Shown here: positions 1-64,000 of the stretch, piece by piece
Position numbering within the stretch: position 1 is the stretch's first letter
How the letters are laid out: every line of letters begins with the position of its first letter
Assembly (NCBI RefSeq): GCF_021032705.1
Contig: NZ_JAHVXI010000007.1
Location: 126,141 to 190,140, forward strand
DNA from: Psychroserpens luteolus
GTDB taxonomy: Bacteria > Bacteroidota > Bacteroidia > Flavobacteriales > Flavobacteriaceae
Reading direction: 5' to 3'
DNA: 64,000 bases
Program-made: the position numbers and the translations under genes
Notes under the pieces: generated by a model
Told to the model about the DNA's origin: nothing
Database searches by the model: none
The model's input: the letters and a program-made list of their open reading frames with translations, nothing else

Positions 1-41
1 CTTTATCATAACATTAACACTAAAGAGTTTTGTTAAATTAA

Positions 42-67
42 AAAGCCCTCTATAAATAGAAGGCTTT
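42..67 (-). terminator. Rho-independent terminator of the beta-barrel receptor gene
   Basis: An 11-bp stem (aaagccctcta / tagaaggcttt, one mismatch) closes a 4-nt loop. Read on the minus strand it ends in a T-rich run, as expected for an intrinsic terminator about 95 nt past the stop of the minus-strand receptor gene. Confidence 0.7.
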
Positions 68-152
68 AATATGCGTTAAGGATTGAGGCTTTGTTGAAGC
101 TCCTCGATGAGAGCGACTGCCGAAAGCCTGACTTTTGCCCAAGCAAAAGTAA
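65..152. repeat. GC-richer segment with inverted repeat; possible dispersed repeat
   Basis: This stretch is visibly richer in G+C than its surroundings and contains a perfect inverted repeat, ACTTTTG (131-137) and CAAAAGT (144-150). On the minus strand it has a short open frame whose core reads VTFAWAKVRLSAVALIEEL, without a start codon. It may be a dispersed intergenic repeat or a gene remnant. No second copy was noticed in this window. Confidence 0.35.
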
Positions 153-160
153 CGCCCAAT

Positions 161-2911
161 TTATAAAGTATAAATCACTCTAAAGGTTACAAATCTTGGC
201 TGAATAAAGGTTTCTGAATTAAATACAGAAATATTCCCAGCACTATTATTTACTCTTGAGTCGATATCTAATAAGTTAGAAGCTTTTATTTCATATTCCC
301 ATTTAGCATCTCTATCTTTTCTATACGCTAAACTCGCATCCCAAGTTTGAAATGATTGCGAAGGTCTCACACCATCATCTTGATTGGTGTAGGTGAAATC
401 TGTTCTAAAGGTTACAGAATTCCAGATGTAAGCATCAACTTCAATAGATGGCGAATTCGTTACAAATCGTGTAGATGTTGTTCCTTGATCGTTATCACTA
501 ACAGCGTATGTATATCTTAAACGCACATTGGGCGCTTCCCTAAAATTAGTACGTAACTCTGGTGAATATGATTGAGTAAAACTTTCACTTACCGTACGTA
601 TATCTTGAACAAATTGGTTACGCTTTGAGTATGAAAAACGTACACCTAATCGCGCTCTAATCTTTTTAAATGTACGCTCTACTCGACCAAATAGACTAGC
701 AGATTCGTCGGCAAAACTAGAATTGAAAAATGAACTCGTTCTAATCACATTATCAAAATTAGTTGAACTTCTTATCTGATCAATATTCTTGCTGTAATTA
801 GCAAATGCAAATACATTGGTATAGTTGAATAAGTTAAAACTAAAGTATCTTAAATTTAAATTATGAGATAAAGAGTTTTGCAATTCTGGATTACCATAAT
901 TAATACTATTGAAGCTATTTAAAACTAGACCTTCGGCCAAACTAGTTACATCTGTAAAAGAGTTACTCATATTATAACGGAAGGTTAAGGTTTCACTCTT
1001 TTTAAACTGTATGAGTGTTTCAAATTCTGGTAACACTCTAAAGAAATTATCTTTATACTCTGTACCAAACTGTGTATTTTTATTACCGTAGGCATGTAGT
1101 GAGAATCCTGGCGTAATGGTGAATTTTCCTGTTTTCACTCGGTATCTAAATCCTAAATACACATCACTAAAGTTGTATTCGGTATCATTTTCATTTCTCA
1201 ATAAATTCCCGTCTTCATCTGTTAATGAAGCTACAGGGTCAAAGAATGAACCATCATCTAAAAACTGAAAAATATTAGAGTTGAACTTTTGGTTACTTAA
1301 AATGGTTCCTAAAGTCAAATTAATATTACTCTTGTTATTCAAAATATAATAGTAATCTACTTTAGCATCTAATTGATTGGATTTGATGCGCCTGTTTTGA
1401 TTAAGGTTATATCCAAATTGATCTCGATCAAACCCTAAGCCTAGAGCGGTATTATCAAAAGCATCTTGATCTTGAGGAGGATCGTCATTATTTGTTGGAT
1501 CATTAACTAATAGCGCATTATAAAACGGATCTTCATCACTTATTAAATGCTGTGCTTCTAAGGCGAAAATATTTTTCTCGTCTAGTGTATAGTAATAGTT
1601 AAGGTTTTGATTAATACTAAACGGTGTCACTTCTTCAAACTGATCTGTATTGCCAATCACTGAAGAAAATTGATTTTGACGTTCAGTATCTTTAGACAAT
1701 CGTCCTAGAAGATCATAATCTAATTGATTATTAAAATTAGGCTTGTAAGATGCACTTAACTTAGCAAGTGCTTGATTAGAAGCCTCGCGTCCTGTTTCTA
1801 TAGTTTCTTCATCAGGAATTCCTAAATCTGAATCAATATAGCGAACAAAGCTCTCTTCACGTGTTCTTAAACGGCTACTATTGTAGATTACAAATCCGCT
1901 AAGATCTAAGGCTTTATTTGGAGAGTAACTAAAGTTACCTGCACCGAGTTTAGTATCTATGGCTTGAGCATTACCTAAATTGGTCAAGCCTCCCAATCCA
2001 TTATTTCCAAGATTAATATTTGTTCCGCTACTTTGACTCGGACGTCTAAAACCGCCACCAAAGTTTCGAATATCTCTATTCGTTAAAGCCACTTCTCCTA
2101 TATTATTCATATCACCAATAACATTGATGCTGTACTTTGGACTGTAATAAAAGAGTTTTGGTTGTACAAGAAATAAGTCTTTATCAGGAGCCTTACCTGC
2201 GCCTGCCGTAACATCTCCAAACCAGAAGTTTTCCTTTCCTTCTTTTAGTTTGATATTAATGGCAACATTATCTTGATTGTTCTGTACACCTCTTAACTGA
2301 CCAACTTCGGAATAGTTACGTAATACTTGAATTTTATCCACGGCATTTGACGGAATGTTTTTTGTTGCCAATTTAGAATCGCCATCAAAAAAATCTTTTC
2401 CGTTCACCATTAATTTATTGACCACTTTACCTTCAACTTCAATTTGACCATCATCATTAATCTCTACACCAGGTAATTTTTTGAGAACATCTTCAAGTTT
2501 ACGCTCAGAGCCATCTTTAAAGGAGTCGGCATTATAAACCAACGTATCACCTTTAATAGTTACAGGCATTTCGTATGTTAACTCTACAGCATCAAGTGCA
2601 TTGTCATTTTGAAGTGTATAATTTTTTGTGATGTTAGTTTCTTTGGTAGTAATCTCTTCAGATAAGGTTTTCATACCAATGTAACTCACTTGAACAGTAT
2701 ACGTGGTGTTTTTGTCAAGATCTAGCTTAAAACGTCCTTTATCATTTGTAATTGCATATGATGCCATGGCTTTTGTTTCCTTATTAATGGCAATAACATT
2801 GGCAAGTTCTAAAGGTGCTCCGATACTGTCTTTGACAACACCTTGTACTGTAATTTGAGCACTAGTAATGCTCGTCACGAGCAGTAACGCAAGTATGAAT
2901 ATATTTCTCAT
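161..2911 (-). CDS. Outer-membrane beta-barrel receptor with carboxypeptidase-regulatory-like N-terminus
   Basis: A 916-residue TonB-receptor-like outer-membrane protein. A signal peptide (about residues 1-18, ending SAQ) is followed by a carboxypeptidase-D regulatory-like beta-sandwich (about 20-105, with the typical ANV...NDKGRFKLDL pattern). A plug-like domain follows at about 110-225, including LEDVLKKLPGVEI and VMVNGKDFF-like text. The remainder is a long aromatic-rich region that fits an outer-membrane barrel, ending RFVTFRVIYTL with a hydrophobic last strand. It resembles the 'outer membrane beta-barrel family' (OMP_b-brl_3) rather than SusC. It lies last in the minus-strand run behind two GLPGLI genes, with a 67-bp gap, and is probably co-transcribed. 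Ligand unknown. The GLPGLI association suggests they act with this receptor, but that is inference. Confidence 0.85.
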   Translation of the reverse strand: MRNIFILALLLVTSITSAQITVQGVVKDSIGAPLELANVIAINKETKAMASYAITNDKGRFKLDLDKNTTYTVQVSYIGMKTLSEEITTKETNITKNYTLQNDNALDAVELTYEMPVTIKGDTLVYNADSFKDGSERKLEDVLKKLPGVEINDDGQIEVEGKVVNKLMVNGKDFFDGDSKLATKNIPSNAVDKIQVLRNYSEVGQLRGVQNNQDNVAINIKLKEGKENFWFGDVTAGAGKAPDKDLFLVQPKLFYYSPKYSINVIGDMNNIGEVALTNRDIRNFGGGFRRPSQSSGTNINLGNNGLGGLTNLGNAQAIDTKLGAGNFSYSPNKALDLSGFVIYNSSRLRTREESFVRYIDSDLGIPDEETIETGREASNQALAKLSASYKPNFNNQLDYDLLGRLSKDTERQNQFSSVIGNTDQFEEVTPFSINQNLNYYYTLDEKNIFALEAQHLISDEDPFYNALLVNDPTNNDDPPQDQDAFDNTALGLGFDRDQFGYNLNQNRRIKSNQLDAKVDYYYILNNKSNINLTLGTILSNQKFNSNIFQFLDDGSFFDPVASLTDEDGNLLRNENDTEYNFSDVYLGFRYRVKTGKFTITPGFSLHAYGNKNTQFGTEYKDNFFRVLPEFETLIQFKKSETLTFRYNMSNSFTDVTSLAEGLVLNSFNSINYGNPELQNSLSHNLNLRYFSFNLFNYTNVFAFANYSKNIDQIRSSTNFDNVIRTSSFFNSSFADESASLFGRVERTFKKIRARLGVRFSYSKRNQFVQDIRTVSESFTQSYSPELRTNFREAPNVRLRYTYAVSDNDQGTTSTRFVTNSPSIEVDAYIWNSVTFRTDFTYTNQDDGVRPSQSFQTWDASLAYRKDRDAKWEYEIKASNLLDIDSRVNNSAGNISVFNSETFIQPRFVTFRVIYTL

Positions 2912-2978
2912 TTGATTGGATTTTGTTTCTATATGTTTTCCAAAATGGAGAACTGAAACCTTATTTTTTGATTACTTA

Positions 2979-3881
2979 TTAATTTCTACGACCTCTATTT
3001 CTACCACCATACATCTGGCGCATTTCTTCAATCTTGTCTTTCATTATTTTATTGTATTCTTCACGAGTCACAACATCTCCTTTTTCAGGTTTTTCGATGA
3101 GTTCTTTTTCTTTAGGATTCATAACTATTTTAGTACATAGCATAACTGTTCTATCTGCATTAACCTCAAGTATCAAACCTGGCAATCCATGATATTCTCC
3201 TGGACCTGAACTTACAGGAATTTGAGGCGTGTACCAAGCCGTAACAACTACAAATTTTGGCACTTCGAGTTCATCAAAAGGATCATCAGAATCTGTTTTA
3301 GTTGTATCAGCAGTTTCTTTACCTTCTTTCTTCTCATTATCTTTCTTCTGATCTCCTCCTCTATTTCGTCGACGCATACTCATAAAATCCATCTCATCAA
3401 CAGGCTTTGTTGTTGTGGCTTTAAAGCATGTATACTGACCTATTTGCTTTGTTTCATTTTCAAGTTTCCATTCTAATTTTGGTAGCGAATCTCTTACTAA
3501 AAATGATTTACCAAAGAATTCCTGTTCTTGAAGAATGACATCTTCTTTTATGTTTTTGTACTGAGGACCTCCAGTAAAACTACTCATCATACCTCTCCAT
3601 CGACCTCCTCCTGATCCTGGAGCATCAAGTTTTTCTTCTTCCTTATAAGTTGATTCGCTTCGATTGAAATTAAGCACATATGTTTTTTCCAACATACTTT
3701 TCATTCGCTCTGCAACCATCTTTTTTTGCTGTTCACTCATTTGACCGCCACCCCAATTACTCATGTCAACTGTGGTTTTGGTTTGATAGATAGCTTGACC
3801 TTGGAAGTCTTGCGCGTTTACATTTAGTGCTGGTATTAGTAGTAATAGTACAATACTGAGCTTTGAAATTAGTCTTTTCAT
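2979..3881 (-). CDS. GLPGLI family secreted protein (copy 1)
   Basis: A 300-residue exported protein of the GLPGLI family, named for the motif seen here as GEYHGLPGLILEVN. I chose the start at MKRLISKLS because it begins a clear signal peptide ending NVNAQ; the longer frame adds 28 residues that are not signal-like and would run across the promoter. Other family marks are TAWYTPQIPVSSGPG just before the motif and an early FQGQAIYQTKT strand. A low-complexity Gly/Arg stretch (GGGRWRG), a Lys/Glu-rich insert (GGDQKKDNEKKEGKE) and a C-terminal RNRGRRN tail are unusual. No biochemical function is established for this family as far as I know. It is a paralogue of the next gene upstream and precedes the receptor gene. 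Confidence 0.85.
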   Translation of the reverse strand: MKRLISKLSIVLLLLIPALNVNAQDFQGQAIYQTKTTVDMSNWGGGQMSEQQKKMVAERMKSMLEKTYVLNFNRSESTYKEEEKLDAPGSGGGRWRGMMSSFTGGPQYKNIKEDVILQEQEFFGKSFLVRDSLPKLEWKLENETKQIGQYTCFKATTTKPVDEMDFMSMRRRNRGGDQKKDNEKKEGKETADTTKTDSDDPFDELEVPKFVVVTAWYTPQIPVSSGPGEYHGLPGLILEVNADRTVMLCTKIVMNPKEKELIEKPEKGDVVTREEYNKIMKDKIEEMRQMYGGRNRGRRN

Positions 3882-3904
3882 AATAGAGTTATAATTACTC
3901 TTGT

Positions 3905-3932
3905 TTAACAAAACTAAACAAGAATTAAACAA
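3905..3932 (-). promoter_or_regulatory. Phased TTGTTWA direct repeats before GLPGLI copy 1
   Basis: On the minus strand three copies of TTGTTTA/TTGTTAA occur with starts 11 and 10 bp apart (plus-strand positions 3926-3932, 3915-3921, 3905-3911). They overlap a TAGTTTTG match to the -7 consensus (3909-3916). CTTGTTTA/TAAACAAG also forms an inverted repeat at 3900-3922. It resembles the TGTTAAC repeats at 5334-5360 and could bind the same regulator. The AT-richness of the region lowers confidence. Confidence 0.35.
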
Positions 3933-3966
3933 AACGTTGCTATTTATAATAACATTAACGTTCAAA

Positions 3967-3986
3967 AATACTTTAATTAAAGTATT
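3967..3986. repeat. Perfect 20-bp palindrome between the GLPGLI genes
   Basis: AATACTTTAATTAAAGTATT is its own reverse complement. It lies between the stop of GLPGLI copy 2 (4050) and the promoter region of copy 1. With no loop and no T-run it is not a good terminator. It could be an operator or chance in AT-rich DNA. Confidence 0.35.
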
Positions 3987-4049
3987 AAGACTCTAAAAAA
4001 CACTAAATGTTAAATCGTAAAAGGTTAAACTTTTCTTAAAGTTATTTTA

Positions 4050-4901
4050 TTAGCCTCCTATTCTAATTTCAATATTTTCACCATCTCGACCTCTTCTATT
4101 TGATCTAAAACGTTCTTCCATTTCTTTCATCTTCTTTTCCATGATCTTATCATAAGCTTCTTGCGTCATTTCATCACCTTTTTTTGGTTCAACAATTTCA
4201 GATGCATTTTTAGGGTTGAGAACAATCTTACTACAGATGACTGTTTCAGTACCATCATTGACTTCAAGGATTAAACCAGGCAATCCGTGATAATTTCCTG
4301 GACCTGCACTTACAGGGATTTGTGGTGTATACCAAGCCGTTATAGTAATTTCTTTCATTTTAGGAGGTGCATTTTCATCTCTACTTAAATCTTTATCACC
4401 ATTAAAACTAATCCCGCTTTCAACATCTTCAACCTCTCTGGTCATAGTTGCTTTAAAACACGTATAGTCTCCAATATTTTTAGTTTCAGACCCTAATGTC
4501 CATTTAATGTCTTCTAACTTATCCTTTATCAAAAACAATTTGCTAAACGATTCATTTTGATTAGTGAAACGCTTTTCTTTGATATTCTTATAAAGTATAT
4601 CTGCACCTCCTGTTTCTACCATAACAATCTGCATTCCTTGAGGCTGTGGTGCGCCTAAAGATTCTTCTTCTTTATATAATGATTCCTCTTTATTAAAAGA
4701 CAAAATATAAGTTCTTTCAAACTGCTTTTTAAGCATTTCCATCATTTGGTCTGCCATACCAGAAGACACTTGCGTACTATCTAATTTGATATCAATTTTA
4801 CGTTTAGACTTATAAGTAGCCTGACCTTGAAATTCTTGAGCCTTTGCTTTTGCCGAGAACAAAAGTGCTGTTACGATTATGAGTTTAATAATTACTTTCA
4901 T
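4050..4901 (-). CDS. GLPGLI family secreted protein (copy 2)
   Basis: A 283-residue exported GLPGLI-family protein, clearly paralogous to the neighbour at 2979-3881. Both share the order FQGQATYKSKR-like strand, SLYKEEE, ILYKNIKE, GDYTCFKAT, TAWYTPQIPVSAGPG and NYHGLPGLILEVN. A signal peptide ends at about residue 21 (AKAQ). The C-terminus is again Arg/Gly-rich (RSNRRGRDG). The start is the first Met, 9 bp after the stop of the small secreted protein gene, so the two are surely in one transcript. Function unknown. The paired duplication suggests either specialised paralogues or a hetero-oligomer; that is inference. Confidence 0.85.
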   Translation of the reverse strand: MKVIIKLIIVTALLFSAKAKAQEFQGQATYKSKRKIDIKLDSTQVSSGMADQMMEMLKKQFERTYILSFNKEESLYKEEESLGAPQPQGMQIVMVETGGADILYKNIKEKRFTNQNESFSKLFLIKDKLEDIKWTLGSETKNIGDYTCFKATMTREVEDVESGISFNGDKDLSRDENAPPKMKEITITAWYTPQIPVSAGPGNYHGLPGLILEVNDGTETVICSKIVLNPKNASEIVEPKKGDEMTQEAYDKIMEKKMKEMEERFRSNRRGRDGENIEIRIGG

Positions 4902-4910
4902 GGTTTTGTT

Positions 4911-5276
4911 TTATTTGTTGTTATAATATTCAATTGCAGCTTTTCTCATTTTTTTTACGCGTTTTAAAAAACCGTCAATGTCTTTTCTACTGCCATTAAT
5001 TGTATAAGACATTTTACTTTTTTGACCATTTGACATTTGTTTCCCGTTACAGGTAATTTCAAATGTGATACCCTCATCACTGTCTATATCTTCGAGAAGC
5101 TCTTTAATATCTTTCATAGTAAATGTAGACTCAATCTCTTTAGCCGAGTCTACATTAACCGAAATACTTAAGTCGGTAACCGTATCATTCGTAGTTACTT
5201 TTCCGTTTAATATAGGTGTTTGGCTATAGCTAATTGTTGTAATAAAAAGCGTTAAAATGGTAAATAGGTGTTTCAT
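4911..5276 (-). CDS. Small secreted protein, function unknown
   Basis: A 121-residue protein with a signal peptide ending SYS-Q at about residue 19, a Thr/Ser/Asp-rich middle and a basic C-terminal helix (about 100-121). I recognise no family. It contains a single cysteine in mature sequence (EITCNGKQ). It is the first gene of the minus-strand run leading into the two GLPGLI genes and the receptor, and faces the divergent histidine-kinase gene. A -7-like box TACATTTG lies at 5305-5312. Its position in the operon makes it a likely partner or target of the GLPGLI/receptor system, but no activity can be read from the sequence. Confidence 0.75.
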   Translation of the reverse strand: MKHLFTILTLFITTISYSQTPILNGKVTTNDTVTDLSISVNVDSAKEIESTFTMKDIKELLEDIDSDEGITFEITCNGKQMSNGQKSKMSYTINGSRKDIDGFLKRVKKMRKAAIEYYNNK

Positions 5277-5304
5277 GTTTTTTGATTTAATGATTAATAC
5301 TTCA

Positions 5305-5312
5305 CAAATGTA
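5305..5312 (-). promoter_or_regulatory. -7 box of the GLPGLI-module promoter
   Basis: On the minus strand TACATTTG matches the Bacteroidota -7 consensus TAnnTTTG, 28 nt before the ATG at 5276. No TTTG -33 element is present at the usual spacing. The GTTAAC repeats start about 22 bp upstream instead, which would suit an activator-dependent promoter. Confidence 0.5.
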
Positions 5313-5333
5313 ACAGACGCGCTAATGCTTTTT

Positions 5334-5360
5334 AGTTAACCAGTGTTAACGTGTGTTAAC
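5334..5360. promoter_or_regulatory. Triple GTTAAC operator with exact 10-bp period
   Basis: GTTAAC occurs at 5335-5340, 5345-5350 and 5355-5360, with the slightly longer unit WGTTAAC conserved in all three. OmpR-family response regulators typically bind tandem direct repeats about one helical turn apart. The site sits between two divergent promoters that each have a -7 box but no TTTG -33 box. The obvious candidate ligand is the OmpR-type regulator encoded at 6931-7608; this is inferred. Confidence 0.6.
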
Positions 5361-5387
5361 CGATTAGTATTTAACCCTTTTAACATT

Positions 5388-5395
5388 TACTTTTG
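5388..5395 (+). promoter_or_regulatory. -7 box of the histidine-kinase promoter; nearly leaderless
   Basis: TACTTTTG matches TAnnTTTG and ends only 4 nt before the ATG at 5400. If used, transcription would start at or next to the start codon, giving a leaderless or near-leaderless mRNA. There is no TTTG element 17-23 bp upstream. The repeats at 5334-5360 lie where an activator would be expected. Confidence 0.5.
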
Positions 5396-5399
5396 ACAT

Positions 5400-6938
5400 A
5401 TGAATGATTCAAAATACAGGTACATTCTTTATATTATTGTCATTGTTATTATAGCTACCATAGGCATTCAAACCTATTGGAATTACAAAAACTACTTGAC
5501 AAATAAACAACAGCTTATCAATGATGTACAAGCTAGTCTTGATGATGCGGTAGATAATTATTACACTGCATTAGCAACACGAACTACATTAGGTGTTTCT
5601 TTAGAAGGGGAGCATCAAAAAAATGCATTTAGAGAAAATGGTGAGCTTGAAAAATTCTTGCAACAAATTGATGGTGCCCACAAAGAATTTAGAAATCTTG
5701 ATTCAATCGATTTTCAATCTACCGAAGGGTTTACAGTAGTTAGAGGGTTTAAAGCAGACTCTATGATGGCAGCAGATAAGAAAGATAATCAACCGTTGTC
5801 AAATGAAGAGTTTAAAAAGCGCATAGACAGCTTTAGATTAGAAAATGATAGTATAAGCTTTAATCTTTCTAGTCTTGAAATGCTAACGACAAAAGTTGTA
5901 ATCTCTATTAATAATGATACATTAGATGTAGAAGAAGTTGATAGCTTACTTAAAATTGATCTAGCGCGAAAGAATATAGATATCAACTATAAACTCAACT
6001 ATCTTGAAAAGTCTAAAGAGTTAGACAGTTGCTGGATCGAACGACCTAAAATTTATCAAGATGCCTCTAATGACAAATTATTTTTAAGCTCGATATCAAA
6101 ATCATCTTTTATACCCCTTGACAGTGTTTTATCGATTCAATACGAAAATACCACTTGGGCAGTTTTAAAACGGATTATTTGGAGTATCATTATCTCGTCC
6201 CTATTAGTATTTGCCGTTGTAGGTTGCCTATTTTATCTATTAAAGATTATAAAACACCAAAAACAGTTAGCTGAAGTTAAAAATGATCTCATAAGTAATA
6301 TCACACATGAATTCAAAACACCTATTGCTACCATTGGAGTTGCATTAGAGAGCATTCAAAACTTTAACGTGATAGATGACAAAAATAAAACCAAGACTTA
6401 TTTAGATATGTCTAATACACAATTATCTAAATTAAACACTATGGTTGAAAAGTTATTAGAAACCGCCACTCTAGACAGTGAGAATTTAGAACTCAACAGA
6501 GACAATTATAACATTTCTGAGGTCTTGTCGACTATCGTAGAAAAACACAAACTTCAAAATTCAAACACATCGATAACATATAATATTATCGATAACATTT
6601 TTGCCAATGTGGACATCTTTCATTTTGAAAATGCCATAAATAATATCATTGACAACGCTTTTAAATATGGTGGCAATACCATTTTTGTTGATTTAAAACA
6701 CACCTCATCTCAAATTGAGATCTCCATATCTGACAATGGTAATACGTTGACAAAAGCAAATAAAGATCGAATTTTTGAAAAATTCTATCGTATCCCAAGA
6801 GGAAACACACATGATGTTAAAGGCTTTGGCATTGGTTTGTATTATTCAAAAAAGATCATTGAGAAACATGGTGGCTCCTTAGATCTTGAACTTAACAATC
6901 AACTTACCACTTTTAAAATTTTGTTGCCCTATGCATAG
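5400..6938 (+). CDS. Membrane sensor histidine kinase
   Basis: A 512-residue two-TM sensor kinase. TM1 is at about residues 8-27 and a long extracytoplasmic sensor region at about 30-255, with no sensor domain that I recognise. TM2 is at about 258-283. The kinase core follows: H-box NITHEFKTPIATI with phospho-acceptor His303, N-box AINNIIDNAFKYGG, and G-boxes ISDNG and GFGIGLYYSKKII. All key residues look intact. It is divergent from the GLPGLI/receptor run and overlaps the downstream response regulator by 8 bp, so the two are translationally coupled. By location it most likely senses an envelope state related to the GLPGLI module. That link is inferred from gene order and the shared operator only. 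Confidence 0.92.
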   Translation: MNDSKYRYILYIIVIVIIATIGIQTYWNYKNYLTNKQQLINDVQASLDDAVDNYYTALATRTTLGVSLEGEHQKNAFRENGELEKFLQQIDGAHKEFRNLDSIDFQSTEGFTVVRGFKADSMMAADKKDNQPLSNEEFKKRIDSFRLENDSISFNLSSLEMLTTKVVISINNDTLDVEEVDSLLKIDLARKNIDINYKLNYLEKSKELDSCWIERPKIYQDASNDKLFLSSISKSSFIPLDSVLSIQYENTTWAVLKRIIWSIIISSLLVFAVVGCLFYLLKIIKHQKQLAEVKNDLISNITHEFKTPIATIGVALESIQNFNVIDDKNKTKTYLDMSNTQLSKLNTMVEKLLETATLDSENLELNRDNYNISEVLSTIVEKHKLQNSNTSITYNIIDNIFANVDIFHFENAINNIIDNAFKYGGNTIFVDLKHTSSQIEISISDNGNTLTKANKDRIFEKFYRIPRGNTHDVKGFGIGLYYSKKIIEKHGGSLDLELNNQLTTFKILLPYA

Positions 6939-7608
6939 AACAACTATTTTATTAGCTGAAGACGAACCAGCTTTAGGACAGATTATCAAAGAAAGTTTGG
7001 AGACCAGAGACTTCCAAGTGCTGCTATGTAATGACGGAGAAAAAGCCTTAAAAACCTATCAAAATGACATTCCCGAACTGTTAGTTCTTGATGTTATGAT
7101 GCCTAAAAAAGATGGATTTACTCTTGCTAAGGAAATTAGAGCCATTGATGATAGTATTCCCATCATATTTTTAACAGCCAAATCACAAACCCAAGATGTT
7201 GTTGAGGGTTTTACCATTGGAGGAAATGATTATCTTAAAAAGCCTTTTAGTATGGAGGAGCTTATTGTAAGAATCAATAACTTACTTCAAAGAACTAAAG
7301 TTCAAAAAGCCTCTGAAGTTTTAAAAATAGGGAATTACACTTTTGATTTTCCAAAGCAACAATTACATTATAACGATATTTCAGAACAGCTGACTCATCG
7401 CGAATCTCATCTTCTATTTCACTTGATAAAAAATAAAAATGAGGTTCTAGACCGCTCAATCATACTCAATAAATTATGGGGAAATGACGACTTTTTTTCT
7501 GCCAGAAGCATGGATGTGTTTATCACAAAACTTCGTAAAAAGCTGCAAAAAGATGAGCAAATTCAAATCATTAATGTACGTGGATTTGGATATAAGCTCG
7601 TTTGCTAG
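6931..7608 (+). CDS. OmpR/PhoB-type response regulator
   Basis: A 225-residue two-domain regulator. The receiver domain (about 1-120) has the acidic pair in LLAEDEP (Asp11), the phospho-acceptor Asp54 in VLDVMMPKKDG, and the switch Thr/Lys in FLTAK and LKKPF. The C-terminal winged helix (about 130-225) has the typical end MDVFITKLRKKL...INVRGFGYKL. I placed the start at MHRTTILL, which overlaps the kinase stop; the longer reading merely extends into the kinase gene. It is the probable DNA-binding partner of the kinase at 5400-6938, and the 10-bp-phased GTTAAC repeats upstream of that kinase are its most plausible binding site. Confidence 0.93.
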   Translation: MHRTTILLAEDEPALGQIIKESLETRDFQVLLCNDGEKALKTYQNDIPELLVLDVMMPKKDGFTLAKEIRAIDDSIPIIFLTAKSQTQDVVEGFTIGGNDYLKKPFSMEELIVRINNLLQRTKVQKASEVLKIGNYTFDFPKQQLHYNDISEQLTHRESHLLFHLIKNKNEVLDRSIILNKLWGNDDFFSARSMDVFITKLRKKLQKDEQIQIINVRGFGYKLVC

Positions 7609-7694
7609 AAAATAGATATCTTAATTCATCGTTTAAAAATTGAATCCTGTAAATAATGGTTCAATTTTTGTATTTTCGATACTATAAACGAGAC

Positions 7695-8477
7695 ATGGCT
7701 TTTATTAGATATATTTTCTTTCTGTTCACAACTGCAATAGTAGCACAAACACAAATAGATTTGACGCTTGTTGATTCTACAGCTATAAAAGCAAATCAAA
7801 TTGTTGCTGTCGATAATTTCGAGACTATCTATTATACTACAAATACTATTTTACACAAAAAGCCAAAAGATAAACCTTCTATTAATTATAGTAATGTTCA
7901 ATTAGGAATCCCTACAACAGTAAATGCATTTAATCCTTTAAAAATAAATATGTTTTATCAGGATTTTAATACTGTGGTTATTTTAGACAATCGCTTAGCT
8001 GAAATTTTTAAAGTTGATTTCAACACAATCCCAGTTTATAAAAATGTGTCTCATGTATCCACAGGCTACGATAATACGTTATGGATTTTCAATCAGGATA
8101 TCCAACAACTGCAATTATACGATTATAAAAATGACAATGTAAGAGTGACGACCATACCTGTTCAATCTAATGTTTTAGACCTTAAAAGTGATTACAATTA
8201 CTGTTGGATGTTAACCGAAAACTTTTTATATCAATACACATACTTTGGGAGTTTAATTTCAAAAATTGAAAACAAAGGTTATACCTCGTTAGCCATACAT
8301 AATGAAAATATTATTCTAAAAACCGATAGTTCACTAGTTTATAAGTCAAAAAAGAGTAACGACCTCATTCCTTTAAAAACACCGAAATTGTTAATAAATC
8401 AGTTTTTACTAACCAATGAAACCTTGTATATTTACGATCTTGAAAAACTTCATAAATACCAACTAAAAATCAAATAG
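7695..8477 (+). CDS. Secreted protein, possibly beta-propeller-like, function unknown
   Basis: A 260-residue protein from the chosen start MAFIRYIFF, which begins a signal peptide ending about residue 18 (IVAQ). The longer frame adds 13 residues rich in aromatics and is not signal-like. The mature part is a series of short strands with recurring hydrophobic-turn-hydrophobic blocks (for example TLWIFNQDIQQLQLYDY and LYIYDLEKLHKYQL), which suggests a small beta-propeller or beta-rich fold. I recognise no family motif or active site. It ends 2 bp before the deoxynucleoside kinase gene and is probably co-transcribed with it, though no functional link is obvious. Confidence 0.7.
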   Translation: MAFIRYIFFLFTTAIVAQTQIDLTLVDSTAIKANQIVAVDNFETIYYTTNTILHKKPKDKPSINYSNVQLGIPTTVNAFNPLKINMFYQDFNTVVILDNRLAEIFKVDFNTIPVYKNVSHVSTGYDNTLWIFNQDIQQLQLYDYKNDNVRVTTIPVQSNVLDLKSDYNYCWMLTENFLYQYTYFGSLISKIENKGYTSLAIHNENIILKTDSSLVYKSKKSNDLIPLKTPKLLINQFLLTNETLYIYDLEKLHKYQLKIK

Positions 8478-8479
8478 AT

Positions 8480-9094
8480 ATGCACGTTGCAGTTGCGGGA
8501 AATATTGGTGCTGGTAAAACCACACTTACTAAGTTACTAGCGAAACACTATAAATGGGAACCTCAATTAGAAGATGTAGTTGACAATCCATATCTCGATG
8601 ATTTTTATAACCAGATGGAACGTTGGAGTTTTAACTTACAAGTCTATTTTTTAAATAGCAGATTTCGTCAAGTTGCTCAAATTCGCAAAAGTGGTAAAGA
8701 CATTATTCAGGATAGAACTATTTATGAAGATGCACATATTTTTGCACCCAACCTTCATGCCATGGGATTAATGACCAATCGAGATTTTGAAAATTACCGT
8801 TCGCTTTTTGATCTTATGGAAGGTTTTGTAGAAGGACCAGATTTATTGATTTACTTGAGGAGCACCATTCCAAATTTGGTGTCTCAAATTCACAAAAGAG
8901 GACGCGATTATGAGAACTCGATTAGTATCGATTATCTAAGTCGTCTAAACGAACGCTATGAAGCATGGATTCATGGTTACAACAAAGGAAACTTATTAAT
9001 TATTGATGTCGATAATTTAGATTTTGTAGCTAATCCTGAAGACCTTGGAGGTATTATCAATAAAATTGACGCACAAATTAACGGGTTGTTTTAA
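8480..9094 (+). CDS. Deoxynucleoside kinase
   Basis: A 204-residue cytoplasmic kinase that phosphorylates deoxynucleosides in the salvage pathway. It has the P-loop GNIGAGKTT (residues 7-15), an early acidic LEDVVDNPYLDDFY block typical of dCK/dGK-type enzymes, the catalytic DRT motif in IIQDRTIYEDAHIF, and a LID-like arginine-rich region (QIHKRGRDYE). The length fits the bacterial dNK family. The preferred base cannot be read from sequence. It lies 2 bp after a secreted protein gene. The window also holds a nucleoside transporter, thymidylate synthase and DHFR, so thymidine/deoxynucleotide supply is a recurring theme. Confidence 0.9.
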   Translation: MHVAVAGNIGAGKTTLTKLLAKHYKWEPQLEDVVDNPYLDDFYNQMERWSFNLQVYFLNSRFRQVAQIRKSGKDIIQDRTIYEDAHIFAPNLHAMGLMTNRDFENYRSLFDLMEGFVEGPDLLIYLRSTIPNLVSQIHKRGRDYENSISIDYLSRLNERYEAWIHGYNKGNLLIIDVDNLDFVANPEDLGGIINKIDAQINGLF

Positions 9095-9254
9095 AAGCAT
9101 CTCGCCTATTCACTTTTTTAAACTAAAGAGTATTGTTTATTTTACAATAGTCGTTACACCTATACAATTACCATACAACGTTGCCATAATTGTAATTAGC
9201 ACTCTATTTTTTCGTCCAAAGGTTGTAACTTAGAACATCTAAACAATCAACCTC

Positions 9255-10871
9255 ATGACAATTCACAAGATTGAAATCGCTAAGATTTCTCAGCTTCAGG
9301 AAAAACAACCAACTTATGCTTTAGTAAAAAATACCGATCTAGTTATTATAAAACATGAAAAGGGCATTTCTGTGCTTTACGGTCGTTGTCATCATCGTGG
9401 CGCCTTATTAGCAGATGGTTATATTGAAGGTCACAACTTAATTTGTGGTGTTCATCATTGGGATTATAGGTATGATACTGGCGTTAGCGAATACAATAAT
9501 GACGAACAACTACACAAATTTCAAGAGTATATAGAAGGAGATTCGCTAATGATTGATGAAAATGAAATTACCGAATTTGAAACCAATCATCCGCAGCCAT
9601 TCAATCGTGACGACTATTTAGGCACTTACGCAGACACACATCCTGAAGATACAGAACCTTATACAGGATATATTAAAGAGCTTGCAAAAAACGGATTAAA
9701 AAATATTGGACATCATGGGTTTTCGGCCTCTATGGGAGTTGACAGAAATACACTGCCAAAATGGAATGACATTCAGTTTCTTCCAGCACAATTAGCCTCA
9801 CGCCCATTATTAGATGAAGAAGATGTTGTTACCAAAGTCGTTATAGGACCAAATGCTAAAAAACCTTTAGTACTAGACATCCCGCTATTTGTTAGTGATA
9901 TGAGTTTTGGAGCATTGTCACGAGAAGCCAAGATAGCTTTGAGCAAAGGTGCAGAAATGGCTGGAACAGGAATCTGTTCTGGAGAAGGTGGTATGTTACC
10001 AGAGGAGCAACAAAGCAACTCAAAATATTTTTATGAATTGGCCTCTGCTCAATTTGGATTTTCATGGGACAAATTAGATCATGTACAAGCCTTTCATTTT
10101 AAAGGTGGACAAGGCGCAAAAACAGGAACGGGTGGTCATTTACCAGGAAATAAAGTAAGTAAAGAAATTGCCGAAGTTAGAGATCTAGAAGAAGGGCAAA
10201 CTGCAATTTCTCCAGCAGCTAATCCTAATTTTCACTCTGCTCAAGATTTTAAAAATTTTGGAGACCAAGTAAGAGAACGAACAGGTGGTATTCCTATCGG
10301 ATTTAAAATTGCAGCTAGTCACATCGAAAAAGACATACAATTTGCACTCGATGCAGGAGTAGATTACATTATATTGGATGGACGAGGTGGCGGTACAGGT
10401 TCTGCTCCTACTATTTTAAGAGATCATATTAATGTTCCTACTATTCCTGCACTAGCTAGAGCAAGAACATATTTAGATCAAGTTGGCGCAAAGGATATCA
10501 CCTTAGTCATTACTGGTGGTTTACGTGTTGCAGAGGATTTTGCAAAAGCCATGATGTTAGGAGCCGATGCTATTGCAGTGTCTAATTCGGCATTACAAGC
10601 TATAGGCTGTTTAGGCATGAGAGCTTGTGGTACAAATAATTGTCCTGTTGGCATTGCTACTCAAAAGGAATCGCTAAGAAGTCGCCTAATCATTCAATCT
10701 TCAGCAAAACAACTTTACAACTACTTTGATGCCACTAATCATCTTATTAAAGTTGTGGCAAGAGCTTGTGGTTATGATGACATTTCAAAATTTAATGCAA
10801 ATGATCTTTCAACGTTTGATTTAGATATGCACAAGCTTACTGGTATTAATTACGCTGGAGTAAAATTTTAA
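9255..10871 (+). CDS. Rieske ferredoxin domain fused to glutamate-synthase-like FMN domain
   Basis: A 538-residue fusion. Residues about 1-105 form a Rieske [2Fe-2S] domain: Cys45-x-His47 and Cys64-x2-His67 provide the ligands in GRCHHRG and LICGVHHWDY. After a linker comes a TIM-barrel domain like the FMN part of glutamate synthase (about 150-530): DMSFGALSREAK, GTGICSGEGGM, FKGGQGAKTGTGGHLPGNK and LDGRGGGTGSAPT. A cluster-like cysteine pattern follows in CLGMRACGTNNCPVGIATQ. The glutaminase domain of true GltB is absent, so it is probably not glutamate synthase itself but an FMN/Fe-S oxidoreductase that takes electrons through its own Rieske centre. Its substrate is unknown. It heads a tight three-gene run with an unknown protein (3-bp gap) and an antiporter. 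Confidence 0.88.
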   Translation: MTIHKIEIAKISQLQEKQPTYALVKNTDLVIIKHEKGISVLYGRCHHRGALLADGYIEGHNLICGVHHWDYRYDTGVSEYNNDEQLHKFQEYIEGDSLMIDENEITEFETNHPQPFNRDDYLGTYADTHPEDTEPYTGYIKELAKNGLKNIGHHGFSASMGVDRNTLPKWNDIQFLPAQLASRPLLDEEDVVTKVVIGPNAKKPLVLDIPLFVSDMSFGALSREAKIALSKGAEMAGTGICSGEGGMLPEEQQSNSKYFYELASAQFGFSWDKLDHVQAFHFKGGQGAKTGTGGHLPGNKVSKEIAEVRDLEEGQTAISPAANPNFHSAQDFKNFGDQVRERTGGIPIGFKIAASHIEKDIQFALDAGVDYIILDGRGGGTGSAPTILRDHINVPTIPALARARTYLDQVGAKDITLVITGGLRVAEDFAKAMMLGADAIAVSNSALQAIGCLGMRACGTNNCPVGIATQKESLRSRLIIQSSAKQLYNYFDATNHLIKVVARACGYDDISKFNANDLSTFDLDMHKLTGINYAGVKF

Positions 10872-10874
10872 ATT

Positions 10875-11621
10875 ATGATATCAACGATACATTTAGCGGC
10901 ACAATATTTAGCTACTGCAGCCATAAGTTTTATTACAAAAAAAGATGATGATAGTCATACCAATTTAGGCTGGAAAAACCACACTCTTGAAACACATGAG
11001 TTTCCTAATGGTGATAAACTAGGCCTTAGCTATGAGAGTTTTTCCTTGGAATGGATTCATAGTAATGGAAATAAAGAACATTTCCTTTTAAATAAAACCA
11101 CTCATAAAGACATTATAAATTGGATAATGCAGACCAGTAAAAATAATGGCTTAGATATGCCTTATCAATATGAGTTACATTACGAACTTCCATATGATCA
11201 AGTTTCTGATGGAACCAGTTTTGAAATCACCAATTCTGAAGATTTACAGGTATTAATCCAGCAAAGAAATCTAGCACAAAATGTCATTAGTACTATTTTA
11301 AAATCTAATGATTTTGAAAGCCCAATACGAATATGGCCTCATCATTTTGATACAGGTGCTTTTGTAAATGTTTCTGACCAACTCTCGATTGGTTTGGGAA
11401 TGGCTATGCCAGATACACTTATTGATAGTTTTTATTTTTATGTTAGTGGGTATAATGGCCATCAGCCTATTGATATAGCATTGACGAACTCTTCACATAA
11501 AGGATCTTACTACAGCAATGGCTGGCAAGGTTTTGCTATGTCTATAAATGAGCTTGATGAACATTCAGCAATTGAATTTTGTCAAGTTGCTATCAACACT
11601 TACAAAAATACAATCAAATAA
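10875..11621 (+). CDS. Conserved-looking protein of unknown function
   Basis: A 248-residue protein with no signal peptide and no membrane segment. I recognise no family. Distinctive blocks are RIWPHHFDTGAFV and SIGLGMAMPDTLIDSFYFYVSGY, which look like conserved motif text, followed by a GSYYSNGWQGFAMSI block near the end. The histidine pair and acidic residue in WPHHFD could bind metal, but this is a guess. It starts 3 bp after the Rieske/FMN gene and its stop overlaps the antiporter start (TAATG), so the three proteins are very likely made together. Confidence 0.75.
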   Translation: MISTIHLAAQYLATAAISFITKKDDDSHTNLGWKNHTLETHEFPNGDKLGLSYESFSLEWIHSNGNKEHFLLNKTTHKDIINWIMQTSKNNGLDMPYQYELHYELPYDQVSDGTSFEITNSEDLQVLIQQRNLAQNVISTILKSNDFESPIRIWPHHFDTGAFVNVSDQLSIGLGMAMPDTLIDSFYFYVSGYNGHQPIDIALTNSSHKGSYYSNGWQGFAMSINELDEHSAIEFCQVAINTYKNTIK

Positions 11622-12859
11622 TGTTCGAAATATTTGTTGGTATCATCGCTCTTGCTGCTTTTTTAAGCTATTTGAATGCTAAGTTTTTAAAGCTTCCCGA
11701 AACTATTGGTGTTATGATTCTTTCTATAGCTGTATCACTTCTGTTTGCCGCAAGCTACTTTATTGACCAAACCTATTTTGATCAAGTCACAGATTTTGCA
11801 AAAAGCATTGATTTTAAGACTATTTTGTTTGATTTTCTTCTTGGCATTTTGCTCTTCGCAGGTGCTATACATGTCAATTTAAAAGGGCTTTTAAAAGAAA
11901 AGTTGACCGTTTTTATCTATGCTACTTTTGGAGTTCTGACATCCACATTTATTATTGGGACGATATTTTTTTATATCGCTTCACTAATAGGACTAGATAT
12001 TAGTTATCTATATAGTTTAGTTTTTGGGGCATTAATTTCACCCACAGATCCTGTAGCTGTATTAGCCCTATTGAAAAAAGCTGGAACTCCAAAACATATG
12101 GAAATTAAAATTGTAGGAGAATCATTGTTTAATGATGGTGTAGGTATAGTAGTATTTCTAACTATACTTGCTTTAGCTACTATGATGCACGAATTCGAAT
12201 TTTCTCATATCATATCCGAATTTGGTAAAGAAGCAGGAGGTGGATTTTTGATGGGATTCCTCTTAGGGCATTTAGGAAAAAGATGCATCGTTAGTGTTAA
12301 CAAACAATCGGTAATTGCCGTACATATTTCTTTAGCGATTGTTATGGGTGGTTATGTATTATCAAATATGCTTCATATCTCTGGAGCAATAGCTATGGTT
12401 GTGGCTGGTCTTATTATCGGTAATAGTCTGCATTCAAAAAATATTTCTGAAGACTTAAAAAATCATATGAATATCTTTTGGAAAGTTTTAGATGAAATCT
12501 TCAATGCTGTTTTATTTGTACTCATTGGGATTGTAATGATTACGTTAGACTTCAATATTTATCATTTATTATTAGGGCTTATAGCTGTGGTTATTGTTCT
12601 TTTATCTAGATATATCTCCATTATTTTGTCAAATTTCCTGTTAAAAAGAGAACATAGAGCAAATAAAAGCGATGTATTAATATTAACTTGGGCAGGCCTA
12701 CGTGGTGGAATTTCAATTGCATTAGCACTTTCTCTTCCAGAAGGTGAAGTAAAAGACATTATTTTATATGCTACATATGTAGTCGTTGTTTTCTCAATTA
12801 TAGGACAAGGATTAACCATAGAAAAACTAGTCTCTAAGTTATCAAAACCTAACAAATGA
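11621..12859 (+). CDS. Cation:proton antiporter (CPA1/NhaP-like)
   Basis: A 412-residue inner-membrane protein with about 11-13 hydrophobic segments. Family marks are FGALISPTDPVAVLALLK, the ion-site motif GESLFNDGVGIV, VVAGLIIGN, and WAGLRGGISIALALSLP near the C-terminus. Together they identify a CPA1-type Na+(or K+)/H+ exchanger. I placed the start at MFEIFVGII, whose ATG overlaps the previous stop by one base; the longer reading adds 14 residues from the preceding gene's region. It is the last gene of the Rieske/FMN operon, which hints that the redox enzyme is linked to ion or pH balance, but that is speculative. Confidence 0.9.
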   Translation: MFEIFVGIIALAAFLSYLNAKFLKLPETIGVMILSIAVSLLFAASYFIDQTYFDQVTDFAKSIDFKTILFDFLLGILLFAGAIHVNLKGLLKEKLTVFIYATFGVLTSTFIIGTIFFYIASLIGLDISYLYSLVFGALISPTDPVAVLALLKKAGTPKHMEIKIVGESLFNDGVGIVVFLTILALATMMHEFEFSHIISEFGKEAGGGFLMGFLLGHLGKRCIVSVNKQSVIAVHISLAIVMGGYVLSNMLHISGAIAMVVAGLIIGNSLHSKNISEDLKNHMNIFWKVLDEIFNAVLFVLIGIVMITLDFNIYHLLLGLIAVVIVLLSRYISIILSNFLLKREHRANKSDVLILTWAGLRGGISIALALSLPEGEVKDIILYATYVVVVFSIIGQGLTIEKLVSKLSKPNK

Positions 12860-12905
12860 AAACTTTGTACTTCTTAGAAATTTGTTCTAAGAGCATTAAG
12901 AAGAG

Positions 12906-13901
12906 TTACTTTATAAACCCATTCTGTTTGGCATGTTCAATGGCTTGGGCACTGCTTTCTACTAAAAGCACAGGTGTTTGCGTATAGTTCTCGAAAAGAC
13001 TTTTTACACGTAACATTTTCTTTTTGTGTTTTACACTTCTCAAATAAATAGCTGCCACCTGACTTGGGTAAGTTTTAGCAATTTCAATATAGATATCTGC
13101 ATCGTGTTCTCCACTATCACCAATTAATATGAATTTTAATTTAGGGTAAGCTTTTAGAATATTAATGATCTCTATTTGCTTTTGAGGTTGATCTCCAGAC
13201 TTCTTTTTAAAAATATCCTTAAAACTTCTTAGTAAGATCGGACCTTTAGGAAAGGTATGTTGCTTTAAGAAAAAATCAAGATAGCGATATAAATTCCACG
13301 GACTATGACTCACATAAAAAATTGGATTAGCATCGTTACCAGAAGTACCTCTATGTAGCTTATGATAAAAATCTGCAGCACCTTCTAAAGGAATTCGGCT
13401 TGCGGCATTTTTAAAGATGCTATTGAGTAATACTTTCCATTTCAATGTAGAGACTACGCCTGTGTGAATAATCGTATCGTCAATATCACTAATCACACCA
13501 AAATTTGCTTGAGATGACGGAATTAATAATTTACCTGGAAAGCGATTTGAATTTTGTATACTACGTTTAATATTAGCATCATCATAGGCAACTTCAAAGT
13601 GAAGCCAGCCTTCTTCATTAGTTAAGGATACTAAACCCTCAACATTCTCATCAATTTTGAAATAACCATGATCGTCTGTAACTGTTTTTAAAACGGTTCC
13701 ATTTGGCAATGTTATTCTTAGTTCGGTGTGTTTAATTTCATCGGTTTCAAAACGTTTCCATGAATTGATAAATAAACCAAATAGTCCTTTTTGTTCCAAA
13801 TTAATTGTTTCATCTTCTAAAGCACGACCACGCATATAAAAATGAGTATCTGTACCATAACTTTGAAACGTAATAATTTGTAAAGGGTCTTTTTTAAACA
13901 C
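12906..13901 (-). CDS. App1-like (DUF2183) phosphatase-domain protein
   Basis: A 331-residue protein. The second half (about 130-310) is an App1-like catalytic domain of the HAD type: FGVISDIDDTIIHTGVVS carries the DxDxT nucleophile motif, FYVSHSPWNLY matches the family, and FILIGDSGEHD is the acidic motif III. The first half (about 15-125) looks beta-rich (LRITLPNGTVLKT...DDHGYFKI). The family is named for yeast phosphatidate phosphatase App1; bacterial members have no firmly known substrate. There is no signal peptide. It runs convergently to the antiporter gene, with a 46-bp gap that includes nested inverted repeats but no good T-run. Confidence 0.82.
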   Translation of the reverse strand: MFKKDPLQIITFQSYGTDTHFYMRGRALEDETINLEQKGLFGLFINSWKRFETDEIKHTELRITLPNGTVLKTVTDDHGYFKIDENVEGLVSLTNEEGWLHFEVAYDDANIKRSIQNSNRFPGKLLIPSSQANFGVISDIDDTIIHTGVVSTLKWKVLLNSIFKNAASRIPLEGAADFYHKLHRGTSGNDANPIFYVSHSPWNLYRYLDFFLKQHTFPKGPILLRSFKDIFKKKSGDQPQKQIEIINILKAYPKLKFILIGDSGEHDADIYIEIAKTYPSQVAAIYLRSVKHKKKMLRVKSLFENYTQTPVLLVESSAQAIEHAKQNGFIK

Positions 13902-13955
13902 TAATCAAAACATTAGAGGTTCAAGATACTAAAATCATAAAAAACTTGGGTAGTT

Positions 13956-14474
13956 TTAATAGGTGTTATTAAGAATAGTTTTGATAAACAACTCAATATC
14001 AGACTTAATTACTAATAATTGATCCATAAGCATCTCATGTTCTGCTTTTAAGGTCTTTGAAACGGTTTTCAATTGCTCGTTGCCATCTATATCTGAAGTA
14101 ATCTTAAAAAGTGCGAGATCATGCTCTAATTGCCCTTTTTTATGATCTAATGCATAGATCTTGGATATGAGGTCGTTAAATGTTTCTTTAAATACTAAGA
14201 ATTGTGGTGATTGTTGTGGTAACTCTTGTTCTAGCGATTCCAACAATCTTATAAAGTTCATATTAACACTAGAATGTGCACAACCCAATCGCAATTTTCT
14301 ATGCTTTACATCACAAAGGCTAACACGATCAAAAAAGATATCTTTATCGGTTTGTCTATAGATTGGCTTTTTATGGCTATCAAAGGCTACACGTTCATGA
14401 TGCATGTTGCATTTAACAACTTGAAATGCTTGAATCTTTTCTAACAGGTTTGATATGTTTTCAACATGACTCAT
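13956..14474 (-). CDS. Hypothetical cytoplasmic protein with helical C-terminus
   Basis: A 172-residue protein without signal peptide or TM segment. The first half is rich in His, Cys and charged residues (VVKCNMHHERVAFDSHKK, KLRLGCAHSS). The second half (about 95-165) is strongly helical and may form a coiled coil. I recognise no family. It is 54 bp upstream of the App1-like gene on the same strand, so they may share a transcript. Confidence 0.65.
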   Translation of the reverse strand: MSHVENISNLLEKIQAFQVVKCNMHHERVAFDSHKKPIYRQTDKDIFFDRVSLCDVKHRKLRLGCAHSSVNMNFIRLLESLEQELPQQSPQFLVFKETFNDLISKIYALDHKKGQLEHDLALFKITSDIDGNEQLKTVSKTLKAEHEMLMDQLLVIKSDIELFIKTILNNTY

Positions 14475-14541
14475 TTACAGCATAAAAATAAACGAATCGA
14501 AAGACATACAGTTAGGTAAAAACACCTGATTATTGAGCAAT

Positions 14542-14570
14542 AAAAAAACCACGATAAACGTGGTTTTTTT
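14542..14570 (-). terminator. Terminator of the membrane pyrophosphatase gene
   Basis: A 12-bp perfect stem AAAAAAACCACG / CGTGGTTTTTTT with a 5-nt loop. It is symmetrical and could act on both strands; it lies 27 bp past the stop of hppA. Confidence 0.8.
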
Positions 14571-14596
14571 ATAATTATGTGGAATGAAATTATTCT

Positions 14597-17008
14597 TTAA
14601 TAACCTCCATTTTTTTTAATCACTTTTTTAGCATCGCCTTCTACAGTTTCAACTGATTTTTCAAATGCATCAAGTTTTGCTTCAACTTCAGCTTCAGTAC
14701 CAGAGAATGTTTCCTCTTTTGTTACCTCTTCTCCGTTTTCAACTGTAGTGTATGTAATTGTAGCTTCAGCTAAATCATGCGATACATCCATAGTTCTTTC
14801 TACTTCAATTTCAGCATTGGCCAATCCTTCTTCAGAAGTATGTCCGCCTAAAATTGGTGCAATAACTAATCCAATTAAACATGTTAATTTGATTAAGATA
14901 TTCATTGATGGTCCAGACGTGTCTTTAAAAGGATCTCCAACTGTATCTCCAGTTACAGCTGCCTTGTGTGCATCTGAACCTTTATAAGTCATTTCACCAT
15001 TAATCTCAACACCAGCTTCAAAAGACTTTTTAGCATTATCCCAAGCACCTCCGGCATTATTTTGGAAGATTGCCCATAATACACCTGAAACAGTAACACC
15101 AGCCATATAACCACCTAGCATTTCGGCGATAGCTTGATGATCCATACCAAATAACATTGGAATAAACGCAATAGCTAAAGGAAATCCGATAGTCAATAAA
15201 CCTGGTAACATCATTTCTTTTAAAGATGCCTGTGTAGAAATCGCCACACACTTATCGTATTCTGGTTTCCCAGTACCTTCCATAATCCCAGGAATATCTC
15301 TAAACTGACGACGTACTTCTTGTACCATTTCCATGGCAGCTTTTCCTACGGCATTCATTGCTAAAGCAGAAAATACTACAGGAACCATACCTCCAACGAA
15401 TAGCATCGCTAGAACCGGTGCTTTAAAGATGTTAATTCCGTCAATACCAGTAAACGTTACATAAGCAGCAAATAAAGCTAATGACGTCAATGCTGCAGAA
15501 GCAATAGCAAATCCTTTTCCTGTTGCAGCAGTTGTATTACCAACTGAATCTAAAATATCTGTACGTTCTCTAACGATTGGTTCTTGTTCACTCATTTCGG
15601 CAATCCCACCAGCGTTGTCAGAAATTGGTCCGAAAGCATCAATCGCTAACTGCATAGCTGTTGTTGCCATCATTGCAGAAGCTGCTAAAGCCACACCATA
15701 AAATCCTGCAAATGCATATGAAGCCCAAATCGCTCCAGCAAATAATAATACTGAAGGGAATGTAGAAATCATACCTGTTGCTAAACCAGCAATAATGTTA
15801 GTTCCAGCTCCAGTACTTGACTGTTGTACAATTTTTAAGATTGGTTTTTTACCAAGACCTGTATAGAACTCGGTAACCGATGAAATCACAGCGCCTACAA
15901 ACAATCCAACTAAAGTTGCATAGAATACACGCATGTTAGAAATCTCTTGTAAACCTTCTCCAAAGAATTCCATTTTCATTGTTTCAGGAAGCATGTAGTA
16001 ACACAATCCGAAACAAGATACAGCTACTAAGATAATAGACGTCCAGTTACCAACATTTAAAGCACCCATTACTTGAGCTTCTTTGGCATCGTTACTTTTA
16101 ATTTTCACTAGCATCGTGCCAATGATAGAAATAATGATTCCTGCTCCAGCAATAGCCATTGGTAATAAGATTGGTCCAATACCTCCAAAACCGTCAGTAA
16201 TAGATCCACCCATATCTTTAATCACGTAGTTACCCAATACCATTGCTGCTAATACTGTAGCAACATAAGAACCAAACAAATCGGCTCCCATACCAGCAAC
16301 ATCACCTACATTATCACCTACATTATCTGCAATAGTTGCAGGGTTACGTGGATCATCTTCAGGAATACCTGCTTCAACTTTACCAACAAGATCGGCTCCT
16401 ACATCGGCAGCCTTTGTATAGATACCTCCACCTACACGCGCAAATAAAGCAATAGATTCGGCACCAAGAGAGAAACCAGCCAATGTTTCTAAAACGATGG
16501 TCATGTCTGTTGTATTCGTCCATTCACCTCCCATAAAAAAGTTAAAGAACACAATAAAGAAGGCTGTTAAACCTAATACTGCTAAACCGGCAACACCAAG
16601 TCCCATTACAGTACCACCTCCAAAAGAGATTTTAAGTGCATTTGGTAAACTTGTACGAGCTGCTTGAGTAGTTCTTACATTGGTTTTAGTTGCGATTTTC
16701 ATTCCGATATTTCCTGCAAACGCAGAAAATACAGCACCAAAAACAAAGGCGATTATAATCAACCAGTGCGTTGTTGGTACAACAAACGATACGACAGCCA
16801 ATAAAGCTGCTACGATTATCACAAAAACGGCAAGTAATCTATATTCAGCATTTAAGAAAGCAAGTGCTCCTTCGTAGATATGATCTGAAATTTCCTTCAT
16901 TTTACCATCTCCAGCGTCTTGTTTCATAACCCAAGATTGTTTTACAATCATGTAAATTAATCCTAAAAGCGCCAAAGCTATTGGCATGTAAATCATCAGT
17001 GATTCCAT
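14597..17008 (-). CDS. hppA: Membrane-bound ion-pumping pyrophosphatase
   Basis: An 803-residue integral membrane enzyme that couples pyrophosphate hydrolysis to H+ and/or Na+ export. The active-site signature [18 protein letters not shown] and the acidic [20 protein letters not shown] block are present. So is the second acidic site, [16 protein letters not shown], and a third near DNAKKSFE and [15 protein letters not shown]. At the potassium-determining site the sequence is [11 protein letters not shown] with Ala494, which points to the K+-dependent subfamily; Na+ versus H+ cannot be settled by eye. After the last membrane helix (VIAPILGGH, about 710-720) there is an unusual hydrophilic, Glu/Thr-rich tail of about 80 residues. 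It lies beside the soluble pyrophosphatase gene. Confidence 0.95.
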
Positions 17009-17043
17009 ATTTTAATTTTGTTTAGATTTGTTAATTAGCTGGG

Positions 17044-17051
17044 CAAAAGTA
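17044..17051 (-). promoter_or_regulatory. -7 box of hppA promoter
   Basis: On the minus strand TACTTTTG fits TAnnTTTG 35 nt upstream of the hppA start. The -33 region is only T-rich (no clear TTG). It follows directly after the ppa terminator. Confidence 0.4.
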
Positions 17052-17073
17052 GTGAAAACCATTAAAACTAAAA

Positions 17074-17100
17074 AACCCTTTGCGTTTATTACAAAGGGTT
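17074..17100 (-). terminator. Terminator of ppa
   Basis: A 9-bp perfect stem AACCCTTTG / CAAAGGGTT with a 9-nt loop. On the minus strand the stem is followed by TTTTTTAGTTTT. It ends ppa transcription before the hppA promoter, so the two pyrophosphatase genes are probably separate transcripts. Confidence 0.8.
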
Positions 17101-17124
17101 AACTACTCAAATCTAAAATATTAA

Positions 17125-17652
17125 CTAAATGGTAAAGTCACCATTAGTTTTATGCTCGCTATTTTCGTATCTATCTATACACTTATTTAAAATATCATAA
17201 GCTTCATCTGCATTACCCCAACCACCTACATCTACTTTCTTCTTTTCTAAATCTTTATACACCTGAAAAAAGTGTGTTATCTCTTTTTTTCTATGTGGAT
17301 TTAAATCGGTGATATCCTCATAACTATTCCAGATAGGATCAGTAACTGGTACGCAAATCAACTTTTCATCTGGACCTTTTTCATCTGCCATGTGGAATAC
17401 ACCAATTGGTTTTACTTCCATCACACACATCGGAAATGTAGGCTCAGTTCCCATGACCAATACATCTAATGGGTCGCCATCTAAAGCTAGTGTTTCTGGG
17501 ATAAACCCATAATCACCTGGATACATCATTGATGAAAACAACATACGATCAAAACGTATCTTATTTAATTCAAAATCATATTCGTATTTGTTACGACTCC
17601 CTTTTGGGATCTCTATCAATACATCAAAGGTCAATTTTCCAGTTGCTGTCAT
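17125..17652 (-). CDS. ppa: Inorganic pyrophosphatase, family I
   Basis: A 175-residue soluble cytoplasmic enzyme that hydrolyses pyrophosphate to phosphate. The family signature is clear: MYPGDYGFIPETLALDGDPLDVLV with the metal-binding Asp residues, preceded by EIPKGSRNKYEYD (substrate lysine/arginine) and followed by DPIWNSYEDI and the late KKVDVGGWGNADEA block. The length is normal for bacterial family I. It lies upstream of the membrane pyrophosphatase on the same strand but has its own promoter and terminator. The two enzymes compete for PPi: one wastes the energy, the other stores it. Confidence 0.95.
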   Translation of the reverse strand: MTATGKLTFDVLIEIPKGSRNKYEYDFELNKIRFDRMLFSSMMYPGDYGFIPETLALDGDPLDVLVMGTEPTFPMCVMEVKPIGVFHMADEKGPDEKLICVPVTDPIWNSYEDITDLNPHRKKEITHFFQVYKDLEKKKVDVGGWGNADEAYDILNKCIDRYENSEHKTNGDFTI

Positions 17653-17707
17653 TACTTATCACTATTTATTCCTACGGAAATAGGTGTGTTATTCTTTTTT
17701 CGGGGTG

Positions 17708-17737
17708 CAAAGATAGTCTAATGTTTCAGTTTGGCAA
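17708..17737 (-). promoter_or_regulatory. ppa promoter (-33/-7)
   Basis: On the minus strand TTG (17735-17737), 19 nt, then TATCTTTG (17708-17715) fits the Bacteroidota -33/-7 consensus. The start codon lies 55 nt downstream. This is the clearest promoter in the window. Confidence 0.65.
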
Positions 17738-17858
17738 TTAAAAAGTGAAGGAGATTTTGAAAATTTATGACACAACCTAAAGCTTTTGTTCAACCTAAGA
17801 AAGTTATAAGATATGTCTTATATTGAAAAAGATTAATTACACTAAAATCTCTAGCATT

Positions 17859-18541
17859 TTGAAAAAACTAATTAAAGGTATTAACTGGAAATATGCTTTT
17901 GGCGAATTACTATTAATTTTCTTGGGTATTACTATTGCCATTTGGTTTAATAATTGGAATGAAACCAAAAATCAAATAAAATAGAAGTTAAATCAATTAA
18001 AGAAATTAAAAGTGCAATACATCAAGATCTAATAGATATCGATGAGAACATACATGGGTTCAGTATGCGAGTAAAACTGTATAATCAGATTATTGACTAT
18101 ATAGAAAAAGACTTACCAATGGATGATAGTTTAAATATCAAATTACCATACTTACTTGGCGTCACTACTTTTTTATCAAATGAAGGACCTTATGAAACAT
18201 TAAAATCAAGAGGACTTGAAACCATAAACAATGACAGTTTAAGATTAAAGATCGCCCTCTATTATGATTTCGAATATGAAAAAATAAAGACAAATGAAAA
18301 ACAACATTATGAGCACTATGTCAATAACTTAAAGCCCTTAATGATTGAGCACTTCGATTTATCTAACTATAAATTAAAACCTATTAACTATGATTCATTG
18401 TTTGATGACTTCAGATTTAAACAAACAATTAATTGGGCGTTAAGAACAGATCAATACATGTTAGAACTCTATAGAAACTTACATAAAAATGGAGAAACGC
18501 TCATAAAGGAATTGAATGATGAAATTTCTCTAATTCACTAA
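17859..18541 (+). pseudogene. DUF6090-like membrane protein gene with a one-base frameshift
   Basis: Reading from TTG at 17859 gives a short protein with one TM helix: KYAFGELLLIFLGITIAIW then NNWNETKNQIK and a stop at 17982-17984. The next frame, open from about 17972, continues with EVKSIKEIKSAIHQDL and runs through the Met at 18065 to the stop at 18541. TM helix, NNWNE and then a long helical charged domain is the layout of the DUF6090-like family common in flavobacteria. One extra A in the A-run at about 17978-17981 would join both parts into one protein of about 227 residues. It is either a decayed gene or a sequencing error in a homopolymer. No ATG start exists for the N-terminal part, which supports decay or a TTG start. 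Confidence 0.75.
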
Positions 18542-18551
18542 AATAGAATCA

Positions 18552-18749
18552 ATGGATCAAAAAAAATTGAGAACAGCAAATACAAACATTACACTAGCTT
18601 ATATTATTTTAGCCATTGGTGTTGTATTTATCATTTTTGCATTGCTCTCTGGAGGTATTTCTTTTGTTGGTATTATTGGTGCTTTTATTGGTTATAGGTT
18701 TTTGATAAAATCTAAAGATTACAAAAAGCAACTAGAGGAAGGCACCTAA
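18552..18749 (+). CDS. Small two-helix membrane protein
   Basis: A 65-residue protein with two hydrophobic segments (about 13-31 and 35-50) and a basic/acidic tail KSKDYKKQLEEGT. It starts 10 bp after the DUF6090-like reading frame and may have been co-transcribed with it. No family recognised; the size and membrane pattern make it plausible as a real gene. Confidence 0.6.
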   Translation: MDQKKLRTANTNITLAYIILAIGVVFIIFALLSGGISFVGIIGAFIGYRFLIKSKDYKKQLEEGT

Positions 18750-18827
18750 AAATTGTACTTCAACCACAATGTTTCTCTATCTCAAATAATTATTGTTAAT
18801 TGTAAGTCAACCAATTGACCAATCTAA

Positions 18828-19676
18828 ATGCTTAGACATATCAAAACCGTTTTGTCGATTCTAAAAGAACGTGACAATCCGTTAAAAATTATTTGGGCTT
18901 ATATCCTTTTACGAACGGGTTTAAACAAATATGTTCACATCAAACAACGCGGTTACAAAATTCATCTGTCCCAATCTAATTTAGCAATTACCTTATTTGG
19001 AAATAAAGATTACGGACAAGAAGATGAAGGATTTCTTCGTAAAACACTCAAACCCGGTAATACGTATGTTGACGTTGGTGCCAATATTGGTACATTGGTG
19101 CTTACTGGAGCTATTTCTGTAGGAACTGAAGGTCATGTGATTGGTATTGAAGCGCATCCAAAAACGTTTGGAGTCCTACAATCTAATATCAGACTAAATG
19201 GATTTGAATCTATTGAACTTATCAATTCTGCCGTTGGAAATGAAAAAGGTAAATTACACTTTAGTGATGCTAAATCTGATGATTCTAATAAAATACTTTT
19301 AGATTCCAACCAAGGGGTTGAAGTAGATGTGAACCTATTAGATGAATTACTCAAAGACACGAACGACATCGATGTTTTAAAAATTGATGTTGAAGGTTTT
19401 GAAAAACAAGTTTTTGAAGGCGCCGCAGCAGTTTTAAATAAGACCAAACTTATCTATTTTGAGTCTTTTGAGAACAACTATGCTACTTACAATTATAATA
19501 CGGGTGATATTATTAACCTGTTAACTAGCTCAGGTTTTCAGATATTTAAAGTCATTAATAATACACATCTACAACCATTAGATAATAACTATAGATCTCT
19601 AAAATGTGAAAACTTGGTCGCCACTAAAGAGCCCACATGTTTAGAAGGTGAATATAATTTTGAAATTATTAAATGA
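18828..19676 (+). CDS. FkbM family methyltransferase
   Basis: A 282-residue SAM-dependent methyltransferase of the FkbM family. The SAM site is TYVDVGANIGTLVL (about residues 82-95), followed by the acidic loop VIGIEAHPKTFGVL and, later, VLKIDVEGFEKQVFEGA, which is the FkbM hallmark. The first 70 residues are an N-terminal extension with basic, possibly membrane-associating character. FkbM enzymes often methylate sugar or polyketide hydroxyls; the substrate here is unknown. Its stop overlaps the next gene by 4 bp (ATGA), indicating coupling with the small membrane protein. Confidence 0.87.
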   Translation: MLRHIKTVLSILKERDNPLKIIWAYILLRTGLNKYVHIKQRGYKIHLSQSNLAITLFGNKDYGQEDEGFLRKTLKPGNTYVDVGANIGTLVLTGAISVGTEGHVIGIEAHPKTFGVLQSNIRLNGFESIELINSAVGNEKGKLHFSDAKSDDSNKILLDSNQGVEVDVNLLDELLKDTNDIDVLKIDVEGFEKQVFEGAAAVLNKTKLIYFESFENNYATYNYNTGDIINLLTSSGFQIFKVINNTHLQPLDNNYRSLKCENLVATKEPTCLEGEYNFEIIK

Positions 19677-20008
19677 ATACCCAAACACAAGTAACAATTC
19701 TCGATTGGTGGGAATCAAAACGTTTATGGTTTAATATTTTGGTAGGTATATCAGGTATTTTAGGTATCCTTTCTGGTATATTTGAATTTTTATTAGTTGA
19801 CTTACTCGGTGTTTTAGCTTGGGGTATTTTGGCCAATATTTTATTTTCTACAGGTATCGTTATAGAGCTTCTGGATGACTTTTATTTAAAGGGTAAACTA
19901 AAATTATATCGCTTTAGATGGGCTTTTTTAGTTTCGGGAACACTTCTATATTGCGCTTGGACATTTTTGTATGCCATATGGTACTTCTCTCCATTTCTAG
20001 ACTTTTAA
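19673..20008 (+). CDS. Small polytopic membrane protein
   Basis: A 111-residue protein with three to four TM segments (about 17-35, 40-60, 80-110). No conserved motif recognised. It overlaps the FkbM methyltransferase stop by 4 bp and is followed 26 bp later by a GNAT acetyltransferase, so it is the middle of a small operon. Function unknown. Confidence 0.65.
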   Translation: MNTQTQVTILDWWESKRLWFNILVGISGILGILSGIFEFLLVDLLGVLAWGILANILFSTGIVIELLDDFYLKGKLKLYRFRWAFLVSGTLLYCAWTFLYAIWYFSPFLDF

Positions 20009-20034
20009 ATAACCTATCAACAAACTATTACAAA

Positions 20035-20820
20035 ATGAATTTTATTAAAACGGACGATGCCACATTAATTACTCCATTAAGACAAGAGCTATACAACACA
20101 TTTACTACCGCTTTAGATAGTATGTGGGAGTCACTCTATATCGCTTCTTCAACAGCATACCTCATCAAAAACAACAATGAAATTATTGGTTACTGTTGTA
20201 TAGATAATGATGATAGTTTGACACAAATATACCTTAGTAAACCACACTTAGGTTTAATGCAAAATGCTATTAAACTTTTAATAGATACACACCTTATCAC
20301 TTCTGCTAAACTAAGTTCTATTGAACCTGTAAGTTTTAATACCTGTATATTATATTCAATATCTATGGAAAACAATACATTTTGTTTTCAGTATGATAGT
20401 GACCAAAAAAAATTAAAAGCACCTGTAGAATTAATCTTAGCAACTAATGAAGATATAGATACTATAAAGTCATTTTACAAGGCGCAAGTTGGTTTTGAAG
20501 ACACCTTTGGTTATACTAAAAATTTGGTTCAGCGAAATGAATTGTACATTTTAAAAGACCAAACAAATTTTATCGGAACAGGAGAATGTCGCTTAAGTGA
20601 TTCTCAGCCCAAATTTGCTGATGTTGGTGTTGCAGTTCATACTAATTTTAGAGGAAAAGGGTATGCAACACAAATTCTAAATACACTTGCTCAAATAGCA
20701 CTTAGTAAAAATCGAAGACCTATTTGTTCAACAACCATTGACAACATCGCTTCAAAAAAAGCCATAGAAAAAGCAGGATTCCATTATGCACATAGCATTA
20801 TAGATATTAGCTTTGTATAA
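20035..20820 (+). CDS. GNAT family N-acetyltransferase
   Basis: A 261-residue protein with a C-terminal GNAT domain (about 135-258): FIGTGECRLSDSQP, then VGVAVHTNFRGKGYATQIL with the acetyl-CoA-binding R-G-K-G-Y/A loop, then a final ICSTTIDNIASKKAIEKAGF motif. The N-terminal 130 residues may hold a second, degenerate GNAT-like half (EIIGYCCIDNDDSLTQIYL). I chose MNFIKTDDA as start; the longer frame overlaps the previous membrane gene. Its stop abuts the Crp/Fnr regulator start with zero spacing. Acceptor unknown. Confidence 0.83.
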   Translation: MNFIKTDDATLITPLRQELYNTFTTALDSMWESLYIASSTAYLIKNNNEIIGYCCIDNDDSLTQIYLSKPHLGLMQNAIKLLIDTHLITSAKLSSIEPVSFNTCILYSISMENNTFCFQYDSDQKKLKAPVELILATNEDIDTIKSFYKAQVGFEDTFGYTKNLVQRNELYILKDQTNFIGTGECRLSDSQPKFADVGVAVHTNFRGKGYATQILNTLAQIALSKNRRPICSTTIDNIASKKAIEKAGFHYAHSIIDISFV

Positions 20821-21393
20821 ATGAAAGAACAAATCAAAACATATTTCAATAGATATGTAGAATTTGATGATGCCGAAATTGATGCGATCTATGAAAAACT
20901 TGAAGAAAAAATCTTTAAAAAGAAAACATTTCTTTTAGAAGAGAACACCATCTGCAGACACAACTATTTTATCTTAAAAGGTGTTGTTCGTTTGTTTTAT
21001 ATCGATGCTAAAGGTCATGAAAAGATTACCCAGTTTGCCATAGACAATTGGTGGATTACCCATATGGAAAGCTTCATTAATCAAATACCTTCATCTCAAT
21101 ATTTACAGGCTGTAGAAGACACTACTGTTTTATGTTTATCTAAGTACAATTTGGAATTACTCTACAAAGAATATCCAAAATTAGAGCGTATGTTCAGACT
21201 TGTTACCGAAAACATGCTCATTGCAAACCTTAGAAAAAGTGACATCTATTTACAAATGAAAAGTAAAGAGCGTTATACTTTTTTTGTTGAAAAATTACCA
21301 GATTTCGCACAGCGCGTTCCTCAGTACATGATTGCTTCTTATCTTGAAATCACACCCGAATATTTAAGTGAATTGCGACGACAACGCAACTAA
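20821..21393 (+). CDS. Crp/Fnr family transcriptional regulator
   Basis: A 190-residue regulator. Residues about 15-120 form the cyclic-nucleotide-binding-like fold (KKKTFLLEENTICRHNYFILKGVVRLFYID). The C-terminal part has a short helix-turn-helix, YMIASYLEITPEYLSELRRQ. The phosphate-binding Gly/Arg signature of true cAMP receptors is not seen, so the effector is unknown. It starts right after the GNAT stop and is followed by AhpD-like and DoxX-like genes; this order is common in flavobacteria and suggests control of an oxidative- or electrophile-stress unit (inference). Confidence 0.85.
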   Translation: MKEQIKTYFNRYVEFDDAEIDAIYEKLEEKIFKKKTFLLEENTICRHNYFILKGVVRLFYIDAKGHEKITQFAIDNWWITHMESFINQIPSSQYLQAVEDTTVLCLSKYNLELLYKEYPKLERMFRLVTENMLIANLRKSDIYLQMKSKERYTFFVEKLPDFAQRVPQYMIASYLEITPEYLSELRRQRN

Positions 21394-21469
21394 AGATCAT
21401 TCTTAAGATATCTTAATTTTTACCTGACAAGTAACTCATAATTTTACACCATAATCAAAAACGAATAGT

Positions 21470-21922
21470 ATGGCACGAATTACTTATCAGGATATTCCAA
21501 ACGGAATGTTCGAACACTTAAGAACAATTGAAGATTTTATAACTGGTTCTTCTTTAAACCAACAATTAATTGAAATTATACGCCTGAGAACTTCTCAAAA
21601 AAATGGTTGCGCTTATTGCGTCGATATGCATCACAAAGAATTAAAACACCTGGGTGAAACCGATTTACGCTTATCGTCTCTATGTGTATGGGAAGACACG
21701 CCGTATTTTACTGAAGAAGAACGAGCAGTTCTTTATTTTACAGACGCGCTTACCAAATTAAATCGTAAACCCATTCCTGATACGATTTACAATGAATTAT
21801 TAAGTTTTTATACTAAAGAAGAGATTTGTTATATCACTTTAACTATTTCTCAAAGTAATACATGGAACCGATTAATGAAAACATTTGAGTTTACACCTGG
21901 AAACTACAAAGCAGACGAATAA
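21470..21922 (+). CDS. Carboxymuconolactone decarboxylase family (AhpD-like) protein
   Basis: A 150-residue all-helical protein with the AhpD core: IEIIRLRTSQKNGCAYCVDM then HHKELKHLG, giving the E...CxxCxxxH arrangement of the redox-active dithiol centre. The length fits the single-domain family. Such proteins act as alkylhydroperoxidase-like thiol reductants. It is 5 bp upstream of the DoxX-like gene and follows the Crp/Fnr regulator by 76 bp. Confidence 0.88.
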   Translation: MARITYQDIPNGMFEHLRTIEDFITGSSLNQQLIEIIRLRTSQKNGCAYCVDMHHKELKHLGETDLRLSSLCVWEDTPYFTEEERAVLYFTDALTKLNRKPIPDTIYNELLSFYTKEEICYITLTISQSNTWNRLMKTFEFTPGNYKADE

Positions 21923-21927
21923 AAACT

Positions 21928-22365
21928 ATGCAAACAAGAAGTAAAACAATTAAATTTTTTTTGAGACTCGCACTTTCTATTGGATTTTTATCAGCTGTTG
22001 CCGATCGATTTGGTTTTTGGAAAACAGAACTTTCTGCTTGGGGAAGCTGGACCAACTTCTTAGAGTATACACAACTTATAAATCCGTGGATTCCAGATAC
22101 CCTTATAGCTTTAATTGGTAGTATTGCAACTATTGCCGAAATAGTATTTGCAATATGCCTTATACTAGGATTTAAAACCGAACTAGTTGCAAAATTAAGC
22201 GGTATCCTTTTATTGATTTTTGCTGTTTCAATTACACTATCAACAGGTGTAAAAGGCGCTCTAGACTATTCAGTATTTACTGCTTCGGCAGCAGCTTTTG
22301 CTTTGAGTTTATTTAAAGAAAAGCATTTAGAGCTCGATACGATATTTATAAAAAAAGAAGACTAA
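21928..22365 (+). CDS. DoxX-like membrane protein
   Basis: A 145-residue inner-membrane protein with four hydrophobic helices (about 9-28, 50-72, 75-97, 105-128). The pattern (LRLALSIGFLSAVADRFGFW, then a late LILGFKTELVAKLSGILLL) fits the DoxX/DoxD superfamily. Members are implicated in quinone or thiol redox chemistry, but this one is not assignable further. It forms a pair with the AhpD-like gene (5-bp gap). Confidence 0.8.
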   Translation: MQTRSKTIKFFLRLALSIGFLSAVADRFGFWKTELSAWGSWTNFLEYTQLINPWIPDTLIALIGSIATIAEIVFAICLILGFKTELVAKLSGILLLIFAVSITLSTGVKGALDYSVFTASAAAFALSLFKEKHLELDTIFIKKED

Positions 22366-22460
22366 CCAATTTGGGTTTTACATAACTAATAATAAGCATC
22401 TAAACTTAGTATAACGCCTATTATTTAGTTTCTATTTACTACATTAGAGACGCAATCAAG

Positions 22461-22490
22461 CCATTAATCAAGTTTCAGAAAAATTAATGG
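22461..22490 (+). terminator. Possible terminator or leader hairpin before the cyclase gene
   Basis: Perfect 8-bp stem CCATTAAT / ATTAATGG with a 14-nt loop, followed by a short TTT. It could end the AhpD/DoxX transcript or sit in the leader of the cyclase gene, whose ATG is 18 nt downstream. Confidence 0.35.
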
Positions 22491-22507
22491 TTTAAAGTTA
22501 TCGTCTT

Positions 22508-23323
22508 ATGAAAGCTTCCATTTTACATCTATTATTGTGTTTAACCTTAGTTGGTTGTAACACCAAAAATGAACAGTCTCTTGAAACAGTATCAGAATCT
22601 GCGAGCAAAAGCATTATAGACTTATCTCACAGCTATTCTGATAAAACCGTCTATTGGGTAACTGCTAAAGAGTTTAAATTAGATACTGTATTTAAAGGAC
22701 AAACAGAAAAAGGCTATTATTATGCTGCCAATAATTTTAGTACTGCAGAGCATGGTGGTACACATATTGATGCACCAATTCATTTTGCAAAAAATGCTCA
22801 AACTGTAGATGAAATTCCTCTAGAAAAATTAATTGGTAATGCCATTAAAATTGATATCACACAAAAGAGTAGCAATAATCCCGATTACCTTGTTAATATA
22901 GAAGACTTTACCAATTGGGAAAAAACGCATGGACATACAATTCCAGACAAAAGCATTGTTTTAATTGAAACAGGTTTTTCAAAATATTATCCAGACAAAG
23001 TAAAATATCTTGGCACAGATGAACGTGGAGATCATGCCGTAAAGCTTTTACATTTTCCAGGTCTTTCACCTGAAGCTGCAACCTGGTTAGTAGAGAACAG
23101 AAACATCAACGCTATAGGCATTGATACACCAAGTATTGATTATGGTCAATCTGAATATTTCCAAAGCCACGTCATTCTATTAAAGCAAAATATTCCAGCG
23201 TTTGAGAACCTTACCAATTTGGATAAATTACCGTCAAATGAATTTGAAATTATTGCCTTACCAATGAAAATAGAAGGTGGCAGTGGTGCACCTTTAAGAA
23301 TAGTAGCGCTTGTAAGTGAATAG
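22508..23323 (+). CDS. Cyclase family protein, predicted lipoprotein
   Basis: A 271-residue protein of the metal-dependent cyclase/kynurenine-formamidase-like family. The hallmark HGGTHIDAPIHF supplies the metal-binding His/Asp residues. IDLSHSYSDKTVYW near the N-terminus and AIGIDTPSIDYG later also match. It begins with a lipoprotein signal (LCLTLVGC, Cys at about 18), so it should be anchored on the periplasmic side or exported to the outer membrane. Natural substrate unknown; family members hydrolyse cyclic or N-formyl amides. It ends 28 bp before the convergent DUF5686 gene. Confidence 0.87.
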   Translation: MKASILHLLLCLTLVGCNTKNEQSLETVSESASKSIIDLSHSYSDKTVYWVTAKEFKLDTVFKGQTEKGYYYAANNFSTAEHGGTHIDAPIHFAKNAQTVDEIPLEKLIGNAIKIDITQKSSNNPDYLVNIEDFTNWEKTHGHTIPDKSIVLIETGFSKYYPDKVKYLGTDERGDHAVKLLHFPGLSPEAATWLVENRNINAIGIDTPSIDYGQSEYFQSHVILLKQNIPAFENLTNLDKLPSNEFEIIALPMKIEGGSGAPLRIVALVSE

Positions 23324-23351
23324 AAAAGCTAAGATTTAGACTAGATTTCTT

Positions 23352-25862
23352 TTAAAAACTAAACCCGAAGCTTCCAGTCACACCAAAGGATCTTGCATCA
23401 GGATTAGAGAGGTAATTCCCTCTAAAATTAAAATCAATCCTTAAAATTTTGAAGATGTTACCAACGCCAAAACTATATTCATAATAGATATCTTCACTTG
23501 GTGCAACTAAAGGTGTTTCTACTGGATTTCCTGTAGTATTCAATGCTATATTCTTATCAGACAAATCTCCCCAAACACCTCTAAGACCAACAATAGCTCT
23601 TAGGTTGTATTTCTTTAGAAATGGGATTCGAGAAAATATACGTCCGTTAAAATTATGCTCTAAATGCACCGAAGTATAAGTATCTGTAACGAATTCATAA
23701 AAATCTAACTGCGGAAATGTATTATAGATTGAAAAATATGACTGATTTCCAGGAACGACACTCAATAAACCCAATGGAACTTCTCCGAAAGTTTTACCAG
23801 CTTCAACAGTTGTGGTTAATCTTCCAAAACCACCAACTTGCCAAGGCTGAATATAAGACAACTGAACTTTTGTATAGTCAAAATCACTATTAAACCAACT
23901 TTTATCACCTCTAGTGATTTGTGCAAATAAGGTAGCAAAACCATCATTAGCATTTCGACGTTCAACACCATATCCTGTCATTTTACGATTAGGAAAGTAC
24001 GATAACGATAAAGCTGTTTCAAATTGTTTTACTTCCGATGAGATTCCAGTTGGAGACTCTGGATCATTATAATCTAAACTAAACGTTGGTGATGCAGACT
24101 CTAATGTTCTGTAAGTACCACTTGTTCGTATTACAAAGTTCTTGCTTGGTTCAATCTCTAAGGCCAATGTGGTCAAATTAACATTGGTCAACTTATCATT
24201 AACACTCGTTCCAACAACCGCTGAGGACGCCAGACTACGTCCTAAAACATCTGTTGATGATGTTAAATTAGCACCAATTTGCTCCACATCACGTCTATTT
24301 CCACCTGAAATGATTAATCGGTTTTTTTTATCGATAAGCCATTTCCCCGAAATGCCATACTTAAATTTGTCATCTCTAAATCCGTAAGCTAGAAATCCTT
24401 CTACTCGCCATAGATCATTAGGTCCAAAGTAAGTTCGCCCTCCACCTCGAATACGCATACCTTCTACTTCATTAAATCCGAATACTGAAAATACGGGTCC
24501 AATATCTAGATTAAGACTCGGTACTTCAATATATCCAGAAGCCAGAATACTTCCCAGATTATAAAGACGTTTAAATTTCTTGACTGTTTTAAGCGTATCT
24601 AACATCTTATAGACACCTTTTTCATCTTTATTTAAAGATTCCATTCGGTTTTTTTCCCAAAATTCGTCATCTCGATTATAGGCATCCTCGTTATAATTGT
24701 AGACCTCCTCATCGTAGAATTTTTCAGGTTGAACCTCATCAAAAACATAGTTATCATATAAAGTGGTTCGTTTTCCGTAAACACCACGAGATTTTTCCTT
24801 TTTACTCAAGGCGAAATCTGATAACATATAATCACGTTTTATCAAGAACAGTGTATCGTTCAGTACTTCAAATTCCTGTTCGATATAAATCTCTTTAACC
24901 CAGTTTATGTTAGCACTTTTAGAAGCCTGTAAATTAATATCCTTAATAGCATAAGTCGAATCGTTTACCCAAAAATCACCTTTAAAAGTCAATTCATTTT
25001 TACGTCTCGGATAATAGATAATATTGTAACACCATTTATTATCGATAAAGGCGCTATCGGATAATACGTAGTTATAGGTTTGAATTCCAGTACGAGACAA
25101 CGGACTCACAAAACTTTTATCAAAAAACTTGAGATAGTTATCATAGATATTGAAATCGGCATAGAGGTCATCTACAAAATCAATAATCACTTGATTGTTA
25201 CTAAACCCAGAATTTTTATTCCCTTTTAGCTCTTCTTTTTCCTTGTCAAGAAGATTATCACCATACACTTTACTCACAGCCTCATTGATAAACATAGGCA
25301 AATAGGTCTTCCCAGTAACACTAGATGTATCCACCTTATCAAAAACAAACTCCATACCTCTAAACAAACGACTTTTAATTAAAGCGCTGTCTATAGTATT
25401 GATATCAAATTCAACTTTTTCGTATTTGTCGTATTGGTATTGCTTGAATTGGCGTAACCCATTTTGACGTTTGCGTTCCCATATTTTTTTTAAAATCCTA
25501 ATGGCGGGATTTTCAGAAGCTTTCTTAGATTGTTTACCTGTAACAATAACGACTTCATTGAGTGCTGCCGCTTCTTCTTTTAATATGAACTTTAAATCGT
25601 AATTAACTTTCTGTTCTAGTGTAAATTCTTTGAGTTCATAACCTAAAAAAGACACAATAACAGTTTGCCATGTGTTTTCAGATTCTAAATAAAAACGACC
25701 ATCTTCATTGGTTATGGTGCCTTCAGTAGACCCTTTGAATAGTACATTAGCGAAGGCTATAGGTTCATTGTTCTCATCGTACACATAACCGCTCACTTTA
25801 GTTTGAGCGAATGCCATGGATATTCCGAAGAATAAAAATAAAATAAGGAGCTTTTGTTTCAT
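23352..25862 (-). CDS. DUF5686 / carboxypeptidase-regulatory-like outer-membrane protein
   Basis: An 836-residue exported protein. A signal peptide (MAFAQ end, about residue 20) is followed by a carboxypeptidase-D regulatory-like domain (about 22-100: VSGYVYDENNEPIAFANVLF, NEDGRFYLES, VSFLGYE). A DUF5686-type region follows, with VVIVTGKQSKKASENPAIRI and many short strands, ending as an outer-membrane barrel whose last strand terminates GSFGFSF. The family is widespread in Bacteroidota and has no established function. Single-gene unit; a possible leader of 156 bp separates it from the pdhB terminator. Confidence 0.85.
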   Translation of the reverse strand: MKQKLLILFLFFGISMAFAQTKVSGYVYDENNEPIAFANVLFKGSTEGTITNEDGRFYLESENTWQTVIVSFLGYELKEFTLEQKVNYDLKFILKEEAAALNEVVIVTGKQSKKASENPAIRILKKIWERKRQNGLRQFKQYQYDKYEKVEFDINTIDSALIKSRLFRGMEFVFDKVDTSSVTGKTYLPMFINEAVSKVYGDNLLDKEKEELKGNKNSGFSNNQVIIDFVDDLYADFNIYDNYLKFFDKSFVSPLSRTGIQTYNYVLSDSAFIDNKWCYNIIYYPRRKNELTFKGDFWVNDSTYAIKDINLQASKSANINWVKEIYIEQEFEVLNDTLFLIKRDYMLSDFALSKKEKSRGVYGKRTTLYDNYVFDEVQPEKFYDEEVYNYNEDAYNRDDEFWEKNRMESLNKDEKGVYKMLDTLKTVKKFKRLYNLGSILASGYIEVPSLNLDIGPVFSVFGFNEVEGMRIRGGGRTYFGPNDLWRVEGFLAYGFRDDKFKYGISGKWLIDKKNRLIISGGNRRDVEQIGANLTSSTDVLGRSLASSAVVGTSVNDKLTNVNLTTLALEIEPSKNFVIRTSGTYRTLESASPTFSLDYNDPESPTGISSEVKQFETALSLSYFPNRKMTGYGVERRNANDGFATLFAQITRGDKSWFNSDFDYTKVQLSYIQPWQVGGFGRLTTTVEAGKTFGEVPLGLLSVVPGNQSYFSIYNTFPQLDFYEFVTDTYTSVHLEHNFNGRIFSRIPFLKKYNLRAIVGLRGVWGDLSDKNIALNTTGNPVETPLVAPSEDIYYEYSFGVGNIFKILRIDFNFRGNYLSNPDARSFGVTGSFGFSF

Positions 25863-25961
25863 TTATATTAATATTTGCAATACACTAGATCTAAGAATTA
25901 ATTCTCTTTGATTGTAAGAGCTATTGCAACCTAAATGCGAATATAGGCTTTCATAATAAAA

Positions 25962-25991
25962 AACTTCATCAACAATCGTGCTAATGAAGTT
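25962..25991 (-). terminator. Terminator of pdhB
   Basis: Perfect 8-bp stem AACTTCAT / ATGAAGTT with a 14-nt loop. On the minus strand the second arm runs into TTTTTTATT, a proper U-tract, 27 bp after the pdhB stop. Confidence 0.7.
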
Positions 25992-26018
25992 CTTTTAACG
26001 CAAATAATTGCGATTTAT

Positions 26019-26996
26019 TTATTTGTACATCACTTTTTTTACTGCTTTAATTACATCTTCGCTATTAGGCAACCATTCCTCCAATAGCACTGGAGAATAA
26101 GGTGCTGGTGTATCTGCAGTATTTATTTTAACAATTGGAGCATCTAAATAATCAAATGCTTCAGATTGTACTAAGTATGTGATTTCGGTAGCAACATTTC
26201 CAAAAGGCCATGCCTCTTCGAGAACAACTAATCGATTTGTTTTTTTAACCGACTCTAGAACTGCATTTCTATCCATTGGACGTACAGTACGTAAATCGAT
26301 GATCTCACATGAGATTCCTTCCTTTTCTAGTTCGTCGGCAGCTTTGTAGGCTTCTTTTATGATTTTACCAAACGATACTATGGTTACATCAGTACCTTCG
26401 CGCTTAATTTCGGCAACACCTAATGGAATTGTGTATTCGCCTTCTGGCACTTCTCCTTTATCACCATACATTTGCTCACTTTCCATAAAAATTACGGGAT
26501 CATCATCACGAATAGCCGATTTCAATAGGCCCTTAGCATCATAAGGATTAGAAGGCACTACGACTTTCAAACCAGGTGTATTAGCAAACCAGCTTTCAAA
26601 TGCTTGTGAATGTGTTGCAGCTAACTGACCTGCAGAAGCGGTAGGTCCACGAAATACAATCGGACACTTGAATTGTCCGCCAGACATTTGTCTAATCTTA
26701 GCCGCATTATTTATTATTTGATCAATACCAACCAAAGAGAAATTAAAGGTCATGTATTCTACGATAGGACGATTTCCTGTCATTGTAGATCCAATAGCAA
26801 TACCAGCAAAGCCAAGCTCAGCAATTGGAGTATCAATGACACGTTTAGATCCGAATTCATCTAACATTCCTTTTGAAGCCTTATAAGCCCCATTATATTC
26901 CGCGACTTCCTCACCCATTAAATAAATGCTTTCATCTCTGCGCATTTCTTCGCTCATGGCTTCGGCAATCGCTTCTCTAAATTGAATTGTCTTCAT
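26019..26996 (-). CDS. pdhB: Pyruvate dehydrogenase E1 component, beta subunit
   Basis: A 325-residue subunit of the alpha2beta2-type E1, which decarboxylates pyruvate with thiamine diphosphate. Family marks are FREAIAEAMSEEMRRDESIYLMGEEV, DTPIAELGFAGIAIGSTMTGNRP, EYMTFNFSLVGIDQIINNAAK and the late YLDAPIVKINTADTPAPYSP (quoted in shorter blocks here). The glutamate in ELGFAGIA would activate ThDP. No alpha-subunit gene is adjacent, so the E1-alpha and E2 genes must be elsewhere. Branched-chain 2-oxoacid E1-beta is the main alternative; motif text favours pyruvate. Confidence 0.9.
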   Translation of the reverse strand: MKTIQFREAIAEAMSEEMRRDESIYLMGEEVAEYNGAYKASKGMLDEFGSKRVIDTPIAELGFAGIAIGSTMTGNRPIVEYMTFNFSLVGIDQIINNAAKIRQMSGGQFKCPIVFRGPTASAGQLAATHSQAFESWFANTPGLKVVVPSNPYDAKGLLKSAIRDDDPVIFMESEQMYGDKGEVPEGEYTIPLGVAEIKREGTDVTIVSFGKIIKEAYKAADELEKEGISCEIIDLRTVRPMDRNAVLESVKKTNRLVVLEEAWPFGNVATEITYLVQSEAFDYLDAPIVKINTADTPAPYSPVLLEEWLPNSEDVIKAVKKVMYK

Positions 26997-27020
26997 CTAT
27001 AAGTTTTTTTAAACGAATAG

Positions 27021-27028
27021 CAAAAATA
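27021..27028 (-). promoter_or_regulatory. -7 box of pdhB promoter
   Basis: On the minus strand TATTTTTG fits TAnnTTTG, 25 nt upstream of the pdhB ATG. No convincing TTTG -33 element at 17-23 bp. Confidence 0.4.
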
Positions 27029-27325
27029 ATAATTATTGCTTATAAAATAACATAAAATTGAGGATGAAAATAGAAACAAATACAATCAAGCGAGCATTTT
27101 TTATCTTTTTATATATTTTCCTTTATAAAACGTACAATTACTAAGAAATTCAAGTCCTAAAAAATTGAATTATTCACACTTTATAAAGGCATTTCTGAGA
27201 ATTTGACAATGAAACACATGGGAATTAATTTTTTTATAAAATTTATTATGCACGCATAGTAAAATTCAAATTATTATAATTATCTTCGTAACCTCTAAAA
27301 AATAACATTGCAAATAAACTTCAAT
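27029..27325. other. AT-rich intergenic region between pdhB and a divergent gene
   Basis: About 300 bp without a plausible gene. It should hold the promoter of the plus-strand gene at 27326; TATCTTCG at about 27282-27289 is a one-mismatch -7 candidate. Nothing else distinctive was seen. Confidence 0.5.
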
Positions 27326-28060
27326 ATGAAAAAAACTTTATTAGTGCTTTGTGTGACCTTATGTATGGTTGCCAAAGGTTTTACTCAAGACAAAAAAGTA
27401 GCTGTAGTTAGCTTTTATACAGATAAAATAATTGGTTTTAGTGAGCTAGATGCAGGAGGAGAAGAACTTTTGGCGCGTGTATTAAAATTAAGAGATAATC
27501 CAGATTTTGATTTAACACCTATTTTAGAAAAATTTCATACAGAATTCTTTAACACGTATTCAAAAAAATTTCCATTTGAGTTACTTCCAGAAGACGAAGT
27601 AACAAAAAACCAAGAATATATCGATTTCAAACCAAAGTATGAAAAAGATGAAGAAGAACTAAAGCGCTACGTCATTTATGATGGCTACAAGTACATTTAT
27701 GATGGTTTTGCTGGTAAAGACAATGAAGTTGCCACAGCTAAAATGTTTAGTGACAAAGCTAACGGAGTGATGTTTGTTGAAGTACATTTTGATCTTACCA
27801 AAGGTTTTGGAATTGGAGGTACTGCAACTGTAAAAATGAGAGCCAATGCCAGAATTACAATGTATGACAAATCAGGAAAAAAAGTCTTTGTAATAAATGA
27901 AGGTGCTAATTCTAAAAAAACATCTGTAATGGTTAAAGGAATTCCTGTAATGAGTACTAAAAAGATCTTACCTATGTGTGAAAGTGCATTAGAGCGATTA
28001 ATGAAAGACTTAAATAAGCGACTTCCAAAAATTATCAAAAAAGCGAAAAAATTAAAATAA
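27326..28060 (+). CDS. Secreted protein of unknown function
   Basis: A 244-residue exported protein. I chose MKKTLLVLC, which begins a signal peptide ending about residue 20 (GFTQ); the longer frame adds six residues without signal character. The mature part is soluble, mixed alpha/beta, with a very basic C-terminal helix (NKRLPKIIKKAKKLK). A central KRYVIYDGYKYIYDGFAG block and a VEVHFDLTKGFGIGGT block look conserved but are not known to me. It is 27 bp upstream of etfB on the same strand; linkage to the flavoprotein is uncertain. Confidence 0.7.
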   Translation: MKKTLLVLCVTLCMVAKGFTQDKKVAVVSFYTDKIIGFSELDAGGEELLARVLKLRDNPDFDLTPILEKFHTEFFNTYSKKFPFELLPEDEVTKNQEYIDFKPKYEKDEEELKRYVIYDGYKYIYDGFAGKDNEVATAKMFSDKANGVMFVEVHFDLTKGFGIGGTATVKMRANARITMYDKSGKKVFVINEGANSKKTSVMVKGIPVMSTKKILPMCESALERLMKDLNKRLPKIIKKAKKLK

Positions 28061-28087
28061 ATATACACTCAAAATAAATAATTCGAT

Positions 28088-28834
28088 ATGAAAATATTAG
28101 TATGTATTAGTCACGTTCCTGATACAACTTCAAAGATTAATTTCACCGAAGGAGATACGAAATTTGACACTAATGGTGTTCAGTTTGTGATCAATCCAAA
28201 CGATGAGTTTGGTTTAACACGTGCGATGTGGTTTAAGGAAAAACAAGGTGCCAACGTAACTGTGGTTAATGTTGGTGGTCCAGAAACAGAACCAACACTT
28301 CGCAAGGCTTTAGCTATAGGAGCTGATGCTGCTATACGTGTAAACACTCAAGCTAAAGATGGTGTTCAAGTGGCAAAAGAATTGGCAAATGTCGTTAACG
28401 AAGGTGGTTATGATTTAGTCATTGCTGGACGTGAGTCTATTGATTATAATGGAGGAATGGTTCCAGGTATGCTAGCAGCTTTAACGAATGCTAACTTTGT
28501 AACCAACTGTATTAGTTTAGAAGTTGATGGTACCAATGCTACTGCAATGCGTGAAATTGATGGTGGAAAAGAAACTGTAGCGACAAGTTTACCTTTAATT
28601 ATTGGTGGTCAAAAAGGATTAGTGGAAGAAAGTGATCTTCGAATTCCAAATATGAGAGGAATCATGATGGCACGTCAAAAACCATTATCGGTTGTAGAAC
28701 CAACAAATGCTGCTGCAGAAACAAACTCTGTTAAGTTTGAAAAACCAGCTCCAAAAGGCGCTGTAACTTTAGTAGATGCAGATAATATTGATCAATTAGT
28801 TAGTTTACTTCACAACGAAGCGAAAGTAATTTAA
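28088..28834 (+). CDS. etfB: Electron transfer flavoprotein, beta subunit
   Basis: A 248-residue ETF beta subunit, which carries AMP and forms the heterodimer with EtfA that takes electrons from acyl-CoA dehydrogenases. The family pattern is clear: ILVCISHVPDTTSKINF, QFVINPNDEFGLTRAMW, ALAIGADAAIRV, DLVIAGRESIDYNGGMVPG and the late ATSLPLIIGGQKGLVE. It precedes etfA by 21 bp; the two are certainly one unit. No dehydrogenase gene is adjacent. Confidence 0.94.
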   Translation: MKILVCISHVPDTTSKINFTEGDTKFDTNGVQFVINPNDEFGLTRAMWFKEKQGANVTVVNVGGPETEPTLRKALAIGADAAIRVNTQAKDGVQVAKELANVVNEGGYDLVIAGRESIDYNGGMVPGMLAALTNANFVTNCISLEVDGTNATAMREIDGGKETVATSLPLIIGGQKGLVEESDLRIPNMRGIMMARQKPLSVVEPTNAAAETNSVKFEKPAPKGAVTLVDADNIDQLVSLLHNEAKVI

Positions 28835-28855
28835 TCAACCCTTAAAAGAAAACAC

Positions 28856-29818
28856 ATGTCAGTTTTAGTATATACAGAATCAGAACAAGGAAAATTTAAA
28901 AAAGTAGCTTTTGAAGTTGCTTCTTATGCCAAAGCCGTTGCAGATCAAATGGGAACAACCGTTACAGCTGTAACTGTTAATGCAGGAGACTCTTCAGAAT
29001 TAGGAAGCTATGGTGTAGATAAGGTACTTAACATTAATAATGGTGATTTAGACAAATTCAATGCCGCTGCTTATGCAAGTGCTATTGAGCAAGCTGCTAA
29101 ACAGGAAGGCTCTAAAGTTGTAGTGCTTAGTTCGAGTGCCGATAGTAAATATTTGGCGCCATTAGTAGCTATTGGGTTAGATGCAGGTTATGCCTCTAAT
29201 GTTGTTGAAGCGCCTTCAAGTACAGCGCCTTTTACAGTAAAGCGTACAGCATTTACTAACAAAGCTTTCAATGTCACGTCTATTGATACAGACGTTAAAG
29301 TTGTTGGTGTATCAAAAAATGCTTTCGGATTAGTAGAATCTAGCGGAAATGCAGCCTCTGAGGACTTCGCTCCTGCTATTTCTGCATCGGGAGTTACTGT
29401 ACAATCTGTAGATAAAGCAACAGATAAAGTCACTATAGCAGATGCTGAAATCGTTGTTTCTGGTGGTCGTGGATTAAAAGGTCCTGAAAACTGGGGAATG
29501 GTAGAAGAATTAGCAGATGTTTTAGGTGCAGCAACAGCATGTTCAAAACCAGTATCCGACCTTGGATGGAGACCTCATAGTGAGCACGTTGGTCAAACAG
29601 GGAAGCCAGTAGCATCAAATTTATACATTGCGATTGGTATTTCAGGAGCTATCCAGCATTTAGCAGGAATTAACTCTTCAAAAGTAAAAGTAGTTATCAA
29701 TACAGATCCAGAAGCGCCTTTCTTTAAAGCTGCAGATTATGGTGTTGTAGGTGATGCCTTTGAAGTTGTACCAACACTCATCGAAAAATTAAAAGCTTTT
29801 AAAGCTCAAAACGCATAA
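28856..29818 (+). CDS. etfA: Electron transfer flavoprotein, alpha subunit
   Basis: A 320-residue ETF alpha subunit that binds FAD. The C-terminal FAD domain has VVSGGRGLKGPENWGMVEEL, KPVSDLGWRPHSEHVGQTGK, LYIAIGISGAIQHLAGI and VVINTDPEAPFFKAADYGVV, all typical. The N-terminal domain resembles EtfB in fold. It passes electrons on to the respiratory chain through ETF-quinone oxidoreductase, which is not in this window. A 115-bp gap follows. Confidence 0.95.
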   Translation: MSVLVYTESEQGKFKKVAFEVASYAKAVADQMGTTVTAVTVNAGDSSELGSYGVDKVLNINNGDLDKFNAAAYASAIEQAAKQEGSKVVVLSSSADSKYLAPLVAIGLDAGYASNVVEAPSSTAPFTVKRTAFTNKAFNVTSIDTDVKVVGVSKNAFGLVESSGNAASEDFAPAISASGVTVQSVDKATDKVTIADAEIVVSGGRGLKGPENWGMVEELADVLGAATACSKPVSDLGWRPHSEHVGQTGKPVASNLYIAIGISGAIQHLAGINSSKVKVVINTDPEAPFFKAADYGVVGDAFEVVPTLIEKLKAFKAQNA

Positions 29819-29933
29819 TTTTTTATAAATTGTAGTTTGAAAAGGGCTGTTTTGATTTGGTTCTTTATATATAAATCTGCATTTTGCAGTTTGTAAAGTC
29901 CTAATTAAAACAGTTCTTTGCGTTTTAGAAATT

Positions 29934-30542
29934 ATGAGTTTAGTTAGATTAAACATAAAAGGAATTTCATACAGCCAAACCCAAAATGGGGCGTACGCTT
30001 TAATTCTTAATGAAGTTGATGGTGATCGTAAATTACCCATCGTTATTGGTGCTTTTGAAGCCCAATCGATAGCTATTGCTCTTGAAAAAGAGATAAGACC
30101 TCCGAGACCTTTAACGCATGACCTATTTAAAAATTTTGCCGATCGTTTTGATATCGTAGTAAAGCAAGTTATCATTCATAAATTAGTTGACGGTGTCTTC
30201 TACTCTAGTTTGATTTGTGAACGTGATAAGATTGAAGAAATTATTGATGCTAGAACCAGTGATGCTATTGCACTAGCGTTGCGTTTTAAGGCTCCAATTT
30301 TTACCTATAAAAACATTTTAGATAAAGCTGGAATTTATCTAAAAGTGAATCCTAAAAAAGAAAGCGAAGACCAAGATTCCATTCTTGTAGACGACATGGT
30401 CGTTGAAGAAATTGAAGCTAGTATTCAAGAAAACTATAAGGATAAAACAATTCAAGAATTACATACACTTCTAGACGAGGCTGTCAATAATGAAGATTAT
30501 GAAAAAGCAGCCAAAATACGAGACGAAATCTCTAAACGTTAA
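29934..30542 (+). CDS. Bifunctional-nuclease-domain (DUF151) protein with C-terminal UVR motif
   Basis: A 202-residue cytoplasmic protein. Residues about 1-135 match the bifunctional nuclease family: GAYALILNEVDGDRKLPIVI, GAFEAQSIAIALE, RPLTHDLFKNF and IDARTSDAIALALRFKAPIF. The end (about 165-202) is a UVR-like motif, LHTLLDEAVNNEDYEKAAKI-RDEI, as in UvrB/UvrC and ClpC-associated proteins. The combination is frequent in Bacteroidota. Nuclease activity is described for plant members; the bacterial role is not settled. It is 10 bp upstream of the CNT transporter gene. Confidence 0.87.
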   Translation: MSLVRLNIKGISYSQTQNGAYALILNEVDGDRKLPIVIGAFEAQSIAIALEKEIRPPRPLTHDLFKNFADRFDIVVKQVIIHKLVDGVFYSSLICERDKIEEIIDARTSDAIALALRFKAPIFTYKNILDKAGIYLKVNPKKESEDQDSILVDDMVVEEIEASIQENYKDKTIQELHTLLDEAVNNEDYEKAAKIRDEISKR

Positions 30543-30552
30543 TCCCTTTCAC

Positions 30553-32298
30553 ATGAGACATTTTTTACTAGCTATTGCAGCTATTTTTTTTGGAATTACA
30601 ACAACTTTTAGCCAAGACCTAGAAAAGAAATGGCAGTTTGATGCGATTGAAAATGAAAGTGGATTATCATTATTTGAAGTTTCAGATACCGATAACCTAC
30701 ATTTAGAAGCTGGAGAGTTTAGTTACAATTTAAATTCAAAGAACGACCTGAAAGCATCAGGAGACTATATCTATCAAAATAACCTTTTGGTATTTTACTA
30801 CTCCAAACCAAATGATACTATAAGGCGTTATAAGATTTCCGAGCTTACCGATTCTACTTTAGTGTTTTCTGAAAAGGAGACCACCTATAAATTTAGAGTA
30901 GCAAAAACTGAAGACATCGTTCAGCAGGCCGATAATGAAGCCACTGAGACAACACCATTAGTAACAGATAATACCACAGATATTATCCCGAGCCAAGGCT
31001 TCTCAATGAATAGTTTGTGGCGTGGCGCCTTAGGGATGATAACACTCATATTTATTGCATTTTTATTTAGTAGTAACCGAAAGGCCATCAACTGGAAAAC
31101 AGTTGGATTAGGGTTAGCATTTCAACTTATCATTGCCGTTGGAGTTTTAAAAGTTGGGTTCGTAAAAGCTATTTTTGAATTTATTGGAGGACTTTTCGTT
31201 CAAGTATTAGAATTCACTAGAGCGGGTAGTAAATTCCTATTCGAAGGTTTAGTGGTAGATATGGACACTTTTGGATTTATCTTTGCCTTTCAAGTATTAC
31301 CAACAATTATTTTCTTCTCTGCACTAACTTCTGTGTTGTTTTATTTAGGAATAATTCAAAAATTAGTAAAAGGGCTAGGTTGGTTATTATCAAAAGTACT
31401 GAAGATTTCAGGTGCTGAAAGCTTAAGCGTGGCTGGGAATATCTTTCTAGGTCAAACCGAAGCCCCTCTTTTAATAAAAGCCTACCTTGAAAAGATGAAT
31501 AAATCGGAAATTCTCTTAGTCATGATTGGCGGGATGGCTACTGTTGCAGGCGCTGTTCTAGCAGCGTATATAGGATTCTTAGGTGGAGATGACCCAGCAT
31601 TAAGGCTGTTTTATGCAAAGCACTTATTAGCAGCATCCGTTATGGCCGCTCCCGGAGCTATTGTTATTTCTAAGATTTTATTTCCGCAAACAGAAAAAAT
31701 CGATACAGATGTTCACGTATCTCAAGAAAAAATAGGTTCCAATATTTTAGAAGCTATCGCAAATGGAACGACCGAGGGCCTAAAACTTGCCGTTAATGTT
31801 GGTGCCATGTTACTTGTATTTGTAGCTTTTATTGCCATGATAAATTATGGCTTTGATAAAATAGGTTATTTTACGGGACTCAATGAATGGATTGTAGATA
31901 ATACAGGATATAATGGTTTATCTCTCGAGTTTATTCTTGGCTATATCTTTGCACCTTTAATGTGGCTTATTGGAGTTGCTACCGAAGATATGGCGCTTAT
32001 GGGACAATTACTAGGCATCAAATTAGCAGCTAGTGAATTTATAGGTTATATTCAACTGGCCGATTTAAAAGATGTAGCTAGTGCGACGCACTTAAAATAT
32101 CAGAAGTCAATTATCATGGCAACCTACATGCTTTGTGGTTTTGCAAACTTTGCGTCTATCGGAATTCAAATTGGAGGTATTGGGTCTCTAGCACCTGGGC
32201 AAAGAAAGCAATTGTCTAAATTTGGAATGAAGGCATTAATTGGTGGAACATTAGCGTCATTGATTTCTGCAACCATAGCTGGAATGATTATCGGCTAG
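30553..32298 (+). CDS. CNT family nucleoside transporter with N-terminal extracytoplasmic domain
   Basis: A 581-residue concentrative nucleoside transporter. The CNT core (about 165-580) has FAFQVLPTIIFFSALTSVLF, the substrate motif GQTEAPLLIKAYL, a GMATVAGAVLAAYIGF block and AMLLVFVAFIAMINYG. Unlike plain CNT proteins, it begins with a signal peptide (MRHFLLAIAA...TTFSQ) and about 130 residues of beta-rich, lipocalin-like text (WQFDAIENESG...YKISELTDSTLVF...TTYKFRVAK) before the first helix. I chose this start because the longer frame lies inside the preceding gene. An intrinsic terminator follows. Confidence 0.88.
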   Translation: MRHFLLAIAAIFFGITTTFSQDLEKKWQFDAIENESGLSLFEVSDTDNLHLEAGEFSYNLNSKNDLKASGDYIYQNNLLVFYYSKPNDTIRRYKISELTDSTLVFSEKETTYKFRVAKTEDIVQQADNEATETTPLVTDNTTDIIPSQGFSMNSLWRGALGMITLIFIAFLFSSNRKAINWKTVGLGLAFQLIIAVGVLKVGFVKAIFEFIGGLFVQVLEFTRAGSKFLFEGLVVDMDTFGFIFAFQVLPTIIFFSALTSVLFYLGIIQKLVKGLGWLLSKVLKISGAESLSVAGNIFLGQTEAPLLIKAYLEKMNKSEILLVMIGGMATVAGAVLAAYIGFLGGDDPALRLFYAKHLLAASVMAAPGAIVISKILFPQTEKIDTDVHVSQEKIGSNILEAIANGTTEGLKLAVNVGAMLLVFVAFIAMINYGFDKIGYFTGLNEWIVDNTGYNGLSLEFILGYIFAPLMWLIGVATEDMALMGQLLGIKLAASEFIGYIQLADLKDVASATHLKYQKSIIMATYMLCGFANFASIGIQIGGIGSLAPGQRKQLSKFGMKALIGGTLASLISATIAGMIIG

Positions 32299-32379
32299 TA
32301 ACAAATCACTGCTGATAGCTTATCTAACTTAACTGTATAAAAGCCAATTAAGCTTTAGTTAATAACTTTTAATATTATA

Positions 32380-32416
32380 AAGGGTTGAAGCCATTGAGAT
32401 TCAACCCTTATTTTTA
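32380..32416 (+). terminator. Terminator of the nucleoside transporter gene
   Basis: Perfect 10-bp stem AAGGGTTGAA / TTCAACCCTT (32380-32389, 32400-32409) with a 10-nt loop, followed by ATTTTTATTTTTATTTG. It overlaps the first codons of a longer thyA reading frame, which argues against that longer start. Confidence 0.8.
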
Positions 32417-32477
32417 TTTTTATTTGCTGAAAAATGAAGTTCAATTAAATGAGATTTCCGTTTTGCGGAAAATGAAT

Positions 32478-33302
32478 ATGAAACAATACCACGACTTAGT
32501 AAAACACGTTTTAAACGAAGGAAACGAAAAAAGTGATCGTACAGGAACAGGAACAAAAAGTGTTTTTGGTTACCAAATGCGATTTGATTTAAGTGAAGGG
32601 TTTCCTATGGTAACCACAAAAAAATTACATTTAAAATCGATTATTTATGAATTGCTATGGTTCTTAAAAGGCGATACAAATATTAACTACCTTACAGAAA
32701 ATGGAGTTCGCATCTGGAATGACTGGGCCGATGAGAATGGCGACTTAGGACCTGTCTATGGTCATCAATGGCGTAATTGGAATAATGATGAAATCGATCA
32801 AATAAAGGATGTAATTCACAGTTTGAAACACAATCCAGACAGTCGCCGAATGATTGTCTCTGCTTGGAATCCTTCAGTATTACCAGATACATCAAAATCT
32901 TTTAGTGAAAATGTTGCCAATGGTAAAGCTGCTTTACCACCATGTCATGCCTTTTTTCAGTTCTATGTTGCTAATGGTAAATTGTCTTGTCAACTCTACC
33001 AACGTAGTGCAGATATCTTTTTAGGTGTTCCATTCAATATTGCATCGTATGCTTTATTTACGATGATGATGGCACAGGTATGTGGTTATGAAGCTGGTGA
33101 ATTTATTCACACCTTTGGAGATGCTCACATTTACAGCAATCATTATGAACAATTAGAATTACAATTATCCAGAGACATTAGACCATTGCCTAAAATGACA
33201 TTGAATCCTGAGCTCAAAGATATCTTCGATTTTAAATTTGAAGACTTTACGTTGGAAGACTACAATCCGCACCCACATATCAAAGGCGTTGTTGCTGTTT
33301 AA
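32478..33302 (+). CDS. thyA: Thymidylate synthase
   Basis: A 274-residue enzyme that methylates dUMP to dTMP using methylene-tetrahydrofolate. The catalytic Cys156 sits in [12 protein letters not shown], with [19 protein letters not shown], the early [13 protein letters not shown] and the C-terminal [10 protein letters not shown] region. Length matches ThyA. The longer frame (from 32385) begins inside a terminator, so I start at MKQYHDLV (32478; ATG at 32472 is a possible alternative). It regenerates dihydrofolate, which the DHFR domain encoded 2 kb downstream would recycle. Confidence 0.95.
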
Positions 33303-33340
33303 ACATTATACTATTTGCCCAAAACTCTAAACTAAAATTC

Positions 33341-33880
33341 ATGAAATATATTTTCACACTACTATTCGTGCTCTCTAGCACACTTATTTTTGCTCAAGAA
33401 GAAAAACCAACCGAAGAAGAAACGATTATTGTTACAGAAACAGATGAAGGCTCTGAGGAAGTCGCTTTTCAAGTTATTGAGCACGTTCCTGTATACTATG
33501 GCTGCAATGAAAAGCTTTCTAATTTCGAACTTAAGAATTGCATGAATAGAAAAGTAATCAAACATGTGTCCTCTAACTTTAATGCTGGTATTGCTAACAA
33601 TTTAGGGTTACCTGATGGTAAAGTTAGAATTAATGTCATATTTAAAATTAATAAAGAAGGGAAAGTGATTGATATTAAAGCTAGAGCTCCTCATCCGGCT
33701 TTAGAAAAAGAAGCTGAAAGAGTTATTAGTTTACTTCCAGATATGGATAAACCAGGTATTCAAAAAGGCAAACCTGTTATTGTTCCTTATTCATTACCTA
33801 TTGTGCTCCAAATTGATAACAGTTCTAAAAAACTTACAAAAAAGGAACGACGACGATTGAGAAGAAGTCAGAGAAATTAA
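33341..33880 (+). CDS. Periplasmic TonB C-terminal-domain protein without inner-membrane anchor
   Basis: A 179-residue protein with a cleavable-looking signal peptide (ending IFAQ, about residue 19), a short acidic linker, and a TonB C-terminal-type domain (about 60-160: VPVYYGCNEK, KVRINVIFKINKEGKVIDI, AERVISLLPDM, VPYSLPIVLQ). It lacks the uncleaved TM anchor and proline-rich spacer of classic TonB, so it is unlikely to transduce energy alone. The end is strongly basic (KKERRRLRRSQRN). The two-cysteine block GCNEKLSNFELKNC may form a disulfide. Confidence 0.8.
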   Translation: MKYIFTLLFVLSSTLIFAQEEKPTEEETIIVTETDEGSEEVAFQVIEHVPVYYGCNEKLSNFELKNCMNRKVIKHVSSNFNAGIANNLGLPDGKVRINVIFKINKEGKVIDIKARAPHPALEKEAERVISLLPDMDKPGIQKGKPVIVPYSLPIVLQIDNSSKKLTKKERRRLRRSQRN

Positions 33881-33881
33881 T

Positions 33882-33917
33882 AAAAAAAGCGTCTTGATAA
33901 ATCAGGACGCTTTTTTT
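33882..33917. terminator. Bidirectional terminator
   Basis: 12-bp arms AAAAAAAGCGTC (33882-33893) and GACGCTTTTTTT (33906-33917), extended inward by TTGAT/ATCAG. It serves both the plus-strand TonB-like gene and the convergent CBM48-like gene. Confidence 0.85.
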
Positions 33918-33932
33918 AATGTGTTAAATAAC

Positions 33933-34229
33933 TTATACGTTTAGAACACCATTTTCTGCTGCTGCATAGTCATTCCATGCATAAGCGTCGGCTTGGTCAT
34001 CGTTGATGTAAGTACCATCAACCACATATCTAAACTCATAAGAGTTATCTTTTTCTAGATCTACAGTCCCTTTAAAAGTACCGTTCTTTAATTTTTTTAG
34101 CTGAACAGTATTTTGGTTCCACTCATTAAATGATCCAACAACTGCCACTTGATTTGCATCTTCCGCAGGTACCGAAAATGTTACCTTGCACACTGGTTTA
34201 CTTTTTAAGTATTGCTTTTTAATTGCCAT
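33933..34229 (-). CDS. Small glycogen-binding (isoamylase N / CBM48-like) domain protein
   Basis: A 98-residue single-domain protein resembling the early-set/CBM48 carbohydrate-binding fold: KVTFSVPAEDANQVAVVGSF, NEWNQNTVQLKKLKNGTFKG, NSYEFRYVVDGTYINDDQAD. I start at MAIKKQYLK since the upstream 20 residues are not conserved-looking. It has no enzyme domain, so it would bind alpha-glucan or act as a regulatory domain. Such orphan domains are common in flavobacteria; function unknown. Confidence 0.78.
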   Translation of the reverse strand: MAIKKQYLKSKPVCKVTFSVPAEDANQVAVVGSFNEWNQNTVQLKKLKNGTFKGTVDLEKDNSYEFRYVVDGTYINDDQADAYAWNDYAAAENGVLNV

Positions 34230-34437
34230 AATAATACGAATTGATTTCTGGTTCAAATGTATAAAAGAAAGTTTCGCATTCAAATCCATAAGCCTCTTGA
34301 AATAAAAGATTTATCATTTTCATAAATTACAACGTATAAAAATTTAAAATACTGAAAAAAGGCTTCACTAAATTATGAGATTCGCAATAAAAAAATACAG
34401 CTTTAACACTTGATTATCATTAAGTTAAGCACTACAT

Positions 34438-34492
34438 CGTTTGCGTTATTTATGATTTTCCGAAGAAAAAAATAATTACAACGTTTGCGTTA
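34438..34492 (+). promoter_or_regulatory. Two 11-bp direct repeats before the 2TM-DHFR gene
   Basis: CGTTTGCGTTA occurs at 34438-34448 and 34482-34492, start-to-start 44 bp (about four helical turns). Downstream TAACTTTA (34500-34507) is a one-mismatch -7 box. The pair may be an operator. Confidence 0.4.
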
Positions 34493-34529
34493 AAAAGATT
34501 AACTTTACAAATAGAAATATTTTTGATTT

Positions 34530-35459
34530 ATGTTCGGAAAAAAGAAACCCATTCCTCAAATAGATAAAGAACAATTAGCATTAATTAAATATGCCGAAAA
34601 ACGTATTAGGCAAAAAAAGCGTGTTTATTTTCATTTTGTGGTCTTTTTAATAGGTGCCGTTTTTTTAATTATAGCAAATACGGTTTTAGGTATTGGTAAA
34701 GATTTCACCATAGCTGGACTCAACTGGTTTGTGATTGCTATTGTTATATGGCTGTCCTTATTTGTTTACCATTTTGTAACAGTATTCATTACACATAGTT
34801 TTATGGGTAAAGATTGGGAAGACCAGCAGAGAGACGCTCTTGTAGCCAAGCAACAACAACGTATTGAAAAACTCAAACAGAAATTTTTAAAAGAAGAGAC
34901 AGAAATTGCAAAATCACAGGCTTATAATGAAGCCCTAGAAAACAAAGGTACTGAGCAAAAAAAAAAATCTGAATTAACTATTATAGTAGCTGCAGGAGAG
35001 AATAATGCCATAGGTAAAGACAACGATTTGATATGGCATTTAAGTGACGATCTTAAGCGTTTCAAATCATTGACCAACGGCCATCACATCATTATGGGAA
35101 GAAAAACCTTTGAGAGTTTCCCAAAGCCACTTCCTAATCGTACTCATATTGTTATTACGCGACAAGATAATTACAAAGTCCCAGATGGTGTTATAGTAGT
35201 TAATAATATGAGTGACGCTCTTGATGCTGCCAGAAACGATAAACAACCATTTATTATTGGTGGAGGAGAAATTTATAAACAATCGATGGCTCTAGCAGAT
35301 AAGATTGAAATTACTCGGGTACATCATAGTTTTGAAAATGCGGATACTTTTTTTCCAGAAATAGACACTTCTATTTGGAAAGAGACACATAGCAAGTTTC
35401 ATAAAAAAGATGAGAAACACCAATACGCATTTACGTTTTTAACATATACAAAATCCTAA
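34530..35459 (+). CDS. folA: 2TM-domain protein fused to dihydrofolate reductase
   Basis: A 309-residue fusion. The N-terminal part (about 1-110) is a 2TM domain: a basic start, helices at about 31-53 and 65-90, then FMGKDWEDQQ. A charged helical linker (about 95-145) leads to a complete DHFR (about 148-309): LTIIVAAGENNAIGKDNDLI, WHLSDDLKRFK with the catalytic acid, IIMGRKTFESFP, FIIGGGEIYKQ and RVHHSFENADTFFPE. It should reduce dihydrofolate to tetrahydrofolate while tethered to the inner membrane with DHFR in the cytoplasm. The junction is encoded by an 11-A run (34957-34967); both other frames meet a stop within five codons after it. No ATG suitable for a free DHFR lies nearby. The stop overlaps the convergent LytS gene. 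Confidence 0.87.
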   Translation: MFGKKKPIPQIDKEQLALIKYAEKRIRQKKRVYFHFVVFLIGAVFLIIANTVLGIGKDFTIAGLNWFVIAIVIWLSLFVYHFVTVFITHSFMGKDWEDQQRDALVAKQQQRIEKLKQKFLKEETEIAKSQAYNEALENKGTEQKKKSELTIIVAAGENNAIGKDNDLIWHLSDDLKRFKSLTNGHHIIMGRKTFESFPKPLPNRTHIVITRQDNYKVPDGVIVVNNMSDALDAARNDKQPFIIGGGEIYKQSMALADKIEITRVHHSFENADTFFPEIDTSIWKETHSKFHKKDEKHQYAFTFLTYTKS

Positions 35460-36544
35460 ACTTCAAGAGGTAGCATTATTGATGTTTTTACGCCTTGATT
35501 GTCTTTGATATTTTCAACTTTAAAAGAAAAGTCGCCTTTATATAACGTTTCCAATCTATCTTGTATGTTCTTAATTCCTACACCTTTTATCATGACATCA
35601 TTAAAAGGTTGTTGAAGTGGTTGCCCATCATTTTCAACCTCGATATGCAGGTATTGGTCGTCTTTAAAGATTCTTAATATAACGTTTAACTCGGTTGAAT
35701 TGTATGAGTAACCGTGTTTAATAGAATTTTCAATTATTGGCTGTAATAACATAACTGGAACAAGATGTTCGTCTAGTTGATTGTCAATAACTTCTTCAAA
35801 GCTTAGATGATCAGAAAATCGAATTGAAATGATATCAATATACTTTTTCAACATATCCAATTCCTGTTTTAGCGGAATTAGATTTTTGTTTTCTAAATCT
35901 AAAATATCTCGAAATAAATCACCAAAATCAGTAATCATATCTTGGGATTTCTCTTTATCTATATCTATTAAAGAAGAAATACTATTTAGTGTATTAAAGA
36001 CAAAGTGAGGATGTAATTTAGATTTAAGCACACTCATCTTACTCGTAATGAGTTTTGATTGAAGATTGGTTCTATCTGCCTCAATCTTCTTAATTTTTTC
36101 TAGATAATAGTAGCCATATATAATTCCCAACATCGAAAAATAGACCATGAAGTTTATATCTAAAAACCTCATATAATGATCAATCGTGACGTTATCTACA
36201 ATAAGATCTATATCTCCTGAAAACAAAAATAGAATGAACGACGACATTATAAATATAACAAAGCCAATGCTTAAAGAGCATATAAAATGAATGATTAGAA
36301 TGGTAACTGTTGACATATTTCGTTCAAACATTTTTTTCGCAAGTATACTAATCGCTATCATAAACATACAAACGACTAACCAATCTAAAAACACGTTATA
36401 CAACCAAATACGCTTCCAATCTACGCCATATTCTCCTATAACATTCCAATAACTATTTTTGATTCCGTTAATTAGAGCCACGATAGTATAATATAATACC
36501 ATTGCTCCTATAAGTTTATAATCAAGTAATTTATTCTTAGCCAT
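35456..36544 (-). CDS. LytS/YehU-type sensor histidine kinase (intact)
   Basis: A 362-residue inner-membrane kinase of the His_kinase (LytS) family. Four hydrophobic segments (about 12-28, 48-70, 80-108, 130-148) lead to a cytoplasmic core. The phospho-acceptor His180 is in LHPHFVFNTLNSISSLI, the N-box is LLQPIIENSIKHGY, and the ATP-lid glycine motif is GVGIKNIQDRLETLY. All key residues are present. It is the third gene of a LytTR regulator/kinase run, overlapping the previous kinase by 8 bp. Its sister kinase lacks these residues, so this is the likely catalytic partner. The stop overlaps the convergent DHFR gene by 4 bp. Confidence 0.9.
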   Translation of the reverse strand: MAKNKLLDYKLIGAMVLYYTIVALINGIKNSYWNVIGEYGVDWKRIWLYNVFLDWLVVCMFMIAISILAKKMFERNMSTVTILIIHFICSLSIGFVIFIMSSFILFLFSGDIDLIVDNVTIDHYMRFLDINFMVYFSMLGIIYGYYYLEKIKKIEADRTNLQSKLITSKMSVLKSKLHPHFVFNTLNSISSLIDIDKEKSQDMITDFGDLFRDILDLENKNLIPLKQELDMLKKYIDIISIRFSDHLSFEEVIDNQLDEHLVPVMLLQPIIENSIKHGYSYNSTELNVILRIFKDDQYLHIEVENDGQPLQQPFNDVMIKGVGIKNIQDRLETLYKGDFSFKVENIKDNQGVKTSIMLPLEV

Positions 36545-37628
36545 ATATTCTAGGAATCAATAATGTTGTGATGATTATGTTATTTTCTTTCAACATAGAA
36601 AATTCAAAATTGTTATTGTATAAAGCCGATAACCTATCTTTAATATTCTCTAAAACAGGATTACTATTAGAGGTATCTAAATTAGCGCCTTCTTTTAATG
36701 TTCCATTAATCTGAATATGCATCCTTATACGTTTATTGTCTACCTCACTAACGTCAAGTGTTAGTTCCAATTTGTCTTCAGGGTTAAATCTGTAAAAACT
36801 CAAATCATACTCAACTAAAGGTTGTAGCATAAGACTTGGAACCAATACATCCATGATTTCATGATCTAGCTTAATTCTAAACTTAACGTCTTCAGAGTAT
36901 CGCAATTTGGCTATACTTATAAACTTATTTAAGAACTCCCATTCTTTTCTTAATGGAATTAGATTCTCATCCTTACTCTCAATAATCTCCCTGAAGAGTT
37001 CTCCAAAATCTGCAATTAAATTCTGAGATTTTTCTTCATTCGTCTCTATCAAGTTCGAAATACTATCTAAGGTATTGAAGATAAAAATGGGTTGTAATTG
37101 GGCCTTTAGCACATTAAGTCTAGAATTCATTAGGTCAATTTGAATCTGAGATTCTTGAGCTTTAATGATCTTTATTTTCTTTAAATAAAAATAACCATGA
37201 ATAATACCTAGTAAGGTGAAGTAAATAAGAAAAATTTCTTCGATTTCACTCATGTACTTTTTAAAAGAAACATTAGCTAAGGCGTTCTCCAAGTTAAAAT
37301 GACCAAACGTATATATGTATGTTGAACCTAATGAAAAAACAAAATAAAACAAGACTACAGATAGTACTAAATGAATAATTATTCTATAAAACCAATTCAT
37401 TTTTATGTCTATCATCCATTTTACTAGATTACTAATAAAAAACATAAATATGAGTACAAAAAGCCACTTAAGAAATACGGTATATACAAATAAGTCGTAC
37501 CAGCCAAGATTCTCATAATACCCCTGAACTTTAAAATAAATCAACCTACACGTATGTAACAGCATGGTTACTGTAAAAAATACAGTTAGGTATTTGAACA
37601 GTTTTATATCTATATATTTTTTAATCAC
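36537..37628 (-). CDS. Degenerate LytS-type histidine kinase (predicted pseudokinase)
   Basis: A 363-residue paralogue of the following kinase with the same four-TM layout and the same core order. The conserved PHFxFN site reads LQPIFIFNTLD, so the phospho-acceptor His is Ile181. The N-box, ENSIKHG in the sister, reads EYDLSFYRF, losing the Asn that binds Mg-ATP. The glycine loop GVGIKNIQDRL is SNPVLENIKDRL. It should therefore neither bind ATP normally nor autophosphorylate. The frame is intact at full length, so it is under selection as a protein, perhaps as a signal-sensing heterodimer partner. It starts one base before the response-regulator stop and overlaps the next kinase by 8 bp. Confidence 0.88.
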   Translation of the reverse strand: MIKKYIDIKLFKYLTVFFTVTMLLHTCRLIYFKVQGYYENLGWYDLFVYTVFLKWLFVLIFMFFISNLVKWMIDIKMNWFYRIIIHLVLSVVLFYFVFSLGSTYIYTFGHFNLENALANVSFKKYMSEIEEIFLIYFTLLGIIHGYFYLKKIKIIKAQESQIQIDLMNSRLNVLKAQLQPIFIFNTLDSISNLIETNEEKSQNLIADFGELFREIIESKDENLIPLRKEWEFLNKFISIAKLRYSEDVKFRIKLDHEIMDVLVPSLMLQPLVEYDLSFYRFNPEDKLELTLDVSEVDNKRIRMHIQINGTLKEGANLDTSNSNPVLENIKDRLSALYNNNFEFSMLKENNIIITTLLIPRIYG

Positions 37629-38402
37629 CTAAATACCTAAATTATCTAGAAATATCTTCCTGTATGTTTTACTTACTCGAAACAATCTATCATCTTTCAT
37701 TTTCACATCGATTTCACCAAAACTTGAATGAATAACATTCTCTATATTCATTACATTAATAACTGTAGATCTATGTATTCTAATTAAATCTTTATGCTTT
37801 GTATTATTAGTAATATCACTTAAAGATGATCTCACAACATAGGATTTTTTATCGGTAAAAATATCAACGTAGCTACCTGAGGCCAGAATATACTTAATAT
37901 CAGATATGTTCAAAAAAGATACCTTTTGCCCTACTTTCACAGGCATTTTATCTTTAAAAAAGGTGGTATCCTCCTGCTCTTTTTGCGCTTTGATATAGTC
38001 TAATAGATCTTCTAATTGATCATTCATCTTAGACGCTGTTTTCCTTTCAAAATAGTGAAGTATTCGATTCACAGATTGCTTAAATCGTTCCTTTTTAAAA
38101 GGCTTCAATAAATAATCAAAAGCAAAGTAATCAAAAGCTTTAATGGCATACATATCGTATGCAGTAACGAAGATTACCAACGGTTCATGCCGAATTTGTT
38201 TTAAAACATCAAATCCAGTCATATCCTTCATTTGGATATCCAGAAAAATTAAATGCGGTTTAACAGTGTCTATAGCTATTATAGCTTCTTTCCCTGTTTT
38301 GCATTCATCAATTAGGCGAAGTTCTGCTACTTCATTTACAAGCTTGGACAATCGCTTTCTTGCTAAAAGTTCGTCATCTATAACCAGGCAATTTAATTGC
38401 AT
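37629..38402 (-). CDS. LytTR family response regulator
   Basis: A 257-residue regulator. The receiver (about 1-120) has the acidic pair in CLVIDDELLARKRL, the phospho-acceptor Asp in LIFLDIQMKDMTGFDVL, and FAFDYLLKPFKKERF. After a helical linker comes the LytTR DNA-binding domain (about 155-255): KVGQKVSFLNISDIKYILAS, SYVDIFTDKKSYVVRSSL, LIRIHRSTVINV. It is the first gene of a three-gene run with the pseudokinase (adjacent) and the kinase. Targets unknown; LytTR proteins bind short direct repeats. Confidence 0.93.
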   Translation of the reverse strand: MQLNCLVIDDELLARKRLSKLVNEVAELRLIDECKTGKEAIIAIDTVKPHLIFLDIQMKDMTGFDVLKQIRHEPLVIFVTAYDMYAIKAFDYFAFDYLLKPFKKERFKQSVNRILHYFERKTASKMNDQLEDLLDYIKAQKEQEDTTFFKDKMPVKVGQKVSFLNISDIKYILASGSYVDIFTDKKSYVVRSSLSDITNNTKHKDLIRIHRSTVINVMNIENVIHSSFGEIDVKMKDDRLFRVSKTYRKIFLDNLGI

Positions 38403-38704
38403 TATCTCTTGAGTTTATCCATTTATATTCTGTAACACAAAGTATAAATTTAATATAACAATCTGTTCATTCTTTATAATTTGGTTACGTTCATCTTGAA
38501 ATTTTAGTTGTTGAACACATATTAAGTACCACTCATGACAAAAACCTACGTTTTAATATCATTCTTTAAACGCTCAAATACGAACTCCTTAAAATATTTA
38601 AACACAAAATGACAGTTATTCATCACCATATGATAATTGTTCAAAACATTTGGTAACCTCTTAGCTTCAAAATCTTATAACTTAACTTAAAAAATTGTTA
38701 AGCT
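38403..38704. other. AT-rich intergenic region, divergent promoters expected
   Basis: 302 bp between the LytTR regulator (minus) and the M36 peptidase (plus). It has no convincing gene; the longest ATG frame I found has 25 codons. It must hold both promoters, but no full -33/-7 match stands out. Confidence 0.5.
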
Positions 38705-41533
38705 ATGAAACAACTGCTACTCCTTTTATTTACGTTCAGTATGACGTTATGTTTTTCTCAAAAAAAAAGCATAAAACAAAACTGGGACGCTTTCGAAAAA
38801 AAATATGGTAAAACCATTGTACAATGGAAAGATAAATCTGAATCTCCTCATAGAGTCATTTGCCAACCCATAAAACTATCAGAGCATATTTATGATGCAC
38901 AACAACTGGAAGCTCTGTTAAGAGAGTTTATAAGTTCTAATCAATCTATATTTAATATTGAAGACAAAAACTACAGACGCGTTAAAATCCAAAAAGCAAA
39001 ACATTTATGGTATGCCCATTTTGCTCAAACCTATGAAGGTAAGGTTGTTTTAAATTCAGAATTGATATTTAGAGTACACACCAATGGTAACTTAGTATTG
39101 TTTGGAATGGAAGTCTATGACATTCCGGCTATTGAAAGTAATAATCAGTCAACTTCTACTATAGAACAATCCATTGTTAATACTTATCCCAATGAAAAGA
39201 TAAAAATTGAATTTCTTGGAGGCTTAAAAATACTACCTATTCGCGAAGGAAACACTATTACATTTAAATCTGCATATGAACTCTTTATCACTAATTTGAA
39301 TGATATTTCAGAAGTACTATACGTAGACGCTAACACGACTGAAATTCTAGAAAAGCATTCAAAAATACATAATCATAGTTATGATATACAAGGGAGTGTA
39401 GACGGTCAAATACTTCCTATAACTCCTACAGATTTACCACAATCTATAGGGTTTCCAAATCTTCATGTCACTATTGGAGGAACGCAAATTAGTACCGATG
39501 AAAATGGTAATTTTGATCATACAATTGCTGGAAGTTCAGCAATACTAAATGCAGAATTAAAGGGTGATTTTGTTTCAGTAAGCAACTTCGGTTCTCCCGA
39601 TGCTTCAATAACACAAACTGTGGGGCAAAATGACGTTCTAAATATTGTTTGGAATAATACCAACTCTACATTAGAAGAGCGAAACGTGTATTATCATATC
39701 AATAGAATTCATCAAAACAACAAACAAGTAGATCCTGGTTTCAATGCTCTAGATTACCCCTTGCAATGTATTGTAAATGATACAAATGCAAATGCATTGT
39801 GTAATGCCTTTTGGAATGGTGTCAACTTACATTTTGGTATTCAAGCGAGTAACTGCTCCATAAATTCGGCGCATAGTCCTTCTACCATTTATCATGAATA
39901 TGGTCATGCTACAAATGATAGAATGTACAATCAAGCTGGTGTTTCTGGAGGTATGAAAAACCCAATTTTGCAAGAAGCATTTGCAGATATTTACTCTACA
40001 TTATTTTTAAATGACAGTCGATTAGCACTTGGTTGGTTTGGATCAGGAACATTTACCAGAAACCTTAATAATAGTAATAGATATCCAGCAAATATTGTTG
40101 GTCAACAACATACTGATGGTTTGATTCTTGGAGGTGCTTTTTGGGATTTGGGTTTATTAACTTCGCCGCAAACTGCTTATGAACTAGCTCATTATGCCAA
40201 ATATGGAACTCCTGATGATTCTGATATTGCAGTGGCATATGCCGAAGTATATTTTGAAACTTTGGTTGCCGATGACGACGATGGTAACTTAATGAATGGC
40301 ACACCTAATGGGATGGCCATCGAAAATGCTTTTTGTCAACATGGCATTGGCTTTAATCTTTTTGCGTCACAGAAAATTTCACATTTAGCTCATGAAAACA
40401 CATTAAACACCTCAGACGATTACAGAATAGAAATTAGCTTAGATCCCACTCCATTTACGAGTCAATTAAATATATCATTAACATACTCTACTAATGGTTT
40501 TAACTCAACTAATACAGTGTCATTTTCTCAAGTTAACGACACAACTTTTGAAGCCTTTATTCCTAGCCAATCAGCTGGTACATTAGTAAATTATTATTTT
40601 TCTATACCAAATGTTAGTTGTGCATTTAATATACTTTTTCATCCATCTAACGACTTTTTAACCGAAAATTATTCATTTTATGTTGGTAATTACTTAGCAG
40701 ATTTCGAGGATGATTTTGAATTTAATCAAGGATGGCAAATTGGTTCGTCTTCAGATAATGCAACATCTGGGTTGTGGCAAAGGGGAACTCCTCAGCAAAC
40801 AATAGATGGTGCTGGTTTTATTGTACAACCCGGATCTGATCATTCGCCTAGTGGCTCAACTTGTTTAGTTACTGGTGCAACACAAGGTGTTTTTTGGTAC
40901 TCAAATGATGTTGATACAGGAAAAACAACTATCACTTCTCCGGTGTTTAATAACCTAGATGACACTTCCATTATCCAGTTCTACAAATGGTTTATTCATG
41001 GCGCAGGATTTGTGTTTCCAGTGCAAGGTGAATGGGCTATGGAAATTTCTAATAATGGTACAAATTGGGTGACAGTTGAAAGCACCAACTATGGTGATCA
41101 TCGTTATTGGATAAATACGAAACACAAAATAAGCGATTATGTTTCAGTGACAAACACTATTCAAGTGCGGTTTGTTGTTTCCGATTTTGGATCGGGTTCT
41201 ATTGTTGAAGCTCTAGTTGACGATTTTCAAATTTTGACTTTATCAGCTTTAAGTATTGATGAAATCGATGAAAATTTAGATGTGAGCATTCATCCTAATC
41301 CAGCAAAGGATGTGGTTAACTTTCAATTTCAACCTTCAATGACCTCAATAATCAATATTGAAATATTTGATGTTTTAGGACGAAAAGTTGAAGACATAAA
41401 AGCCAATCCAAACAATTCTAATCACACTATTACATGGAACATAGCGCCTAACTTCTCATCGGGCATCTACTTTGCCAAGATTAATACAACACTTGCAAAT
41501 AAGAAAGCAACTAAAAAAATTATTATAAAATAA
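38705..41533 (+). CDS. Secreted M36-like (fungalysin) metallopeptidase with T9SS sorting domain
   Basis: A 942-residue exported protease. The signal peptide ends at about residue 18 (LCFSQ). A propeptide region with FTP-like text follows (about 40-210: LREFISSNQSIFNIEDKNYR, WYAHFAQTYEGKVVLNSEL). The catalytic zinc motif is HEYGH (397-401) with the downstream EAFADIYS glutamate, typical of M36. After the catalytic domain there are beta-sandwich modules (about 560-850). The C-terminal T9SS type A sorting domain (about 865-942) has SIHPNPAKDVVNFQF, IFDVLGRKV and SSGIYFAKI. It should be exported by Sec, moved across the outer membrane by type IX secretion, and degrade external protein. Confidence 0.9.
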   Translation: MKQLLLLLFTFSMTLCFSQKKSIKQNWDAFEKKYGKTIVQWKDKSESPHRVICQPIKLSEHIYDAQQLEALLREFISSNQSIFNIEDKNYRRVKIQKAKHLWYAHFAQTYEGKVVLNSELIFRVHTNGNLVLFGMEVYDIPAIESNNQSTSTIEQSIVNTYPNEKIKIEFLGGLKILPIREGNTITFKSAYELFITNLNDISEVLYVDANTTEILEKHSKIHNHSYDIQGSVDGQILPITPTDLPQSIGFPNLHVTIGGTQISTDENGNFDHTIAGSSAILNAELKGDFVSVSNFGSPDASITQTVGQNDVLNIVWNNTNSTLEERNVYYHINRIHQNNKQVDPGFNALDYPLQCIVNDTNANALCNAFWNGVNLHFGIQASNCSINSAHSPSTIYHEYGHATNDRMYNQAGVSGGMKNPILQEAFADIYSTLFLNDSRLALGWFGSGTFTRNLNNSNRYPANIVGQQHTDGLILGGAFWDLGLLTSPQTAYELAHYAKYGTPDDSDIAVAYAEVYFETLVADDDDGNLMNGTPNGMAIENAFCQHGIGFNLFASQKISHLAHENTLNTSDDYRIEISLDPTPFTSQLNISLTYSTNGFNSTNTVSFSQVNDTTFEAFIPSQSAGTLVNYYFSIPNVSCAFNILFHPSNDFLTENYSFYVGNYLADFEDDFEFNQGWQIGSSSDNATSGLWQRGTPQQTIDGAGFIVQPGSDHSPSGSTCLVTGATQGVFWYSNDVDTGKTTITSPVFNNLDDTSIIQFYKWFIHGAGFVFPVQGEWAMEISNNGTNWVTVESTNYGDHRYWINTKHKISDYVSVTNTIQVRFVVSDFGSGSIVEALVDDFQILTLSALSIDEIDENLDVSIHPNPAKDVVNFQFQPSMTSIINIEIFDVLGRKVEDIKANPNNSNHTITWNIAPNFSSGIYFAKINTTLANKKATKKIIIK

Positions 41534-41541
41534 ACATCATT

Positions 41542-42786
41542 ATGAAAAAGAAAATATTCCTTATAATCACGCTACTTGCATCTCTTGTGAGTTTTTCACA
41601 AGAGATTTCGACCAATAGTCTAACCTCAAATTTTAATGGTAGTGGAGGTTTATCTTTAGATAGCGAAGGCAATTTATACATAGGAGATTTTGGTGATTTC
41701 CTTTCTGCAGGTGACAATGATGGCCTGCCAAATAATGTTTGGAAATTAGACACCAATTTAAACTTAACCGTATTCTCTCCAGGGTTTGTTGGAGCTTCAG
41801 GAAATGCATTTGATAGCGAAGGCACATTATATCAATCGGATATAGGTAATAGCAGTATATACAAAATCGTAAACGGCGTTCGAACTTTTGTCACCTCAAC
41901 AGGAATATCGGCTCCAGTCGGATTAGTATTTGACAGTCAAGGTAATCTATTTGTTTGCAATTGTGGAGCCAATAGCATCCAAAAAATCACTTTTACCTTA
42001 GGAGTTGTTACATCATCATCAACTTTTGCCTCAGGTGCTCCAACGTTTTTTTGTCCTAACGGTCTCACAATCGATGAAAATGACAATTTATATGTATCTA
42101 ATTTTTCTAACGGAAACATTGTAAAAATAACGCCTGCTGGAATCCCATCGATATTAATTACCACACCTGGAGGCACTACGTCTGGCCCTAGCAATGGGCA
42201 TCTCGATTATCATCAAGCTACGAATACTCTATTTATTGCTAGCCATGGTTCTAATAGAATATATAGCTTAGAATTAGATCAGGCACTTCCTACGCTTAAT
42301 ACAATTGCGGGAAGTGGTGTAAGGGGTAATACAGATAATGAAAACGCTTTATTAGCAACGTTTTCTAGACCAAATGGTGTTGCCGTAACTCAAACAGGTG
42401 ATTCTATATACATCAACAGTGCAATCCCAGTCACAAATTTCCCAAGTAATCCTCTAAATCCTCAAGTCATAAGGCTGATTAAAGGTGTACAATCTGGCAA
42501 CTTATCAGTTGAGTCGGTAAACCCTTCATCAAACTTCAAAACCTACCCTAACCCTGTGAAAGACACGTTTACATTAGAATCTGAAACACCAGTTTATTAC
42601 AAGGATTTGAATATCAAATTATTTGATCTAAAAGGAAAATTAATTAAAGAGATTAATGCTATAAAGCCAACTAATGGCAAGTTAAAAATTGAAATTGATC
42701 TCTCAAGTTTAGCTGCTGGGACTTATCTATACACTATTTACAATAATTCTGACGCCATAAAAAATGGCAAACTAATTAAAGAATAA
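41542..42786 (+). CDS. Secreted NHL/SMP-30-like beta-propeller with T9SS sorting domain
   Basis: A 414-residue exported protein. The signal peptide ends at about residue 20 (VSFSQ). The body (about 30-325) is a beta-propeller with repeats of the type GLSLDSEGNLYIGDFG, GNAFDSEGTLYQSDIGNSSI, GLVFDSQGNLFVCNCGANSI, GLTIDENDNLYVSNFSNGNI and GVAVTQTGDSIYINSA, which are NHL-like. The C-terminal 80 residues are a T9SS sorting domain (KTYPNPVKDTFTLESE, KLFDLKGKLIKEI, AAGTYLYTIYN). No catalytic residue is obvious. It lies 8 bp after the M36 peptidase gene, so both are probably co-secreted. Confidence 0.87.
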   Translation: MKKKIFLIITLLASLVSFSQEISTNSLTSNFNGSGGLSLDSEGNLYIGDFGDFLSAGDNDGLPNNVWKLDTNLNLTVFSPGFVGASGNAFDSEGTLYQSDIGNSSIYKIVNGVRTFVTSTGISAPVGLVFDSQGNLFVCNCGANSIQKITFTLGVVTSSSTFASGAPTFFCPNGLTIDENDNLYVSNFSNGNIVKITPAGIPSILITTPGGTTSGPSNGHLDYHQATNTLFIASHGSNRIYSLELDQALPTLNTIAGSGVRGNTDNENALLATFSRPNGVAVTQTGDSIYINSAIPVTNFPSNPLNPQVIRLIKGVQSGNLSVESVNPSSNFKTYPNPVKDTFTLESETPVYYKDLNIKLFDLKGKLIKEINAIKPTNGKLKIEIDLSSLAAGTYLYTIYNNSDAIKNGKLIKE

Positions 42787-42795
42787 TAAACGATC

Positions 42796-43005
42796 ATGAA
42801 AAACAAATCCCATCGCAATACAACTCAGCGATATTGTATGTTCTTAGTCCTTGGTCTTCTATACATAGGCGCTCCAAGCATTTTGAATTATATCACAAAA
42901 ATAAATATAGATATTATAGATTTCTGTAAAGGCTTAGGCATTCCATTTTTAGTAGTAAGTATGTACTTCTTTACCAGAAAAAGGTTTACTGATTTAAAGA
43001 AATAA
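42796..43005 (+). CDS. Small two-helix membrane protein
   Basis: A 69-residue protein with basic start (MKNKSHRNTTQR), TM helices at about 14-32 and 45-58, and a basic end TRKRFTDLKK. It follows the propeller gene by 9 bp. No family recognised; plausible by size, spacing and membrane pattern. Confidence 0.55.
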   Translation: MKNKSHRNTTQRYCMFLVLGLLYIGAPSILNYITKINIDIIDFCKGLGIPFLVVSMYFFTRKRFTDLKK

Positions 43006-43023
43006 ACTTTGATATTAATCATA

Positions 43024-43051
43024 AAATAGTTCTAAATAGTTCATAAATAGT
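43024..43051 (+). promoter_or_regulatory. Three AAATAGT direct repeats, 10- and 11-bp spacing
   Basis: AAATAGT starts at 43024, 43034 and 43045, within the longer unit TAAATAGTTC. The 21-bp distance from first to third resembles the spacing of LytTR half-sites. It lies about 90 bp upstream of the hydrolase gene at 43141. Candidate operator only. Confidence 0.35.
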
Positions 43052-43140
43052 GAGATATTTTCTATTTTTCTGATAGAAGATGAATCATGATGCACTTATC
43101 TGAACTATAGATTAAATTTTTGAACGTATAATACACTATA

Positions 43141-44043
43141 ATGAGACGAATTATTCTTTTATTGATACTGCTCTCATTCATGGAATCGTTTACTCAAAAC
43201 GAACAATTGATAACGTTAGAAAACTCTAAAATTAGTTTTACTGTTTTTGGCGAAGGAACACCACTTTTAATAATTAACGGAGGTCCAGGAATGAACAGTC
43301 AAGGGTTTTCAGATTTGGCTAAAGAATTGGGAAAAACACATAAAGTCATCACCTATGATCAAAGAGGAACTGGGAAATCCAAAATTGATATTATTAGCTC
43401 AAAAACGATGACCCTCGATTTAATGTTAGAAGATATCGAAACTATTAGAAAACACATTAATGTTAAAGAGTGGGTTATTCTTGGCCATTCTTTCGGTGGT
43501 ATGCTTGCCTCCTATTATGCAACTAAATTTCCAAAAAGAATAAAAGCACTCATCTTATCTTCTTCCGGAGGGCTAGATGTTAAATCACTATCTTCAATAC
43601 AGATTACTTCAAAATTAACACAAAAACAACGTGACTCATTGTCTTATTGGACCAACAAAATAAGACGTGGTGACACCTCCTACCATGCAAAATTTCAGAG
43701 AGGAAAACACTTAGCGCCTGCCTATTTAAGAGATCGATCTCATATTAAAAGAATCGCGCATAGGTTAACACAAGTTAACTTTGAGATCAATCAATTGATA
43801 TTTCAGAATATGAATGCCATAGATTTAGATTGTAGTAATCACTTAAAATCCTTTCAAAAACCAGTACTCATAATTCAAGGAAAGCAAGATATAATTCCGA
43901 TAGAGATTTCACAAAAAACACATCGCACTTTTCCTAATTCAAAATTAAAAATTATAGCCAACTCTGGACATTATGGGTGGTTAGATCAACCCAAGATATA
44001 TTATAAAAGCATTTCTGATTTTCTAAAATCAATAAACATATAA
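43141..44043 (+). CDS. Exported alpha/beta hydrolase (proline-iminopeptidase-like)
   Basis: A 300-residue alpha/beta hydrolase. It starts with a hydrophobic signal (MRRIILLLILLSFMESFTQ), so the enzyme acts outside the cytoplasm. The oxyanion-hole motif is NGGPGMNSQGF, the nucleophile elbow GHSFGGML with the catalytic Ser, then an acid in LIIQGKQDIIP and the terminal His in IANSGHYGWLDQP. The NGGPG text and GHSFGG elbow suggest the prolyl-iminopeptidase branch, which releases N-terminal proline from peptides. That would fit the neighbouring secreted M36 peptidase, but esterase activity is equally possible. It is 6 bp upstream of the SUMF1-like gene. Confidence 0.85.
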   Translation: MRRIILLLILLSFMESFTQNEQLITLENSKISFTVFGEGTPLLIINGGPGMNSQGFSDLAKELGKTHKVITYDQRGTGKSKIDIISSKTMTLDLMLEDIETIRKHINVKEWVILGHSFGGMLASYYATKFPKRIKALILSSSGGLDVKSLSSIQITSKLTQKQRDSLSYWTNKIRRGDTSYHAKFQRGKHLAPAYLRDRSHIKRIAHRLTQVNFEINQLIFQNMNAIDLDCSNHLKSFQKPVLIIQGKQDIIPIEISQKTHRTFPNSKLKIIANSGHYGWLDQPKIYYKSISDFLKSINI

Positions 44044-44049
44044 CGAGTC

Positions 44050-45471
44050 ATGAAAACACCTATATTCATTTTCACAGCCTTCCTTGTATCTATCAATGTA
44101 CATGCAACTGATCTTAAGATTTCCAAACCGATACTTTATACCGATGATGGGCAATCATATGCTGTTCTCAACCTAAGTTGGGATAATGCATGGCATAACC
44201 AAATTAACAATGATGCGGTTTGGATATTTTTTAAATTTTTAAAAGGAACTAGAGGTTATAATCATGTAAAAGTGAACACCAATAATCATTTGGTTGTTTC
44301 TAATCATACAGATACTAAATTAGAACTCGGTATTGAGGTACCTAATGATCGTTTAGGCTTATATATATTCCCTAAAGAAAATTTTAGAGGACATGTAAAT
44401 GTAACCCTCAAAATTTTTCTAGATACAGAAAGCCTTAAGGATATTAATACAAGAACATCAAATTTTACTGCATATGCCATTGAAATGGTAAAAATACCGA
44501 ATGGTGCTTTTGTACTTGGAGATAGTGATCCGTCTGCACTCAAATTTGGATCAGTATATAAGTCGGATTCCAATGGTAATTATGATGGTCTATTTAAAGT
44601 TACAGATGAAAAGCAATCTATTACTATAGCTCCAACCAAAGGCAATCTCTATTATCAAGCACCTGAAGGATATGAAGGTGATCAAAATGGAGTAATTCCA
44701 CCTGCTTTCCCTAAAGGTGTTCAAGGATTCTATATTATGAAGTACGAACCCACGGAGGGTCAATATGTGGATTTTCTAAACTCCCTTAACGAGTACCAAA
44801 GTCAGAATAGAGCTAATTTTGGAGGAAAAAGCTATTATAGTGAAAGGGGTTCAATAACCATTAAAAATGGAAAGTATATGACCGATAACAACTACAAACC
44901 CTGTAATCACATGAGTTGGGATGACGCCATGGCATTTGCAGATTGGTCCTGCTTGAGGCCTATGACCGAGTTAGAATTTACTAAGGCTTCAAGAGGCCCA
45001 GTTCAAAACCCTTTAGGTATAGATTTTCCTTGGGGCTCAAATTCAAAAGATCAGTTACAAAGAATGGTAGCCGATAGTGGTAACCTAGAAATGCTTAACG
45101 GCATGAGCGAAGCCGAACTAACAACTAAAAACAAAGCATTATTCGGTGCTTCATACTATTGGGTAATGGATTTATCTGGTAGTCTATGGGAACGTGTGGT
45201 AACAATTGGTGATGACAAAGGAAGGTCATTTATAGGCACTCATGGAGATGGGAACCTTTCCAATTATGGGTTTGCAACCAATGAAGATTGGCCAAAGGGC
45301 ATAGAAGAAACTGGAGGTTATGGTTTTAGAGGTGGTGGCTTTTATGGCTACGGAAGAGATTATCACGACTTCAACCCTTACAGTCCTATATCTTACAGAC
45401 CTTATGGTGGATGGTCTGGTGGCAACAGAACTAATGCCTATGGAGCAAGATTTGTACGTACTTCAAATTAG
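44050..45471 (+). CDS. Exported SUMF1/formylglycine-generating-enzyme-like protein
   Basis: A 473-residue exported protein. A signal peptide (VSINVHA end, about 20) is followed by a beta-rich N-terminal domain (about 22-140: LNLSWDNAWHNQINNDAVWI). The FGE-sulfatase-like domain spans about 145-473: VKIPNGAFVLGD, YIMKYEPTEGQYVDFL, HMSWDDAMAFADWSCLRPMT-ELEF, WVMDLSGSLWERVV and a final AYGARFVRTSN. The two cysteine/copper ligands of true FGE at the C-terminus are absent (final block has no Cys), so formylglycine generation is unlikely. Related Bacteroidota proteins act in gliding/T9SS as structural proteins; its role here is unknown. It is co-oriented with the alpha/beta hydrolase. Confidence 0.82.
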   Translation: MKTPIFIFTAFLVSINVHATDLKISKPILYTDDGQSYAVLNLSWDNAWHNQINNDAVWIFFKFLKGTRGYNHVKVNTNNHLVVSNHTDTKLELGIEVPNDRLGLYIFPKENFRGHVNVTLKIFLDTESLKDINTRTSNFTAYAIEMVKIPNGAFVLGDSDPSALKFGSVYKSDSNGNYDGLFKVTDEKQSITIAPTKGNLYYQAPEGYEGDQNGVIPPAFPKGVQGFYIMKYEPTEGQYVDFLNSLNEYQSQNRANFGGKSYYSERGSITIKNGKYMTDNNYKPCNHMSWDDAMAFADWSCLRPMTELEFTKASRGPVQNPLGIDFPWGSNSKDQLQRMVADSGNLEMLNGMSEAELTTKNKALFGASYYWVMDLSGSLWERVVTIGDDKGRSFIGTHGDGNLSNYGFATNEDWPKGIEETGGYGFRGGGFYGYGRDYHDFNPYSPISYRPYGGWSGGNRTNAYGARFVRTSN

Positions 45472-45564
45472 TAACTGATAAATACGCATAGTATCTTTAA
45501 AGTAGATTAGGTCATAAAACATAAAAAACCTTAAAGTCAACAATTCTAATCTGAAATTTTAATT

Positions 45565-45720
45565 ATGAAAACTCCTCTAGTGTTAGACCTTTACACCAGT
45601 GAAGAACTTGATCTGTTCCCTACTAACAGAAGCAGGGCTCAAGCTGAATATTTCGCTTCAAGGTTTTATATCTTAAAGAAACTGTTATTGATTCATATGC
45701 TAAATGAGAATGTCATTTAA
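45565..45720 (+). CDS. Small ORF of 51 residues, uncertain
   Basis: An ATG frame of 51 codons. The product is soluble, with an acidic N-terminal half (LYTSEELDLFPTN) and a basic-hydrophobic helix (AEYFASRFYILKKLLL). It is not in the usual size range for gene prediction. No family recognised; the RAQAEYFASRF text faintly resembles the helix of holo-ACP synthases, but this is too short to claim. The start has AT-rich upstream sequence typical of the region. Confidence 0.35.
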   Translation: MKTPLVLDLYTSEELDLFPTNRSRAQAEYFASRFYILKKLLLIHMLNENVI

Positions 45721-45740
45721 AATGACCAAATCCCAAAAAA

Positions 45741-45766
45741 GCGAGATGCTCCAAAGAACATCTCGC
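45741..45766 (-). terminator. Terminator of the SusCD-lipoprotein operon
   Basis: Perfect 8-bp stem GCGAGATG / CATCTCGC with a 10-nt loop. On the minus strand it is followed by TTTTTTGGG. It lies 25 bp past the last gene of the minus-strand operon. Confidence 0.8.
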
Positions 45767-45790
45767 ACCTTATGTCTTAACTAAAATCTA

Positions 45791-46765
45791 TTAAACTTTA
45801 GTCAGGACTACTACTAAGGGTATATCACCTACTCCACAGCCTCCTGATCCTCCTTGAAAATCAAGCATATTAAGTGTTAAGGCTTCAGAATCATCACAGG
45901 GTTGTGCTATAATATTACTCGAATCACCACCAAGCAATAAAAGCGATGCACAACCAATATTGGTTGATAAACCATCGTCAATTATAACTTGACCATTGGT
46001 AAAAGAAAAAGTAACCGTCATTAAATTTGTTGGACCTCCAGGCAAGTAAGCCACCTGAAATTGTCTGCTCAATGCACCATTAGCTCCTTCGCTAATAGTT
46101 ACCGTTTGATCTGCAAAAACAGGACCACCAAAAAGACTATCGCCAGATGTTACAGTTAAATTATAATCACCAACAAAGTTACCTGATGATGCATTCAGAG
46201 AGGGACATATTTGAATTCTATAAGCTATCGGTCTGCTAGATCCATCTACACCAGCTGCAACTTTCCCATTGCTAGTTGATGTCAATACAACATCAAAAAT
46301 CATGGCTTCAGTAATATTAACAGCTTGAGCTATATCAAATTGAATCTTAGGAAACGCTTCTATTGTCAAAGGGTCTTTAGCTCCTCCATTAGCCACATCT
46401 AAATTTCCTGATTCTAGATCTGCAAAGAAAAAATGAGTTGAACTTCCAGCAGGATTAACTAAAACACCATTATTTGAAAACACGGTATTTGGATCTGGTC
46501 CTGTTACTGACACTAAATCATAATTTATTCTCAACTCATCAGTTGAAACAGGTACATTAACAAATACAGGAACTTCAAATAAGTTATCAGTATTGTAAGA
46601 ATCTATAGCAATATTTCGTGAAAAGCCATCAGTTACAAATTGCACCCAACCTGTTGTTGGATCATCATTAAATTTTCCTTCATTTTCTCCTTCACTATCA
46701 TCACAACTATAAACAGTCAATAACAACGTAAGTGAGAAAAATGTTATTTTAAAAAGATTTTTCAT
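45791..46765 (-). CDS. Outer-membrane lipoprotein of the SusCD locus (distal)
   Basis: A 324-residue lipoprotein (lipobox LTVYSC, Cys at about 21, then acidic DDSEGENEG, typical of surface-exported Bacteroidota lipoproteins). The mature part is all-beta with no catalytic motif seen. Two short blocks near 190-210 (SSGNFVGDYNLTVTSGDSLF) and the corresponding region of the neighbouring lipoprotein (DTYLVGDYALADDGSGNFL) are similar, so both may be built from related domains. It is last in the operon susC-susD-lipoprotein-lipoprotein; such proteins usually bind the transported ligand at the surface. Ligand unknown. Confidence 0.78.
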   Translation of the reverse strand: MKNLFKITFFSLTLLLTVYSCDDSEGENEGKFNDDPTTGWVQFVTDGFSRNIAIDSYNTDNLFEVPVFVNVPVSTDELRINYDLVSVTGPDPNTVFSNNGVLVNPAGSSTHFFFADLESGNLDVANGGAKDPLTIEAFPKIQFDIAQAVNITEAMIFDVVLTSTSNGKVAAGVDGSSRPIAYRIQICPSLNASSGNFVGDYNLTVTSGDSLFGGPVFADQTVTISEGANGALSRQFQVAYLPGGPTNLMTVTFSFTNGQVIIDDGLSTNIGCASLLLLGGDSSNIIAQPCDDSEALTLNMLDFQGGSGGCGVGDIPLVVVLTKV

Positions 46766-46775
46766 AGTGCTTGTT

Positions 46776-47618
46776 TTATAGTTTTGTTAATGTGAAACTT
46801 TGTACTGACATAGGTCCACATGATTCAAATGGATCTTGTAAATAATTTATAGTGTGTGTAACATCACTCGTTAACGAATAAGTACCGTTATTGGCATTAC
46901 CTGCACTTGTAAGAATATAGAATGGTGGATTTCCAGCTGTACATGACACTGAGATATCGACATCCTGACTTAAATTAAAAAGATTACAAGCTAAGTTAAC
47001 AGTGACATTAAGCACTGTATCTACTCCTGTTCCAGGTAAAAATGTAGTTGAAAATACACGCTCTGTTGGTGTAGCTCCAACGCTAACAGTAACATTACCA
47101 CTTAAGAAATTACCACTACCATCATCTGCCAATGCATAATCACCTACCAGATAAGTATCTGGTACAGGACATACTTCAAATACATTAACTACAATTCTAT
47201 TAAGGTCCATATCTACATTATCAGGCAAACCTGTTAAAGAAAAAACGATTTGCTTTACCGTAGCATCTACCAAGCCATTGTCTTCTCCGTTAATAGTTAA
47301 AACGCCTTGATAAGAATTAGCAGGAATTGTAACAGAACCTGGCAAGGTGTATGTTGCAGGGTCTGCGTTACTTTCCATTTCTAAATTAATATTAAACGTT
47401 CTATCTGTAGTTGATACAGTACTAGAGTTTAGAGTAAGATCAACACTACCTGTATCATCTATAGTAATAGGCAAGCTAACCGTAGTATTAGCGAAAGACA
47501 AAAATGTTCTATTCTCTGATTCTACACCATTAGAAAGGATAGGATCAATATTTTCATCACAAGACGTCATACAGAGCAAGAAACCAAGTACGAACGTTAT
47601 TTTATATATATGTTTCAT
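46776..47618 (-). CDS. Outer-membrane lipoprotein of the SusCD locus (proximal)
   Basis: A 280-residue lipoprotein (lipobox LLCMTSC then DENIDP). The mature part is beta-rich with a Calx-beta- or Ig-like feel in the first 130 residues (VSLPITIDDTGSVDLTLNSS, VTIPANSYQGVLTINGED). No enzyme motif. It lies 18 bp after susD and 10 bp before the distal lipoprotein gene. By position it is comparable to SusE/SusF-like surface binding proteins, but it is not recognisably homologous to them. Confidence 0.78.
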   Translation of the reverse strand: MKHIYKITFVLGFLLCMTSCDENIDPILSNGVESENRTFLSFANTTVSLPITIDDTGSVDLTLNSSTVSTTDRTFNINLEMESNADPATYTLPGSVTIPANSYQGVLTINGEDNGLVDATVKQIVFSLTGLPDNVDMDLNRIVVNVFEVCPVPDTYLVGDYALADDGSGNFLSGNVTVSVGATPTERVFSTTFLPGTGVDTVLNVTVNLACNLFNLSQDVDISVSCTAGNPPFYILTSAGNANNGTYSLTSDVTHTINYLQDPFESCGPMSVQSFTLTKL

Positions 47619-47636
47619 ATTTATTTATTGATTAAG

Positions 47637-49118
47637 TTAGTATCCTGGATTTTGTGTAATTGCATTATTACCATCGAGTTCGGCTTGAGGAATAGCTAGA
47701 GTGAATCTAAAATCATTCACAGCTAAATCACAAGGCGCATCAAACGTACCGCAATCAGCAGGTAATCTGCTTACTCCTAACCCTATATCAGAACCAATAC
47801 GCTTAATATCTAAGAAACGTTTTCCTTCAAAGCAAAATTCTTTACGTCTCTCTTTTAATATGTCTGTTAAAGCCACATTTAATGAGCCATAATTAGGCGC
47901 TGGTGATGCTGAACCAGTTCTAGCATCTCTTAAGTCTTGAACCGTTTGAGCTGCCTGTGGAAGCATTCCATTTCTCGCTTGCATTTCTGCTTTAAGTAAT
48001 TGTATTTCTGAAGCTCTAATAAGCTTGATATCATTAACTTGTAAACCACCAGCTCCTCCTGGATACTTGTTGATTAACAACTCATTTGTAGGGTCATTTA
48101 GTCCAACTATAGTACTAGCAGGTGCCAAATTAACGCTACGTCTTATATCATTTGGAAGTTCAGATAATTCATTCAATAACTGATTAGATATTTCTAAAAA
48201 GCCATCTGCAGGCATTACTTGATTAAAATAGAATAAGCCTCCAACACCATTATCTCCATTAACTCTTGCGAGTTTGAAAATGACTTCGGTATTATCTGCA
48301 TCTAAATACATCGTCGCATATTGAACCTGATTAGCCAATGGATAATCGTTCAATAATTGATTAGCCATAGTCATCGTTTGAGCATCAAAGCTTCCTTCAT
48401 CAACTGCAAGTTTGACTTGCATCGCCTTGATAAAATCTCTGCTAATAAAAATTGGTGTATTAGCAGTAGCATTACTAGGGTCTAACAAAGTATTTGCTTC
48501 TTCTAGATCCGCTTTAATAAATGCAATTGTTTCTGCCACAGTGTTTCTTTCAAAAGTATCTGAAGTTAATGGCACAAAATCAACATTTATTATTGCTAAT
48601 GAATTTGGATCTTGGTAATCTACAGTAAAGTATTCAAATAAATCAAAGTGAGCTAAGGCACGTAACCCTAGTAACTGACCTTTGATATGATTTGATTCGT
48701 TAATATCACTTTGAGTTGTAAAGGTCAAATTACCCATTGCTCTTAATACACGATTAACACGGTTAATCGTAGCATAACGATTTGACCATATAGAGTTAGA
48801 AGGTGTACCTCCAGCAAAATTAACTATATAAGAATAAGCTTGCGCTCCTTGTCCGTTACTCGCTTGACCTGCTTTTAAATTATCAGACAAAATTGCATTG
48901 GCGTATATTCCATCTCCGGTTCCATTTCCTCCAAAGTCAGGTCCATAGGCTGCATAAGCACCATTTAACCCTGTTTGCAAGTCAGCAACTGACTGAAAGG
49001 CAGCTTGTTCATTAAGCTCTCCCTCCTGTACCACATCGGTTGCATCTTCACAGGCTACAGCAATCATAAATATAGCTGCAATACCTAGTGTTTTTAATAT
49101 ATATTTTTTCATGTTCAT
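47637..49118 (-). CDS. SusD/RagB family outer-membrane lipoprotein
   Basis: A 493-residue SusD-like lipoprotein that caps the SusC channel and binds ligand. The lipobox is IAVAC at about 19-23. TPR-like helices follow; family marks include the early LQTGLNGAYAAYG, the middle LRALAHFDLFEYFTVDY and the C-terminal ILKERRKEFCFEGKRFLDIK and late NPGY end. Both M1 (49118) and M3 (49112) are possible starts; MKKYILKTLG is the more typical one. It sits 4 bp after susC. Ligand unknown; no glycoside hydrolase is nearby, so a peptide ligand is an alternative to a glycan. Confidence 0.93.
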   Translation of the reverse strand: MNMKKYILKTLGIAAIFMIAVACEDATDVVQEGELNEQAAFQSVADLQTGLNGAYAAYGPDFGGNGTGDGIYANAILSDNLKAGQASNGQGAQAYSYIVNFAGGTPSNSIWSNRYATINRVNRVLRAMGNLTFTTQSDINESNHIKGQLLGLRALAHFDLFEYFTVDYQDPNSLAIINVDFVPLTSDTFERNTVAETIAFIKADLEEANTLLDPSNATANTPIFISRDFIKAMQVKLAVDEGSFDAQTMTMANQLLNDYPLANQVQYATMYLDADNTEVIFKLARVNGDNGVGGLFYFNQVMPADGFLEISNQLLNELSELPNDIRRSVNLAPASTIVGLNDPTNELLINKYPGGAGGLQVNDIKLIRASEIQLLKAEMQARNGMLPQAAQTVQDLRDARTGSASPAPNYGSLNVALTDILKERRKEFCFEGKRFLDIKRIGSDIGLGVSRLPADCGTFDAPCDLAVNDFRFTLAIPQAELDGNNAITQNPGY

Positions 49119-49122
49119 CTTT

Positions 49123-52100
49123 TTAAAAATTTATTGTTGCACCAAAAGTGTAAATCTTAGGTGTTGGGAATTGTCCTCTATTGGTAGGTCTAAAATTAGA
49201 CTCCGGATCCCAACCTCTAAACTTTGTAAATGTCAATAGGTTTTCTCCCTGTAGATAAAGTCTCAAAGAAGAAATTGGCGTATTTTCAAGAATCTTACTT
49301 GGTAAGTTGTAAGCAAACGTTATGTTTCTTAATCTTAAGTAAGACGCATCTTCTAAATATCTATCTGTTGAATTGATATAATTTACACTTGACAATGCAG
49401 ATCCAACTCTCGGTACGTCTGTAATATCACCTGGCTGTTGCCATGCATTGAATACAGTAACCGATCTATTTCTACCATTGTTAACAGATCCTACAGATAC
49501 TTCTTGTAAATCGGCATAATCTAAGTTGTTTAACCATACATCTGCCACAAATGACCATTGTGTAGTTAACTCGAATCCTTTGTGCTCTACATTTGTTCCA
49601 AAACCTCCTTGCCATGTTGGATAGAAAGATTTGTCAATAAATACTCTATCATTAGCTGCATCTAGAGTTTCTGTAAGTGTAACACCATCTGCTTTTAAGA
49701 ATAAAGGATTACCATTAGATGGATTAACTCCTGCATATCTTACTAGGAAGTAAGACCCTAAAGCTTGTCCTTCTCCTAGAGCTGTAGAACCACCAGTGTT
49801 TACCAATCCATTTGTAGAAGGTGGTAATTGCTCAATGGTATTTTCGTTATACGAACCATTTGCATTTACACTAATTTTCCAGTTATCATTAGATAACACT
49901 CTATAGTTTAATGACAATTCTATACCTTCATTAACTAATGATCCAATATTTGAGTTAATACTAGGTGTAGCGTTGATTAATGATATTTGATTATTTTGAA
50001 ATAAGTCATCAGTAGTTTTGTTGTATACATCAAGACTACCACTTAATTTATTATCTAATACTGCAAAATCAACACCTATATTGGTTTGTGTAGTTTCCTC
50101 CCATTTTAAAGTCCTATTCTCTAATTGAGTTACTACTGTAGACACAGAACCATTATATCCAGTTCCTGCAGTATACAAACTTCTTGTAAGGTTTAAACCA
50201 CCATAGTAACCACCAGTAATTCTATCATTTCCTGATATACCATAAGACGCTCTCAGTTTTAATAGATCAAATCCAGATCCATCCATAAAGGTTTCATCAC
50301 TAATATTCCAACGTCCAGCAACAGACCAGAACGTACCCCAAGCATTATCTTCGATAAATCTAAATGAATTATCTCGTCTTATACCAGCAGATATTCCATA
50401 CTTACCATCATATACATAATCTAATGTTCCAAATATTGATAAGTTACCTACTTCACTTGTAAATGAATTTACCACTGGAATATATGGATTTACTAAAACG
50501 CCGTTTGCCGGATTTGGCTCGGTTGTAGTACCAGGTATAAATGCTGCACCACTACCAAGAAGTCTAGGATCTAAACCAGTTTGGTCAAAATCAAGACCAT
50601 CTAAAAATCCTCTATTGTACTCAAAATAAGCTGTTGCAGTCACATCATGCTTGTCGTCAAATACATTAGAATAGCTAATAGAAGGTACTACATTAAGTCT
50701 AAAATCTCTAGTATATGTTTCCTCTTGGATCCCACCAAACTGAGCTTGATTTCCGATCACATTAGCTTGAAACGGTCCTAAAATACTGTTAGGATGTAAA
50801 ATCTCTAAACGTTTTTCAGTGCTTAAATCAGCTCCTAATTGAACTCGTGCATACAAATTCTCAGCGAAATTCCAACTTGCGTTTAAAGATGCTAAAATTT
50901 TGATTTCTTCTTCTCTATCAGTATTTAATGCAATACTATTAAGTAGAACATAAGGGAAATTAGTTGCTCCATTTGAAAGAATGGCACCAGCATCTCCTGG
51001 AGTAATACCTCCATCTATTGTTTGAGAACCATCAGCTTCAAAAACACTTAAATATGGAAGCCCTTGTAAAGCTGCACTAAATGGATTGAAGAATGTCGCT
51101 CCACTACCTGCATTATCTAATTCATTCGTCTCAGAAAATCCGAGTGACAAATTAAATCCATAATTAAACTTGTCATCATCAGTTTTTCCATTAAAGTTGT
51201 TTCTTAAAGAAAAACGTTGAAAGTCTGAACCAATAAAAATACCATCTTGATTAAAGTACTGTAATGATGTAAAGTTATTTGAATTCTCACCACCCGAAGT
51301 AATCGTTAAATCATGTGATTGTGTTCTACCTGTTCTAAAGAAAACGTCGGTCCAACTTGTATTTGCTTGACTTGATATAGCAGCAATTTCAGCATCTGAT
51401 AAACCAACCCCAATTCCAGCACCATTGGCACGTTGAAATTGTAAAATTTGAGTAGAGTTTGTTAACTCAAACGGTTGATCTTGTAATTCTGAATTACCAT
51501 ATGCTGTTGTGTACCTAAACTTTAAACTCTCGTTATATCGTCCCTTTTTAGTAGTAATTACAATGGCACCATTTGCAGCTCTATTTCCGTAGATATTAGC
51601 AGCACCAGCATCTTTTAAAACAGAAAACGTTTCAATGTCATTTGGATTTATACTTCTGAAATTGTCTTCATCTACTGGAATTCCATCGACTATAAATAAT
51701 GGTTCGATGTTTCCATTTATTGATCCTGCTCCCCTAAGTATGATCGTACTGTCATTACCAGGTTGTCCAGAACCTGTTGCAATATTTAAACCAGCGACCT
51801 GTCCTTGCAGGTTTTGCAGTGCAGAGGCATTTGCCCTATCTTCTAGGATTTCTGCTTTTACTGTACCAACAGCAGCAGTACTCCTTTTAAGTGACGATAC
51901 ATTACCATAGGCAACAACCACCACTTCATCTAGTGTATTATCTGCAGTCATAATGACATCGATAGTACTAGATTCACCAATTAATTTTTCAATTGTTTGG
52001 TACCCGACATAAGAGAATACTAACGTTTCGCCAGTACTCGCTCTAATAGAAAACTGACCATCAAAATCTGTTTGTTGGCCCCTAGTAGTTCCTTTTACAA

Positions 52101-52236
52101 TTACCGTAGCTCCGGGTAATGGCAAGCCATCTTCCGAAGATGTAATTTTTCCTGTGATAGTCCTCTCTTGTGCAAAACTTGAAGTAACACTTAAAAACAA
52201 GAGCACTAACACTAAACCATAATTTTTTACTTTCAT
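49123..52236 (-). CDS. SusC/RagA family TonB-linked outer-membrane transporter
   Basis: A 1037-residue SusC-type receptor. Signal peptide (about 1-22, SSFAQ); carboxypeptidase-regulatory-like domain (about 24-105: ITGKITSSEDGLPLPGATVI, VFSYVGYQT); TonB-box-like LDEVVVVAYG; plug (about 120-230) with LQGQVAGLNI, ILRGAGSINGNIEPLFIVDG and AAANIYG-type text ending GAIVITTKKGR. The remaining 800 residues are barrel, finishing KIYTFGATINF. It forms the transport pair with the adjacent SusD protein and needs TonB energy. A large inverted repeat lies in its upstream leader. Confidence 0.95.
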   Translation of the reverse strand: MKVKNYGLVLVLLFLSVTSSFAQERTITGKITSSEDGLPLPGATVIVKGTTRGQQTDFDGQFSIRASTGETLVFSYVGYQTIEKLIGESSTIDVIMTADNTLDEVVVVAYGNVSSLKRSTAAVGTVKAEILEDRANASALQNLQGQVAGLNIATGSGQPGNDSTIILRGAGSINGNIEPLFIVDGIPVDEDNFRSINPNDIETFSVLKDAGAANIYGNRAANGAIVITTKKGRYNESLKFRYTTAYGNSELQDQPFELTNSTQILQFQRANGAGIGVGLSDAEIAAISSQANTSWTDVFFRTGRTQSHDLTITSGGENSNNFTSLQYFNQDGIFIGSDFQRFSLRNNFNGKTDDDKFNYGFNLSLGFSETNELDNAGSGATFFNPFSAALQGLPYLSVFEADGSQTIDGGITPGDAGAILSNGATNFPYVLLNSIALNTDREEEIKILASLNASWNFAENLYARVQLGADLSTEKRLEILHPNSILGPFQANVIGNQAQFGGIQEETYTRDFRLNVVPSISYSNVFDDKHDVTATAYFEYNRGFLDGLDFDQTGLDPRLLGSGAAFIPGTTTEPNPANGVLVNPYIPVVNSFTSEVGNLSIFGTLDYVYDGKYGISAGIRRDNSFRFIEDNAWGTFWSVAGRWNISDETFMDGSGFDLLKLRASYGISGNDRITGGYYGGLNLTRSLYTAGTGYNGSVSTVVTQLENRTLKWEETTQTNIGVDFAVLDNKLSGSLDVYNKTTDDLFQNNQISLINATPSINSNIGSLVNEGIELSLNYRVLSNDNWKISVNANGSYNENTIEQLPPSTNGLVNTGGSTALGEGQALGSYFLVRYAGVNPSNGNPLFLKADGVTLTETLDAANDRVFIDKSFYPTWQGGFGTNVEHKGFELTTQWSFVADVWLNNLDYADLQEVSVGSVNNGRNRSVTVFNAWQQPGDITDVPRVGSALSSVNYINSTDRYLEDASYLRLRNITFAYNLPSKILENTPISSLRLYLQGENLLTFTKFRGWDPESNFRPTNRGQFPTPKIYTFGATINF

Positions 52237-52269
52237 AAGCTTAAATTTTTAATTATTACGATGTTAGTT

Positions 52270-52407
52270 GTAGTGCAATTGAGAAAGGCAGGCAGCGTTG
52301 TATTTTTAAAGACTAATTCAAAATAATTACTCAGTATGAAATTAAAGTTAACATGGATATTTCATAAATATAGTAAGGCAACGACTGCCTAGCCTTGCAA
52401 TTGCTAC
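52270..52407 (-). repeat. Long imperfect inverted repeat in the susC leader
   Basis: Left arm 52270-52300 (GTAGTGCAATTG...AGGCAGCGTTG) and right arm 52379-52407 (CAACGACTGCCT...CAATTGCTAC) pair over about 29 bp with a few mismatches and bulges, enclosing about 78 bp. It lies 35-170 bp upstream of the susC start, probably in its 5' leader. No target-site duplication is visible, so a mobile element is unlikely. Confidence 0.6.
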
Positions 52408-52900
52408 CGTAAAAAAAGAGAAGAATTACACTAACTGTGGTAATTCCGATAATAGTTTACCTCTTCCCGAGCCAGTTTTACCATATATTTTAATCGAGCG
52501 AAGATTGTGTCAGTTTACAATTTAAAAGCATTTGATTATCAGCTTTTTACAGAAATAAGATCTTTAACCTTCTGTAAGTGAATTCTGAAAAATAATAATG
52601 AATCCTTCAATAAATTCTAATAAACTTGAGATGTTTATTCAGAAATAGTCTTATATAAGTAATACGATCTAACTATCCATTATAATCTCCTAATATTAGA
52701 ATTAGGTATCAAAAAAATGAATCAAAAATCTGTATCAAACAAACAAAATACCATAGATAACTAAAATGTTTTGCTTAACCGAGTTGCATTGTAATAATTA
52801 CGTTAAGAAAATTTCAGAATATAAAAAACATGGTGGTGGTAAAATACTATAGAAACAATAATTTACAATAAGAGTGTATATAAAAGGAAAGGAAAAGTAA
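52408..52900. other. Non-coding region upstream of susC
   Basis: Nearly 500 bp without a plausible gene in either direction. It should contain the susC promoter, possibly far upstream, which would give a long leader. No clear -33/-7 pair or small RNA gene could be pinpointed by eye. Confidence 0.4.
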
Positions 52901-54454
52901 TCAGATAGCTCGTGATCGCTGTGACATTTGTATTCTATACTGCGTAGGAGTTACGCCTGTTCTTTTCTTAAAGGCACTATTGAAAGTTACTTTATTGTTA
53001 AAACCAACTTCATATAAAATTTCTGAAATGGTCATTTTACAATCAATATCCAATAATAATTCTTTGGCCTCATCTATTCTGAAATCATTAAGGAAGTCGA
53101 AAAAGTTCTCGTTAAAATGCTCATTAATTATTTGAGACGTATTGTGTTTTGTAGTGCCTAGAAGTGATGATAATTCTTCTAAATTCAAATTATTTTGCTT
53201 GTAAACCTTCTCATCAACCATGAGCTCGATTAACTTTTGTTTAAGTTCGGCTGCTAAGCTAGGAATCAATCCCGATTTTTCATACTTAATAACATTTAGT
53301 GCTCCAACAATGCTAAATCCCCAAAAAATCTGAGGTTGCACTAAACCAAATAAACCTATTAATAGTATCGAAGCAGAAATGAAAAGACAAATCACATAAT
53401 CCCAACCGTCACGATAGAAAAATTCAAAATTATTAAGTGTAGAATACAATACAAATGACAATACAAATCCAGCATATGCATACATCATATAATGTAACCA
53501 CTTGACAACATTTGGACCTACATTATCTTTTGCCTTCTTAACCAATTTATATATTAGAACAAAATAAATAAGCATTTGCACATTCTTCACCCATTCATAC
53601 CATACAATATCCATGGCTACATTATAAATTCTATTCTTTGGATCAAGTAAATGAAACGATGCGTAAAATGCAAAGGCAATTAAAAAAAGACTAAAATGTC
53701 CAAGCTTAAATCTTGAGGAATATTTAATCTTAAATAAATCTTTCACATAAAACAGCAGGAGTGGCCCGAGAGCAAACATTATTGGAATCCAAAGCTTTCT
53801 GAAATAGATAAGTGGATACTCATATAGATAAAGACTTTTGAAACCTACATAAGAAAGTAATATTATAGAAAAAGATAATACAAAAAGTCCTAAATTTCTA
53901 TTAGCTTTTGTATTTCCTTTCTTTCTAAAAAACAATACAAAAAAGAGAATAATTCCTTGTACTGCAATAAATAGAAAAGTGCCTGTCCATTTATTTAAAG
54001 CAGGCTTATAAGATTCTAACAATTTAATAAAGGCAACGCTATCACTCAAACCACTGAAGGCTTCGTCATTTTCAAATAGTTCTGGTTTTGCTCTCCTGCC
54101 TAATGCCTTTTCAACATAAGCTAAAGATGCTTCTTTATTATCTAAATTTAATTCAGCCTTAGCCAAATAATAGTATAATCTAGACTGTTTATAATAACCA
54201 TTAACCTCAGATTTAATCAAACTATTTTTTGAAGCTGCAAAATCGCCAACTTGATCTTCACATAAGGCTTTCAAAAACCAAAATTCTGCTGAGTTTACAT
54301 TTAGTGCAATAACGTCTTCTGATAAAGGAAGTATATTTTCAGAAGTTCCATTTTCGTAATTGTTTTTGAGTACTAATAATATGTCTTCACTCTGTGCATT
54401 TAAATTAACACAAAATAAGAATACATAAACTAGCAAAACATTTATGAATTTCAT
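52901..54454 (-). CDS. Membrane-spanning AraC-type regulator with extracytoplasmic N-terminal domain
   Basis: A 517-residue protein. I start at MKFINVLLVYV, which begins a signal peptide (ending NLNAQ); the longer frame adds nine residues. Residues about 20-155 form an extracytoplasmic, helical, TPR-like domain (AEFWFLKALCEDQVGDF, LYYYLAKAELNLDNKEASL). Then come seven hydrophobic segments between about 160 and 385. The C-terminal 110 residues are an AraC-type double HTH: LNLEELSSLLGTTKHNTSQI, FDFLNDFRIDEAKELLL, ISEILYEVGFNNKVTF, FKKRTGVTPTQYR. It would sense an external signal and act on DNA directly as a one-component system. It is on the same strand as, and 665 bp upstream of, susC, so it may control that operon (inference). 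Confidence 0.85.
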   Translation of the reverse strand: MKFINVLLVYVFLFCVNLNAQSEDILLVLKNNYENGTSENILPLSEDVIALNVNSAEFWFLKALCEDQVGDFAASKNSLIKSEVNGYYKQSRLYYYLAKAELNLDNKEASLAYVEKALGRRAKPELFENDEAFSGLSDSVAFIKLLESYKPALNKWTGTFLFIAVQGIILFFVLFFRKKGNTKANRNLGLFVLSFSIILLSYVGFKSLYLYEYPLIYFRKLWIPIMFALGPLLLFYVKDLFKIKYSSRFKLGHFSLFLIAFAFYASFHLLDPKNRIYNVAMDIVWYEWVKNVQMLIYFVLIYKLVKKAKDNVGPNVVKWLHYMMYAYAGFVLSFVLYSTLNNFEFFYRDGWDYVICLFISASILLIGLFGLVQPQIFWGFSIVGALNVIKYEKSGLIPSLAAELKQKLIELMVDEKVYKQNNLNLEELSSLLGTTKHNTSQIINEHFNENFFDFLNDFRIDEAKELLLDIDCKMTISEILYEVGFNNKVTFNSAFKKRTGVTPTQYRIQMSQRSRAI

Positions 54455-54698
54455 AGACCCCTTTTTAAATAAAATTAACAAACAAATGATTAAAACAGTT
54501 AATTATTCGGAAAAAAGAAGTTAAATCCGATGTAAACTTACCTCTTTAACACACTTTAACATAAATTAATCATAAGATTTGATCTCAAAGACAATATTTC
54601 ATTCTTAAAATTTTGTTAATATTAATGAATTAGACTTTAGTTTCAAAACCCCTATAAATACTACACGTGCTTAAAATTCTATTTCTTATTTTCGCATT

Positions 54699-56258
54699 AT
54701 GATCAAATCACTACAACTTCGAATTACACTTCAAGAAGAACGACAAACGGGTATTTTGATCGAGAAAGCTTCTCAAGTTCTAGATGTAAATCCGGACGAT
54801 ATTTCGGCAGTAAAAATACTTCGGAAATCGATAGATGCCCGAAAAAAACTTATCATTTTAAATTACAAAGTAGAGGTTTACATTAACGAACAACCAACAA
54901 AAGATACGACCTATACTTTTGATTATAAAGATGTGTCTGCGGCAAAATCCATACATATTATTGGATTTGGTCCCGCTGGAATGTATGCCGCTTTACGCTG
55001 TATTGAATTAGGGTATAAACCTATTGTTTTTGAGCGTGGAAAAAATGTTCAAGATAGACGACGTGATTTAAAAGCTATTAATCAAGATCATATCGTCAAT
55101 GAGGATTCTAATTATTGCTTTGGTGAAGGTGGGGCTGGGACTTATAGCGACGGAAAGCTATATACAAGGAGTTTAAAACGAGGTGATGTTAGAAAAATAT
55201 TCGAAAATTTGGTTTATCATGGTGCCACAGATCAAATTTTGATAGATGCACATCCACATATAGGAACCAATAAACTTCCTAAAGTGGTGAAGAATATTCG
55301 TGAGACTATTTTAAAATATGGTGGAGAAGTACATTTTGAAAGTCGTGTTACAGATTTTACTATTGTAGATCAAACGATACAATCAATCACACTCCAAAAT
55401 GACAATGAAATAAACGTTGATAAAGTCATTTTAGCTACTGGACATTCTGCAAGGGACATCTACTATTTATTACACAATAAACATGTTCAACTTAAAGCAA
55501 AATCATTTGCCATGGGTGTTCGTGTAGAGCATCCTCAAGATATTATTGATGGTATTCAATACCATTGTCGTGGCGAAAAAAGAGATGAATTATTACCAGC
55601 AGCAGCCTATAGTTTGGTTCAGCAGGTTAGCAACAGAGGTGTATATTCTTTTTGTATGTGTCCTGGTGGATTTATAGTTCCTGCTGCTACAGCAAATGGA
55701 GAAGTTGTGGTGAATGGTATGTCTCCTTCAAAACGAAATAACGACTATGCCAATTCTGGAATTGTTGTTGAAATCAATGTAGACAAAGACCTTTATAAAT
55801 ATGAACATCATGGTGCGCTCAAAGGTTTAGAATATCAAAAAGACCTAGAACGATTGGCTTTTACAGCAGGTGGACGAAGCCAAACGGCTCCTGCTCAACG
55901 TTTAACAGATTTTGTTGAAGGTAATCTCTCAGCAAGTTTGAATCCTACCTCCTATCAACCAGGCTTGAAATCTGCGCCCTTACATTCACTTTTTCCAAAA
56001 CTTATAGGAAGTTCTCTTCGGAAAGGGTTTAAAGCCTTTGGAGAAAAAATGAAAGGTTTTTATACTTCCGAAGCGAATATAATAGGTGTCGAATCGAGAA
56101 CATCTTCTCCAGTCAATATACCAAGAAATGAGAATTTAGCACATCCAGAACTATCAAATCTTTTCCCTTGTGGCGAAGGTGGTGGATATGCTGGAGGAAT
56201 TATTTCTGCAGCCATGGATGGAGAACGATGTGCCGAGGCTGCCACAGGTCAATTATAA
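54699..56258 (+). CDS. NAD(P)/FAD-dependent oxidoreductase
   Basis: A 519-residue FAD-dependent dehydrogenase-like protein. The dinucleotide-binding motif is IIGFGPAGMYAALRCIELG (about 87-105) with the following acidic/arginine VFERGKNVQDRRRDL. The signature of the uncharacterised FAD-dehydrogenase group is NYCFGEGGAGTYSDGKLYTR. Other blocks are VILATGHSARDIYYLL, FAMGVRVEHPQ and a C-terminal FAD-binding PCGEGGGYAGGIISAAMDG. About 80 residues precede the Rossmann fold. Substrate unknown. It has no close partner gene; fabD starts 76 bp later. Confidence 0.87.
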   Translation: MIKSLQLRITLQEERQTGILIEKASQVLDVNPDDISAVKILRKSIDARKKLIILNYKVEVYINEQPTKDTTYTFDYKDVSAAKSIHIIGFGPAGMYAALRCIELGYKPIVFERGKNVQDRRRDLKAINQDHIVNEDSNYCFGEGGAGTYSDGKLYTRSLKRGDVRKIFENLVYHGATDQILIDAHPHIGTNKLPKVVKNIRETILKYGGEVHFESRVTDFTIVDQTIQSITLQNDNEINVDKVILATGHSARDIYYLLHNKHVQLKAKSFAMGVRVEHPQDIIDGIQYHCRGEKRDELLPAAAYSLVQQVSNRGVYSFCMCPGGFIVPAATANGEVVVNGMSPSKRNNDYANSGIVVEINVDKDLYKYEHHGALKGLEYQKDLERLAFTAGGRSQTAPAQRLTDFVEGNLSASLNPTSYQPGLKSAPLHSLFPKLIGSSLRKGFKAFGEKMKGFYTSEANIIGVESRTSSPVNIPRNENLAHPELSNLFPCGEGGGYAGGIISAAMDGERCAEAATGQL

Positions 56259-56334
56259 ATTTAATTTGTCTTCGTTTCAATAGGTAAAGTTTAAAGATAT
56301 TATTCCTATTTTTGTCGGATAAAATTTGATAACA

Positions 56335-57228
56335 ATGAAAGCATACGTTTTTCCTGGTCAAGGTGCTCAATTTACTGGAATGGGACTTGATTTATATGAA
56401 AACTCACCATTAGCTCAAGAGCTATTTGAAAAAGCTAATGATATTCTAGGTTTTTCTATTACAGATATCATGTTCGAAGGTTCTGCCGAAGACTTAAAAG
56501 AAACGAAAGTAACACAACCAGCTATCTTTTTACATTCAGTGATATTAGCTAAAACCTTAGGTGATCAATTTAAACCAGACATGGTTGCTGGTCATTCACT
56601 TGGTGAATTTTCTGCCTTAGTTGCTAATGGAACTCTAAACTTTGAAGACGGATTAAAGTTAGTTTCTCAACGTGCTCAAGCGATGCAAAAAGCTTGTGAG
56701 TTACAACCAAGTACTATGGCTGCCGTTTTAGGATTAGATGACGATATTGTGGAAAAAGTTTGTGCGACGACTGATGGTATTGTTGTTGCCGCTAATTACA
56801 ATTGCCCTGGTCAATTAGTTATTTCAGGAGAAATCGATGCCATTAATAGAGCTTGTGAAACTTTAAAAGAAGAAGGTGCACGCCGAGCATTAGTACTTCC
56901 TGTTGGTGGTGCCTTTCATTCACCTTTAATGGAACCAGCTCGTGAAGAGTTGGCTGCTGCAATTGAAAACACTCAATTCAATGCGCCAAACTGTCCAATT
57001 TATCAAAACGTAACAGCTTCTGCAGTAACAGATGAAAACGAAATAAAAGCTAACTTAATTTCTCAATTAACAGCGCCTGTGCGATGGACTCAATCTGTAC
57101 AGCAAATGATCACCGATGGTGCATCTCATTTCACTGAAGTTGGTCCTGGAAAAGTACTACAGGGGCTTGTAAAAAAGATTAATCGAGACACTGAAACAGC
57201 TTCGGCTACTTTAGAATCTAACGCCTAA
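56335..57228 (+). CDS. fabD: Malonyl-CoA:ACP transacylase
   Basis: A 297-residue enzyme that loads malonyl groups onto acyl carrier protein for fatty-acid synthesis. I start at MKAYVFPGQGAQ, which matches the family N-terminus; the longer reading adds three residues. Key motifs are FPGQGAQFTGMG, the nucleophile elbow VAGHSLGEFSAL with the active Ser, VAANYNCPGQLVISG, and LPVGGAFHSPLM with the catalytic His. It is 6 bp upstream of lspA; co-transcription is likely, though the functions are unrelated. Confidence 0.95.
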   Translation: MKAYVFPGQGAQFTGMGLDLYENSPLAQELFEKANDILGFSITDIMFEGSAEDLKETKVTQPAIFLHSVILAKTLGDQFKPDMVAGHSLGEFSALVANGTLNFEDGLKLVSQRAQAMQKACELQPSTMAAVLGLDDDIVEKVCATTDGIVVAANYNCPGQLVISGEIDAINRACETLKEEGARRALVLPVGGAFHSPLMEPAREELAAAIENTQFNAPNCPIYQNVTASAVTDENEIKANLISQLTAPVRWTQSVQQMITDGASHFTEVGPGKVLQGLVKKINRDTETASATLESNA

Positions 57229-57233
57229 TTTTT

Positions 57234-57752
57234 ATGAAATTATCAAGAACAGCAGGAATAGTACTGCTTATAGCTTTTAATATTGCTATTGACCAAATTT
57301 CAAAGGTGATAGTTAGATCTAATATTAGACTAAGGACTGAAACAGATCCTGGAGAAAGAATCAATGTTATTGGCGATACATTTTTAATGATGAATGTAGA
57401 AAACGAAGGTGCCTTTTTAGGAATGGGAAGTGACATGAACGATACGCTTAAACTATTATTATTAAAGATTCTTCCTATTGCAGTACTTGTGTATTTAGTA
57501 TACTATATCATTAAGACAACAGCTTTGGACAAACTCAGTTTGATTGCCTTATGTTGTATTGCTGGAGGAGGAATAGCGAATGTATTTGATCGTGTTGCTT
57601 TTGGTAAGGTTACCGACTTTTTTCATTTAGATTTTGGAGGTGTCTTTAGAACAGGAATTTTTAATGTAGCCGATATGTCTGTTACGTTTGGAATGATTAT
57701 ACTAGCCTATGTAACGCTTTTTTCTAAAAAAAAGAAACCACAAACAGCTTAA
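57234..57752 (+). CDS. lspA: Lipoprotein signal peptidase (signal peptidase II)
   Basis: A 172-residue inner-membrane aspartic protease that cleaves signal peptides of lipidated prolipoproteins. Four TM helices are visible. Motifs are IDQISKVIV, NEGAFLGMG, GGGIANVFDRVAFGKVTDFF with the first catalytic Asp, and FNVADMSVTFG with the second. Length is normal. It processes the lipoproteins abundant in this genome, including those predicted in this window. A bidirectional terminator follows at once. Confidence 0.95.
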   Translation: MKLSRTAGIVLLIAFNIAIDQISKVIVRSNIRLRTETDPGERINVIGDTFLMMNVENEGAFLGMGSDMNDTLKLLLLKILPIAVLVYLVYYIIKTTALDKLSLIALCCIAGGGIANVFDRVAFGKVTDFFHLDFGGVFRTGIFNVADMSVTFGMIILAYVTLFSKKKKPQTA

Positions 57753-57754
57753 AT

Positions 57755-57785
57755 AAAAAAGCCTCATTTAAAATGAGGCTTTTTT
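57755..57785. terminator. Bidirectional terminator between lspA and the amidohydrolase gene
   Basis: Near-perfect hairpin: AAAAAAGCCTCATTT (57755-57769) pairs with AAATGAGGCTTTTTT (57771-57785) around a tiny loop. It has T-runs in both directions and separates convergent genes. Confidence 0.88.
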
Positions 57786-57800
57786 ATTTATTTTTTAATC

Positions 57801-59078
57801 TTAGTTCTTGTAAACTTTTCCGTCCTTCATTACAAAAATTACATTTTCCATTGTGGAAATATTTTTGGTAGGATCATCATTTACTGCTATGATATCTGCA
57901 ACGAAACCTTCTTTTATTTGACCAATTTCGTTTTTCATATTCAATAACATTGCATTAGTCACTGTAGCACTTTGGATAGCTTCCATTTCAGGCATCCCTG
58001 CTTCTACCATATAACCAAACTCTTTCCCACTATCACCATGCCTAAAAACACCTGCATCTGTTCCAAAAGCAATATTAACACCTTTTTTATATGCTCTCCC
58101 AAAAGTTCCTTGAATTTGTGGTCCAACTGCCAAAGCTTTAGGCACCACGATATCTGGATAAAAGCCTTTGATTTTTGCTTTTTCTTCAACCTCTTTTCCA
58201 GCCGTTATAGTAGGAACTAAATAAGCATCATATTTTTTCATTAATTCCATCGTTTCATCGCTCATATAGGTTCCATGTTCAATAGTTTTAACACCTCCAA
58301 TTATTGCACGCTGCATACCTTCGTCACCATGAGCATGAGCCGCAACATGCATTCCATAATCTTTGGCTGCATCACAAATGGCTTTTACTTCTTCAATGGT
58401 AAATTGAGGGTTATCTCCACTTTTCGCAACACTCAAAACACCTCCTGTAGCTGTAATTTTTATTAAGTCCGCACCATTTTTATAACGTTGTCTCACTGCT
58501 TTTTTTGCATCATCAACACTATTAACAACACCATCTTCCGGTCCTGGATCTTTGAGAAGTCCTTTTTTTGCCCCATTAGTAAAATCGCCATGACCACCTG
58601 TAGAACTTATTATTTTTCCCGCCGTGAAAATTCTAGGACCTTCAATTTTTCCACTAATAATGGCGTTTCTTACTGAAATATTAACGCCTGTACCTCCTAA
58701 ATCTCTCACTGTTGTAAACCCAGATAATAACGTTTCTCTAGAGTACGCAACCGAATTAAAAGCAATATCAGATTCATTTAAAACATAGCGCTCTAGCCTA
58801 GTTTTTGGGCCAAATTCCTGTTCTATATGCACATGCATATCTATCAATCCTGGCATTACTGTTTTACTCTTCAAATCGATAACTACATCATTAGAAGACT
58901 CTGCAGCAACATATCCATTTTCTACAGCAATAATTTTATGCCCAGAAACAACAACTGTTCTTTCAGTTAAAACCGTTCCATTTTTAGTGTCAATTAATTT
59001 TCCGCAATGCAGATATGTATTTTGTCCTGTTACTGAAATAGTCAATAAAAGGATCGCTAGTTGTAGTATTTTTTTCAT
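57801..59078 (-). CDS. Exported amidohydrolase family protein
   Basis: A 425-residue metal-dependent hydrolase with signal peptide (ISVTGQ, about residue 19). It fits the imidazolonepropionase/Xaa-Pro-dipeptidase-like branch of the amidohydrolases. The first metal motif is MPGLIDMHVHIEQEFG. Others are the Lys in GADLIKITATGG, His in MHVAAHAHGDEG and IEHGTYM, and the catalytic Asp in AFGTDAGVFRHG. The end MENVIFVMKDGKVYKN is the usual last strand. As an exported enzyme it probably cleaves dipeptides or N-acyl amino acids. It is first or single in its unit; galE lies 10 bp upstream on the same strand. Confidence 0.88.
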   Translation of the reverse strand: MKKILQLAILLLTISVTGQNTYLHCGKLIDTKNGTVLTERTVVVSGHKIIAVENGYVAAESSNDVVIDLKSKTVMPGLIDMHVHIEQEFGPKTRLERYVLNESDIAFNSVAYSRETLLSGFTTVRDLGGTGVNISVRNAIISGKIEGPRIFTAGKIISSTGGHGDFTNGAKKGLLKDPGPEDGVVNSVDDAKKAVRQRYKNGADLIKITATGGVLSVAKSGDNPQFTIEEVKAICDAAKDYGMHVAAHAHGDEGMQRAIIGGVKTIEHGTYMSDETMELMKKYDAYLVPTITAGKEVEEKAKIKGFYPDIVVPKALAVGPQIQGTFGRAYKKGVNIAFGTDAGVFRHGDSGKEFGYMVEAGMPEMEAIQSATVTNAMLLNMKNEIGQIKEGFVADIIAVNDDPTKNISTMENVIFVMKDGKVYKN

Positions 59079-59088
59079 TGTAAACGGT

Positions 59089-60111
59089 TTATAAATTTCT
59101 AATGGTTTTTTCCCAATTCCATGCCGAACTCATAGCGTCATCAAGTGTAGATTTTGCTTTCCAACCCAATACTGAGTTTGCTTTTTTTGTATCAGCATAA
59201 GCACTTATGACATCTCCTTTTCGCCTTGGTGCTATTTTATAGTTTAGTGATTTTCCGGAGACTCTTTCAAAAGACTTAATCACATCAAAAACAGAACTTC
59301 CTACACCTGTTCCTATATTAAAGGTTTCAAAATTTGATTCTTGTTTATTATCCAATAAGCGTTGTAATGCCACAACATGAGCTTTTGCTAAATCTACAAC
59401 ATGGATATAGTCTCTTAAACATGTACCATCTGGAGTTGGGTAGTCATCTCCAAAAACAGAGAGACAATCTCTTAATCCAGCAGCTGTTTGTGTAATGAAT
59501 GGCACTAAATTTTGCGGTATTCCAATAGGCAACTCTCCAATCTTAGCAGTAGAATGTGCGCCAATTGGATTAAAATAACGTAAAGCGATTACTTTTAAAT
59601 GAGGTTCAACGTTACAGACATCTCTAATAATTTCTTCGCCAATCTGTTTGGTGTTTCCATATGGAGATTCTGCAGGTTTTACTGGAGCGTTTTCAGTAAT
59701 TGGCATTTCATCGGCTTGACCATAAACGGTACATGATGAACTAAATATAAAATTTTGAGTATTTAAATTCAATACCTCTTTCATCATGTAGATGAGCGTA
59801 TTGAGGTTATTCTCATAATATAATAATGGATTATTCACACTTTCTCCAACAGCTTTACTCGCAGCAAAATGAATAACTCCACTTATATCTTTATGCGCTC
59901 TAAAAAATTGTGCTACGGCAGATTTGTTCTTTAGATCTAGTTTTTCAAAGATTGGTTTTTGATTGGTTATCGCTGTAATACCTTCTATGACTTCTATAGA
60001 TGAGTTTGACAAATCATCAACAATAACAACTTCAAAACCTTTGTTTTGTAATTCTACAACAGTGTGTGAACCTATAAAACCGAGTCCACCAGTAACTAGA
60101 ACTTTTTTCAT
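59089..60111 (-). CDS. galE: UDP-glucose 4-epimerase
   Basis: A 340-residue SDR enzyme that interconverts UDP-glucose and UDP-galactose, supplying galactose for surface glycans. Motifs: TGGLGFIGSHTVVEL (NAD binding), VDDLSNSS, FAASKAVGESVNNPLLYY, SSSCTVYGQADEMPI and YGNTKQIGEEI with the catalytic Tyr-x3-Lys; RYFNPIGAHSTAKIGE confirms GalE. It lies 1 bp after the DegT aminotransferase gene; both probably serve envelope polysaccharide synthesis. Confidence 0.95.
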   Translation of the reverse strand: MKKVLVTGGLGFIGSHTVVELQNKGFEVVIVDDLSNSSIEVIEGITAITNQKPIFEKLDLKNKSAVAQFFRAHKDISGVIHFAASKAVGESVNNPLLYYENNLNTLIYMMKEVLNLNTQNFIFSSSCTVYGQADEMPITENAPVKPAESPYGNTKQIGEEIIRDVCNVEPHLKVIALRYFNPIGAHSTAKIGELPIGIPQNLVPFITQTAAGLRDCLSVFGDDYPTPDGTCLRDYIHVVDLAKAHVVALQRLLDNKQESNFETFNIGTGVGSSVFDVIKSFERVSGKSLNYKIAPRRKGDVISAYADTKKANSVLGWKAKSTLDDAMSSAWNWEKTIRNL

Positions 60112-60112
60112 G

Positions 60113-61267
60113 CTACGCGTTAACGAAATTTATAACCGTAGATGTAATGAATTCAATTTGTTCGCTGTCTAATTCAGTATGCATTGGTAAAGAAATAACT
60201 TCTTTTACCAGTTGATTGGTTACTGAAAAATCTGCTTCATTATATCTTGAGTCTTGATATGCCTTTTGGCGATGTAACGGAATTGGGTAATACACTCCAC
60301 AAGGAATACCCTTATCATTTAAGTGTTTTACTAAAGCATCACGATCACTATTTAAAATGCGTAATGTATATTGATGAAACACATGACAATCGCATGAATC
60401 ACAAATACCAGAGCAACTTGTTTTGCCAGACGGAACAACAATATTTTCCTGACCTTCAAATGCTTTACTGTAAGCTCGTGCTGCACTTTGTCTAGCTTTA
60501 TTATAATCATCTAAACGTTTTAGTTTGATATCCAATATAGCCGCTTGAATAGAATCTAGTCGAGAATTAACACCTACCACATCATGATGATAACGCACAT
60601 ACATTCCATGATTAACAATACCTCTTATGGTATGAGCAAGATCGTCATCGTTAGTAAAAATTGCACCACCATCTCCATAACATCCTAAGTTTTTAGATGG
60701 AAAAAAAGAAGTTGAGGACACATGGCCTATCGTTCCAGCTTTAGCTTTTGTGCCATCACTATAAGTATATGTCGAACCAATAGCTTGTGCATTGTCTTCA
60801 ATAACAAATAAGTCATTTGCTTTAGCTATGTCCATGATCGCTTCCATATTGGCACACATTCCAAACAGATGCACTGGAACAATAGCTTTCGTTTTTGGTG
60901 TAATTGCTTTTTTAATAGCATCAATATCTATATTGAAAGTTACAGGATCTACATCGACCAAAACAGGTGTTAATTGCAATAATGCAATCACCTCTACGGT
61001 TGCCGCAAATGTAAAATCGGCTGTAATCACTTCATCACCAGGTTTCAAACCTAATCCCATCATTGCTATTTGCAAGGCATCTGTACCATTTGCACAAGGG
61101 ATAACATGTTTAACTCCTAAATAATTCTCTAAATTTTTCTGAAACTCGTGAACCTTAGGTCCATTGATATACGCTGTTGAATCTAAAACCTCCAAAACAG
61201 AGCTATCTACTGCTTCTTTTATTTTGCTATATTGACCTTTAAGGTCAACCATTTGAATTTTTTTCAT
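60113..61267 (-). CDS. DegT/DnrJ/EryC1/StrS aminotransferase
   Basis: A 384-residue PLP-dependent sugar aminotransferase for nucleotide-sugar or amino-sugar synthesis. I start at MKKIQMVDLKGQYSKI, the family N-terminus, rather than 10 codons upstream. Motifs: PCANGTDALQIAMMGLGLKP, DFTFAATVEVIALL, VPVHLFGMCANM, IEDNAQAIGS, and FFPSKNLGCYGDGGAIFTND with the PLP-binding Lys. Between about residues 290 and 305 there is a cysteine-rich block, SCSGICDSCDCHVFHQY, that plain family members lack. The substrate is unknown. It is paired with galE (1-bp gap). Confidence 0.92.
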   Translation of the reverse strand: MKKIQMVDLKGQYSKIKEAVDSSVLEVLDSTAYINGPKVHEFQKNLENYLGVKHVIPCANGTDALQIAMMGLGLKPGDEVITADFTFAATVEVIALLQLTPVLVDVDPVTFNIDIDAIKKAITPKTKAIVPVHLFGMCANMEAIMDIAKANDLFVIEDNAQAIGSTYTYSDGTKAKAGTIGHVSSTSFFPSKNLGCYGDGGAIFTNDDDLAHTIRGIVNHGMYVRYHHDVVGVNSRLDSIQAAILDIKLKRLDDYNKARQSAARAYSKAFEGQENIVVPSGKTSCSGICDSCDCHVFHQYTLRILNSDRDALVKHLNDKGIPCGVYYPIPLHRQKAYQDSRYNEADFSVTNQLVKEVISLPMHTELDSEQIEFITSTVINFVNA

Positions 61268-61354
61268 ACCTGACGAATTTACAAAATTCATTAGCATTAA
61301 GCAATGAATTTATTTTAAAGAACAGTATTTTAGCAGTAACTAATTGTTTAAATA

Positions 61355-62581
61355 TTGTATACTACAGGAATATACGTCGTTAGCTTCTTTTTAAAGGTTC
61401 TGGCATTATTTAACACTAAGATAAAACTTGGTGTAAATGGTCGTAAACAAACATTTAATATTCTTGAGGAAAAAATAGACATCCATGACAAAACTATTTG
61501 GTTTCATTGTGCATCCTTAGGTGAGTATGAGCAAGGCTTACCTGTTTTTGAAGTATTGCGAAAAGATTATCCTTATCATAAAATAGTGCTTACTTTCTTT
61601 TCGCCTTCAGGATATGAAATTAGAAAAAACACAACACTAGCAGATGTGGTTGTCTACCTTCCTTTAGACACAAAAGTTAATGCCAAACGTTTTTTAAAGT
61701 TGGTTCATCCAGAGTTTACTGTATTTGTAAAATATGACATCTGGCCTAATCTATTACATGAATTAAAACGACAGGATAGACGCGCTATTTTAATTTCAGC
61801 TTTATTTAGAAAAAACCAATCCTATTTTAAATCTTACGGCGGAAAACGCCAATCTGCACTATTTGCATTTGAACATATTTTTGTTCAAGATGAAAATTCT
61901 AAATCATTACTAAACTCAATTAATTATAATTCGGTTACTATATCAGGAGACACACGGTTTGACCGTGTTAATAATCAATTATCACAAATAAATACACTTG
62001 ACTTTGTTACAGAATTTAAAAGTAATGCTACTTGTGTTGTTATTGGGAGTTCATGGCCTGAAGATGAAGACATACTTATTCCTTATATAAATAGTAATGC
62101 TTCAAAAGATTTGAAATTTATCATTGCTCCACATGAAATTAAAAGTAGTCATGTAAAAGCTATTCTTTCAAAACTTAAAGTAACTACAGTTTTGTTTTCT
62201 AAAAAGCAAGGTAAAGATCTTAGTGATGCTTCGGTATTAATTATTGACACTATTGGTTTACTCTCTAAAGTTTATAGTTATGCAGATATTGCATACGTAG
62301 GTGGAGCCATGGGTCAAACAGGTCTACATAATATTTTAGAGCCTGCGGTTTTTGGAATACCAATTATTATTGGTAAAAATTATCAAAAATTCCCTGAGGC
62401 ATTTTCGATGATTGAACACGCTGGAGTAACTTCAGTAAAAAGTGAGAAAGACTTAAAAACGGTGTTTGATCTATTGATTTCTTCTAAAGAATACTGCATG
62501 TCTGAAGGTCTTAAAAACTCAGAGTTCATCAATAAAAATAAGGGTGCGGTAGTCCAAATCGCGAACTATATTCGTATATAG
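61355..62581 (+). CDS. waaA: Kdo transferase (3-deoxy-D-manno-octulosonic acid transferase)
   Basis: A 408-residue GT-B glycosyltransferase, membrane-anchored by its N-terminus, which adds Kdo to lipid A precursor. Start is a TTG codon (61355), judged by match to the family N-terminus (YTTGIYVVSFFLKVLALF); no ATG gives that start. Motifs: IWFHCASLGEYEQGLPVFEV, TFFSPSGYEIRKN, VKYDIWPNLL, VIGSSWPEDE, and YVGGAMGQTGLHNILEPAVF with GIPIIIGKNYQ. The length is normal for bacterial KdtA. It faces the DegT gene divergently and supports a lipopolysaccharide-making envelope. Confidence 0.93.
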   Translation: MYTTGIYVVSFFLKVLALFNTKIKLGVNGRKQTFNILEEKIDIHDKTIWFHCASLGEYEQGLPVFEVLRKDYPYHKIVLTFFSPSGYEIRKNTTLADVVVYLPLDTKVNAKRFLKLVHPEFTVFVKYDIWPNLLHELKRQDRRAILISALFRKNQSYFKSYGGKRQSALFAFEHIFVQDENSKSLLNSINYNSVTISGDTRFDRVNNQLSQINTLDFVTEFKSNATCVVIGSSWPEDEDILIPYINSNASKDLKFIIAPHEIKSSHVKAILSKLKVTTVLFSKKQGKDLSDASVLIIDTIGLLSKVYSYADIAYVGGAMGQTGLHNILEPAVFGIPIIIGKNYQKFPEAFSMIEHAGVTSVKSEKDLKTVFDLLISSKEYCMSEGLKNSEFINKNKGAVVQIANYIRI

Positions 62582-62689
62582 TGCATTGATTGAATAGTAT
62601 AAAATCTTAATAAATGTTAAATTTTTATCAGAAAATTCAATTTAAGTTACTAATTTCGTGTATTAACAATTAACACTAAAACGATTACA

Positions 62690-63073
62690 ATGAAAAAATT
62701 GATTTTAAACATCGCATTGGTATTGGCACTTGTTGTGTCTGTAACATCATGTAGAGAAACTAAAGAAGGTGCTGAGGATGCTGCTGATAAAGTAGAAAAC
62801 GCAGCTGAAAAAGCTGGAGACGCAATGGAAGATGCTGCTGATAAAGCAGGAGACGCGGTAAAAGAAGGTGCTGAAGCAGTAAAAGAAGGTGCTGAAGACG
62901 CTGTTGATGCTGCAGGAGATGCGATAAAAGAAGGCGCTGATGCTGTAAAAGAAGGAGCTAAAGATGCTGTTGACGGAGCTAAAGATGCTGCAAATGATGC
63001 AGTAGACAAAGCTAAAGAAGAAGGTTCTAAAGCTTTAGACAAAGCTGCTGACAAATTGAAAACAGACAACTAA
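62690..63073 (+). CDS. Ala/Lys/Glu-rich helical-repeat lipoprotein
   Basis: A 127-residue lipoprotein: lipobox VSVTSC with Cys21, then a low-complexity Ala/Asp/Glu/Lys/Gly helix to the end. There is a 22-residue repeat: residues 57-78 (VKEGAEAVKEGAEDAVDAAGDA, 7+7+8) and 79-100 (IKEGADA..., same layout), so an 11-residue periodicity. This resembles LEA-like or apolipoprotein-like amphipathic repeats. It is probably anchored in the outer or inner membrane and may help against desiccation or stress, but function is inferred only. Single-gene unit; a -7-like TAATTTCG lies at about 62651-62658 and a strong hairpin follows. Confidence 0.8.
   Translation: MKKLILNIALVLALVVSVTSCRETKEGAEDAADKVENAAEKAGDAMEDAADKAGDAVKEGAEAVKEGAEDAVDAAGDAIKEGADAVKEGAKDAVDGAKDAANDAVDKAKEEGSKALDKAADKLKTDN
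62858..62989 (+). repeat. Two in-frame 66-bp repeats inside the helical lipoprotein gene
   Basis: Codons 57-78 and 79-100 are diverged tandem copies (66 bp each) that encode the 22-residue helical unit. The opposite strand is also open across this stretch because of the biased composition. Confidence 0.7.
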
Positions 63074-63088
63074 ACACTAGTTCTTTTT

Positions 63089-63128
63089 CCATAAATAAAG
63101 CCTGATGAAAATCAGGCTTTATTTATGG
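63089..63128. terminator. Strong bidirectional terminator
   Basis: An 18-bp perfect stem (CCATAAATAAAGCCTGAT, 63089-63106, and its complement 63111-63128) with a GAAA tetraloop. It separates the convergent lipoprotein and secretion-F genes. Confidence 0.88.
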
Positions 63129-63152
63129 AAAATTTTAAAATTTAAAATAACA

Positions 63153-64000
63153 TCAACCTAATACACTACTTAATTTAAACATAGGTAAATACATTGCTAT
63201 TAAAATAACGCCTACTAAAACCCCTACAATAAGTATAATAAAAGGCTCCATAACAGTCGATAATAATTTAGATCGTTGCTCTACTTGTGTATTGTATTGC
63301 GTATTTAAGCGTTCAAAAATGAATTCGTTTTGGTTAGTTTCTTCAGCAACTTTAACAAGAGCAAGCATTTTATCGTCAAAAAGTTTGTGAGGTTTTAAGC
63401 TTTCACTTAAAGATTTACCCTTTAAAATCTGCTGTTCTACATTTTCTAGTGCACTTTGCAACGGATAAAAATTAATCATCTGCTTTACCAATTGAATACT
63501 ATTAACTAGCGGTACTTTTGATGCTGTAAGCAATGTAACTGCTTGTGTAAACTGAGATAGATATACTGTTTTAACAAAATCACCAATAAATGGTAATCTT
63601 AAGACGAGATTATCTTTAGCCTTTTTGAACCATTGCTTTTTATTTAAAAACGCTCTAGAAAATATAAGACACACCAAAATAATAAGTAAGATCCATCCGT
63701 AGCTTTTCATAAATTCGGAAACATAAATTATAAACTTAGTAATTGCGGGTAACTCTACTTTTTGTTGCTCAAAAATATCCTGAAACATAGGAACAACATA
63801 TTGTAACATAAATACAACTACCAGCACAGCAGTACTTAAAATAATTATAGGGTAAGTAAGTGCACTAATAAGGTTTCTACGTTGTTGGTTCTTTCTTCCA
63901 AAAAAAGCACCTAATTGCTCACATACTTGTGTTAAGCTTCCTGTTTCTTCTCCTATTTTAATTGAATAGTATTCGTAATTTGTAAATTCTTTTTGTTTTT
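63153..64000 (-). CDS. Type II secretion / type IV pilus F-family inner-membrane protein (partial)
   Basis: The frame is open from the stop side at 63153 to the window edge, so the N-terminus is missing; the Met at 63827 is internal. Upstream of it the reading continues as YSIKIGEETGSLTQVCEQLG and ALTYPIIILSTAVLVVVFML. This is the typical F-domain pattern (GEETGSL; YP...; a second F domain with LPFIGDFVKTVYLSQFTQAV). Three TM helices are seen: around the LYPII-like segment, at about residues 35-50 of the shown part, and near the C-terminus (PFIILIVGVLVGVILIAMYL). F-proteins are platform components of T2SS, type IV pili or competence pseudopili. Which one cannot be told from here. Confidence 0.88.
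   Translation of the reverse strand, partial: KQKEFTNYEYYSIKIGEETGSLTQVCEQLGAFFGRKNQQRRNLISALTYPIIILSTAVLVVVFMLQYVVPMFQDIFEQQKVELPAITKFIIYVSEFMKSYGWILLIILVCLIFSRAFLNKKQWFKKAKDNLVLRLPFIGDFVKTVYLSQFTQAVTLLTASKVPLVNSIQLVKQMINFYPLQSALENVEQQILKGKSLSESLKPHKLFDDKMLALVKVAEETNQNEFIFERLNTQYNTQVEQRSKLLSTVMEPFIILIVGVLVGVILIAMYLPMFKLSSVLG

Follow-up and report, generated by a model that had tools for sequence, protein, structure and literature searches.

The 64-kb window, i.e. the whole stretch of 64,000 nucleotides of Psychroserpens luteolus DNA that was analysed, contains a gene in which a membrane domain and a metabolic enzyme are encoded together. As proposed in the initial annotation, a complete dihydrofolate reductase (DHFR) follows a 2TM domain and a charged linker in one frame, and both the open reading frame and the Pfam matches bear this out. 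The features of the locus are listed below, with positions given in the window.

34530..35459, + strand: fused 2TM-DHFR open reading frame, 309 amino acids, ATG start (translation and Pfam matches)
34587..34841, + strand: 2TM domain (PF13239), residues 20-104 (Pfam, 63.1 bits vs. a cut-off of 24.8)
34842..34973, + strand: charged linker, residues 105-148 (modelled by AlphaFold2 as helical up to about residue 136)
34957..34967, + strand: A11 run, proposed slippage site (CAA AAA AAA AAA TCT) (sequence; A9-A12 in 23/23 genomes of the genus)
34970..34972, + strand: TGA stop reached in the frame with one extra A (sequence)
34975..34977, + strand: TAA stop reached in the frame with one A fewer, at a distance that bears no sign of selection (sequence; synonymous resampling)
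34974..35456, + strand: DHFR domain (PF00186 match, residues 149-308) (Pfam DHFR_1)
32475..33302, + strand: thymidylate synthase gene, upstream, given for context only (gene-neighbourhood annotation)

The DHFR_1 profile match (208 bits vs. a cut-off of 25) extends over positions 2-159 of 159, that is the whole domain, and the nearest solved relatives of the predicted domain are dihydrofolate reductases. The upstream part belongs to the 2TM family by a profile match above the cut-off and by two helices of transmembrane length, residues 13-51 and 66-86, in the AlphaFold2 model. In this model (mean pLDDT 74.7, pTM 0.53), the DHFR fold is confident. Linker residues 129-134 and 136-145 have pLDDT values under 50 and are perhaps flexible; the second of these stretches coincides in part with residues 143-146, whose codons contain the A run.

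In the whole Psychroserpens genome, the window fusion is the one DHFR_1 match over the Pfam cut-off; the idea of an accessory DHFR was therefore rejected, and the enzyme is probably essential. A second, sub-threshold match (22.6 bits vs. the cut-off of 25) is located at G000:C11:244776-245081 (L002). Further 2TM-like stretches, all weak matches, stand in a row at G000:C43:136927-137495, and similar rows are found in other genomes of the genus. Upstream of the fusion are genes for a nucleoside transporter and for thymidylate synthase, the metabolic partner of DHFR, together with two smaller genes. Downstream, on the opposite strand, are two histidine kinases and a LytTR regulator. Synthesis of a free DHFR from an internal ATG was also considered and rejected for the window gene. 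Indeed, in agreement with the initial annotation, no in-frame methionine occurs from about 40 codons before to 4 codons after the DHFR start, and the first one inside the DHFR is residue 189.

The count of 11 consecutive A at the junction was found to be exact. One extra A in the run leads to ATC TGA and one A fewer to AAT CTG AAT TAA, so that both stops lie where they had been predicted and the gene has nearby stops in its two non-zero frames. By length, the run is not beyond chance, since dinucleotide shuffles of the window contain on average 2.03 A11 runs, with at least one in 76 of 100 shuffles. It is the sole run of at least ten A or T in the window, and six distinct places with at least 11 A were found in the 3.84 Mb genome. 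The small number of long A or T runs in the window and in the genome points to an avoidance of such runs, which has been reported for AT-rich bacteria (PMC1088944). Judged by sequence comparison, the aspect of the window run that goes beyond chance is its conservation in relatives, not its length. The only other run of at least nine A in the window (38760-38768) closely follows a likely signal peptide; the open frame that holds it has an ATG at 38705. Among the genome's runs of at least 11 A, the longest is an A17 at G000:C55:22296-22312 (L375); the longest open frame across it has 73 codons.

Gene arrangement in relatives was studied in two sets. The Flavobacteriaceae family draw comprises 145 analysed loci (149 genomes searched, 146 matched, the weak match G128 being left out). 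The second set, of 253 loci, is made up of this draw, 21 further genomes of the genus Psychroserpens, six genomes from one genus, 21 extra top hits among the matches listed, after removal of nine duplicates, and 60 likely-split genomes. The latter are 60 of 62 further listed genomes, picked because a short open frame looked split. Counts on the 253 loci, including those on the 138 split genomes, are thus partly hand-picked and do not describe a random sample; the family draw is less biased. In the family draw, 67 loci are fused, 56 have a separate DHFR gene directly preceded by a 2TM gene, and at 22 no adjacent 2TM gene was seen. In the larger set, 90 of the 253 loci are fused, window included. 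All 23 Psychroserpens genomes searched carry the fusion, which, together with the 67 fused loci of the family draw, marks it as old. On a quick tree of 228 rows, at least nine changes occur between fused and split, and at least 34 between presence and absence of the run. Considering the 22 loci without adjacent 2TM gene and the 61 of 138 split genomes without run, neither the run nor the fusion is universal. In an order-wide draw of 246 genomes, the best matches among those listed from outside the family start at residue 118 or later and thus span DHFR without reaching into the 2TM half.

Homopolymers are error-prone, and the initial annotation had warned that a sequencing error fusing two genes must be excluded. 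An error of sequencing or assembly is already refuted, and its probability is negligible: the fusion is found in every genome of the genus and in nearly half of the family draw (67/145), many of these fused loci having no long run at all. The further suggestion that the fusion and its run should be sought in relatives was borne out in the genus, where all genomes are fused with A9-A12, and for the fusion itself in the family. It did not extend to the run in general, as 48 of the 90 fused loci have no run of at least nine A.

The genus Psychroserpens retains the run as A9-A12 in its 23 genomes while flanking codons change. A stop in the +1 frame within four codons is found in 23/23 genomes, vs. 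9.3 from synonymous resampling; these 23/23 counts are weakened by the closeness of the genomes (median identity to the nearest, 0.88). A stop in the -1 frame within the same distance occurs in 14/23, vs. 14.8 expected. Hence, the proposal that both stops are suited to the release of a 2TM-only protein is supported for the +1 stop, whose conservation fits such a release, and not supported for the -1 stop, which bears no mark of selection; of the nearby stops in both non-zero frames that slippage of the dnaX type would need, the genus keeps only the +1 stop beyond chance. In other fused genera that have the run, the +1 stop is present within four codons in 13/19 cases, vs. 7.7 expected. The run seems to be maintained in Psychroserpens and to drift in the other fused genera.

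The initial annotation held that relatives with separate 2TM and DHFR genes, each with its own start, would refute its proposal. Such relatives do exist (56/145 loci), yet the idea is not refuted by them, because 29 of these 56 loci carry an A9 or A10 run at which slippage would join the two proteins (A9 in 27, A10 in 2). In split relatives the run would thus serve the opposite purpose, joining rather than releasing. Among the 138 split genomes of the larger set, 77 have at least nine A in the end of the 2TM gene (A9 in 71, A10 in 6). In all 77, the DHFR is in the -1 frame, and this frame is open from the run to the DHFR over 5 to 72 bases; the same geometry is found in 29/29 run-bearing loci of the family draw. 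One added A, or a -1 ribosomal slip, would therefore fuse the 2TM and DHFR proteins. The product of the shifted frame, open in 77/77, is homologous to the single-frame fusions of relatives, known at 90 of the 253 loci. Programmed transcriptional slippage is expected to have a homopolymer of roughly nine A or T, or longer, at a conserved place, and such a run is present in 23/23 genomes of the genus and in 77/138 split genomes. In the 61 split genomes without the run, the DHFR frame offsets are 2, 0, and 1 in 36, 13, and 12 genomes, respectively; the 36 with offset 2 likewise have the DHFR in the -1 frame, and 28 of the 61 would allow a -1 fusion.

Two main forms of the run exist in split tails. 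It is found either over KKK just before the 2TM stop, or about 22 bases further upstream over VKKK, VKKN, LKKN, SKKN and others. Its phase is 0, 1, and 2 in 44, 3, and 30 genomes, respectively, and the encoded residues differ. The base after the run in the 77 split loci is G in 55 and C in 22, and never T, though the genomes are mostly AT-rich; a G or C at this place may matter for slippage. In L262 and L266, the A9 is shifted upstream by 36 bases relative to four other members of the same genus, again with exactly nine A, and L267, the seventh genome of this genus, has A8 in place of nine. L329 has an insert-like stretch between the A9 run and the DHFR start; even so, the DHFR frame stays open from the run onwards.

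A change of state can be seen within one genus, g152. L304 is fused into one frame, its junction having A7, and L306 is split with A9, the two being 95% identical over their 2TM and DHFR parts. From this sequence comparison, a change in the run is what separates the fused form from the split one. Such a pair could also be expected from a DNA-level contingency tract, that is from phase variation, in which run length would vary between cells and switch the locus between fused and split. This is highly improbable, given that the length is nine in 71 of the 77 run-bearing split genomes and that the single DHFR copy over the cut-off here is probably essential.

Run length itself carries the marks of selection. 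Under a synonymous-codon null, which conditions on the lysines being present, runs of at least nine A are expected in 32.2 of the split tails and observed in 77, and runs of exactly nine are expected in 24.8 and observed in 71. The corresponding values are 23/23 observed vs. 13.3 expected for Psychroserpens, and 19/66 vs. 12.2 for the other fused genera, where 66 of the 67 non-genus fused tails could be scored. Outside the tail, control coding regions of the same genomes (168 kb, 456 segments) show the reverse, with 15 runs of at least nine A vs. 98.2 expected. A smaller control set, restricted to segments whose added upstream codons contain no stop, gave 9 vs. 52.9. Lengths in split tails peak at nine (A7 27, A8 12, A9 71, A10 6, none longer), and those outside the tail are A7 126, A8 73, A9 13, A10 1 and one A11. 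In addition, runs in frame 2 are closed by a Lys codon that is AAG in 13 cases vs. AAA in one, AAA making up 466 of 611 Lys codons elsewhere in those genomes. This choice of AAG means that the run is capped at nine. Because the genomes are related, none of these counts represents independent events. Nearest relatives keep a run of at least nine A in 69/77 split genomes and 23/23 genomes of the genus, when turnover of Lys codons (three AAA codons) predicts about 0.53 and 0.57. An independent-pair test on the tree yielded 10 pairs on supported branches, with a median p of 0.25 and a direction that was never contrary; informative pairs were too few.

These data bear on the possibility that the run has no function and merely reflects a Lys-rich tail in AT-rich genomes or, in fused genomes, a leftover of the fusion's origin. 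AAA is the common Lys codon, and the null alone already accounts for 32.2 of 138 split tails. Moreover, nearest relatives in the other fused genera keep the run in 5/19 cases, below the 0.57 given by codon turnover; together with its absence from 48 of the 90 fused loci, this indicates that the run is dispensable once the genes are fused. However, the excess over the synonymous null, the cap at nine, a retention above Lys codon turnover and the fact that the same genes avoid such runs outside the tail make the absence of function very improbable.

The run could also be an A-rich signal for initiation or coupling of translation at the DHFR start, unrelated to slippage. In 68 of the 77 run-bearing split genomes, a DHFR start codon lies within four bases of the 2TM stop, overlapping or touching it, and in 34 of the 44 cases in frame 0 the distance from the end of the run to this start is five bases; an initiation signal would suit these 34. 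Bacteroidota are described as lacking Shine-Dalgarno sequences (PMC6847099). A survey of frameshift clusters has a column for a second-frame start near the first stop and a label TC, which we take as translational coupling and under which such gene pairs might fall (PMC3711429). However, the run ends at least 27 bases before the start in 28/30 frame-2 and 3/3 frame-1 cases. Over the 15 bases that precede the start, split genomes lacking the run have almost the same A share as those with it (0.51 vs. 0.55). The genus retains the run although the window gene offers no ATG for a separate DHFR, and such a signal does not predict an open -1 frame in 77/77. On this sequence evidence, an initiation signal is disfavoured and has a low probability.

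We consider it fairly probable that the A run is a conserved programmed slippage site of Flavobacteriaceae at the junction between membrane anchor and DHFR, which would let one locus give tethered and untethered products. The slipping agent would probably be RNA polymerase, which we infer rather than the ribosome. In split relatives, normal reading would end in the 2TM gene and DHFR would be started afresh at the start codon by the 2TM stop, whereas addition of an A by RNA polymerase at A9 would join the frames and give a membrane-tethered DHFR. In Psychroserpens, the frames are already joined and normal reading would give the tethered DHFR; an extra A at A9-A12 would lead to the early stop and to a 2TM-only protein. 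The addition of one A by RNA polymerase thus accounts for both the split and the fused forms, the slippage itself and the membrane location of the fusion being predicted. In vivo, nine A or T slip efficiently with bacterial RNA polymerase (PMC5009743), and in three cassettes from one gene cluster, with 11, 9 and 7 A, frameshifting was reported at 63%, 40% and 10%, respectively (PMC3711429).

The same conserved recoding could be carried out by the ribosome if tRNA-Lys slipped by -1 on an A AAA AAA inside the run. This heptamer is found in any frame of an A9 run, and shifts in the -1 direction only (77/77) are a sign of ribosomal frameshifting by the criterion of one survey (PMC3711429), although the overlap of start and stop would impose a single direction anyway. 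Stimulators are not apparent: in a simple test restricted to pseudoknot-free structures, mean structure z-scores are +0.31 downstream and -0.54 upstream vs. +0.02 in the control, and an SD-like core is present upstream in 3/77 vs. 1/77 in the control. Furthermore, seven A suffice for the frame-2 heptamer, yet the runs of at least nine in that frame are 29 of nine and one of ten, and split tails with A7 or A8 are few (27 and 12 runs, at any position). Slippage by the ribosome is an unlikely alternative to that of RNA polymerase, though the main one.

A DHFR within a fusion is also known from the bifunctional DHFR-thymidylate synthase of protists, in the same pathway. In the present case, however, the partner is a membrane domain and thymidylate synthase is a separate gene nearby. 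A close parallel to Psychroserpens is dnaX of Thermus thermophilus, where a single frame encodes the long product and a run of nine, at which RNA polymerase can add bases, leads with nearby stops in the other frames to a short one, about half of the product being full-length (PMC5009743). The two genes are unrelated, however. The short product predicted here is a membrane anchor devoid of the enzyme, and in related genera the same run would act in the opposite sense, to join two genes. In this respect split loci resemble the transposases of IS elements with conserved 9A overlaps, in which two overlapping frames are joined by A9 slippage (PMC1088944), as predicted here. In contrast to these mobile elements, the Flavobacteriaceae locus is chromosomal; its enzyme is probably essential and has a start codon of its own at the overlap. 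The -1 ribosomal frameshifting of Escherichia coli dnaX likewise uses an A-rich slippery site and the -1 frame (PMC5009743), but neither an SD-like stimulator nor a downstream structure was found at the 77 split loci.

A survey of 2005 for conserved 9A outside mobile elements retained one candidate, mapW, dnaX and mxiE being known from elsewhere (PMC1088944); a later one predicts many more frameshift clusters, 146 in number (PMC3711429). The main text of the latter contains none of the terms "dihydrofolate," "folA," and "Flavobact". A literature search in non-subscription journals, with some matches judged by their title or the start of their abstract, retrieved no paper on the 2TM-DHFR gene pair.

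More broadly, we give even chances to a model in which Flavobacteriaceae would set the share of membrane-tethered DHFR, a housekeeping enzyme, by slippage of RNA polymerase at a run whose length is tuned to nine A. It would work both ways, joining split genes and freeing the anchor from fused ones, and changes in the run would move lineages between gene forms. For annotation, the split and fused forms may then be one system. If the model is true, RNA polymerase (or the ribosome) of Flavobacteriaceae slips productively at A9, and recoding enters core metabolism, with a family-wide case in a folate enzyme. It would also raise the question of why DHFR is tethered to the membrane.
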